This document shows positions 1 through 44,434 of a stretch of 44,434 bases of DNA, piece by piece. The notes below the pieces were generated by a model. That model was not told the origin of the DNA and made no database searches. It saw only the letters and a list, made by a program, of their open reading frames with translations. The position numbers and the translations under genes were made by a program. The DNA comes from Candidatus Competibacter sp. (lineage in GTDB: Bacteria; Pseudomonadota; Gammaproteobacteria; Competibacterales; Competibacteraceae), in assembly GCA_029624815.1 (NCBI GenBank), contig JARSSH010000068.1, positions 1 to 44,434 on the forward strand, in the 5' to 3' direction. Numbering within the stretch: the first letter of the stretch is position 1; every line of letters starts with the position of its first letter.

Positions 1-48
1 TCGTTCTCGCCTTCCTCGCACTCTTAATTAGGAGATCGTAAACAGGCT

Positions 49-70
49 CTTAGAACGGGTGAAGTACATA
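49..70. repeat. Isolated IS630-type terminal repeat
   Basis: This short stretch contains cttagaacgggtga, identical to 14 bases of the right terminal repeat of the complete IS630-family element at 21130-22354. The next bases (agtacata) resemble that element's left end. Nothing else of an IS is visible inside the window, so the rest of this element, if it exists, lies to the left of base 49 or has been lost. Match found by eye. Confidence 0.45.
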
Positions 71-150
71 GGGGCAAGTAAACCCAATACTCAAAGGCGT
101 TACGGCATCGCCGATCCGGAAGCGGGTCGGACACACATCACCAGTCGAGG

Positions 151-182
151 TTTCCCTCATCCCCAGCCCTCTTTCACAAGGA
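151..182. repeat. Degenerate copy of the short palindromic repeat
   Basis: The stretch resembles the pyrimidine-rich palindromic repeat at 28032-28065: a CCCTCA-CCCCA-CCCTCT backbone followed by a short AAGGAAAG arm. It lies just past the stop codon of purC. The palindrome is imperfect here, so it would form only a weak hairpin. It may be an old member of a dispersed intergenic repeat family. Confidence 0.3.
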
Positions 183-191
183 AAGCATCGT

Positions 192-1088
192 TCACGCCGG
201 CGCCGTCAAGCGCTCCAGCGCCTCGCGATATTTGGCGACGGTACGCTCGACGATCGCCGGCGGCAGTTCCGGCCCCGGCGGCCGCTTGTCCCAATCCAGC
301 GTTTCCAGGTAGTCGCGCACGAACTGCTTGTCGAAGCTGGGCGGGTTGAGGCCGGGTCGATATTGATCCGCCGGCCAGAACCGTGAGGAATCCGGGGTCA
401 GCGCTTCGTCCATCAGCACCAGTTGCCCGTCCTCGTCCAAGCCGAATTCGAACTTGGTGTCGGCGATGATAATGCCGCGTGTCAAAGCGTAATCCGCCGC
501 CTCCCGGTACAGTTGCAGGCTGATCGCCCGCACCCGCTCCGCCAACTCCGAACCGATTTGGCCGACGACATGGTCGAAGCTCACGTTCTCGTCGTGCGCG
601 CCCAGCGCCGCCTTGGTGGACGGCGTGAACAGCGGTTCCGGCAGTCGCTCCGCCACCCGCAAGCCCGCCGGCAACGGGATGCCGCACACCCGGCCGTCGC
701 GCTGGTAATCCTTCCAGCCCGAACCGATCAGATAGCCGCGCACGATGGCCTCGACCGGCAGTCCCTTCAGGCGCCGCGCCACCACCGCCCGGCCCGCGAT
801 CGACGCCCGTTCGGCCGGGTCGGGCAGCGCCCGTTCCAACGTCAGACGGGCCAGTTGCAAATGATTGGGAACGATGTGGCGGGTGCGGTCGAACCAAAAA
901 TTGGACACCGCCGTCAGTACCGCGCCCTTGCCGGGAATTCGGGTGGGCAAAATCACGTCGAAGGCGGAAAGCCGGTCGCTGGCCACCATCAGCAGGTGCC
1001 GGTCGTCGGCCGCGTACAGATCGCGGACCTTGCCGCGATAAATCAGCGGCAAACGGTGAAGCTCGGGCGAGGCGGCGACAGCGGACAT
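192..1088 (-). CDS. purC: Phosphoribosylaminoimidazole-succinocarboxamide synthase
   Basis: SAICAR synthase joins CAIR with aspartate using ATP in de novo purine synthesis in the cytoplasm. The 298-residue product is the usual length of the roughly 295-aa bacterial form. It shows the N-terminal YRGKVRDLY (17-25), SDRLSAFD (37-44), [12 protein letters not shown] and, near the end, DTKFEFG and [15 protein letters not shown], all family signatures. An AGGAG lies upstream; the ATG at 1088 gives a 10-base spacing and the ATG at 1094 gives 4, so either may be used. The open frame continues upstream but without family similarity. It is divergent from the CbiM-like gene. purD and purH lie 26 kb away rather than beside it. 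Confidence 0.96.
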
Positions 1089-1234
1089 GACCATGCAACT
1101 CCTGCGGCTGGGGAAAGAATCGGCGCGGCGCATTGTAACCGTCCGGCCGGCGGCGGAAAATGCGATTGAGCACCCGCTCCCGCCCGACTGAGTTTCGCAA
1201 TGCCTCCGATCCACCGCCACGGTACCCTGCCGCC

Positions 1235-1897
1235 ATGAACATCAACGACGACTTGCTCCCCGGCGATCTGCTGCTTTTCGCCAACTTCATCTGGCTGCTG
1301 ATCGGCTTGCAGGCCCTGCGGTCGGCGCCGTGGCGACCGTTCCTGGCCAGCGGTCGGTTGCAGCATGTATTCATGGGCGCCTCGGTGGCGCTGTTCCTGA
1401 TGTGGATCTTCGAGGTGGGGGTGCGGCCGGCACTCGGTTTCCACTTCCTGGGCGTAACCGCGTACACCCTGATGTTCGGCTGGTCGCTGGGCACGATCGG
1501 CGTCAGCCTGATCACGGTAGCGGTGACGGCAACCAGTGGCGACTGGTCGGCGCTGGCCATCAATGCCTTACTATTGGGCGTACTGCCGGTCTCGGTCAGT
1601 TATGGGATCTATTATCTGGTTCACCGCTACCTCCCCCACCACCTCTTCGTTTATATTTTCCTGTGCGGCTTCTTCAACGCCATGCTGGCCGCCGGTGCGG
1701 CAGTGCTGGCGCTGATGTTTTTGCTGGTGACGGCCGACGTGTATTCCTTCGCCCGCATTAGCAACGACTATCTGCCGTTCGTGCCGCTTTACCTATTCCC
1801 GGAAGGTATGCTCAACGGCATGGTGATCACCGCGCTGATCGGGCTGCGGCCCGACTGGTTGAAGACCTACGACGACGTCACCTATCTAAGTCATTGA
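1235..1897 (+). CDS. CbiM-like energy-coupling-factor permease-type membrane protein
   Basis: A 220-residue, very hydrophobic protein with about six or seven membrane segments, covering most of the chain from residue 10 to 208. Its pattern, including an ELP-like [14 protein letters not shown] stretch near the C-terminus, resembles the CbiM/COG3235 group of small membrane proteins related to cobalt or nickel ECF transporter S components. No ATPase or T-component gene is next to it, so the substrate cannot be named. The ATG at 1235 was chosen because family similarity begins there; the frame runs open from 1160 but that segment overlaps the purC upstream region. The function is inferred from family resemblance only. 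Confidence 0.75.
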
Positions 1898-1969
1898 TGT
1901 GGGTGTGGGAATCCCACCGTAGCCCGACCATCTCAACCCCGCGCCATTCGAAGAGGCATTTGAACCCCC

Positions 1970-2812
1970 GTGTTTGGCAAATTGTTCGGTGGAGCATTCG
2001 GCTTCATGGTCGGCGGGCCAGTGGGCGCGCTGCTGGGCGCGGCGGTCGGCCATAATTTCGATCAAGCGCAATCGCAGGATGAGCGCGAAACCGCCGGTTT
2101 CCCCGAGCGCGATGGCGACCCACGGAAACGCATTGGAGACGCTTTCCACTCCACCGCGTTCCAGCTCATGGGCCACGTCGCCAAAGCGGACGGTCGGGTT
2201 TCCGACCGGGAAATCGCCACGGCCCGCGCCGTTATGGATCGCCTGCGGCTCGATCCCGGCCAGCGCCAAGCCGCGATCGACGACTTCACCGCCGGCAAAC
2301 AGCCCGACTTCGATCTGGACGCGGTATTAAAAGCGTTTCAGCGCACCTGCCGCGGTCGCCCGGCGCTCCTGCAACAACTGCTGGAGTTGCTACTAAACGT
2401 TGCCTATGCCGACCAAAGCCTGCATCCGCACACTCATGCCCGGCTGCTGTACATCACCGACCGCCTGGGCATCCATCGCTTGCAGTTCGAGGCGCTGCAC
2501 ACGCTGTTCCGCACTCAGCGCTGGGCGCGGCAAAACCAGGGCGGCGGCGGTGAAACGCATGACCGGCAGGCGCGCGGGCGACACCCCGCCACCGCCGTCG
2601 GTTCGCTGGCCCAAGCCTATACCGTGCTGGGGTTGCGGCGCGAGGCCACGCCCGACGAGATCAAACTGGCTTACCGCCGCCTGCTCAAACAGCATCACCC
2701 CGACAAGCTGGCGGGCCGCAACGCCTCGCTGACCGAACTGGCGCGCGCCACCGAAAAAACCCGCGAACTGACCGCGGCCTACGACCGCATCCGGGAAGCG
2801 CGCGGCTTCTAA
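1970..2812 (+). CDS. djlA: DnaJ-like membrane-anchored co-chaperone DjlA
   Basis: A 280-residue protein with the three DjlA parts in order. A glycine-rich hydrophobic N-terminal anchor comes first (about residues 1-28). A TerB-like alpha-helical domain follows (about 50-170). A linker and a C-terminal J domain end the protein, with the catalytic HPD tripeptide at 243-245. The J domain stimulates the ATPase of DnaK; in E. coli DjlA the domain faces the cytoplasm and overexpression induces envelope stress genes. The start is a GTG, because it is the first codon giving the full anchor; the upstream purine stretch is a weak ribosome site. It is 72 bases behind the CbiM-like gene. Confidence 0.92.
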   Translation: MFGKLFGGAFGFMVGGPVGALLGAAVGHNFDQAQSQDERETAGFPERDGDPRKRIGDAFHSTAFQLMGHVAKADGRVSDREIATARAVMDRLRLDPGQRQAAIDDFTAGKQPDFDLDAVLKAFQRTCRGRPALLQQLLELLLNVAYADQSLHPHTHARLLYITDRLGIHRLQFEALHTLFRTQRWARQNQGGGGETHDRQARGRHPATAVGSLAQAYTVLGLRREATPDEIKLAYRRLLKQHHPDKLAGRNASLTELARATEKTRELTAAYDRIREARGF

Positions 2813-2887
2813 TTCGCTTGCTTCGAACTGGAAACCGCTCCCGTTTGACGTGTACAGGGCAACCGGCGCCATCCAGGCTTCCGGTCG

Positions 2888-3562
2888 CTACAGCATTCCC
2901 CTTTCGGCCAGCGAGACCATCTGTCCGTCGCCGATCACGACATGGTCGAGCAGGCGAACATCGACCAGAGCCAGCGCTTCCTTCAGGCGCAGGGTGATCG
3001 TTTCGTCGGCGCGGCTGGGTTCGGCGATTCCGGATGGATGGTTGTGCGCCACAATCGCCGCCGCCGCGTTATGGTGCAGCGCCCGTTTCACCACCTGCCG
3101 GGGATGCACGGCGGAACTGTCGATGGTGCCGAAAAACAATTCTTCGTATTGAATGACCCGGTTCTTGTTATCCAGGAACAGGCAGGCGAACACCTCGTGC
3201 GGGTGATGACGCATGCGGGCCAGCAGATACCGGCGGGTGTCGGCCACCCCTTGGATGGCGTCGCCGCGCTGCAAGGTCTCCTCCAGATAGCGCCGCGCCA
3301 GCTCCAGCACCGCCTGCAACTGCACGTACTTGGCCGGTCCCAACCCCGGTGTCGCGCAGAACCCGGCCTGATCCAGCTCCAACAACTTGCGCAAGCTTTC
3401 ATGCTGCTTGAGCATGTCTCGCGCCAGATCCACCGCGCTGCGGCCCGGTATGCCGATCCGTAGAAAAATCGCCAGCAGCTCGGCGTCGGACAAGGCGGCG
3501 GCTCCACGCCGCAGCAGCTTCTCCCGTGGACGCTCCTCGTCGGGCCAATCGCGAATGGACAT
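2888..3562 (-). CDS. radC: RadC-family JAB-domain protein
   Basis: A 224-residue member of the RadC/YicR family. Residues 1-95 hold a helix-hairpin-helix-like region (ATPGLGPAK). The C-terminal half is the JAB/MPN domain with the full metal motif HNHPSG (173-178), then S183 and D186. The family was named for DNA repair, but the biochemical role is unsettled. The ATG at 3562 was chosen because AAGGAG lies just upstream with good spacing; the frame is open further upstream without similarity. In many gammaproteobacteria radC sits divergently beside coaBC, as here. The small-RNA-like unit fills the intervening space. Confidence 0.95.
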
Positions 3563-3816
3563 CGCCGCCTTCTCCTTTTTTCGATTGATGACGCCAAGCA
3601 TGGCCACTCGATTCGAACAGATCAAGAAACTGTGACACTTTCCCGATGGCCGCCGCCGCGGTCGCACCGCGAAAACGGCGTATTGCCCTGAAATCGGGCA
3701 CATGCCCCGCCAAAAGCACCGCCATGAAGCGAGGCCGCCCTTTCATGCCGGCCGAAAACCGCGTTTCTGGAGCATCGAATAATTAATTATATTTTATAAA
3801 CAATAAACTATAAAAG

Positions 3817-3844
3817 TTGGCAACCGGTTTGCTAACACTATAGC
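3817..3844 (+). promoter_or_regulatory. Sigma-70-type promoter for the candidate small RNA
   Basis: TTGGCA (3817-3822) and TATAGC (3839-3844) are separated by 16 bases and sit at the end of a very AT-rich tract (3780-3818). This is the only strongly AT-rich stretch in the radC-coaBC gap. Transcription would start near 3850, directly before the hairpin array. It could instead, or also, help transcribe coaBC by read-through. Confidence 0.5.
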
Positions 3845-3849
3845 CGTGG

Positions 3850-3975
3850 ATTCGCGCTCGTCGGCCTCCCAAGGTTCGACCAGCGCGGGTTCCAGGCGGC
3901 TAACGGGGGCCGCCGTCGCGGACTATGGCGTCCAACCATGTATCGTCACACGTTGCGTGGTTGGACGCCCTTTTT
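3850..3975 (+). ncRNA. Candidate structured small RNA upstream of coaBC
   Basis: About 125 bases with no convincing reading frame, but three successive hairpins. Hairpin 1: CGCGCT (3853-3858) with AGCGCG (3882-3887), continued by GTCG (3860-3863) with CGAC (3877-3880). Hairpin 2: GGCGGC (3895-3900) with GCCGCC (3909-3914). Hairpin 3: a 12-bp stem ending in C and five T, a classic intrinsic terminator. A plausible promoter precedes it. It does not resemble SRP RNA, tmRNA or RNase P RNA. It could instead be a leader or attenuator of coaBC, whose start is 97 bases after the terminator. Seen: structure and signals; inferred: that it is an RNA gene. Confidence 0.5.
3927..3975 (+). terminator. Intrinsic terminator with 12-bp stem
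   Basis: GGCGTCCAACCA (3927-3938) pairs perfectly with TGGTTGGACGCC (3958-3969) around a 19-base loop, followed by C and TTTTT. On the plus strand it would stop transcripts arriving from the candidate small RNA; radC is transcribed the other way. Confidence 0.8.
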
Positions 3976-4071
3976 ATCCCCCCTTGCTTGAACCCTGCTC
4001 CCTCCTGCTTCTGTACCTGTTCAAGCTGCGCTAAGCTTGCCGCGATTTCTCCAATCGCGCGGAGTTTCGCC

Positions 4072-5358
4072 ATGCTGCAACCTCTGGCCAAAAAACGCAT
4101 TCTGCTGGGCGTCACCGGCGGTATCGCCGCCTACAAGAGCGCCGATCTGACCCGCCGGTTGCGCGAGGCGGGCGCCGAGGTGCAGGTCGCCATGACCCCC
4201 GCCGCCACCGCCTTCGTCGCTCCCCTGACCTTTCAAGCGGTGTCCGGCCAGCCGGTGCGGGTCGATCTACTCGACACCCAGGCCGAAGCCGGCATGGGCC
4301 ATATCGAACTGGCGCGCTGGGCCGATCTGATCCTCGTCGCGCCAGCCACCGCCGACTTCATCGCCCGGCTGGCCCACGGCATGGCCAACGATTTGCTCAG
4401 CACGCTGTGCCTGGCCACCGACCAGCCGATCGCGGTCGCGCCGGCGATGAATCGGCTGATGTGGCAAAACGTCGCGACCCAGGACAACTGCCGGCTGCTG
4501 GCGCGGCGCGGCGTACGCATCTGGGGGCCGGGGGTCGGCGAACAAGCTTGTGGTGAAATCGGCGCTGGGCGGATGCTGGAGTCGGTGGAATTATGTGGCC
4601 AGGTCGTCGAGCTGCTTGGTGCCCGGGAGGATACGGCCGCAATTCGATCGGAACCGTGCATCGCGAGCCCGGCGACCGCGCCGCTCGCGTTCCATGACCT
4701 GCAAGGACTGACCGTGCTGATCACCGCTGGCCCGACCCGCGAGGCGCTCGATCCAGTGCGCTTCATCAGCAACCACAGCAGCGGGAAAATGGGCTTCGCC
4801 GTGGCCGGGGCGGCGGCGGCGGCGGGTGCGCGGGTGCTGCTGGTCAGCGGTCCGGTCAATCTCAAGACCCCACCCGGTATCGAACGAATCGACGTGGACA
4901 GCGCGATCGAAATGCACGAGGCGGTCATGGCGCGAGCCCAACGAGCGGATATCTTCATCGCCACCGCCGCCGTCGCCGATTACCGCGCCGCCAGTCCGGC
5001 GGAGCAAAAAATCAAGAAAACCCATGACACGCTGTCTCTGGAGCTGGTGCGCAATCCCGACATTCTGGCGGAGGTGGCCGCATTGCGTTCGCACCGACCG
5101 TTCACGGTCGGCTTCGCCGCCGAAACTCACGACGTGCTGCACTACGCCGAGGACAAGCGCCGTCGCAAGAATCTGGATCTGATTGCCGCAAATCGGGTCG
5201 GCGTGGAAGGCAGTGGCTTCGGGAGCGAACAGAACGAATTGCATGTGCTGTGGGAAGGCGGGGAACGGGTGTTGCCGCTGGCCGAGAAAACTCTGCTTGG
5301 GCAACAACTGGTCGCGCTGATCGCGGCGCGTTATCGTTGTTGGAAAGAGGAGCGCTGA
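4072..5358 (+). CDS. coaBC: Bifunctional phosphopantothenoylcysteine decarboxylase / phosphopantothenate-cysteine ligase
   Basis: CoaBC (Dfp) carries out two consecutive steps of coenzyme A synthesis: CTP-dependent joining of 4'-phosphopantothenate with cysteine, then FMN-dependent decarboxylation. The 428-residue chain has the N-terminal CoaC flavoprotein domain with [10 protein letters not shown] (13-22), [19 protein letters not shown] and the substrate-loop cysteine in [10 protein letters not shown]. The CoaB domain follows, with [20 protein letters not shown] and AAVADYR...KIKK. The ATG at 4072 has GGAG seven bases upstream; the longer open frame would read back through the terminator and small-RNA region. 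It is first in the conserved coaBC-dut-algC-argB run. Confidence 0.97.
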
Positions 5359-5394
5359 GATGCCAGCTTGGCAACGATCCTGGAGTGTCCGATT

Positions 5395-5856
5395 GTGAGC
5401 CATCGCGCCATCGAACTGAAAATCCTCGATCCTCGTTTGGGTCGGGAAATTCCCCTGCCCGCTTACGCCACCACCGGTTCGGCGGGACTGGATCTGCGCG
5501 CTTGCCTGACGGAACCGCTGACGGTCCATCCGGGCGAAACCCATTTAATCCCCACCGGCCTGGCCATTCACATCGCCGACCCCGGCCTGGCGGCGATGGT
5601 GCTGCCGCGTTCCGGTCTCGGTCACAAGCACGGCATCGTGCTGGGTAATCTGGTCGGCCTGATCGACAGCGATTATCAGGGCGAATTGCTGATCTCGTGC
5701 TGGAACCGGGGTCACGCCCCGTTCGCCATCGACATCGGCGAGCGCATCGCCCAACTGATCATCGTGCCGGTGGCGCGGGCCGAATTCGCCATCGTCCCCG
5801 AATTCACGCCCAGCACGCGCGGCGTCGGCGGCTTCGGCCATTCCGGACGGCATTGA
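5395..5856 (+). CDS. dut: Deoxyuridine 5'-triphosphate nucleotidohydrolase (dUTPase)
   Basis: Trimeric dUTPase hydrolyses dUTP to dUMP and pyrophosphate, keeping uracil out of DNA and supplying dTMP synthesis. The 153-residue protein shows the five conserved motifs: [30 protein letters not shown], the GERIAQL stretch and the glycine-rich C-terminal arm [10 protein letters not shown] that closes over the nucleotide. The GTG at 5395 was preferred over the upstream TTG because GGAG is nine bases before it and the product then matches the family N-terminus (ELKILDP). It is 36 bases behind coaBC and 9 bases before algC, so probably cotranscribed. Confidence 0.96.
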
Positions 5857-5865
5857 ACCTCGCGC

Positions 5866-7239
5866 ATGTTCCACACTATCTTTAGGGAGTACGACATCCG
5901 CGGCGTGGTGAGCCACGATCTGACTCCCGATGGGGTGCGACTCATCGGCCAAGCAGTGGGCAGCCTCGCCGCCGAGCGCGGCGAAACCCAGGTCATCGTC
6001 GGCCGCGACGGGCGGCTGTCCAGCCCCGTCCTGTGCGAGGCGCTCAAGGTCGGCATCCGCGCCGCCGGGCTGGATGTGCTGGATCTGGGCATGGTCTCGA
6101 CCCCGCTGCTGTACTACGCCACCCACACCCTCGATGCCAGCCACGCCGGGGTCATGGTCACCGGCAGCCACAACCCGGCGCGGTACAACGGCCTGAAGAT
6201 CGTGATCGACAGGATCGCCCTGCACGGCGAAGTGATCCGCGACCTGCGCCACCGCATCGAGACCGGCAACCTGCGTCGTGGCCATGGTCGCGAAGGGTCC
6301 GCCAACATCCGCGCCGACTACATCCGGCGAATCAGCGATGCGTTGCGCCTGCCCAAATCCCTCAAGGTGGTGGTGGACTGCGGCAATGCGGTCGCCGGTT
6401 ATACCGCTCCGCCCCTGCTGCGCGCGCTGGGCTGCGAAGTGATGGAGCTGTACTGCGAGGTGGACGGGCGCTTTCCGCACCACCACCCCGACCCCAGCGT
6501 GCCGGAGAATCTGATCGACCTGCAAGCCGCGGTGCGGGCGCACGGCGCCGATCTGGGACTGGCCTTCGACGGCGACGCCGACCGGTTGGGAGTGATCACC
6601 AGCGCCGGCGAGATCATCTGGCCGGATCATGTGCTGATGCCACTGGCCGAGGACGTACTGGCCCGCCATCCCGGCGCGGCCATCGTGTTCGATATCAAGT
6701 GCTCGCTGCATCTAAGCCGGCTGATCGAACGCCTGGGCGGTCAGCCGATCCTGTGGAAAACCGGCCATTCGCTGATCAAGGCCAAGATGCGGGAAACCGG
6801 CGCGCTGCTGGGCGGAGAACTGGCCGGTCATTTCGTCCACGCCGACGCCTGGTTCGGTTTCGATGACGCGTTCTACGCCGCCGCCCGGCTGTTAAACCTG
6901 CTGGCGCGATGGCCGTCGTCCAGCGCCGAATTCTTCGCCACCTACCCGACCGGCCTGAACACCCCGGATCTGCGGCTGGACATGGCCGAGGGCGAGCCGT
7001 TCGCGTTCATGGCCCGGCTGGCGGCCCAGGCCGATTTCGGCCCGGAGGCGCGCGTCCTCGCCCTGGACGGGTTGCGGGTGGAGTTCCCGAACGGTTGGGG
7101 CCTGGTGCGCGCTTCCAACACCACGCCCAGCCTGACGCTGCGTTTCGAAGCGGACGATCCGACCGCCATGACCGACGTGCAGGACCGGTTCCGCCGGCAA
7201 TTGCTGGCCTTGCAACCCGATTTGGCCCTACCCTTCTGA
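5866..7239 (+). CDS. algC: Phosphomannomutase/phosphoglucomutase
   Basis: AlgC-type alpha-D-phosphohexomutase interconverts 6-phospho and 1-phospho forms of mannose and glucose. It feeds GDP-mannose, LPS, exopolysaccharide or glycogen synthesis. The 457-residue chain has the phosphoserine loop TGSHNP with Ser101, the magnesium loop DGDADR (235-240), the sugar-specificity loop GELAGH (317-322; GEMSGH in many relatives) and the C-terminal phosphate-binding SNTTPSLTLRFE. The start codon lies 9 bases after dut. The position between dut and argB is exactly that of algC in Pseudomonas. The choice between mannose and glucose specificity is not decided by sequence; the enzyme is typically dual. Confidence 0.95.
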   Translation: MFHTIFREYDIRGVVSHDLTPDGVRLIGQAVGSLAAERGETQVIVGRDGRLSSPVLCEALKVGIRAAGLDVLDLGMVSTPLLYYATHTLDASHAGVMVTGSHNPARYNGLKIVIDRIALHGEVIRDLRHRIETGNLRRGHGREGSANIRADYIRRISDALRLPKSLKVVVDCGNAVAGYTAPPLLRALGCEVMELYCEVDGRFPHHHPDPSVPENLIDLQAAVRAHGADLGLAFDGDADRLGVITSAGEIIWPDHVLMPLAEDVLARHPGAAIVFDIKCSLHLSRLIERLGGQPILWKTGHSLIKAKMRETGALLGGELAGHFVHADAWFGFDDAFYAAARLLNLLARWPSSSAEFFATYPTGLNTPDLRLDMAEGEPFAFMARLAAQADFGPEARVLALDGLRVEFPNGWGLVRASNTTPSLTLRFEADDPTAMTDVQDRFRRQLLALQPDLALPF

Positions 7240-8172
<933 letters not shown>

Positions 8173-8468
8173 ATGGAAGCGGCGGAAGACCCAAGGCACG
8201 GCCGCGATCCATGGCGATAACAGACCCCGGAGCGGCCGTACCCCCCAGATGTATCTTCCGAACAGAATGGCTTCCGTCAGGCTGGACATCCGTTCAAAAA
8301 CATCAAGTTGAAAATGGTATTGGTTGCATTGCCCACTCAATGTCCATTCCAAAAAAATGCGCCGGGTTGACCGCGCTTTATGGCCATAAACTATCTGCTG
8401 ATTGTAAACGATTGAAAAAATCAAAAATAAAGCCAAGGAATGCGTGATAGCTTACACAGTTCCTTAAA

Positions 8469-8482
8469 ACAAGCTAGCTTGT
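8469..8482. repeat. Perfect 14-bp palindrome
   Basis: ACAAGCTAGCTTGT reads identically on both strands. It sits in the gene-free stretch between argB and the tRNA-Lys fragment. It could be a dimeric regulator's site or a remnant of an element's recombination region; nothing adjacent decides. Confidence 0.35.
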
Positions 8483-8671
8483 CGGCGTGTCGGAAACGGA
8501 AAGGGTCGCGCCCTGGGGGACAACAACCGCGCCGGTTGCCCACTGATTGTCCACTAAATCGCCAATAATGGCGTTATTTCGAGTTGTCGCCGCTTGTTGC
8601 TGTTTATTCAAGTCGCTGAATATGTTGTTAAATTTATGGGGAATCAAGAGGTTTAACTGGCTTGATACAGG

Positions 8672-8716
8672 CTCTTAATCAATTGGTTGTAGGTTCGAGT
8701 CCTGCGCGGTCCACCA
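8672..8716 (+). pseudogene. 3' half of a tRNA-Lys (CTT), probable attachment-site remnant
   Basis: From the anticodon loop onward the sequence is a good tRNA-Lys: loop CTCTTAA with anticodon CTT at 8674-8676, and variable region. The T arm is GTAGG-TTCGAGT-CCTGC, and the 3' acceptor strand ends in encoded CCA (8714-8716). The 5' half (acceptor strand, D arm, 5' anticodon stem) is absent upstream. Tyrosine integrases often cross over in the anticodon or T loop and duplicate the 3' end of the tRNA at the far end of the element, which is what this looks like. It would not make a functional tRNA. Confidence 0.65.
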
Positions 8717-8889
8717 TCTTTAGACGTTCAGCGTTGCCACAATCTTCCACCCGCACCGTCCCGCGCCAAGCTAAAATCCGCTCCCTGTCTTGGGGGGCGT
8801 GTTGTCCTGTATACTCGCTGCCAATGGCGGTAATCATGGCATCGGGTGGGCTTCTTGACCGTTATTTACCATGGCGACGCCGTCTTCTC

Positions 8890-8974
8890 GCGAAAGTGGC
8901 GAAACTGGTAGACGCGCTGGATTTAGGTTCCAGTGGGGTAACCCGTGAGAGTTCGAGTCTCTCCTTTCGCACCA
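8890..8974 (+). tRNA. tRNA-Leu (anticodon TAG)
   Basis: An 85-base class II tRNA. Acceptor GCGAAAG (8890-8896) pairs with CTTTCGC (8964-8970), then A and encoded CCA. The anticodon stem-loop CTGGA-TTTAGGT-TCCAG carries TAG. A short variable arm (GTGGGGTAACCCGTG region) and a GAGAGTTCGAGTCTCTC T arm follow. It reads CUA and other CUN codons. A TATACT at 8810-8815 may be its -10 element; no good -35 is seen. Confidence 0.95.
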
Positions 8975-9081
8975 TTCATCGCCGTGCGCCCGCGAAATGA
9001 TTGTCCGGTTTTTGTTTTTGAAAAGCCAGATGGCGGGTAGCTTGCCAACACACAAACGATCAACAGATTTGAGGTGCATCG

Positions 9082-10419
9082 ATGCAGGTTTCAGTTGAGA
9101 GGCTGAGCGATCTGGAACGCCGGGTGACCGTGCAGATCCCCGCCGAGCGGCTCACCAAGGAAATCCAGGACCGCTTGCAGTCCCTGTCCCGGCGGGCCAG
9201 AGTGGATGGTTTCCGTCCGGGCAAGGCGCCGCTCAAGTTGATTAAACAGATGTATGGCGACCAGGTACGGTATGAAGCCGTCAGCGAACTTATGGAGCGC
9301 AGCCTGCACGAAGCGCTGCTTCAGGAAAAATTGAGCCCCCTCGGCGGCCCGAAGATCGAGCCAAAACCCCTGGAAGAAGGACAAGATCTCGAATATTGCG
9401 CCACCTTTGAAGTGGTGCCCGAGTTTGAACTGGCTGGTTTTGAGAACATTACGGTCGAGCGACCGGTGGCGGAGGTGACCGAGCAAGATATCGACGCCAT
9501 GATCGAAACCTTACGCGAGCAGCGAACGACCTGGATCGCAGTGGAACGTATGGCCCGCGAAGGCGATCGCGTTTGGATCGACTTTTCGGGCCAGATCGAC
9601 GGCCAGGATTTTCCGGGTGGAAAGGGCGAAAACACCGCCGTGGTGCTGGGTAAGTCGGCCATGCCCAAGGATTTCGAGGATCGGCTGGTTGGTCTGAGCG
9701 CCGACGCGGAAATCGAGTTCGATATGATGTTTCCAGATGGCTATCATATTGAGGACGTAACCGGCAAGACCGCTCGCTTTCATGTCAAGCTTCACGCGGT
9801 GGAGGAGGCCAGCCTGCCCGAGGTGGATGAGGCTTTCGCCGAAAGCTTCGATGTGAAGGAAGGAGGGATCGCCGGCCTCCGGCGATCCCTGCGCGACAAC
9901 ATGGAACGCGAGTTGCGCGATGGCATCAAAACTCGCGTCAAACGGCAGGTGATGCAGGGGCTGTTGGACGCCAACGATATTCCGCTGCCTCAGGCGCTGA
10001 TCCGGTTTGAGATCGAGAATCTGGCCCGCCAGTTGCATTTTCCGGCTGGCGGCGACGATGAAAGGATTCGCGATCTCAAGGCGCAACTGCTGGGCTCCGA
10101 GGCGCGCCGACGGGTCGCTTTGGGCCTGCTGGTTTCCCGCCTGGCAGCCGATCAGGGTATCCAGGTCGACACCCAGCGGGTTCAAGCTTACCTGCAATCC
10201 CTTGCCGCTACCTATCAGGAGCCGGCCGAAGTGCTGCGCTGGTACGAACAGACGCCCCAAGCGCTCGATGGCGTGCGCGCGCTGGTGCTTGAGGATCAGA
10301 TCGTGGACTGGCTGCTCGAACGGGTGCGGGTAACCGACAAATCCAGCGCCTTCGCCGAAATCATGACGCCTGGCAAGCAACCGGCTGGATCCGCCGTTCA
10401 TCAGGAGCTTTCCGAATGA
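9082..10419 (+). CDS. tig: Trigger factor
   Basis: The ribosome-bound chaperone that receives nascent chains at the exit tunnel, with peptidyl-prolyl isomerase activity. The 445 residues cover the ribosome-docking domain with its signature GFRPGKAP (43-50), the FKBP-like isomerase domain (about 150-240; [14 protein letters not shown]) and the helical C-terminal substrate cradle. GAGGTG precedes the start. The stop overlaps the clpP start by four bases (ATGA), implying translational coupling. The tig-clpP-clpX-lon order is conserved in gammaproteobacteria. Confidence 0.97.
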
Positions 10420-11045
10420 GTGAAACCGGTGCTGGCGCTGACATCCAGGCTCTTAACCTCGTGCCGATGGTGGTGGAGCAAACCGCGCGTGGCGAGCGGG
10501 CCTACGATATCTATTCCCGTTTATTAAAGGAACGGGTGGTTTTTCTGGTAGGGCCGGTCGAGGACTACGCCGCCAATCTGGTGGTCGCGCAACTGCTGTT
10601 TCTTGAAGCGGACAATCCGGACAAGGACATTCATCTCTACATCAATTCGCCGGGTGGCTCGGTCAGCGCCGGCTTGGCGATTTACGATACCATGCAGTTC
10701 GTCAAACCGAACGTCAGCACCATGTGCGTGGGCCAGGCGGCCAGCATGGGCGCGCTGTTGCTAACCGGCGGCGCTCCGGGTAAGCGTTTTTGCCTGCCGC
10801 ACTCGCGCGTCATGATCCATCAGCCGCTGGGGGGCTTTCAGGGGCAGGCCAGCGATTTTGACATCCATGCCCGGGAAATTCTGCTGGTTCGAGACCGGCT
10901 TAACCGCATCATGGCCAAGCATACCGGTCAGCCCATTGAAAAGATCGCTATCGATACCGACCGCGATAACTTCATGGGGGGCGCCGAGGCGGTTGAGTAT
11001 GGCCTGATCGATGCGGTGCTGAATCAGCGTGTCCCGTTGAACTGA
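10416..11045 (+). CDS. clpP: ATP-dependent Clp protease proteolytic subunit
   Basis: ClpP forms the double-heptamer serine protease chamber fed by ClpX or ClpA. The 209 residues include a short N-terminal propeptide, the catalytic Ser110 in [10 protein letters not shown], His135 in [11 protein letters not shown], and the acidic DTDRD segment (180-184) that supplies the triad Asp. The LYINSPGGS oxyanion strand is present. It overlaps tig by four bases and lies 140 bases before clpX, so all three may share transcripts. Confidence 0.97.
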
Positions 11046-11185
11046 CGTAATTCGCGCGTGGGTTTCCGGCGCCGGGCCGATGTCCAGACCCCAGGCTCGC
11101 GATACCTGCGACGCCTGTTGCGCGGTGAGCCATGGAGCGCCGCCATATCCGGATCCAATGATCGCGCGATGACGAGGAAGGCATT

Positions 11186-12475
<1,290 letters not shown>

Positions 12476-12647
12476 CCCGCCCTAGTCCATTGGCCTGGCG
12501 TTCGCCGCCGGGCCTGTCCGGCCGATAATTTGTGCGCGACTCGCCGCCGCCGGGCGAGATTCCGCTGTCAGACAATCATCTTGCTGCGTCCGGCTCGCTG
12601 GATTGCCCTGCCCATTTACCGCCCGGCTCAACCGCGGAGGGTCCGCC

Positions 12648-15089
12648 ATGAAGCAGAACGAAACCAAGTTCGATAGTGTGTCCGATCATGCGCTGATGCC
12701 GGTGTTGCCGCTACGCGATGTCGTGGTTTATCCCCATATGGTGATCCCGTTGTTCGTCGGGCGGGAAAAATCCATCCATGCGCTTGACCTGGCCATGCAG
12801 GGCAATAAGCGCATTGTCCTGGTGGCGCAAAAAAACGCCGAAGTGGACGACCCACAAACCGACGATATCTACGCGATCGGGACGCTGTCGAACGTTCTGC
12901 AACTGCTGCGACTACCGGATGGCACGGTCAAGGTGCTGGTGGAAGGCAGCCAGCGAGTGGACATCCACGGTTTTACCGAGACTCATGCCTGCTTTATCGC
13001 CGAAGTGTCGCCGCTGGAGTCCGTGCTGGATAAAAGCGAGTCGCAGGAAATCCAGGCGCTGGTGCGTTCGCTGCTCAGCACCTTTGATCAGTACGTCAAA
13101 CTCAACAAAAAAATTCCCGGGGAAGTACTGACTTCCGTATCCGGCATCGACGATCCCAGCCGGTTGGCCGATACCATCGCCGCCCACATGGCGCTTAAGC
13201 TGGATGAAAAGCAGAAGGTGCTGGAAATACAAAATCTGCGTGAGCGGCTTGAGCATCTGTTGGGTTTGGTGGAAGGCGAGATCGACATCCTCCAGGTCGA
13301 GAAACGCATCCGCGGTCGCGTCAAGCAGCAGATGGAAAAAAGCCAACGCGAGTATTACCTGAACGAACAAATGAAGGCGATTCAGAAGGAGCTCGGCGAG
13401 CTGGAAGACGCGCCCAACGAAATTGAGGAATTGGTTCAGCGCATCGAGAAAGCCGGGATGCCCAAGGACGCCAAGACCAAGGCGCAGGCGGAGCTGAACA
13501 AACTGAAAATGATGTCGCCGATGTCGGCCGAGGCCACGGTGGTGCGCAACTATATCGACTGGCTGGTTAGCGTGCCCTGGAAAAAGCGCACCAAGATTCA
13601 CCACGATCTGAGCATGGCCGAAGGCATTCTGGAAGCCGATCACTATGGTCTGGAGAAGGTCAAGGAACGAATCCTCGAATATCTGGCCGTGCAGCAGCGC
13701 GCGCGCAAGCTCAAGGGACCGATTCTGTGTCTGGTCGGGCCGCCGGGCGTGGGCAAGACTTCGCTGGGGCGCTCCATCGCCCGCGCCACCAACCGTAAAT
13801 TCGTGCGGATGTCGCTTGGCGGGGTGCGCGACGAAGCGGAAATTCGTGGCCACCGCCGCACCTATATCGGCTCGATGCCGGGCAAGATCGTCCAGAATCT
13901 GGCCAAGGTGGGCGTGCGCAATCCCTTGTTTCTGTTCGACGAGATCGACAAGATGTCGATGGACTTCCGCGGCGATCCCTCGTCGGCGCTGCTGGAGGTG
14001 CTGGATCCCGAGCAAAACAACACCTTTAACGATCACTATCTGGAAGTGGATTTCGATTTGTCGGATGTGATGTTCGTGGCGACCGCCAACTCGCTCAATA
14101 TCCCGCCACCGCTGCTGGACCGCATGGAGGTGATTCGGATCCCCGGCTACACCGAGGACGAAAAGCTTAATATTGCGATCCGCTATCTGGTCGCCAAACA
14201 GCTTGCCAACAACGGCTTGCGCGAGGGAGAACTGGAAATCGCCGCGGATGCCATCCTCGATCTCATCCGGTTCTACACTCGGGAGGCCGGCGTGCGCAAT
14301 CTGGAGCGGGAGATCGCCAAAATCTGCCGCAAGGTAGTCAAGGAGATCACCCTGAAACCGGCCGAGGACAAGATCGTGGTCATGCCCGAGATGTTGGACC
14401 AATACCTGGGTGTGCGCCGGTTCCGCTACGGTCTGGCCGAGGAGCGGGATCAGGTCGGGCAGGTGACCGGTCTGGCCTGGACCGAGGTCGGGGGCGAGCT
14501 GCTCAGCATCGAGGCGGTTCTGGTGCCGGGCAAGGGCAAGCTGATTCATACCGGACAATTGGGTGAGGTGATGCGGGAATCCATTCAGGCGGCGGTCACC
14601 GTGGTACGCAGCCGTGCCGAGGAGTTGGGTGTCGATCCGGAATTCCATCAGAAATACGATCTGCACATTCATGTGCCGGAGGGAGCCACTCCCAAGGACG
14701 GCCCCAGCGCCGGCATCGGTATGTGCACGGCGCTGGTGTCGGCGCTGACTCGGATTCCCGTATGCGCCAGTGTAGCCATGACCGGCGAGATCACCCTGCG
14801 CGGCGAGGTTTTGCCGATCGGCGGACTCAAGGAGAAACTGCTGGCGGCGCACCGGGGTAGTATCGCGACGGTGCTGATTCCAGAAGACAACCGAAAGGAT
14901 TTGGTGGAGATCCCGGAAAATATTCTGACCAAGCTCGATGTGCGACCGGTCCGCTGGATCGACCAGGTGCTGGAAATCGCCTTGCGATCCTTGCCCGCGA
15001 CTCAATCCCGCGATGAGGCGGAGGAAACCGCCGCCGCGGAAGCGGCGGCCAAGGCAGGCAACGCCTTGGAAAACGTGCGCGCCCACTGA
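12648..15089 (+). CDS. lon: ATP-dependent protease Lon
   Basis: Lon is a hexameric AAA+ serine protease that degrades damaged and regulatory proteins. The 813-residue chain has the N-terminal substrate-binding domain ([20 protein letters not shown]) and a coiled region around residues 200-300. The ATPase follows, with GPPGVGKTS near 365. The C-terminal protease domain carries the catalytic Ser in [10 protein letters not shown] (about 687) and Lys in [13 protein letters not shown] (about 730). The ATG at 12648 has GGAGG seven bases upstream, which decides it over the in-frame ATG at 12603. A short alanine/glutamate-rich tail ends the protein. hupB follows as in relatives. Confidence 0.97.
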
Positions 15090-15103
15090 AATCGCCAGGT
15101 TAA

Positions 15104-15133
15104 TTGACAGTGCTTCAAACGCCCTGTTATAAG
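15104..15133 (+). promoter_or_regulatory. Sigma-70 promoter of hupB
   Basis: A consensus -35 TTGACA (15104-15109) is followed after 18 bases by TATAAG (15128-15133). It starts 15 bases after the lon stop and lies 100 bases before the hupB start. This would give hupB, and possibly the tRNA genes behind it, a strong constitutive promoter independent of lon. Confidence 0.75.
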
Positions 15134-15233
15134 GGCAAAATTGTTATTGTACGCTCAATGTGGCTGCCGTAATAAGCCACACCGATGCCGTACAGACCAA
15201 ATAACGAACAAGACTGCACAGGAAGGGGGATCA

Positions 15234-15506
15234 ATGAATAAGACCGAACTGATTGAAACTGTCACTCAGGCAACCGATCTATCCAAAGCGGCGGCTGGGA
15301 AGGCGGTTGACGCCATGTTGGCGGCCATCGGTAAATCCCTGCAAGGTGGAGATACCGTGGTATTGACGGGTTTCGGCACCTTCTCGGTGCGGGAACGCCC
15401 CGCCCGAACCGGACACAATCCAAAGACCGGAGCGCCCATGGAAATCAAGGCCAGTAAGTCCCCGGTCTTCAAGGCTGGCAAAACTCTTAGGGACGCGATA
15501 AAATAG
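15234..15506 (+). CDS. hupB: DNA-binding protein HU-beta
   Basis: A 90-residue HU-family nucleoid protein that bends DNA as a dimer. MNKTELIETVTQ opens the helical dimerisation region. GFGTFSVRERPARTG and NPKTG form the beta arm with the intercalating proline. KAGKTLRDAIK closes it. The ATG at 15234 follows GGAAGGGGG, an excellent ribosome site. HU genes behind lon are typical of this phylum. The IHF alternative is unlikely given gene context and the KxxLI pattern. Confidence 0.97.
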   Translation: MNKTELIETVTQATDLSKAAAGKAVDAMLAAIGKSLQGGDTVVLTGFGTFSVRERPARTGHNPKTGAPMEIKASKSPVFKAGKTLRDAIK

Positions 15507-15519
15507 CAGGCCTTTTTGA

Positions 15520-15595
15520 GGGTGCTTAGCTCAGTTGGGAGAGCATCGCCCTTACAAGGCGAGGGTCGGGGGTTCAAGCCCCTCAGCACCCACCA
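15520..15595 (+). tRNA. tRNA-Val (anticodon TAC)
   Basis: 76 bases. Acceptor GGGTGCT (15520-15526) pairs with AGCACCC (15585-15591), followed by A and encoded CCA. The anticodon loop CTTACAA carries TAC, reading GUA and other GUN codons. It begins 13 bases after the hupB stop, so it may be processed from the hupB transcript. Confidence 0.96.
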
Positions 15596-15607
15596 GGTTT
15601 GGATGCC

Positions 15608-15684
15608 GGAGCGGTAGTTCAGATGGTTAGAATACCGGCCTGTCACGCCGGGGGTCGCGGGTTCGAGCCCCGTCCGCTCCGCCA
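15608..15684 (+). tRNA. tRNA-Asp (anticodon GTC), first copy
   Basis: 77 bases. Acceptor GGAGCGG (15608-15614) pairs with CCGCTCC (15674-15680), then G and encoded CCA. Anticodon GTC sits in the loop CTGTCAC. It is identical to the second copy at 15730-15806. Confidence 0.96.
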
Positions 15685-15729
15685 AATTTTACCGCGCGTT
15701 TGCTGCATTTCGTCCGATCCGTCCCGTTT

Positions 15730-15806
15730 GGAGCGGTAGTTCAGATGGTTAGAATACCGGCCTGTCACGCCGGGGGTCGCGGGTTCGAGCCCCGTCCGCT
15801 CCGCCA
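15730..15806 (+). tRNA. tRNA-Asp (anticodon GTC), second copy
   Basis: 77 bases, identical to the copy at 15608-15684, and followed by the same AAAT. The 45-base spacer between the copies is different sequence. A recent tandem duplication or gene conversion keeps them alike. The cluster ends with the terminator at 15816. Confidence 0.96.
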
Positions 15807-15815
15807 AATATCCAG

Positions 15816-15840
15816 GGGTGTCGTTCAGACACCCTTTTTT
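15816..15840 (+). terminator. Intrinsic terminator of the hupB-tRNA cluster
   Basis: GGGTGTC (15816-15822) pairs with GACACCC (15828-15834) around a five-base loop, followed by TTTTTT. It lies 10 bases after the last tRNA-Asp and 62 bases before ppiD, closing the tRNA transcript. Confidence 0.88.
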
Positions 15841-15902
15841 CATGGTCGCGCGTCGCGCGCCGTTGCGTTCCGAGCGATCCGACCTGAGGCCGGGTAACCG
15901 CC

Positions 15903-17825
15903 ATGCTGCTACAGAAAATCCGCGACCACGCCCAAGGCTGGTTTGCCTACACCATCATTGGATTGTTGACCGTCCCGTTCGCCTTGTGGGGCATCAATCA
16001 ATATTTCGAAGCCGGTGGACCCGCGGACGCCGCTGTGGTGGGTGACAACAAGATCTCCCTGCAGGAATTTCAGCGGGCCTACCAGCAGCAACGCCAGCGC
16101 ATACAGGCCGCGTTGGGCGGTAATGCCGATCCAGCCCTGCTGGATGGACCGCGCATCAAGCAGCAGGTGTTGCGGCAGTTGATCGATGAGCGGGTGCTAA
16201 ACCAGCTTGCCCGCGACCAGGGGCTGCGCATCAGTGATCAGCAGTTGCACGATGCGCTGGTCGCGTTGCCGGTATTCGAGCAAAGCGGTGGGTTCAACAA
16301 GGATCTGTACGACCGGTTGCTGCGCAATCAGGGGTATACCACGGCGGCGTTCGAGGAAGGGATGCGGCAGTCGCTGGCGACCGCCCAACTACGCGATGGC
16401 GTCGTGGCGTCGGCCTTGGCCACTCCGGCCGAATTGACGCAGGCGATTGCCTTGCTCAAACAGCAGCGCGATCTGCGATACGCGGTGCTGTCGCTGGAAA
16501 AATACCTTGCCGGCGCAAGTGTGGACGATGCGGCCATCCAGGATTATTTCGAGAAAAACAAAGACCGTTTCGTCAATCCCGAGCAGGTGCGACTGCAATT
16601 CATCGAGCTGAAACTGGCGCAAATCGCCGAGGGTATCGAGATCGGCGAGGAGGAGTTACGGACCAGCTACCAAGAGCAGATCGCCAAATATGGTCGACCC
16701 GAGGAGCGCGCGGCCTCGCACGTTCTGGTCAAGCTGCCGCCGAACGCTGGCGAAACCGAAGTGGAGCAGGCCCGTACCAAGGCACGGCGGATTGCCGACA
16801 GCATGCATTCTGGCGCCAAGAGTTTTGACCAGGTTTTGCAGGACGCGCAGGCCGATCGAACCGGCGCCTTGGAAGGCGCCGGCTTGGGTGTCATCGCCCA
16901 GGGTATGTTTGCCAGCCCCGCGTTCGAAAATGCCTTGTACGCCATGAAGAAGCCTGGCGACATCAGCGACCCGGTGCAAATGCCGTCAGGGTTCCACATC
17001 ATCCGCCTGGACAGCATCGCCCCGGCGCAGGTCAGGCCGTTCGAGGAAGTGCGCGAGGATGTGGCCAGGGAGCTGCGCCATCAACAGGCCGAGAACCGTT
17101 TTTACGAAATCGGTCAGACGCTGGCCAATCTGAGCTACGAACATCCCGATAGTCTGGAGCCGGCGGCCAAGGCGCTGGGTGTCCCGATGCGGGAGAGCGG
17201 CTGGTTCAGCCGTCAGGGCGGGGAAGGAATCGCCACTAACTCCAAGGTGCTGAGCAGCGCGTTTGGCGAGGATGTGCTCAAGCGCGGCCTGAACAGCGAA
17301 CCGATCGAACTGGAGCCGGGGCATGTGGTGGTGCTTCGGGTGAAAGAGCACAAGGACGCCACTCCGCGTTCGCTGGAGGAAGCGCGCGAGGACATCGCCA
17401 AACTGCTGCGCCAGCAGCAAGCCCGCGAAGCCCTGGCCAAGAATGCCGAGGCGCTGAGAACACGCGCCGCCAAGGGTGAACATTTGCAAGCATTGGCGAC
17501 CGAATTCGGCGGCGAGTACAAAAACGCCGGACTGGTGGGCCGCGACGCCACGTCGGTGGACGGCGCCGTTCTGACCGCCGCGTTCCGCCTGCCGCAACCG
17601 CAAGCCGGTCAAGTGGCGCTGGGTTCGACGGTGCTAGCCAACGGCGATCAGGCCGTGCTCGAAGTCGCGCGGGTGGCGCCCGGCCAGCCGGGCGCGCTGA
17701 CGGAAGACGAGCGCAAGGCGCTAGCGCAACAATTGGGTCAACAAAGCGGATCGGGGCAGTTCGAACAACTACTGAACAGCCTGCGAGCCAAGACCAAGGT
17801 TGTTGTTTATTCCGAGCGCTTGTGA
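15903..17825 (+). CDS. ppiD: Periplasmic peptidyl-prolyl isomerase-like folding factor PpiD
   Basis: A 640-residue inner-membrane protein anchored by one N-terminal segment (about 13-35) with the bulk in the periplasm, where PpiD assists outer-membrane and secreted proteins near the Sec translocon. Order: anchor, SurA_N-like chaperone helices (about 36-190), one parvulin domain (about 265-365, ASHVLVKLP to PSGFHIIRL), then a long helical C-terminal region. PpiD parvulin domains are often weak or inactive isomerases; activity cannot be judged here. It follows hupB and the tRNA genes and converges with fabI. Confidence 0.94.
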   Translation: MLLQKIRDHAQGWFAYTIIGLLTVPFALWGINQYFEAGGPADAAVVGDNKISLQEFQRAYQQQRQRIQAALGGNADPALLDGPRIKQQVLRQLIDERVLNQLARDQGLRISDQQLHDALVALPVFEQSGGFNKDLYDRLLRNQGYTTAAFEEGMRQSLATAQLRDGVVASALATPAELTQAIALLKQQRDLRYAVLSLEKYLAGASVDDAAIQDYFEKNKDRFVNPEQVRLQFIELKLAQIAEGIEIGEEELRTSYQEQIAKYGRPEERAASHVLVKLPPNAGETEVEQARTKARRIADSMHSGAKSFDQVLQDAQADRTGALEGAGLGVIAQGMFASPAFENALYAMKKPGDISDPVQMPSGFHIIRLDSIAPAQVRPFEEVREDVARELRHQQAENRFYEIGQTLANLSYEHPDSLEPAAKALGVPMRESGWFSRQGGEGIATNSKVLSSAFGEDVLKRGLNSEPIELEPGHVVVLRVKEHKDATPRSLEEAREDIAKLLRQQQAREALAKNAEALRTRAAKGEHLQALATEFGGEYKNAGLVGRDATSVDGAVLTAAFRLPQPQAGQVALGSTVLANGDQAVLEVARVAPGQPGALTEDERKALAQQLGQQSGSGQFEQLLNSLRAKTKVVVYSERL

Positions 17826-17879
17826 ATTCGTCGGCGTTCGAGCGGGCCACGCGTTCGGGGCGGCGCGGCCCGCGGTCGC

Positions 17880-18665
17880 TTACTCCAGGGCCCCCAGCGC
17901 GACGGTGTTGAAGCCGCCGTCCACGTACACGATTTCGCCGGTGATGCCCGAGGCCAGGTCGGAACAGAGGAATGCCGCCACGTTGCCGACTTCCTCGATG
18001 GTGACGCATTTGCGCAAGGGTGCAATGTGCTCGAAGGTATCCAGCATCTTGCGGAAGTTCTTGATGCCGGACGCCGCCAATGTGCGGATCGGCCCGGCGG
18101 AAATGGCGTTGACCCGAATCCCTTCCGGTCCCAGCGTCTGCGCCAGATAGCGGACGCTGGCGTCCAGACTAGCCTTGGCCAGCCCCATGACGTTGTAGTT
18201 GGGCACCGCCCGCACTCCGCCCAGATAGGTCATGGCGATCAACGCGCCATTCCGCCCCTGCATCAGCGGTCGCGCGGCCTTGGCCAAGGCCGCGAAACTA
18301 TAGGCGCTGATATCATGGGCGATGCGAAAGTTTTCGCGGCTGATCCCCTGCAGGAAGTCACCCTCCAGCGCCTCGCGCGGGGCGTAAGCCAAGGAATGCA
18401 CGATGATATCCAGTCCGTCCCAGTGCCGCTGGAGCGCCTCGAACAGTCCGTCGATGTCGGCGTCGCGTTCCACTTCGCAGGGGAAGGCGAGGGCGCTGCC
18501 CAGTTCGGCGGCCATCTTCTCGACCCGGGGCTGCAATTTGTCGTTCTGATAGGTAAAAGCCAGTTCGGCGCCTTCCCGGCGCATGGCTTGGGCGATGCCC
18601 CAGGCGATGGAACGGTTGCTGGCGACGCCCATGATCAGGGCACGTTTGCCGGCGAGAAAGCCCAT
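17880..18665 (-). CDS. fabI: Enoyl-[acyl-carrier-protein] reductase (NADH)
   Basis: FabI performs the last reduction of each fatty-acid elongation round and is the triclosan/isoniazid-type target. The 261 residues form a short-chain dehydrogenase fold with the FabI-specific cofactor loop [13 protein letters not shown] (13-25), SLAYAPR, and the catalytic Tyr147, Tyr157 and Lys164 (YNVMGLAK at 157-164). AGGAG lies six bases before the ATG. It is divergent from the YejA-like gene; the 69-base gap contains both promoters but none is clear. Confidence 0.97.
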
Positions 18666-18734
18666 GGAGAACTCCTGTGGTGTTTTGGTATCGTTTAAAT
18701 CGTGGTCGGGTTAGCGAACTGTAAAGGAAACCGC

Positions 18735-20582
18735 ATGACGCGTGCAAAATTCCGTTTCACTCCATGGCTGGCCGCTGGCCTGATGATGTTGGGCGCCGGC
18801 CTGGCGCCGGCCGTTGTGCTTGGAGCGCCCGCGCACGGCATCGCCCTGCATGGCCAACCGAAGTACGGATCCGATTTTACTCACTTCGATTACGTCAACC
18901 CGAACGCGCCCAAGGGCGGCGAGGCGCGGTTCGCCGCGATCGGCAGCTTCGATACCTTCAACCCGTTCAATATCAAGGGCCAGCCGGCCGCCGGTATCGG
19001 CCAGTTGTTCGAGAGCCTGCTGACCGGTAGCGCCGATGAGCCGTTCAGCGAGTACGGCTTGATCGCCGAAAGCGTCGATGTTCCCGAGGATCGCGGATCG
19101 GTAACCTTCGCGATTCGACCCCAGGCGAAATTTAGCGATGGTAGCCCGATCACCGCCGACGACGTGCTGTTTTCCTTTGAGACGCTCAAGAGCAAGGGCA
19201 GTCCGTTTTTCCGTTTCTACTACGCCAATATCGCCAAGGCCGAGAAACTGGGCGAACGGCAAGTGAAATTTACCTTCGCGCCCGGTGAGAACCGCGAACT
19301 GCCGCTGATCATGGGCCAGATGCCGGTGTTGTCGAAAAAATATTGGCAGGATCGCGACTTCGGCGCGACGACCCTGGAGATGCCGGTGGGCAGCGGCCCG
19401 TACCGGATCGAACGCTTCGAGCCGGGGCGCTTCATCGTCTACCAGCGCGACGAGAATTATTGGGGCAAGGATCTGCCGGTCAACCGGGGGCGATACAACA
19501 TCGACCGGTTGCGCCATGACTACTACCGCGATGTCACGGTGGCGCTGGAGGCGTTCAAGGCCGGTTCCTACGATTTGCGGGTGGAGAACGTCGCCAAGCA
19601 ATGGGCGACCGGCTACGAGTTTCCGGCGCTGGCCAAGGGCTTGGTGAAGAAGGAAACCTTTCCCAACCAAATGCCGTCGGGAATGCAGGGCTTTGTCTAC
19701 AATCTGCGCCGGCCCTTGTTCCAGAATCCCAAGGTCCGCGAGGCGTTGGCCTATGCCTTCGATTTCGAATGGAGCAATCGGAATCTGTTCCACGACCAGT
19801 ACAAGCGAACCCGCGGCTATTTCGACAACTCCGATCTGGCGGCGCGCGGTCTGCCCTCCCCCGAGGAACTGACGCTGCTGGAACCGCTGCGCGAAGCACT
19901 GCCGCCTCGTGTCTTCACCGCCGAGTACCAACCGCCTGTCGCCGGCGATGACGAGCAACTGCGCGTCAACCTGCGCCGGGCGCTGGAGTTGCTGCAAGAG
20001 GCGGGCTGGGTTTTCCGTGACCGCAAGCTGGTCAACGCCAAGACTGGCGAGCCGTTTCGCTTCGAGCTACTGATCGCCGAGCCGACCTGGGAGCGGATCG
20101 GGCTGCCGTTCGCCCGCAATCTGGAACGCTTGGGCATTGAAATGAGCGTGCGCAGCGTGGATTCGGCGCAATACGAAAACCGGGTGCGCGATTTCGACTT
20201 CGACATGGTGGTCAACGTTTGGGGCCAATCGCTGTCGCCCGGCAACGAGCAGCGCGAGTTTTGGAGCAGCGCCGCCGCCGGTCAGCCGGGTAGCCGCAAC
20301 CTCGCCGGCCTGAAGAGTCCGGCGGTGGATGCGCTGGTGGATCAGGTTGTCGCCGCCCCGGACCGCGTCAGTCTGGTGACCCGGGTACGGGCGCTGGATC
20401 GGGCGTTGCAATGGAATTTCCTGGTCATTCCGCACTGGCACATTCCCTACGCCCGGATCGCGTTCTGGGACAAGTTCGGTTATCCGGCGGTGACCCCGTT
20501 GCAAGGCGTGCAGTTGGATGCTTGGTGGATCGATCCCGCCAAGGCGGCGCTGGCTGGAACAGGTGGCGCGTCCAATCATTAA
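18735..20582 (+). CDS. yejA: YejA-type periplasmic oligopeptide-binding protein
   Basis: A 615-residue family 5 extracellular solute-binding protein. A signal peptide (about 1-31, ending near VVLGAPA) precedes the YejA hallmark HFDYVNPNAPKGGEARF, then GSFDTFNPF and the SBP_bac_5 fold (FSDGSPITADDVLFSF). YejA works with YejBEF, an ABC importer for peptides such as microcin C. Those permease and ATPase genes would normally follow, but the gene is followed at once by IS debris. The ATG at 18735 was chosen because AAAGGA precedes it and the signal peptide starts there. Confidence 0.9.
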   Translation: MTRAKFRFTPWLAAGLMMLGAGLAPAVVLGAPAHGIALHGQPKYGSDFTHFDYVNPNAPKGGEARFAAIGSFDTFNPFNIKGQPAAGIGQLFESLLTGSADEPFSEYGLIAESVDVPEDRGSVTFAIRPQAKFSDGSPITADDVLFSFETLKSKGSPFFRFYYANIAKAEKLGERQVKFTFAPGENRELPLIMGQMPVLSKKYWQDRDFGATTLEMPVGSGPYRIERFEPGRFIVYQRDENYWGKDLPVNRGRYNIDRLRHDYYRDVTVALEAFKAGSYDLRVENVAKQWATGYEFPALAKGLVKKETFPNQMPSGMQGFVYNLRRPLFQNPKVREALAYAFDFEWSNRNLFHDQYKRTRGYFDNSDLAARGLPSPEELTLLEPLREALPPRVFTAEYQPPVAGDDEQLRVNLRRALELLQEAGWVFRDRKLVNAKTGEPFRFELLIAEPTWERIGLPFARNLERLGIEMSVRSVDSAQYENRVRDFDFDMVVNVWGQSLSPGNEQREFWSSAAAGQPGSRNLAGLKSPAVDALVDQVVAAPDRVSLVTRVRALDRALQWNFLVIPHWHIPYARIAFWDKFGYPAVTPLQGVQLDAWWIDPAKAALAGTGGASNH

Positions 20583-20847
20583 CCAGATTGGCGTCGGCGG
20601 TGCCGGAGAGCGACATAGGAGCCAGAGAGTATCGCATTCGGGTGACGACAACATGCGCTCGCCGTTGGTCCGAGTCCAGCTTCCGCTGGCGTGGAACCCC
20701 TTTCTGTCGGGGCCGCAAGTCTTTTCGAGCCCGCCAGTCCCGCACGCACCACAGGCTGACATCAAACCGACAAGCCGCTTCCGCCTGGCTTCCGCCATCG
20801 TGAACAAAAGCTACTACTTTCTTGCGAAGATCAACGCTATATAGATT
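20583..20847 (-). pseudogene. N-terminal fragment of an IS630-type transposase
   Basis: Read on the minus strand from 20847, the sequence encodes a helix-turn-helix segment typical of IS630-family first domains (YSVDLRKKVVAF, then SQAEAACRFDVS and DWRARK). Similarity fades by about 20660. The catalytic domain is absent. The apparent ATG (20859) lies inside the neighbouring IS5 end, so the fragment is fused to it and the open frame even runs into yejA without a stop. It is a different element from the complete IS630 copy at 21130. No terminal repeat was recognised. Confidence 0.6.
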
Positions 20848-21091
20848 AGAGTTGTCCATCAATAAGTCCACATAACTTATTGAACAATAAGTGAGTTTCT
20901 GAGATTCCAGAGGCCGGCGACCGCAAGGATAAAATCATCCGCCAAATGTTTCAGGTGGTTTCTCAGACGAATGCTCAACACCCGAAAGATTTTCATACCA
21001 CCGATGGCATGTTCCACGAGGACTCGAATCCGTCCGATCTGGCGATGGTCTCGCTGTTGCTGGCGCGTTAACCGAGGATCAGGATTCTTTT
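20848..21091 (-). mobile_element. 244-bp terminal fragment of an IS5-family element
   Basis: This stretch matches 34428-34671, the 3' end of the complete IS5-family element, over 244 bases with about four differences seen and no gap. It encodes only the last part of the transposase. The match ends at 21091; the complete IS630 element begins 38 bases later, so later rearrangement removed the rest. Both copies have the same orientation. Confidence 0.85.
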
Positions 21092-21129
21092 GGGCGTAAC
21101 CAGTCGAGCGCGGGGTAGCCGTTGGGCTA

Positions 21130-22354
21130 GTGCTTCACCCGCTCTGAATTGACGGGTAGAGGCGTTTTAACTTGATACGGGCATCGGGGGTAGTGAAGCG
21201 CCAGTTGACCGGGTGGGGGCAAGCGTTGCGCGCCTGTTCCCAGTCGGCCACCTCGTGGCTCAGGGTGGCGGCGTCGGGGATGGGGCGATCCAGGCATTGC
21301 CGGCTCAGGACACTCCGTTCGATCTCGGCCATGTTCAACCAACCGCCATGTTTGGGGGTGTGATGAATCTCCAGCCGGTCGATCAGCGACCGAGCCACTT
21401 TCGGCTCGAACGCTTGATACAATGCCGCGGGTTTGTGGGTATTCAAGTTGTCCATCACCAGGACGACTTTCTCGGCGTGGGGATAGCGCACCTCCAGCAG
21501 GTTGCGTACCTCCCAGGCAAAATCGACCGCCGTCCGCCGCGCGGTGACGGTGACGTGTCGGTGCCCGGCCAGCGGTTCGCACGTCAGGAACAGGTTCGCC
21601 GTCCCGCACCGCTCGTACTCGTAATCGACCCGCGCGGGCTGACCCGGTTCGGCCGGGATCGGGAGGCGGGTCTTGGCCACCCGCTGCTTGCTGATCTCGT
21701 CCAGGCAGACCACTGGATACGCCGGGTCGTGGGGCCGGGTATACACCTCCAGCACGTCCTCCATCGCACAAACGAAGTCGGCGCTGGCCTGGGGCGGAAT
21801 CACCCATTGCTTCCGCAGCCACGGCTTGATCTCGTTTTTTTGAGCGTCGTGCGCACGCATTCCGGGCCGATGGCGTCCACCACCTCCAGCGCCACCAGCC
21901 GATCCGCCAGCAGCCGCATCGTCCACCGGCGCCGCCCTTCGGGCGGCGCGCCACCAGCCAACGCGATCAGCCGCGCCTCCTGGGCGCCATCCAACTTGCG
22001 GTACTGTCGGCCCGTCGGCGTCTTGCGCGATAGCGCCGCCTCCAATCCCCGCTCCACGAACGCTTGGCGCACCCGGTACACCGTGGAGTCCCCGCAGTCC
22101 AGCGCCGCGGCGATCCGCCCATCGTCCCAGCCCGGTCCGCTGGCGCCGGCATCGGCCTTGAGCAAGATCCGCGCGTGGATCAGCATCGACGCCGCCCGCT
22201 TCCCGGTGCGGCTTGGATCCTCCAGTTGGGTGCGCTCTTCATCGGTCAGGCGGACGATGTATTTGGGTAGCGGCATGGAAAGACTCCAGGTTGGGAGTTG
22301 CCCTCACAGGAAACCCCCATGCCCTACTTGGAGTCAACTTAGAACGGGTGAGAC
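21130..22354 (-). mobile_element. Complete IS630-family insertion sequence
   Basis: 1225 bp bounded by imperfect inverted repeats: GTGCTTCACCCG at the left end (21130 onward) and GTCTCACCCG read inward from the right end (22354), both continuing into a TTGAC-ending arm. TA flanks both sides (21128-21129 and 22355-22356), the target duplication expected for IS630/Tc1-mariner elements. It holds one transposase gene in two frames. Confidence 0.88.
21135..22276 (-). CDS. IS630-family transposase (two frames joined at an A7 run)
   Basis: Frame one runs from the ATG at 22276 and encodes the helix-turn-helix DNA-binding half. Frame two continues to 21135 with the DDE catalytic core. They meet at a run of seven A on the coding strand (21835-21841): adding one A, or a -1 slip, gives LKKNEIKPW and a single 380-residue product. 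In that product the catalytic residues are Asp193 (VCLDEIS), Asp276 (VMDNLNTH) and Glu318 (HGGWLNMAEIE). Transcriptional slippage or frameshifting at A-runs is known in IS families, so the gene is probably functional. A sequencing error in the run is the alternative. Confidence 0.85.
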
Positions 22355-22560
22355 TATATGGTCGATGCTTCGCTCAAGCTCTGGTTGGCCCTCACAACTC
22401 CAGCCACCTTCCTCGCCTATCAACGGAAATTTCTATAACTGAACACGCTCGTTTTTCGCTCCTATTCTGGGCTGCAATCCTTCAATCCCGTTGTACCAAC
22501 GCTCTGCGTCTTATAGCGCATAGTCTCACGAACCCTCTGCTAATTCAGCTCACGGTTCAC

Positions 22561-23478
22561 CTACACCTCCTCCACCTGCCTTAATCCCGCCAGTCCTTGC
22601 CAGTAACCATCGCAAGCACCATGCGGCAACGTGGCATTGATCTCTCGCGCCGCCTCCAGCGGATCACGGTCCCCACGCAAACAGGCCGCGAATGCCGCGA
22701 TAACCGCCTCGGTTCTCTCGGTCTGTGGACTGACCCGCAACACATCCACTTTCAGTTCCCGCAACTCCTCCAGCTCCAGCAACAGGTTACAGGTCTGCGC
22801 CGATTGCGTCTGAATGCCATTGAGCGCCAGAAACGCCTGCCCCTCGCGAGTGCTCACGGTCAGACCCTCCGGGTAATCCAGACAGCGGAAGCGGCAATCG
22901 TCCTTGGGCAAATCGTGATGGCGGGCGGTAAAGCAGCGCGCCGAATACGCCAGTGGCAAGCGGCCGTAGACGAAGATCTCGGTTTCCATCCCCGTTGGCC
23001 GCTCCGCCTGCATCGCCGCCAGCGTCTCGGCCGACAGCTCCACCGGCATCACCCAGCGTTTGGCGCCCAAACCGGCCAGGAAGCGCAGAGTCCGGTCGTT
23101 GTAGACGTTGATGCCAGTGCCCAGCACGAACGACGCACCCCGCGCGGACAGCAGCCGCACCGCGCCCATGTCGTTGGCTTCCACGGTGAAGCGGCCGTTC
23201 TCGCACAAGCGGCGCAAGGTCTTCAGTTCCGACTCGGCCTCCAACAGCGCCATGGTGGACAGCACCACTTCCTTGCCGGCGACGCTCAGCCGTTCGGCCA
23301 GCGCCAGCCACTCCTCGGTATTCAGCGCGCGGCGCTTGGAGCAGATCGTTTCGCCGAGATACACGATATCGACGGGCGACGCGGCGATCCGCTCGTAGAA
23401 ATCCAGCAGGGTTTCCTTGGGCCAGTAATACAACACCGGTCCCAGCGCCAGTTTCGGCATGTGTGGTTCAATCGTCAT
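22561..23478 (-). CDS. ubiV: Ubiquinone biosynthesis protein UbiV (U32 peptidase family)
   Basis: UbiV pairs with UbiU to hydroxylate the ubiquinone ring without oxygen, using prephenate as oxygen donor in E. coli. The 305-residue protein keeps the four [4Fe-4S] cysteines in the UbiV pattern: Cys46 (GETICSKRR), Cys182, Cys195 and Cys199 (CRFRC). The ATG at 23478 follows GGAG with good spacing; the frame upstream of it is open but unrelated. The stop of ubiU lies 12 bases before it, so the two are one transcription unit. ubiT is not in the window. Confidence 0.94.
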   Translation of the reverse strand: MTIEPHMPKLALGPVLYYWPKETLLDFYERIAASPVDIVYLGETICSKRRALNTEEWLALAERLSVAGKEVVLSTMALLEAESELKTLRRLCENGRFTVEANDMGAVRLLSARGASFVLGTGINVYNDRTLRFLAGLGAKRWVMPVELSAETLAAMQAERPTGMETEIFVYGRLPLAYSARCFTARHHDLPKDDCRFRCLDYPEGLTVSTREGQAFLALNGIQTQSAQTCNLLLELEELRELKVDVLRVSPQTERTEAVIAAFAACLRGDRDPLEAAREINATLPHGACDGYWQGLAGLRQVEEV

Positions 23479-23489
23479 GGCGATGACTC

Positions 23490-24515
23490 CTATTGCCAGG
23501 TCCGATGATAAGCGCCCAAGGTCGTTTGGTGGCCTTCGGACACCTTGCCCAGTTCTCGCAACCATTCCGGCTTGGGCGCGTAAGCGGTCGGACTGCGCCG
23601 GCACGCGTCGATGGCCGCGCGCCAGACCTTGGTGATCTGGGTCACGTAGGCCGGACTGCGTTGGCGACCCTCGATCTTGATCGCGGCGATACCCATGTCT
23701 TGCAACTCCGGCAGCAATGTCAGCGTATTGAGGCTGGTCGGTTCCTCGATGGCGTAATAGGTCTGATCCGCCACCGTGAACCGGCCCTTGCACAGCGTTG
23801 GATAACCGGCCGGCTCACCCGGCGCGTGGCGGTCGATCAGCAAGCCGCCGAGCCGGGTTTCCAGGCCCTGCGGCGTTTCTTCCCAGCGTACCGCCTTGGC
23901 CGGCGAGCAGACCCCGCACATGTTGGGCGATTCGCCGGTGACGTAGGAGGACAGCAGACAGCGGCCTTCGACCATGATGCACAGCCCACCGAAGCCGAAC
24001 ACCTCAAGATCCACCGGGCTGTTTTCGCGCACATGACGGACCTGCGGCAAGGAGAGGACGCGCGGCAGCACCACCCGGCGGATGCCGAAGTGCTCATGAT
24101 AAAAGCGGATCGCCTCGTAGTTGGTGGCGGAACCCTGCACCGACAGATGCAGCGGCAGGTCGGAATGCCGGCGGTGGGCGTAGTCCAGCACGCTGATGTC
24201 GGCGGCGATCACCGCGTCCACCCCCAAGTCCGCCGCTTGATCCACCGCTCGCCGCCAGCGTTCCCAACCGGACGGTTGCGGAAAGGTGTTGAGTGCGACG
24301 AACACCCGCCGACCCCTGGCATGAGCGTAGTGCACACCCTGCGCGGCGGTCTTGGCGTCGAAGTTCAGGCCGGGAAAATGGCGGGCGTTGGTGTCGTCGC
24401 GAAAGCCGATGTAAACCGAATCGGCTCCATGATCGACGGCGGTTTTCAGCGAGGGGAGATTGCCGGCGGGACAGACCAGTTCCAGCGGTTTGGACGGAGT
24501 GGATACGGTAGGCAT
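23490..24515 (-). CDS. ubiU: Ubiquinone biosynthesis protein UbiU (U32 peptidase family)
   Basis: The 341-residue partner of UbiV in oxygen-independent ubiquinone hydroxylation. It carries the UbiU iron-sulfur cysteines Cys179 (FGGLCIMVEGRC), Cys186, Cys203 (NMCGVC) and Cys242 (TLCKG), spaced as in the E. coli protein. The U32 family hallmark GGLCIMVEGRC-LSSY is intact. A weak GGAAA precedes the ATG. The serine-hydrolase gene ends only 40 bases upstream on the same strand, so read-through is possible. The pair implies ubiquinone-dependent anaerobic respiration or growth at low oxygen. Confidence 0.94.
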   Translation of the reverse strand: MPTVSTPSKPLELVCPAGNLPSLKTAVDHGADSVYIGFRDDTNARHFPGLNFDAKTAAQGVHYAHARGRRVFVALNTFPQPSGWERWRRAVDQAADLGVDAVIAADISVLDYAHRRHSDLPLHLSVQGSATNYEAIRFYHEHFGIRRVVLPRVLSLPQVRHVRENSPVDLEVFGFGGLCIMVEGRCLLSSYVTGESPNMCGVCSPAKAVRWEETPQGLETRLGGLLIDRHAPGEPAGYPTLCKGRFTVADQTYYAIEEPTSLNTLTLLPELQDMGIAAIKIEGRQRSPAYVTQITKVWRAAIDACRRSPTAYAPKPEWLRELGKVSEGHQTTLGAYHRTWQ

Positions 24516-24555
24516 GAGGAAAAGATTTCCACGAATGGGAATAACTTGAGTGAAG

Positions 24556-26658
24556 TCAGTTGGCGGCCAGCGTCACGGTAATCGCCGTGTCCGATGCGCC
24601 GTACACCATCAGATAAGCACCCGCCGGAGCGGTACCGGCGCTGCCGTTGCCCAGGCCGGACGCCAGCAACTTGAGATCGGCGTCGTACAACTTCCACGCG
24701 CTGGCGCCGGCAATCGCCACCGTGCCTCCCACCGACAATTTGCGCCACTCGGCGAAACCTTCAGCGCCGATCATGACCGCGCTGTCGCCGACCGCAAGCA
24801 CGGGCACGCTGGCCTGTGGGCGGAACAACGTGCTGCCGTAACGCACCCATTCTTCGCCGTCGCGGATCTCGATGACCACATCGTTCAGGTCGCGCCCAAA
24901 ATTCACGGGGATTTTCAGGAACATCCGCGCCAAGGTATCGCTGCCGGTCGGATCGACGATTTGCGGACCCGTGTGGATCGATGAGGCAAACAGGTAGCCG
25001 GACAACCTATCGACCACGTCCAGGGCAAACCGTGGTGGCGCCGTTCCTTGGACCAACGGGATGGACCGCGCATCCTCGTTGACCACCAGCCAGCGCTGGC
25101 CCACGCGCGCTTGCCAAGCCGTCGACAACGGGGCCGCTGGTTGAACCTGCTGACCAAAGGGAATCTCCACCAGGTAATGGCCCAAGCCGCCGGGCCGACG
25201 CGCAACCAAATAGCGCCGCCCCTCCCCGTCGATGGTTCGATACGCCACGTTCGGCGCGGCATCGCTGGAAAAGCTGCCATCGATGCGCCGTTGCAGATCG
25301 TTGGCGATTTCGGTCCAAACCCCATTGCTGTACATGGAAATCTTCAGGCCGCGGTCGGGTAAAGCCTCGATCCGCAGCAAAGCCTCGAATTGCGCGTAAT
25401 CGCCGACGATGACGGCCAGATCGGCGTCGGTCGCGGGCTGCTTGGGTTGCGGCGTATCGGGCAACGGGGTGGGCACGGCGGGAATGCTGCCGCGCTCGGC
25501 CAGGGCGTGCAGCATGATCCGTTCGGCCAACTGGCCCACGCTGAATTTGACGGAAGCGCCCGTCACCATCACCGCCAGCCGTTCCTTCGGCGCCACGAAG
25601 AAATCGGAGCCGTAGGTCAAGGTGCCGCCGTTCTTATGCCAGGTGGTCACGCCCACGGCGGCAAGGCCGGACTGCGCCACGCCATCCCAGCCCAGTCCCC
25701 AGTGAAACGTGGGTACGGGGTTGAAGAGCAGACTCCCCGTCTGGTCGCGGCCCATTTCGGCCACCGCCGATGCCGACAACACCCGGACATCTCCGAGTCG
25801 GCCGCCGTTCATGAACATCATCGCCAACCGGGCCATGTCGCTGGGCGTCGAATAGAGGCCGCCCGTGGCGTAGGCGTTGGTGTATTCCTGGGGATCGGCG
25901 CGCTCGCCCGTGTAGCCCGGCGCGAACGATCCCGCCGGTAAGGGCTCCAGCGCAAAGCGCGTGTGGGTCATGCCCAATGGCGCGAGGATTTCGTCCTGCA
26001 CGAACTGGGTGTAGGGCTGACCCGATACCGCCGCCACCAGGGGCTCGATCATCGTGAAGCAGTCATTGCAATACACCGCCATCTCGCCCGGCGGATGCTT
26101 GAGTCGCTGGGTCGCCAATGCCTGTTGCACCTGCGCGGCATAGCCCGGCACCGGCGCGTTGGTGAAACCGTTGCGATAATCGGTCCCGGCGAAACCCGCC
26201 GAATGATTGAGCAACATGCGCACGGTGATTTGAGGGTATTCCGGCGCGGCCATGCGGAAATCGGGCAGATACTGTACGAGTGGCGCGTCGAGATCGATCT
26301 GGCCCCGGTCAACCAGTTTCATGGCCGCCATCGCGGCGAACACCTTGCTGACCGAGCCGATGCCGTACATCGTGGTTGGATCGGGAGCGGTTTGCGTCGC
26401 CTGGTCGATGTAACCGAAGGTTTCGCTCCAAACGATGCGCTCGCCGTCGATCAGCGCCACCGACGCGGAGGGCGTATCGGTATCGACGAGTGCCTGCCGC
26501 ACGGCGACGCGGCCATCGGCGATGGTTTCCGCGTAGTTGAGCGGAGCCGAATCGTCGTCGTCGTTGCAGCCAACCAGCAGACCAAACGTCAACGCACAGA
26601 CGGCAGCCAGACGCGCCAAATTCCGGCAAGCACGTAATACGTGAATGTTCTTCTCCAT
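24556..26658 (-). CDS. Serine hydrolase lipoprotein, class C beta-lactamase family
   Basis: A 700-residue secreted protein. The N-terminal signal ends in a lipobox with Cys31 (LLVGC), followed by an acidic stretch, so it is probably lipid-anchored. Residues about 50-390 form a beta-lactamase/transpeptidase-like fold with Ser102 and Lys105 (SVSK), Tyr196 and Asn198 (YCN), and a third motif HKNGG (341-345) in place of KTG. Such proteins are often esterases, D-aminopeptidases or carboxypeptidases rather than lactamases. The C-terminal 290 residues are a beta-rich region not recognised. The substrate is unknown. It may be cotranscribed with ubiUV, with no clear functional link. Confidence 0.85.
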   Translation of the reverse strand: MEKNIHVLRACRNLARLAAVCALTFGLLVGCNDDDDSAPLNYAETIADGRVAVRQALVDTDTPSASVALIDGERIVWSETFGYIDQATQTAPDPTTMYGIGSVSKVFAAMAAMKLVDRGQIDLDAPLVQYLPDFRMAAPEYPQITVRMLLNHSAGFAGTDYRNGFTNAPVPGYAAQVQQALATQRLKHPPGEMAVYCNDCFTMIEPLVAAVSGQPYTQFVQDEILAPLGMTHTRFALEPLPAGSFAPGYTGERADPQEYTNAYATGGLYSTPSDMARLAMMFMNGGRLGDVRVLSASAVAEMGRDQTGSLLFNPVPTFHWGLGWDGVAQSGLAAVGVTTWHKNGGTLTYGSDFFVAPKERLAVMVTGASVKFSVGQLAERIMLHALAERGSIPAVPTPLPDTPQPKQPATDADLAVIVGDYAQFEALLRIEALPDRGLKISMYSNGVWTEIANDLQRRIDGSFSSDAAPNVAYRTIDGEGRRYLVARRPGGLGHYLVEIPFGQQVQPAAPLSTAWQARVGQRWLVVNEDARSIPLVQGTAPPRFALDVVDRLSGYLFASSIHTGPQIVDPTGSDTLARMFLKIPVNFGRDLNDVVIEIRDGEEWVRYGSTLFRPQASVPVLAVGDSAVMIGAEGFAEWRKLSVGGTVAIAGASAWKLYDADLKLLASGLGNGSAGTAPAGAYLMVYGASDTAITVTLAAN

Positions 26659-26722
26659 CGTTCCTCTTCCTTAAAATGGTTATATTTTTAAATCCATTAT
26701 CGTCTACATGGCTCTATCCAGA

Positions 26723-28021
26723 TCATTCTCCCCGCTCTCGGGCGATGGCTCGATAGCCGATATCGGTGCGGTAATAGGCGCCCTCCCAACGCACGCGCTT
26801 GACCAGGTTGTAGGCCCGGTTCTGCGCCTCGGCGACCGTGCCGCCGAGCGCGGTGGCGCACAGCACCCGGCCGCCGTGGGTCACGACATGACCCTCCTTG
26901 GTTTCCAGTGTGCCGGCGTGGAACAACTTGCCGGCATCGCCCAGTTCCTCGTCATGGCGGGGCAAACCCTCGATCACGTCGCCCTTGCGATAGGCGCCCG
27001 GATAACCGGCGGCGGTCATCACCACTCCCAGCGCGGCGCGCGGGTCCCAATCCGTCGTCATTTCGTGCAGTCGCCCGTCCAACGCCGCCTTGCACAGATC
27101 CACCAGATCGGAGCGCAGGCGCAGCAGCAATGGCTGGGTCTCGGGATCGCCCAGCCGGCAGTTGTATTCCAGCACCTTGGGACCGTCGGCGGTGATCATC
27201 ACCCCGGCGTAGAGGAAGCCGACATAACGGCAACCTTCCGCCGCCATGCCGCGCACGGTCGGCTCGATGATCTCGGCCATGATGCGGTCGTGCAGTTCCG
27301 GAGTGACCACCGGGGCCGGAGAATACGCACCCATGCCGCCGGTGTTGGGACCGCGGTCGCCGTTGTCGCGGGCCTTGTGATCCTGCGACGAGGCCAGCGG
27401 CAGGATGTGCTCGCCGTCGGTCATGACGATGAAGCTGGCTTCCTCGCCACGCAGAAACTCCTCGATCACCACCTGCCGGCCGGCTTCGCCGAAATCGGCG
27501 CCGCTCAGCATGCCGCGCATGGCGGCGATGGCTTCCTGCTCGCTTTGGGCCAGGATCACGCCCTTGCCGGCCGCCAGCCCATCGGCCTTGACCACGACCG
27601 GCGCACCCATTTCACGGATAAAGGCTTCCGCCGCGTTAGGGTCGGTAAAGCTCCGGTAGCGGGCGGTGGGGATCTGATGGCGAGCCAGGAAATCCTTGGC
27701 AAAGGCCTTGGAGCCTTCCAGTTGCGCCGCTGCCTGGCTCGGCCCGAAACAAGGCAGGCCGGCGGCGGCGAAACGGTCGACGATTCCCAGCACCAGCGGC
27801 ACTTCCGGGCCGATGATCGTCAGATCGATGCGATGATCCAGGGCGAACTGGAGCAGGTCCGGCGGGTCGTCGGCGGTAATGACGATGTTGGTGACCTTGG
27901 GTTCGCGGGTGGTGCCGGCGTTGCCGGGTGCCACGTAGACAGTATTGACCCGGCTGGATTGCGCCACCTTCCAGGCCAGGGCGTGTTCGCGGCCACCACC
28001 GCCAACGATCAGGATGTTCAT
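26723..28021 (-). CDS. purD: Phosphoribosylamine-glycine ligase
   Basis: PurD (GAR synthetase) joins phosphoribosylamine and glycine with ATP, step two of purine synthesis. The 432-residue ATP-grasp protein shows MNILIVGGGGREHALAW, GPEVPLVLGIVD, KADGLAAGKGV, DRGPNTGGMGAYSP and LEYNCRLGDPETQ. The start at 28021 matches the family N-terminus exactly; the frame upstream is open without similarity. purH lies 53 bases upstream, separated by the palindromic repeat at 28032-28065, so purH-purD is an operon. The ribosome site is weak (GAGGG, ten bases upstream, supplied by the repeat). Confidence 0.97.
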   Translation of the reverse strand: MNILIVGGGGREHALAWKVAQSSRVNTVYVAPGNAGTTREPKVTNIVITADDPPDLLQFALDHRIDLTIIGPEVPLVLGIVDRFAAAGLPCFGPSQAAAQLEGSKAFAKDFLARHQIPTARYRSFTDPNAAEAFIREMGAPVVVKADGLAAGKGVILAQSEQEAIAAMRGMLSGADFGEAGRQVVIEEFLRGEEASFIVMTDGEHILPLASSQDHKARDNGDRGPNTGGMGAYSPAPVVTPELHDRIMAEIIEPTVRGMAAEGCRYVGFLYAGVMITADGPKVLEYNCRLGDPETQPLLLRLRSDLVDLCKAALDGRLHEMTTDWDPRAALGVVMTAAGYPGAYRKGDVIEGLPRHDEELGDAGKLFHAGTLETKEGHVVTHGGRVLCATALGGTVAEAQNRAYNLVKRVRWEGAYYRTDIGYRAIARERGE

Positions 28022-28031
28022 AAATAAATAA

Positions 28032-28065
28032 CCCTCACCCCAACCCCTCTCCCAGTGGGAGAGGG
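28032..28065. repeat. Palindromic intergenic repeat between purH and purD
   Basis: A pyrimidine-rich leader (CCCTCACCCCAA) is followed by a perfect hairpin, CCCTCTCCC (28045-28053) with GGGAGAGGG (28057-28065), loop AGT. There is no T-run in the direction of purH-purD transcription, so it is not an intrinsic terminator. It resembles dispersed REP-like repeats common between proteobacterial genes. A weaker relative lies downstream of purC at 151-182. Confidence 0.6.
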
Positions 28066-28074
28066 AAATTTTAG

Positions 28075-29667
28075 TTAGTGTCGGAAATGCCGCATTCCAG
28101 TGAATACCATGGCCATGCCGTGCTCGTCGGCGGCGGCGATCACCTCGCTGTCGCGCATCGAACCACCCGGCTGGATGACGGCGGTGATCCCGTATTCGGC
28201 GGCCAGATCGATACCGTCGCGGAACGGAAAGAAGGCGTCGGAGCCCATGGCCGCGCCCTTCAGATCCAGCTTTTCCTCTTGCGCCTTCATCGCGGCGATG
28301 CGCGCCGAGAACACCCGGCTCATCTGGCCAGCGCCGACCCCGAGAATCATGCCGTCCCGGCCGTAGACGATGGCGTTGGATTTGACGAACTTCACCACTT
28401 GCCAAGTAAACAGCAAATCGGCCAGTTCCCGATCGCTGGGCTGGCGCTGGGTGACCACCTTCAAATCGGACAATCCCACCTGGCCCAAATCACGGTCCTG
28501 CACCAGCAAACCGCCGGTGACCCGCTTGTAATCCCAACCCGGCGCCCGCGCGCTGTCCCATTGACCACAGGCCAGTACCCGCACGTTTTGCTTGCTGGCG
28601 GTCGCCGCCAGCGCCTCCGGCGTCACGTCCGGGGCGATGATCACCTCGACGAACTGCCGGTCCACGATCGTCTTGGCGGTGACGGCGTCCAGCGGCCGGT
28701 TGAAGGCGATGATGCCGCCGAAGGCCGAGGTCGGGTCAGCCTGAAAGGCACGGTCATAGGCGTCGAGAATGCTCGAACCGACCGCCACGCCGCAGGGGTT
28801 GGCGTGTTTGACGATCACGCAGGCCGGCGCGGCGAAGCTCTTGACGCACTCCAGCGCGGCATCGGTGTCGGCGACGTTGTTATAGGACAGTTCCTTGCCC
28901 TGCAACTGCCGGGCGGTGGCGATGCAGGCTTCGGCCGGCTCGGGCTCGACGTAGAACGCCGCCTGCTGGTGCGGGTTTTCGCCGTAGCGCATGTCCTGGG
29001 CCTTGACGAACTGCGCGGTATAGCTACGTGGGAACGGGTCGCGCCCGCCCTCGGCGCGGATCGAACCGAGATAGTTGGCGATGGCGCCATCATAGCGGGC
29101 GGTATGCTCGAACACTTTGACCGCCAGATCGAAGCGGGTAGCGGCGCTGACCACCCCGTTGCCGGCGCGCATCTCGGCCAGTACTCGTTCGTAGTCGCCG
29201 GCATCGACCAGCACGGTGACGGCGGTGTGGTTCTTGGCCGCCGCCCGCAGCATCGCCGGCCCGCCGATGTCGATATTCTCGATGGCGTCGGCCAGCGCGC
29301 AGTTCGGTTTGGCGACCGTGGCCTCGAAGGGATAAAGATTCACCGCCAACAGATCGATGGGCGCGATGCCGAACTGGTTCATCGCCAGATCGTCCTCGCC
29401 GCGCCGACCCAGCAGCCCACCGTGCACTCGGGGATGCAGGGTCTTGAGCCGCCCGTCCATCATTTCCGGAAAACCGGTGTAATCGGCAACATCGATGACG
29501 GGAATGTTGTTTTCAGCCAGCAGCCGGGCGGTGCCGCCGGTCGAGAGCAGTTCCACATCGAGTTCGACCAGGGCGCGGGCGAAATCGACGATGCCGGTTT
29601 TGTCGGAAACGCTGAGCAGGGCGCGGCGGATGGGAAGAGCGGGTGTTGGGTTCATATAGGGGTCCAT
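28075..29667 (-). CDS. purH: Bifunctional AICAR transformylase / IMP cyclohydrolase
   Basis: PurH completes IMP synthesis: the C-terminal domain formylates AICAR and the N-terminal MGS-like domain closes the ring. The 530 residues include [36 protein letters not shown], the transformylase Lys-His pair in KHANPCG, and [10 protein letters not shown] near the end. The ATG at 29667 is used here; the in-frame ATG five codons later is an equal candidate because no clear ribosome site favours either. It is the upstream gene of the purH-purD pair. Confidence 0.97.
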
Positions 29668-29717
29668 TGCCTCGATGAAAGGGAGTTGGCCAGGATGGCA
29701 AACAGCGCGACCGATGT

Positions 29718-30386
29718 TCAGGCGGGGTCCGCCGCCGGCACTGGCCCGAAATACAGATCGTAGAAGCGATCCTTTTCCGGGTCGTACTGCATCAATTCGC
29801 CGTTCTCCAGATCGTAATACCAGCCGTACAGATTCAGGGAACCTTCCTCAACTCGTTGCCGAATAAACGGGAAGGTCAGCAGATTGCTCAGCGAAGTGCG
29901 CACGCCGGCCCGTTCGCAGGCCCGCTGTTTGAATTCGCGGCTGGCGTCCGGCCAGCGCCGCAGCACTTCGTCGCGGGCGGGGGCGGCAATCCGCACCCAG
30001 GGCGCGATATACCCTTCGCCCTCGTCATTTTCACCGTAGCCATCCAACAGGGCGTTGATACCGCCACAGTGCGAATGACCGAGCACAATGATGTTATGAA
30101 CCCGCAAGTTACAAACCGCGAATTCCAGGGCGGCGCTGGTGCCGTGATAGCGACCGGTGGTTTCATAGGGCGGCACCAGGTTAGCGACGTTGCGCACCAC
30201 GAACAAATCTCCCGGCGCGGAATCGGTGAGGATGGCGGGATCCACCCGGGAATCGCTGCACCCGATCAGCAGGGTGCGCGGGGTTTGCCCCTGCATCGCC
30301 AGCCGGTTGAACAGCTCCCGGTTCGGCTCGAAGCTCTTGACGCGAAAGCGCTGGAAACCTTTCAGCAGTTCGTGGATGTCGGACAT
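29718..30386 (-). CDS. can: Beta-class carbonic anhydrase
   Basis: A 222-residue cytoplasmic enzyme interconverting CO2 and bicarbonate. Zinc ligands are Cys43 (in CSDSR), His104 and Cys107 (HSHC), with the Asp45-Arg47 catalytic dyad; this is the standard active beta-CA set. The start lies inside the preceding gene: the first 25 bases overlap the 3' end of the NuoM-like gene, so translation is probably coupled to it. Beta-CAs usually supply bicarbonate for carboxylases. Coupling to a proton-channel subunit suggests a CO2 hydration role linked to the membrane (inference). Confidence 0.96.
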
Positions 30387-31981
30387 GGAAGGATCTGCGG
30401 TGGCTTGGATTCGCGCGCATTATACCCCGCCATGGCCGAAGCACCTTCAGCCGCTTGTCCCGCCGCTAGCCGCGCCACCCAAGCGGTGCTGGCGCCCGCC
30501 GTGATCCCCTGCACCCACTGGGGAAACAACCCGCCGGTCAGCACCAGCAGCCCCAGCACACCAGCCACCAGCAGCTCGCGTGGCCGCAGATCCAGGGCGA
30601 ACGCCAATTCGGGACTGGCCACCGGTCCCAGGAACGCCCGTTGGAAAAAGCCCAGGAAATAGGCGGCGCTCAGAATCACTCCCACTAGCGCCACCAACGC
30701 CAGGCCGGGGGATACTTGCATAATCCCGAGCAGAATCAGCAACTCGGCAACGAAGCCGTTGGTTCCCGGCAAACCGATGGACGCCATCCCCAGCAGCAGG
30801 AAAAAGGCGGCAAGCAGCGGCAGCGGACCGACCAGCCCGCCCAGACTGGCCAGATCGGTCGAGCCCAGCCGGTGGTGCAGAAACCCGACCAGCAGCATGA
30901 GGCCGCCCGCGACCACTCCGAAATTCAGCAGTTGAAAGATCGCACCCTGTATGCCCTGGCTGTTCATGGCGGCGATGCCCACGATCACCAGTCCGACATG
31001 GCTGACGCTGGAAAAAGCCAGCATCTTGCGGAGGTTGGATTGCCGCAACGCCACCAGCGCCCCATAGAGCGCGCCGAACCCGCCCAGCACCGCCATCAAC
31101 CAGAAGCATTCGCGCGCCGCCGACGGGGCCAGCGGCAGGGCAAAGCGCAGGATGCCGAATGCACCGAGCTTGAGACCCACCAATAGCGCGCTCAGACCCA
31201 CCGGACCTTCCCGCAGCACGGTCGGCAACCAGGTATGAAACGGAAACAGCGGGGCTTTGACGGCAAAACCGAAAAACAGCAGCAGGAAGACGGCGGTCTG
31301 CATCGAGGGGGACAGCGGCTGTTCGAGCAGCGTCAGGTAATCGAACGACAATCCGCCGGGGATCGACGCCCCCGTGGCGGCGGCGTGATGGAGCCCGAGC
31401 AACAGGATGGCGAACAGTAGCGGAATACCGCCGGCCAGCATGAACAGGGTGTACTTGATCGCGGCGAAGCGCCGTTCCGGGCCGATGCCCCACAGACTGA
31501 TCAGGAAATAGATCGGTACCAGGGTCAGCTCCCAAAACAGGAAGAACAGCACCAGATCCAGGGCGCAGAACACGCCCATGGTGACGCCTTCCAGCGCCAG
31601 CAGCAGGGCGAAATACAGTCGCGGCAATGTCTGAATGCTGGTCCAGGACGCCAGGATCACGGCGCAGAACAGCAATGCGGTCAGCGGCGGGAACAGGGCG
31701 GAAATGCCGTCGATCCCCAGCAGGTAATGGACGTTCAGGCTGGGAATCCACACCGCTCGCTCCATGAGTTGCATCCCGGCATCTTCCGGTCGCAGCGCGG
31801 CCAGCATTAGCAGTGACAGGGCCAGTTCTAGGCCGGCTCCGGCCAGCGCCCAGAGTCGCACGGTCCGATGCTCGCGCAGAAAGGGCAGCACCAGCGCCCA
31901 GAGCAGCGGCAGCAGGATCAAGAAGCTTAGAATGGGGATGCCGATTGAATTGACTGGCGATAGGGCTTCGGAGTTTATCAT
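30362..31981 (-). CDS. NuoM-like proton-conducting membrane protein (complex I/Mrp antiporter family)
   Basis: A 539-residue protein with about 13-14 membrane segments of the NuoM/MrpD type. The key proton-path residues of NuoM are all present: Glu151 in the FWELTLVPIYF helix, Lys242 (FAVKAPLFPFHTWLP), Lys271 (GLKLGAFG) and Glu413 (GTNGFVAELL). No other complex I gene is adjacent. The only partner is the carbonic anhydrase gene, whose start overlaps its last 25 bases. Upstream lies IS1595 debris 16 bases away, so any native promoter or partner on that side has been removed; no ribosome site is obvious. It may be an orphan NuoM, a DabB-like subunit, or half of a CO2-uptake module. Confidence 0.88.
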   Translation of the reverse strand: MINSEALSPVNSIGIPILSFLILLPLLWALVLPFLREHRTVRLWALAGAGLELALSLLMLAALRPEDAGMQLMERAVWIPSLNVHYLLGIDGISALFPPLTALLFCAVILASWTSIQTLPRLYFALLLALEGVTMGVFCALDLVLFFLFWELTLVPIYFLISLWGIGPERRFAAIKYTLFMLAGGIPLLFAILLLGLHHAAATGASIPGGLSFDYLTLLEQPLSPSMQTAVFLLLFFGFAVKAPLFPFHTWLPTVLREGPVGLSALLVGLKLGAFGILRFALPLAPSAARECFWLMAVLGGFGALYGALVALRQSNLRKMLAFSSVSHVGLVIVGIAAMNSQGIQGAIFQLLNFGVVAGGLMLLVGFLHHRLGSTDLASLGGLVGPLPLLAAFFLLLGMASIGLPGTNGFVAELLILLGIMQVSPGLALVALVGVILSAAYFLGFFQRAFLGPVASPELAFALDLRPRELLVAGVLGLLVLTGGLFPQWVQGITAGASTAWVARLAAGQAAEGASAMAGYNARESKPPQILPCPTSTNC

Positions 31982-31997
31982 GGCGGCATCGAAAGGC

Positions 31998-32163
31998 TCA
32001 TATGGGCAAACGGATGGAACGCGGAATCATGAGGAGTCGCGGGAAGTGATGGCTCACGCGCTTGAGGTTGTGCGTCCACTCGAAGATGGCGGCGTACCGC
32101 GCCAGGTAGCGCTTGTGGACGCCCCGGAATGGTCGCGGGAAATTGCGCAACCCCGTCCAGACC
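31998..32163 (-). pseudogene. C-terminal fragment of an IS1595-family transposase
   Basis: The minus strand encodes VWTGLRNF, RPFRGVHKRYL and FEWTHNLK, the conserved ending of IS1595/ISXO2-type transposases, with a stop at 31998. It is cut at its 5' side by the terminal repeat of the IS4-family element at 32164. The N-terminal piece of such a gene lies 2 kb away at 34177-34341 in the same orientation, so the two may once have been one gene. Confidence 0.7.
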
Positions 32164-33631
32164 CTGTCCATTACACACATCGTCTAGCTGGTTGAGTGGG
32201 CATGGAGATCAGAAGCCAAATGCATCCCCCAGGCGAGGTCGCGGGCGCGCTGCAAGCCGATCCAGAGGGCTTGGGGGCCGGGAGGGCCATCGCACGTGCG
32301 GCCCAAGTGGCCGCCGAGGCGGGCGATCCAACCGAGCATGACTGGCAGCGGTGGCGGGATGACTGGCGGGGGCTGGCGATGGATGGCGACGTAAACGGCC
32401 CGCCATTCGGCCGGATCCAGCACGGCGTCACAGGACAATTCGGGCGTGACCCGCCCCAACACGGTCAGGTATTGAATCCGCCACGCGATGATCAAGTACA
32501 ACGCCAAGGCGGGCTCCAGCCGCTCCAGGGTGCTGAGCCGCAAGGCTTCCACCCGGCAACCGGTTTTGAAGATGCGAAAAAAAACCTCGATGCTCCAACG
32601 AGTTCCGTACCACTGGATCAATTCGGCCGCTTGAGCGAGCGCAACCGCCGCGCGGTTGGTCAGCAACCGCCAGTCGAGCGGTTCGACCCCGGCCGGCGGG
32701 GATTCTTCCCGCGCCCGCAGCGCGGTGATCGTCACCGGTTCGGCCCCCTTGGGCGACAAGGTGACCCGTTCGGCCCGCACCGTCAGCACCACCGGCCGGC
32801 TCGGCCGGTTAGGCCGGGCCGGGAGGGCAAACGTGACCTCGCCCAACACCGGCGCTTGCGCCAGCCGGTCCCACGGATGGTCACCCTCGGCCAGGCAGCG
32901 GTTGTGGGTGGCCCGGATCAGCCAGTCGATCCGCGGTTGCCGGCGTGCCCGGACCATGAATTCGTGGATGTCGCATTCCCGGTCGGCGACGTAGACCAGC
33001 CGGGTATCGGGCAGATCCGCGGCCAGTTCGGCGCAGCGTTCGAAGCCTTCCAGCCAGCGCATGCTTTCCTTGGCCTCGATCGGCCAGTGCCGTTTATCCT
33101 CGCCGAACGTCGCCCGGTCGCGGGTCCACAGCCAGGCGTCCAGTACCCCCAACGGCACGCCATCCGGTGTCACCGCCAGGGTCGGATGCACGTACGGCCC
33201 GTGCTGGCGCAGGTAGCTCAGTGGCCCCAGTCCGGCGATGCCCGGTTGGGCGGTATAGTCCAATTCCGTGCTGTCCTGCACGCACAAGACCACCGGATGG
33301 TGGCCCATCCGCTCAATGCCGCATTCCCAGTGTGGCGTCAACACCGCCTGCCAGTCCACGTCTTCGTGCGCCAACAGCCGATACGCCGCCTGGGTCTCCG
33401 CCCAGCCCCCACAGGCCACCGGAATGCTGGCGCTGGGTTGCGCCCCCAACCGTTCCGCCACTCGCACCAGCCGTCGGTTCAACCGCGCGTCCCCCAGCTT
33501 CGCCCCACCCAATTCCGCCGCCGCCCAACTCACCGCCGTCGTCTCCGTCATCCTCTGCTCCACCATCATCTGTACCAACTCCACCAGATGGGGTCAGCGG
33601 CTCCTGGGATCAAGATCTGTGTAATGGACAG
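32164..33631 (-). mobile_element. Complete IS4-family (IS50-like) insertion sequence
   Basis: 1468 bp bounded by 18-bp inverted repeats, CTGTCCATTACACA-x-ATC, at 32164-32181 and 33614-33631, differing at one base. No direct repeat of the flanks was seen; the left flank is an IS1595 gene but the right flank is not, so a deletion followed insertion. It holds one intact transposase. Confidence 0.88.
32184..33584 (-). CDS. IS4-family (Tn5/IS50-like) transposase
   Basis: 466 residues. The N-terminal DNA-binding region (AELGGAKLGDARLNRRLVRVAERL) matches Tn5-type transposases. The DDE catalytic residues are Asp104 (VQDSTELD), Asp201 (VADRECD) and Glu333. The IS4 signature Y-R-E-K is complete as Tyr326, Arg329, Glu333 and Lys340. 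The gene fills the element from just inside one terminal repeat to near the other and shows no frameshift, so it is probably active. Confidence 0.9.
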   Translation of the reverse strand: MELVQMMVEQRMTETTAVSWAAAELGGAKLGDARLNRRLVRVAERLGAQPSASIPVACGGWAETQAAYRLLAHEDVDWQAVLTPHWECGIERMGHHPVVLCVQDSTELDYTAQPGIAGLGPLSYLRQHGPYVHPTLAVTPDGVPLGVLDAWLWTRDRATFGEDKRHWPIEAKESMRWLEGFERCAELAADLPDTRLVYVADRECDIHEFMVRARRQPRIDWLIRATHNRCLAEGDHPWDRLAQAPVLGEVTFALPARPNRPSRPVVLTVRAERVTLSPKGAEPVTITALRAREESPPAGVEPLDWRLLTNRAAVALAQAAELIQWYGTRWSIEVFFRIFKTGCRVEALRLSTLERLEPALALYLIIAWRIQYLTVLGRVTPELSCDAVLDPAEWRAVYVAIHRQPPPVIPPPLPVMLGWIARLGGHLGRTCDGPPGPQALWIGLQRARDLAWGMHLASDLHAHSTS

Positions 33632-33645
33632 CGTCTAAGGCCACT

Positions 33646-34050
33646 TTACCAGGAGCCACAGAGCCGTTTGTATCTTTGTTTCTCGTACGCAACGCTGTCC
33701 ATCCCGTTGGTGATGGTCCGGATGCCGATCTGGCTCCTCTCTTCCAGCCAGATGATGCGCTCGCGCAGTGTCGCACACTCCTGGGAGTGGGGATTCGCCG
33801 CGCCGGTGGTGGCTGGCTGTTCCTGCTTTTTTGGGTTCGACTGCGCCTGGTCGTCCAGGAACTCCCGTTCGCTGGGGCGCAGGCCGCCGGTCCCGGTATC
33901 CTGGGTGTTCAGTTCCATCGGTTTCGCCGATTCGCCACAGGGTGCCTGCTGGTAGACCGTTCTGCCGTCGGGCAACGCGCATTTGTATGCCCCTGCCCCA
34001 GCGGTCAGGCTCCAAGCGATTGCGACGGTGAAGATTGTGGTCTTCAACAT
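33646..34050 (-). CDS. Small secreted DUF4124-domain protein
   Basis: 134 residues. A signal peptide (about 1-21, ending AGAGA) is followed by the DUF4124 pattern: YKCALPDGRTVYQQAPC, two cysteines framing a short beta segment. A low-complexity linker and a helical tail with two more cysteines (ECATLRERI... RLCGSW) complete it. DUF4124 proteins are periplasmic; their function is not established. GGAG lies six bases before the ATG. It is the only apparent host gene in the 32-35.5 kb IS pile. Its last base lies about 15 bases from the IS4 terminal repeat, yet the frame is intact. Confidence 0.8.
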   Translation of the reverse strand: MLKTTIFTVAIAWSLTAGAGAYKCALPDGRTVYQQAPCGESAKPMELNTQDTGTGGLRPSEREFLDDQAQSNPKKQEQPATTGAANPHSQECATLRERIIWLEERSQIGIRTITNGMDSVAYEKQRYKRLCGSW

Positions 34051-34108
34051 GGGTTGCTCCAGGCCGATCAGGTTGATCGGCCAAATATTATCTCAGGCTT
34101 CCGCCCGA

Positions 34109-34180
34109 TCAACGGCACAGCGTCTCACACGGTACGCCGTCCTTATTCCCATCCAGCGAACCTACCCCGCATTGCGTCAG
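34109..34180 (-). pseudogene. Excalibur-domain C-terminal remnant
   Basis: The last 23 codons before the stop at 34109 encode LTQCGVGSLDGNKDGVPCE and an LC ending, a typical excalibur calcium-binding motif (DxNxDGxxCE) found at the end of secreted nucleases and small envelope proteins. Upstream of 34180 the similarity stops and the N-terminal part of an IS1595-type transposase begins, so the start of the original gene has been replaced. The remaining frame (from 34300) is fortuitous. Confidence 0.6.
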
Positions 34181-34341
34181 CGGTAGTCCACCACTGGGTC
34201 GCGGCGGCGGCGAGGCGGCGCCTGCGAGGCGGGCAGGCAGTGCCCGCACGGGCAGCAAAGCCCCCGCGGATGCGGGATATCCAGCAAGTAACGGTGGCAC
34301 GCCTGCTCGTCAAGCAGGCCATCTAGGGGAAAACGCATCAT
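34177..34341 (-). pseudogene. N-terminal fragment of an IS1595-family transposase
   Basis: A 54-codon frame from the ATG at 34341 (GAGGAG upstream) encodes MRFPLDGLLDEQACHRYLL, then a cysteine-rich zinc-ribbon stretch (CCPCGHC) and VVDYR, the usual start of ISXO2/IS1595-type transposases. It stops at a TGA (34177-34179), exactly where excalibur similarity takes over. The catalytic middle is missing. A C-terminal piece lies at 31998-32163. Confidence 0.65.
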
Positions 34342-34427
34342 GGCAAACTCCTCATGTCCATGCCGTCTTGCCAGAATACTACATGGGCATCTTCACCAGT
34401 TTGCCGATATGAGCCATCTAATATATA

Positions 34428-35554
34428 AGAGTTGCCCATCAGTAAGTCCACATAACTTATTGAACAATAAATGAGTTTCTGAGATTCCAGAGGCCGGCGA
34501 CCGCAAGGATAAAATCATCCGCCAAATGTTTCAGGTGGTTTCTCAGACGAATGCTCAACACCCGAAAGATTTTCATACCACCGATGGCATGTTCCACGAG
34601 GACTCGAATCCGTCCGATCTGGCGATGGTCTCGCCGTTGCTGGCGCGTTAACCGAGGATCAGGATTCTTTTTAGACTTTCGGGTTTTTTTGTGGGGGATG
34701 TAAATTTGTTTGGGTGATGCATAATCAGTCTGGATGCCTTGGTAGCCAAGATCGACAAAGACTTTAGTGGAGTTAAACCAATCTATTTTTGGGTCCAATT
34801 CGGTTTTTAATAATGAGTAATCATGCTGACTTCCAGGGACGGTTTCGCCAAGAATCAGGATGCGCTTATTGGTATCGGAAATGGTTGTATTCTTGACGGT
34901 ATGAAAGCCTTTTTTTCCGCTATATGTTTTTTTTGACGAGAGGGCTTTTTAGGGCGTTGCAGAGGTCTTTCCGTGGCATCGATCAAAACATGATCAACGC
35001 TTTCAATAAGTTGTAGGAGTTCCCGTGGATTGTCGGTGGTGCGCTTTGGTAAAATCCTCAGATTTTTTTGGGTTTGTTTTAAAATAGGCAACAAGCGCTG
35101 TATCGAAGTGAACGCGCAGCCACGACTGATCTTAAAGGTGAAGGCCAGAACGTCATAAGTCGGATAGTTTTTCAGATAGAACAAGAGAAAAAAGAGCTGA
35201 TTCCCTGGTGAACCAAGCGATGGCTTGCGCCCACCCCCTATTTTTCTTTGGCGAGGTTTCTTGGGTTTTCTTCGATGGGCTTCGATCTGGCGTTGTTTTA
35301 TACAGGAGGAAAATTCGTTCGAGAGTGTTTCGAAGTCGTCGCGCCCTAGACCGATGAGTGATCTTAATTGGCGATCATCTTTCAGAATCTCTGAAATATT
35401 CAGGGGGTTTATTTGCATTTTTCTCCAAGAGAGCGTCAAGGCGCTTGAGACTCAAATTTTGTTGATTTCAAGTCATTGAGTTGTAAAGGGAAGCTGAAGC
35501 GGGATTCGTTGTAACACATTGAATAAAATAAGTAAATTATTTATGAACTAATCT
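34428..35554 (-). mobile_element. IS5-family insertion sequence
   Basis: About 1.13 kb. The left end at 34428 is set by the shared boundary with the 244-bp copy at 20848-21091. The right end at about 35554 is proposed because AGATTAGTTCATAAATAATT read inward there matches AGAGTTGCCCATCAGTAAGT at the left end at 13 of 20 positions. No target duplication is certain. The element ends about five bases before the edd start codon. Confidence 0.75.
34457..35418 (-). CDS. IS5-family transposase (two frames joined at an A8 run)
   Basis: Frame one starts at the ATG at 35418 and frame two ends at 34457. They join at eight A on the coding strand (34927-34934), where CAA-AAA-AAA contains the slippery A-AAA-AAA. 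A -1 shift there gives RQKKTYSGKKGF and a single 320-residue protein. It has the IS5/DDE_Tnp_4 residues Asp147 (LIDATERP), Asp223 (FVDLGYQG) and Glu276 (RVLVEHAIGG). Upstream of frame two there is no start that would include the second Asp region, so fusion is required. Programmed frameshifting is known in the IS427 group of this family. Confidence 0.85.
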
Positions 35555-35558
35555 AGTT

Positions 35559-37409
<1,851 letters not shown>

Positions 37410-37557
37410 TGGACAGCCATCTGGGCGTCTCGCGGCCGGGCAGCGCCAGCGTGGCGTTGGCGCTTATACTTACAAGCGGTAATCCAACCCGTCGCCACCC
37501 GTGCGAGCCGGCCGCAACCTCCCCTGCTTGCCGGTTTGCCGCCGGAGAGCCCGCCGC

Positions 37558-38655
37558 ATGAATACCATCGATTCGTCCCCCGCCCTTTCCGAACCGGTGC
37601 GGACCGCCCTGCGGCTGGTCATCGTCGGTTCGCTGCTGTTCGCCGTGCTGTACATCTTGCGGCCGTTTCTGCCCAGCCTGCTGTGGAGCGCGTTCATCGT
37701 GATTTCGGTATGGCCGGGGTTCGCGTGGTTGCAACAGCGGTTTCGCTGGAGCCGGCTGGCCTGTACGCTGCTGTTGGCATCGATGCTGATCGGCGTGCTG
37801 ATCGGGCCGCTGCTGACCGGCATCGCCGCGCTCGTCACGCATGGAGAGGCGTTGGTCGTCAATGCCAAAGCGGCTGTCGAGAAGATTCCCGCCGAGCCGC
37901 CGACGCTGCTGGCGGATTTGCCGCTGATCGGTTCCGGGCTGGCGAAACAATGGCGGGAAGCCGTTGACAACACCCAAGACCTGCGGGCGCGGCTGGCTCC
38001 GGAACTGCAAAAGAGCAGCCGTTGGCTGTTCCGGCAAATCGGCACGATGGGCGCGCTGTTCCTACAATTGCTGCTGGTGGTGGTGTTCTCGCTGGTGTTC
38101 TATGCCAACGGCGCCACGCTGGATGCGCTCACCGAACGGATCGCCCGCCGCATCGGCGGAGAACAGGCCCTCCAGGCCCGCGACCAGGCGCGGCAGGCCA
38201 TCCGCTCGGTGGCGCTTGGGGTGGTGCTGACCGCCATTATTCAGTCGGCCCTGGCGCTGGTGGGTTTGCTGCTGGTCGGTGCGCCGCTGGCGGTGCTGAT
38301 CACCTTCATCTGCTTCCTGCTGGCCATCGCCCAGATCGGCGCGGCGCTGCCCTTGCTGGCGGTGGCGGGCTGGCTGTACTGGGGGCAGGGCGATGCCGGC
38401 TGGGCGCTGTTCATGGCGGGCTGGAGCCTGGTGGTGGGTGGGCTGGACAATATCTTGCGCCCCCTGCTCATGACTCGCGGCATCCGCATGCCGCTGACAC
38501 TGGTGTTCGCCGGGGTGATCGGCGGCTTGCTGGCGTTTGGTCTGATCGGCGTGTTCCTGGGTCCGACCCTGGTGGCGATCGCCCACACCCTGCTGCTGGC
38601 CTGGCTTCGGGAGCCTTCCGAGCTGGAACCGCCCGTTCCCGCCACGCCCCGGTGA
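37558..38655 (+). CDS. AI-2E family (YdiK-like) membrane transporter
   Basis: A 365-residue protein with the UPF0118/AI-2E layout: two N-terminal membrane segments (about 20-60), a third at 72-95, a long soluble loop (about 96-160), then five more segments with the conserved stretch around VGGLDNILRPLLMTRG. Family members are linked to AI-2 export or Na+/H+ antiport; substrate cannot be told from sequence. The ATG at 37558 follows a CGGAGAG. It lies 148 bases behind edd and 10 bases before the ZIP-like gene, so it likely shares a transcript with the latter. Confidence 0.88.
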   Translation: MNTIDSSPALSEPVRTALRLVIVGSLLFAVLYILRPFLPSLLWSAFIVISVWPGFAWLQQRFRWSRLACTLLLASMLIGVLIGPLLTGIAALVTHGEALVVNAKAAVEKIPAEPPTLLADLPLIGSGLAKQWREAVDNTQDLRARLAPELQKSSRWLFRQIGTMGALFLQLLLVVVFSLVFYANGATLDALTERIARRIGGEQALQARDQARQAIRSVALGVVLTAIIQSALALVGLLLVGAPLAVLITFICFLLAIAQIGAALPLLAVAGWLYWGQGDAGWALFMAGWSLVVGGLDNILRPLLMTRGIRMPLTLVFAGVIGGLLAFGLIGVFLGPTLVAIAHTLLLAWLREPSELEPPVPATPR

Positions 38656-38665
38656 GGAGCGCGCC

Positions 38666-40006
38666 ATGCCACTCGACCCCTTCAGAATCCTCGGCGCCGC
38701 GCTGCTGGCCGCGCTGGCGATGACTTCGTTGCTGATCGGTGTGGTGATCGGATTGTACGGCCGGCCGTCGCGGCGGACCAACGCCATCATCATGGCGTTC
38801 GGCACCGGCGCGCTGATCCAGGCGCTGGCGCTGGAACTGGCGTTCGAGGGCGCCGAGCGCCTGATCGAGGAGGATCATCTGAGCGGTCTTGTCAGCTGGT
38901 GCTGGGTCGCCGCCGGCTTCGTGGCGGGTGGCGTGCTGTACTCCCTGGGCAACCGCTGGCTGGAGCGTTACGGCGCCGCCCTGCGCCATCCGGCGCTGAC
39001 CAAGCTGTACCTGCTGCGTCAGAAGCGGGAGCGGTCGGCCGATCTGTTGGGCCGATTGGCGCGGGTGGATTTGCTGTGCTCGCTGCCGCCCGAGGAGATG
39101 GAGGAGGTGCTGCTGTGCGTCCAGCCGGTGCGGGTCGCGGCCGGCGAGACCCTCTTTCGGCAGGGCGACGCCGGCGACGCGCTGTATCTGATCGACCAGG
39201 GCGAAGTGGCGGTGCTGGTGGATTCCGAGCCTTCCACATCCACCGCGCCAACCGCGATCCCGCTGGCGCGCTTGGCGGCGGGCCAGTCGTTCGGAGAAAC
39301 CGCGCTGCTGACCGGCGAACCGCGCACCGCCACCGTCACGGCCATCACCGACGTTGCGTTGCTGAAAATCGGCAAGGAGCATTTCGACGAACTGCTCGAC
39401 GAATCGCCCCGTCTGCGCCAAGCGGTCGAAACCCTCAATTCGCAGCGCCTGCTGCAAAACATCGCCGCCCTGCGCGAACGGCCCGACGCCGCGGCCTGGC
39501 AAAAAATCGCGCTAGCCAACGTTCAGCGTCTGAGCCGCAAGGAGCAGGATGCGCTGCTGGCCAACCACGCGGCCACCGGTTCGCCGCTGGCGCTGTTTCT
39601 CGGAGCCACGCTGGATGGCATTCCGGCATCGGTGGTCATCGGCGCCAATTTCGAAACGCTGGACGCCTTTCGCTTCACCTTTCTGGTGGCGATCTTCCTG
39701 TCGAGTGTGCCGGAAGCGATCGGCAGCACGCTGGGTATGCGGCAGGCCGGCTTCGGCACGCGACGGATTTTTACCCTCTGGAGTCTGCTGGTGCTGGCGG
39801 CCACGCTGGCGGGGGGGTTAAGCAGCGCCTTTCTCGTCGAAGCGTCGCCGGTGCTGCTCACCGTGATCGGCGCCATCGCCGGCGGCGGCATCCTGGCCAT
39901 GGTGTCGTCGGTGATGATGCCGGAAGCCTACGAGGACGGCGGTCCCGCCGTGGGCTTGGCGACCATCGCCGGTTTTCTTGTCGCATTCCTGTTCGCGTTC
40001 GTGTAG
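38666..40006 (+). CDS. ZIP-like membrane protein with internal cyclic-nucleotide-binding domain
   Basis: 446 residues. Membrane segments lie near 8-30, 39-60, 75-95, 305-328, 336-356, 368-390, 396-416 and 428-446, eight in all, as in ZIP metal transporters. The variable cytoplasmic loop between segments 3 and 4 holds a complete CNBD (about 135-262) with the phosphate-binding cassette FGETALLTGEPRTATV (Glu211, Arg220). The ZIP metal positions are only partly kept: Asp317 in LDGIPAS and Glu350 in SSVPEAIG, where relatives have HNxxD/E and HExPE. It may be a cAMP-gated transporter or a sensor derived from one. It is 10 bases behind the AI-2E gene. Confidence 0.8.
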   Translation: MPLDPFRILGAALLAALAMTSLLIGVVIGLYGRPSRRTNAIIMAFGTGALIQALALELAFEGAERLIEEDHLSGLVSWCWVAAGFVAGGVLYSLGNRWLERYGAALRHPALTKLYLLRQKRERSADLLGRLARVDLLCSLPPEEMEEVLLCVQPVRVAAGETLFRQGDAGDALYLIDQGEVAVLVDSEPSTSTAPTAIPLARLAAGQSFGETALLTGEPRTATVTAITDVALLKIGKEHFDELLDESPRLRQAVETLNSQRLLQNIAALRERPDAAAWQKIALANVQRLSRKEQDALLANHAATGSPLALFLGATLDGIPASVVIGANFETLDAFRFTFLVAIFLSSVPEAIGSTLGMRQAGFGTRRIFTLWSLLVLAATLAGGLSSAFLVEASPVLLTVIGAIAGGGILAMVSSVMMPEAYEDGGPAVGLATIAGFLVAFLFAFV

Positions 40007-40014
40007 GACCGGTC

Positions 40015-40803
40015 ATGGCGTCCAAAACCCGTTTCATGCACCACCTGGGGCTATGGCGTTCCGTACTGATGTACCACGCCATCCCGCTGCGCCGACGCCG
40101 GCTGACCCGCTTTTACGCCCAGTTCATCCGGCCGGGCGACCTGTGCTTCGACATCGGCGCTCACGTCGGCAGCCGGCTGCGGGCCTGGACCCCGCTGGGC
40201 GCCCGCATTCTCGCCGTGGAGCCGCAACCGGAATGCATGGTCCTGTTGCGTCGCTGGTACGGCCATTTGTCGCATATCGTCCTGATCGAGCAAGCGGTGG
40301 GGGCCGCGCCCGGCGTTGCCGAATTGCTGGTCAGCGCCCGCACGCCGACCGTGACCAGCCTGTCGCCGGACTGGATCGCGGCGGTCCGTCAAGATCGCGG
40401 GTTTGCTGGGGTGCGCTGGGACGAACGGGTTCCGGTTACGGTGACGACATTGGATCGACTGATCGCCGAATACGGCTTGCCGGCATTCTGCAAGATCGAT
40501 GTCGAAGGGTACGAACTGGAGGTGCTGAAGGGACTGTCGCGACCGATTCCGGCTCTTTCATTCGAGTACGTTCCGGCTTGTCTGGATCTGGCGCGGGACT
40601 GCGTGGCTTATCTGGCCCAACTGGGGCCGTACCGATTCAACGGGTCGGTCGGGGAAGCGCAGCGCTTGCGGTCGAGCGACTGGCTGGACGCCGCGCGACT
40701 GCTGGAATGGCTCGATGCCATGGCCCGGACTGGCCAGTCCGGGGATATTTACGCATGCCTTGACCTGGTCGCGGGCAACGATACGGAGCCGGACAGCCTA
40801 TGA
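40015..40803 (+). CDS. FkbM-family SAM-dependent methyltransferase
   Basis: 262 residues. The SAM-binding core is seen as FDIGAHVGS, LAVEPQPE and LIEQAVGA. The FkbM signature follows in VTTLDRLIAEYGLPAFCKIDVEGYELEVLKGL, of which CKIDVEG and ELEVLKG are diagnostic. FkbM enzymes O-methylate sugars, antibiotics or other small molecules; the acceptor here is unknown. The ATG at 40015 is 8 bases after the ZIP-like gene, and the stop overlaps the next gene's start (ATGA), implying coupled translation. The frame is open far upstream but overlaps the ZIP-like gene. Confidence 0.9.
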   Translation: MASKTRFMHHLGLWRSVLMYHAIPLRRRRLTRFYAQFIRPGDLCFDIGAHVGSRLRAWTPLGARILAVEPQPECMVLLRRWYGHLSHIVLIEQAVGAAPGVAELLVSARTPTVTSLSPDWIAAVRQDRGFAGVRWDERVPVTVTTLDRLIAEYGLPAFCKIDVEGYELEVLKGLSRPIPALSFEYVPACLDLARDCVAYLAQLGPYRFNGSVGEAQRLRSSDWLDAARLLEWLDAMARTGQSGDIYACLDLVAGNDTEPDSL

Positions 40804-41711
40804 TCGTCGATCGGCAAGACACCGAAAAACCGCTCGGGTCGGAACGGGTCTGGCGGCTGCTGCTGGAACTGCGCCGCGCGGTTCGAACGCTGTCGGCGGC
40901 TCCCGGTTCCTTCGGTTTGGGGCTGGATGCCGGACAACCGGCCGTTCTGTCCGCCGACGATCCCGCCGCTTTCATCGCCGTGAGCGCCGATGGCTTCTGG
41001 ACCGCCAAAGTCCCGATGAGCGAAACCGCTGCGGAATTACTGGATCTTTACCTGTCAGTCGCCTTGGCCTGCCGGAGCCGGCCGCTGACGGTGGCGCATC
41101 TCGGGCAAAGCCTGGATGGGCGCATCGCCACCGCGAACGGCGCGTCCTGCCCTATCAACGGTCCCGAAAATCTGACGCACCTGCACCGGATGCGTGCGCT
41201 GTGCGACGCGATCATGGTCGGCGCCGGCACCGTGGAATGCGACGATCCGCAACTGACCACGCGCCGGGTCGGCGGCCCGCATCCGGTGCGGGTGGTGCTC
41301 GATCCTCGCCGCCGCCTCGCCGCCGGATATGGCCTGTTCCAGGACCGAACCGCTCCGACCCTGCTGGTCTGCGACGAGGCGCTGGCCGATCGACCGGGAC
41401 CGGGCCATGCCGGGGTGATCGGCATCCCTCGCGACGGTGACCGCCTGGATCTCCCGGAGATCGTGCGGCGACTGCACGAGCGTGGTCTGTTCGGGATTTT
41501 CATCGAAGGCGGGGGGCTGACCGTGTCGGCCTTTTTGCAGGCGGACTTGCTGGACCGGTTGCAGATCGCGGTGGCGCCGCTGATCATCGGCTCCGGACGA
41601 TTGGGCGTCACCCTGCCGGCGATCGAGGATCTGTCCCAGGGACTGCGTCCCCGTCACCGTCGCTACGCGATGGGCGAGGACGTGTTGTTCGACTGCCGGT
41701 TGCGCTCCTGA
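40800..41711 (+). CDS. RibD C-terminal-domain / dihydrofolate-reductase-family protein
   Basis: 303 residues. An unrecognised N-terminal part (about 1-95) precedes a RibD_C domain: VAHLGQSLDGRIA, MVGAGTVECDDPQLTTR, HPVRVVLDP, FIEGGGLTVSAFL and an LIIGSGRLG-type ending. The domain normally reduces the ribosyl chain in riboflavin synthesis with NADPH, but the deaminase domain of full RibD is absent, so this is a stand-alone reductase of uncertain substrate. It overlaps the FkbM methyltransferase by four bases, suggesting a shared small-molecule pathway. It may instead be a deaminase-less riboflavin enzyme. Confidence 0.85.
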   Translation: MIVDRQDTEKPLGSERVWRLLLELRRAVRTLSAAPGSFGLGLDAGQPAVLSADDPAAFIAVSADGFWTAKVPMSETAAELLDLYLSVALACRSRPLTVAHLGQSLDGRIATANGASCPINGPENLTHLHRMRALCDAIMVGAGTVECDDPQLTTRRVGGPHPVRVVLDPRRRLAAGYGLFQDRTAPTLLVCDEALADRPGPGHAGVIGIPRDGDRLDLPEIVRRLHERGLFGIFIEGGGLTVSAFLQADLLDRLQIAVAPLIIGSGRLGVTLPAIEDLSQGLRPRHRRYAMGEDVLFDCRLRS

Positions 41712-41762
41712 CCCTCGATCTTTTGTTCTCGCTGGGCGGGAGGACGCAAGATCGCGATCCGC

Positions 41763-42899
41763 TCAGCGCGATTCCACCGGCGCCCGGAAGTTGAAGCGTA
41801 GAAGGGCGCCGCGAGCCGTCGAATCCGCGCCTTGGGTGACCAGGCCGGCCACGCTGCCCTCGACGCTGTCGGCGCTGGCGAGCCGGATCTTCTGGTTCTG
41901 GATTTCGCCGCTCAACACGACTCCCTGGCGCGGAGCGCTGGCGGACCCGGCGCTTTCGGAGTCGTCACCGGCCATCAGCTTGACCGGTTCAATCATGGGG
42001 CTCTCCGCCGAACCGTACACCGCGAAGTGCGCGGCCACGAACTGCGGCGCGTCCCGCGCGCAACTTTGAAAGCGCGCCACCACCACCAGCTTGGCTCCGG
42101 CGGGCGCGGCGACCTCGTCGCTCGGTTCGCCGGGAAGAGTCCGCGCCCGTCCGGTGGAAGCGGGTTGGCGCATCGAGACTTTGGAGAAACCGCTGGTCAC
42201 GCCGTCCGGGCCGGCGTCGAAAAAGGCGGCCACATCGCTCACCACTGGCTGCGCGTTGCAAAAAGGCGAGGCCATGCCCGGCGGGTTGTCGATTTCGAGG
42301 CTGGCCACCCGCCCCACCGGCGTGGCCGACGGAATGAGGTTCAAGGTGATCCCGGTCATCGACCGCAAATGATCCTCGGCGGCGGGGCATACCACCGGAT
42401 CGTTGCGACAACCGAGGTCGGTCGCGGCCGGATAAAACCGGTCGACGATTTGCCGACCCCGCTCCTCGCGCAACGCGGCGCATACCGCCGGGCTATTTTT
42501 GATCGTGTTGTCCTCGACATGCGCCCGCAGCGCAAGCGGCAAGCGCGACGCCGAATCGGCTGGATAGACAAACGCCAGCACGCCATCGCTTTTCACCCGC
42601 GCGGCGATCCGTAAGTCTTGTCCTGGTTCTCGCCCGTCCCGCACGACCACGACCGGGTCTCGATAGCTCCGCAAGCCAGTGCCATGCACGACAACCTCTT
42701 GGCCCGGCCGAACAAAGGCGGGCGCCGATCCGGCATAGAGCGCCGGGCGGATGCCCATGCAGGCCGATGTATCCGCCGCCTGGGTCGGGATCGGCGTCAA
42801 TCCGATGCCCGCCAACGTCAATCCGCCCAACAGCGCCAGAAGGGTTCGCCGCCATGATGGCGGCGAAAGAAAGCGATGAGGGATGTAGGCAGCGGTCAT
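41763..42899 (-). CDS. Secreted protein of unknown function
   Basis: 378 residues with a signal peptide (a basic start, hydrophobic LLALLGGLTLAGIGL, cleavage near TQAADTS). The mature part has an IPT-like beta segment (YAGSAPAFVRPGQEVVVHGTG), an N-terminal half with several cysteines likely to form disulfides, and a C-terminal serine/alanine-rich part ending in a beta-strand-like LLRFNFRAP. No family could be named. The ATG at 42899 was chosen because GGAG lies ten bases upstream. It converges with the RibD-like gene and has no partner on its strand. Confidence 0.7.
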   Translation of the reverse strand: MTAAYIPHRFLSPPSWRRTLLALLGGLTLAGIGLTPIPTQAADTSACMGIRPALYAGSAPAFVRPGQEVVVHGTGLRSYRDPVVVVRDGREPGQDLRIAARVKSDGVLAFVYPADSASRLPLALRAHVEDNTIKNSPAVCAALREERGRQIVDRFYPAATDLGCRNDPVVCPAAEDHLRSMTGITLNLIPSATPVGRVASLEIDNPPGMASPFCNAQPVVSDVAAFFDAGPDGVTSGFSKVSMRQPASTGRARTLPGEPSDEVAAPAGAKLVVVARFQSCARDAPQFVAAHFAVYGSAESPMIEPVKLMAGDDSESAGSASAPRQGVVLSGEIQNQKIRLASADSVEGSVAGLVTQGADSTARGALLRFNFRAPVESR

Positions 42900-43197
42900 G
42901 GCGGTCGTTCTCCCGGAGTCGATGCGCGGTAACTCCAAGCGTTTCAGGAAGAATCATGCCATCGTATCTAACTAATTGTTTTTATAGGATTGATTTGAAA
43001 GATCGATGCTTATCGAAGCCGCCGCGCTGGACTGATTCGGGTCACCATGGCCGGTTTCCCCGCGTCATTCTGGCCCGAGGTCGGCCCACAAGGTTCAAAG
43101 TGGATCGGCAGGCCACGGCCCGATGTCTGAAAGCGGAAGAGGGTCGCGTAACCAGGCGAAATGATGGTTGCTGGATTTTTTCAGGACAACGTCGATT
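42900..43197. other. Gap without recognisable gene
   Basis: Between the secreted protein and the CBS-gene terminator lie about 300 bases. The segment near 42965-43010 is AT-rich with a TATAAA on the minus strand (around 42985), a possible promoter for the secreted protein. The rest is GC-rich without convincing coding, hairpins or repeats. Confidence 0.4.
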
Positions 43198-43233
43198 AAA
43201 AAAACCCCGGTGGGGCATTGCGTCCCACCGGGG
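43198..43233 (-). terminator. Intrinsic terminator of the CBS-domain gene
   Basis: On the minus strand CCCCGGTGGG (43233-43224) pairs perfectly with CCCACCGGGG (43214-43205) around a nine-base loop, then seven T (43204-43198). It starts 36 bases after the CBS gene stop. Confidence 0.92.
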
Positions 43234-43268
43234 CTGTTGTGCCAAAGCCTACAAGGCTGGCTGATTTG

Positions 43269-43706
43269 TCAGCCCAGAATCTCCCGCAGATGTTCGCGGC
43301 GGTGTAAGGCCGCCTCGAATTCCTCCGCTTCCAACGCCAGGGCATCGCGAGCCGATACCATGCCCAGCGGTCGACCGTTCTCCGCCACCGGCACATGACG
43401 GAAGCCGTTTTCGTACATCAGGTGCAGGGCATGCGCGAAGGGCTTGTCCGGATGCACGGTCAACGGATCGGAGGTCATCACCTCGGACAGCGGGGTGACT
43501 TCGGGGTTAAGCCCTTCGGCGAGAACTCGAAAGAGCGCGTCGCGCTCGGTGAAGATACCCACCAGGCGACCGTGTTCCACCACCAGCAGCGCCCCGACTC
43601 GGGTTTTTTGCATCACCCGAGCGGCTTCGCTGACGGTGGTTTTGGCCGGCGCGGCGGTCAGGATTTTCTGGTGCTCGACAATCTTGCGAAGCGTGCGATA
43701 AGGCAT
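43269..43706 (-). CDS. CBS-domain-pair protein
   Basis: 145 residues consisting almost only of two CBS domains: residues about 10-65 (TVSEAARVMQ, GALLVVEHGRLVGIFTERD) and about 75-130 (MTSDPLTVHPD, HVPVAENGRPLGMVSARD). The paired domains form a Bateman module that usually binds adenosine nucleotides and senses energy or redox state. It has no attached effector domain, so the partner is unknown. AGGAG precedes the ATG with good spacing and a strong terminator follows, so it is a single-gene unit. Confidence 0.92.
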   Translation of the reverse strand: MPYRTLRKIVEHQKILTAAPAKTTVSEAARVMQKTRVGALLVVEHGRLVGIFTERDALFRVLAEGLNPEVTPLSEVMTSDPLTVHPDKPFAHALHLMYENGFRHVPVAENGRPLGMVSARDALALEAEEFEAALHRREHLREILG

Positions 43707-43848
43707 GGTATTTCTCCTGTCTCAGAATAAAACTCAATGGACCTGTACTTCGAGAGCCATCGCATACACCAATTGAACCACAGAAAAATGACTGTTCTGG
43801 GGACGATAATGTGTTGCGTGGGTTATTGTTATTTGTCGGTTTTGCGCA

Positions 43849-44043
43849 TCAAAACGATGCGTGCGGCGGTCGGAATGCCCCGGATGCAGCCGCGAACGGC
43901 CCGTTGCCCGATGGGGTGGCTCGCCAGCCATAGGAACCGCAGTACGCGCAACGCATCTCTGCGGCGGTTGACCACTGGCTATGCGCCAGCACGGCTTCCC
44001 GGGCGCAACTCAGGCACTGGATGATCGGGGTTGGTTTCACCAT
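43849..44043 (-). CDS. Small zinc-ribbon-like protein
   Basis: A 64-residue frame from the ATG at 44043 with GAGG nine bases upstream. It contains two CxxC pairs, CLSC (about 10-13) and CAYC (about 32-35), 18 residues apart, a rubredoxin- or zinc-ribbon-like arrangement. The tail after residue 45 is low-complexity and may not be conserved. It lies 60 bases behind a second CxxC protein on the same strand, which supports a real pair. No family name can be given. Confidence 0.45.
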   Translation of the reverse strand: MVKPTPIIQCLSCAREAVLAHSQWSTAAEMRCAYCGSYGWRATPSGNGPFAAASGAFRPPHASF

Positions 44044-44103
44044 GGCTTGTATCCTCAAGGAGCGGTGGTGGGGGTTGGGTACGCACCGGGCGCTTCCAAC
44101 CGG

Positions 44104-44304
44104 CTAGCCGATCCAGCCGCACTGCTCGGTGGGTTGAAAAAAACCCTGTGGAAGTACGGTGTTGCAGATCGCCGAACGCATTTTGACCACACGGCGATCA
44201 CAGATCTGGCACCAACCGTAGGCCGACGCTTCCCCGTCGCTGGAATGCGCCGGCCTCAATTGGTAGCGGCAATGGGGGCAAACCAGGAATACGCGAGTAC
44301 TCAT
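44104..44304 (-). CDS. Small zinc-ribbon-like protein
   Basis: A 66-residue frame with GGAG seven bases before the ATG (44304). CPHC (residues 9-12) and CQIC (about 32-35) are 19 residues apart and could bind one zinc ion; two further cysteines follow. The protein is small, soluble and unrecognised. With 43849-44043 it forms a tandem pair of CxxC mini-proteins upstream of the CBS gene. Nothing recognisable lies between 44305 and the end of the window. Confidence 0.5.
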   Translation of the reverse strand: MSTRVFLVCPHCRYQLRPAHSSDGEASAYGWCQICDRRVVKMRSAICNTVLPQGFFQPTEQCGWIG

Positions 44305-44434
44305 AACACTTCTCCAACATATTGCCTCTCCTCAAACTCACCGCCGTCCCCGATGGCGTGATAGTAGTGCCCCTTTCTCTCGGTGAAGTCCTAGACTTGC
44401 TGGAAAAGTGAAGGAGCGGGATGCATCCTGCCGG

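What the first reader, a model, noticed from the sequence alone, without database searches (positions are those of the whole stretch)
29718..31981. NuoM-like proton channel translationally coupled to a beta-carbonic anhydrase
Seen: a full-length NuoM-type protein with all four proton-path residues (Glu151, Lys242, Lys271, Glu413) is encoded without any other complex I subunit, and its last 25 bases overlap the start of an intact beta-CA gene. Known: cyanobacterial NDH-1 complexes hydrate CO2 using NdhD/NdhF subunits with a CA-like Cup protein, and DabA/DabB couples a PF00361 protein to a CA-like zinc protein. Inference: this pair could be a compact proton-driven CO2-hydration module built from a NuoM-type subunit and a genuine beta-CA.
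Basis: partly seen in the sequence, partly recalled or inferred. Interest (0 to 1): 0.75.

Follow-up and report, generated by a model that had tools for sequence, protein, structure and literature searches.

The report
Stray proton-channel subunit of DAB complex
The proton-channel gene beside this carbonic anhydrase gene is probably a displaced part of a larger bacterial machine that uses the proton gradient to turn CO2 into bicarbonate, and the carbonic anhydrase is most likely just a neighbour with a promoter of its own.

Summary
The genes are as described: an intact 539-aa NuoM-type protein (30362-31981, -) overlaps by 25 nt an intact beta-carbonic anhydrase (29718-30386, -). The proposed two-gene module is not supported. 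The NuoM-like protein ("M3") is the last gene of a conserved DAB-type cluster, M1 - DabA (PF10070) - L (NuoL/DabB-like) - M2 - M3, also seen in Methylobacter, Nitrosomonas, Thiobacillus and others. In this genome M1, DabA and L-M2 lie on another contig; an IS4 element sits just upstream of M3. In the family M3 goes with DabA (21 of 22 M3 genomes, p = 3e-6), not with the CA (p = 0.4). The CA sits before purH with a conserved TATAAT box in 21 of 22 loci examined, with or without M3; here that box lies inside the M3 frame, so M3's tail reads CA promoter DNA. M3 is beside the CA in 9 of 22 M3 genomes and in none of 14 gammaproteobacterial M3 loci sampled outside the family. M3 keeps all four proton-path residues. 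The M subunits share ancestry with the arm of Nitrospira-type two-NuoM complex I. This multi-channel DAB variant had its gene order sketched in 2017; its function is inferred.

The parts
30362..31981 (-). M3: NuoM-type antiporter-like protein, 539 aa, distal subunit of an extended DAB (DabA-type) cluster
   Evidence: cluster membership; phylogeny
29718..30386 (-). beta-carbonic anhydrase, 222 aa, first gene of a CA-purH-(purD-like) neighbourhood
30362..30386 (-). 25-nt overlap of M3 and CA reading frames
   Evidence: not found in the nine other junctions measured
30419..30424 (-). TATAAT, conserved -10-like box of the CA gene, here read by M3 as Tyr-Asn
   Evidence: Present 37-47 nt before the CA start in 21 of 22 loci examined; no -35 partner was called by the consensus scan
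30362..30436 (-). Lineage-specific C-terminal tail of M3, reading CA upstream DNA; predicted disordered
   Evidence: pLDDT under 50 for residues 516-539
28075..29667 (-). purH, conserved neighbour downstream of the CA
   Evidence: TIGR00355 785.9 bits; CA-purH in 21 of 22 CA loci examined
26723..28021 (-). purD-like gene (name recalled, no profile run on it)
   Evidence: ORF; follows purH in relatives
32159..33636 (-). Complete IS4-family element (transposase 32184-33584), at the point where L-M2 would be expected upstream of M3
   Evidence: NF033590 371.4 bits; 23-nt terminal inverted repeats 32159-32181 / 33614-33636

Best explanation
[quoted passage not shown] Shown: recurrent gene order M1-DabA-L-M2-M3 in other proteobacteria, co-occurrence of M3 with DabA in the family, one clade for each module, Glu/Lys/Lys/Glu kept in M1 and M3, and scattering of the cluster over two contigs in this genome. 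Inferred: protons flowing in through L, M1 and M3 (M2, which lost three of the four residues, may be structural) drive CO2 hydration at the zinc site of DabA, so that bicarbonate is made inside the cell; several channels would couple more than one proton per CO2, or relay energy along the arm as in complex I. No RuBisCO match was found in this genome, so the bicarbonate probably feeds other carboxylations. The overlapping beta-CA is a separate gene with its own promoter, beside which M3 came to lie after rearrangement of the cluster.
For: In the family 21 of 22 M3 genomes have DabA, 12 of 13 genomes without DabA lack M3 (p 2.8e-6), while M3 and CA are not associated (p 0.41). M1-DabA-L-M2-M3 together in G020, G024, G025, G028 and in 12 of 14 wider stretches of named records (the other two, Chthoniobacterales and Rubrobacter MAGs, have DabA-L-M-M-N). 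Class sample of 369 genomes: M3 in 17, 14 outside the family; M2 beside M3 in 14 of 14, DabA in the genome in 13 of 14. Own DabA: PF10070 875.8 bits; a relative's DabA aligns with DabA2 (9rd0) with its zinc and dyad residues Cys351, Asp353, Arg355, His524 and Cys539 conserved. Trees: M3 100/100, sister to M2; own NuoM elsewhere. CA with TATAAT and purH irrespective of M3.
Against: M3 lies beside the CA in 9 of 22 M3 genomes and the adjacency needs four changes on both the M3 and the CA-PurH tree, so it recurs more than a single accident would. Three family genomes have DabA without M3 (G001, G032, G035; two of them about 75% complete). In the window M3 has no DAB gene beside it. L may or may not descend from canonical DabB (AU p 0.449). 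No biochemical evidence exists for the extended type; the proton-driven step is taken from DAB2.
Confidence: 0.72

Rival explanations
1. First reader's module: M3 and the adjacent beta-CA together form a compact proton-driven CO2-hydration device.
For: Tight junctions (-25, -4, +6, +6 nt) in four genomes and both genes intact; proton path and zinc motifs complete.
Against: M3 tracks DabA and not the CA; CA occurs with the same box and purH without M3; no CA near M3 in 14 of 14 sampled loci outside the family; ordinary beta-CAs are freely reversible and need no driver (recalled).
Confidence: 0.06
2. M3 is a DAB subunit, but its place beside the CA is selected: DAB subunit and CA are co-expressed because both handle bicarbonate.
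For: Adjacency in four separate places of the M3 and CA-PurH trees; in the genus-g5 genomes M3-CA-purH is kept while the genes upstream of M3 differ; Methyloversatilis has M1-DabA-L-M2-M3-SulP-CA in one row.
Against: Spacing from -25 to +692 nt; adjacency lost or never present in ten M3 genomes; CA keeps its own -10-like box.
Confidence: 0.2
3. The extended complex runs the other way: an exergonic reaction of DabA (for instance bicarbonate dehydration) drives ion export through the membrane modules, as the COGNAT authors guessed for YbcC operons in 2017.
For: Several NuoM-type modules with intact proton-path residues, as in pumps; suggestion in PMC5700660 (passages).
Against: DAB2, the studied relative, is reported as PMF-driven CO2 hydration (PMC13144422, introduction and passages).
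Confidence: 0.1
4. The displaced M3 of this genome is a leftover, or works alone as a proton channel.
For: Separated from the rest of the cluster here and in several relatives; IS4 just upstream.
Against: Frame intact, residues kept; DabA, L-M2 and M1 intact elsewhere in the genome; scattered but complete sets also in G125 and G379.
Confidence: 0.08

Closest known systems
DAB/DAC complexes (DabA-DabB; DAB2 of Halothiobacillus neapolitanus, PDB 9rd0)
   Same: DabA (PF10070) with the five active-site residues of DabA2; an L subunit matching DabB2 over residues 32-368 (126.8 bits).
   Different: Four antiporter-like modules (L, M1, M2, M3) instead of one; M1 and M3 keep the NuoM Glu/Lys/Lys/Glu, whereas DabB2 is described as lacking the ion-pair motifs. 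Two related gammaproteobacteria have the ordinary type: L-type 559-aa subunit, small membrane protein, DabA (G046, G052).
YbcC 'clade C' operons of the COGNAT paper (PMC5700660)
   Same: YbcC/DabA gene upstream of a NuoL homologue, with NuoM and SulP genes nearby (passages); very likely the same cluster type.
   Different: That paper gave no function, and the passages seen do not mention the relation to two-NuoM complex I, residue loss in M2 or any CA pairing.
Two-NuoM ('2M') complex I of Nitrospira
   Same: One NuoM groups with M2/M3 (100/100), the other with M1 (98/96); its L groups with DAB L (96/98).
   Different: Those loci carry NuoN and, by the literature, redox subunits (PMC7784846 passage); DabA takes the place of the redox part here (inference).
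Ordinary NuoM of complex I
   Same: Fold (Z up to 53), PF00361, four proton-path residues.
   Different: Not in a nuo operon; separate clade from the NuoM of this genome.
Cyanobacterial NDH-1MS with Cup proteins
   Same: Works-like analogy: antiporter-type membrane subunit coupled to CO2 hydration; M3 aligns with chain D of 6tjv (Z 51.1).
   Different: There ferredoxin oxidation is the driver (introduction of PMC13144422); no Cup homologue was sought here.

Membership tests
Extended DAB cluster (M1-DabA-L-M2-M3) | M3 orthologue falls in the clade of M3 proteins encoded next to DabA-L-M2 | tested here: met
   100/100
Extended DAB cluster (M1-DabA-L-M2-M3) | DabA with DabA2 active-site residues in the same genome | tested here: met
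   G000:C24 PF10070 875.8 bits; residues read and aligned for a relative
Extended DAB cluster (M1-DabA-L-M2-M3) | M3 adjacent to M2/DabA | tested here: not met
   Not in this genome (window vs C24); met in G003 (L-M2-M3), G020, G024, G025, G028
DAB/DAC transporters | PMF-driven CO2 hydration / DIC accumulation | not testable with these tools
   Needs expression or uptake experiments
DAB/DAC transporters | L subunit descends from canonical DabB | tested here: inconclusive
   Groups with 2M NuoL (96/98) but DabB + L clade not rejected, AU p 0.449
   9 of 22 in the family (2 not assessable, 1 at 3 kb), 0 of 14 outside
   Conserved TATAAT in 21 of 22 loci with or without M3 speaks against it; transcripts not available
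Complex I NuoM | Encoded in nuo operon and grouping with NuoM | tested here: not met
   nuo L/M/N on C60; separate clade
beta-carbonic anhydrase (PF00484) | Zinc ligands and Asp-Arg dyad (CxDxR, HxxC) | tested here: met
   CSDSR at 43, HSHC at 104; 1EKJ alignment
Cyanobacterial NDH-1MS | CupA/CupB subunit | not tested
   No Cup query was run

The most novel reading that the evidence does not exclude
DabA has been set on the membrane arm of a two-NuoM complex I: a CO2-hydrating 'complex I' with four antiporter modules (M1 and M3 with the full NuoM proton path, L with its Glu and Lys), which spends several protons per CO2 to build a bicarbonate gradient steeper than two-subunit DABs can, or relays energy along the arm as complex I does.
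Probability: 0.4. Interest if true: 0.78.

Novelty: new variant of a known kind. Interest (0 to 1): 0.45.

Why it matters
How antiporter-like modules are coupled over a distance is an open question of complex I research. A DabA complex that carries several such modules and no redox chemistry would be a natural test: the same channels coupled to a simple hydration reaction, with the number of modules varying from one (DAB1, DAB2) to four. It would also widen the set of CO2-uptake machines in methane, ammonia and sulfur oxidisers and in wastewater Competibacteraceae. And it shows that a gene overlap alone is weak evidence for a functional module.

Tried and rejected
Rejected: stray copy of the genome's own NuoM. 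Rejected: chance ORF (intact; profile and fold matches).

Not settled: whether L descends from DabB (AU p 0.449). Not settled: how the M3-CA adjacency arose; both trees need four changes. The divergent upstream ORF shared by G009, G024, G020 and G019 (ycgL-like, name recalled) suggests that absence is ancestral, while the like junctions of G031 and the own genus (same promoter read in frame) suggest a shared event. A search for M3 remnants upstream of the CA in 12 loci without M3 directly upstream found nothing significant (best E about 0.09). The IS4-linked break between M2 and M3 is a guess from collinearity with G003.

Rows dropped: the two C54 PF00361 genes of G000 and the G037 and G051 rows were mis-framed and left out (correctly framed G037 and G051 rows were used); the careful M tree used 60 of the 82 rows. 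CA upstream regions were read for 22 of the 30 family genomes with a CA match; G007, G011, G017, G025, G029, G032, G033 and G035 were not fetched. CA proximity outside the family was judged with two CA queries by tblastn over stretches of 4-20 kb; more distant CAs could be missed. DabB2 does not appear among the 50 rows shown. Only M3 was folded; no subunit contacts were modelled. Promoter scan by consensus found no full sigma-70 site in 29600-32300, a result against an easy promoter call.

Papers: PMC13144422 introduction and passages; passages only of PMC5700660, PMC4633670, PMC11338360, PMC7784846, PMC7895386; others as search listings with the start of the abstract. Searches in which I saw no description of an M3-CA pair, of this module assignment or of the relation to two-NuoM complex I; the library lacks most subscription journals.

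Full report
WHAT IS THERE. The window is the whole of contig C68 (44,434 bases) of a 3.63-Mb draft genome, G000. On the minus strand lie an IS4 element, the NuoM-like gene (M3 below), a beta-carbonic anhydrase (CA), purH and a purD-like gene.

THE PARTNERS ARE NOT IN THE WINDOW. A search of 59 genomes (own and relatives) gave 22 with an M3 orthologue (74-100% identity), all in the same family, and in several a roughly 1040-aa PF00361 protein lies beside it. Reading these loci shows a cluster M1 (NuoM-type, 488 aa in G028) - DabA (PF10070, 871.6 bits in G028) - L-M2 (one 1037-aa protein in G000: N-terminal half NuoL-like with PF00662 and matching DabB2 of 9rd0, C-terminal half NuoM-like) - M3. 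In G000 M1, DabA and L-M2 are on C24 (locus L119: 16044-17495, 12703-16017, 4970-8083, all minus) and M3 on C68. In G003, of the same genus, L-M2, M3, CA, purH and the purD-like gene are in one row, with DabA and M1 on another contig. In G020, G024, G025 and G028 M1-DabA-L-M2-M3 are together; the CA is on another contig in G020, G024 and G025 and was not found in G028. Similarity of the window to G003 stops at the 5' end of M3 (window about 31945), and that of C24 about 120 nt beyond M2; a complete IS4 element begins about 180 nt upstream of M3. A break between M2 and M3 is the simplest reading; that the IS caused it is a guess.

OUTSIDE THE FAMILY. Among the named records, DabA-L-M2-M3 (L and M2 mostly separate genes) is seen in Methylobacter and other Methylococcales, Nitrosomonas, Nitrosovibrio, Thiobacillus, Methyloversatilis, Dechloromonas, Rhodocyclaceae and others. 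In the 14 wider stretches fetched (L129-L142) M1 lies upstream of DabA in 13; the fourteenth (L135, Chthoniobacterales) begins inside DabA; L134 and L135 (Rubrobacter and Chthoniobacterales MAGs) have DabA-L-M-M-N. In an even draw of 369 genomes of the class, 17 have M3 at E <= 1e-170, 14 of them outside the family (G182 is evidently the same genome as the Thiotrichales record L136, and G086 matches only 381 of 493 positions, in two frames). Of the 14, M2 is next to M3 in 14, L is in the stretch in 12, DabA in the stretch in 11 (one cut by the contig end) and in the genome in 13 (exception G265, 77% complete); neither CA query matches in any of the stretches. In G125 and G379 DabA lies at another locus, so scattering of the cluster is not peculiar to the window.

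CO-OCCURRENCE. In the 37 genomes of the family (G000-G036), M3 and DabA: 21 both, 1 M3 only (G002, 83% complete), 3 DabA only (G001, G032, G035), 12 neither; Fisher p = 2.8e-6. M3 and CA (match at E <= 1e-30): 19, 3, 11, 4; p = 0.41. In the 25 genomes at least 90% complete: 16, 0, 1, 8 (p = 8e-6) and 14, 2, 7, 2 (p = 0.6). The tests ignore shared ancestry.

THE CA IS A UNIT OF ITS OWN. Of 22 CA loci examined, 21 have purH downstream, whether M3 is beside the CA (9), 3 kb off (1), elsewhere in the genome (6) or not found (5 of 6; the exception is G010). TATAAT lies 37-47 nt before the CA start in the same 21 of 22; shuffled upstream sequences hold it in 0.62 of 22 on average, at most 4, in 300 rounds, and the background is 0.0026 per 75 nt. 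The rows are related, so this is conservation and not 22 independent trials, and the consensus scan called no full promoter here. In the window the box (30424-30419) is read by M3 as Tyr-Asn. Past its last conserved block the M3 tail differs from lineage to lineage; of the 22 family sequences only the three of the own genus and G031 run into M-x-G-Y-N-A, the translation of the CA box (in G033 this part is unreadable). Residues 516-539 have pLDDT under 50. M3 stop to CA start: -25 (G000), -4 (G031), +6 (G002, G003), +66, +72, +78, +204, +692, and +3002 in G030. The overlap is thus a lineage-specific run-on into CA upstream DNA. The short junctions of the own genus and G031 leave translational coupling possible there.

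HOW OFTEN DID THE PAIR ARISE? Of 22 M3 genomes, 9 have the CA within 700 nt, 1 at 3 kb, 10 do not, and in 2 (G033, G036) the contig ends under 700 nt past M3. The M3 tree and the CA-PurH tree both follow the genera for the most part and both need four changes of the adjacency state. This recurrence speaks against a single accident and is kept as a rival (selected neighbourhood).

WHERE M3 BELONGS. In trees of 76, 82 and 60 PF00361 modules M1, M2 and M3 each form one clade (M3 100/100 in the careful tree). M3 is sister to M2; both join one NuoM of Nitrospira/Nitrospinota loci that carry L-M-M-N (100/100), and M1 joins the other NuoM (98/96). The NuoM of G000 sits with ordinary NuoM. L joins the NuoL of the same Nitrospira loci (96/98), but a clade with two canonical DabB proteins is not rejected (AU p 0.449). 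M3 keeps Glu151, Lys242 and Lys271 in 29 of 29 and Glu413 in 28 of 29. M1 keeps all four in 14 of 15 (Thiobacillus lost three). M2 lacks the first Glu at that place, has Arg for the first Lys and lacks the last Glu in 14 of 14, keeping Lys271, so it may be structural or work differently.

MECHANISM. DAB2 is reported as a proton-motive-force driven CO2 hydratase whose DabA2 zinc site has Cys351, His524, Cys539 and the Asp353-Arg355 dyad (PMC13144422; introduction and passages). A family DabA aligns with these five residues conserved, and the own DabA has the same two motifs. From this I infer that the extended complex hydrates CO2 at DabA, driven by protons through L, M1 and M3. That more channels mean more protons per CO2 is inference; the COGNAT authors made the same guess about ion number for these operons. 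No RuBisCO match was found in G000, so the use of the bicarbonate is probably anaplerotic. A second beta-CA lies on C44.

WHAT IS KNOWN. The 2017 COGNAT paper (passages) described YbcC (PF10070, now DabA) operons with NuoL, NuoM and SulP genes ('clade C') as a new type of membrane complex of unknown reaction. So the cluster type is in print. In Methyloversatilis M1-DabA-L-M2-M3 is followed by a SulP-like gene (name recalled) and a CA, the one non-family locus examined in which a CA was seen close by; that CA is 33% identical to the window's.

VERDICT. The pair is a real but local arrangement; the NuoM-like protein is a displaced subunit of an extended DAB complex. Interest is moderate: the two-gene module falls, but the complex it points to is a good test system for coupling of antiporter modules.

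Noticed in passing
L119:4973-6478 (-) and M2 of 13 other loci: M2, the NuoM-like half of the L-M2 fusion, lacks both Glu positions and has Arg for the first Lys in 14 of 14 sequences, with a Glu two residues later in 13 of 14: a consistently altered antiporter module.
   Followed up: partly
L197 (G125) and L196 (G379): In G125 M1-L-M2-M3 stand together without DabA, which is on another contig; in G379 only M2-M3 stand together, DabA elsewhere.
   Followed up: partly
L134 and L135: Rubrobacter and Chthoniobacterales MAGs have DabA followed by L-M-M-N, i.e. DabA in front of what looks like a whole distal complex I arm.
   Followed up: partly
L119:8084-12702: About 4.6 kb separate DabA and L-M2 in this genome, with a 703-aa and a 225-aa ORF on the opposite strand and small ORFs.
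   Followed up: no
L198 (G086):8745-10167: M3 of G086, a one-contig genome, matches in two adjacent pieces, so it may be frameshifted.
   Followed up: no
G000:C44:26989-27447 (L163): A second beta-CA (PF00484, 190.4 bits) in the same genome.
   Followed up: no
window 22561-24515: Adjacent ubiV and ubiU (anaerobic ubiquinone biosynthesis; NF047965, NF047963).
   Followed up: no
window 34457-35439: Two adjacent ORFs that look like pieces of a broken IS5-type transposase (name recalled, no profile run).
   Followed up: no
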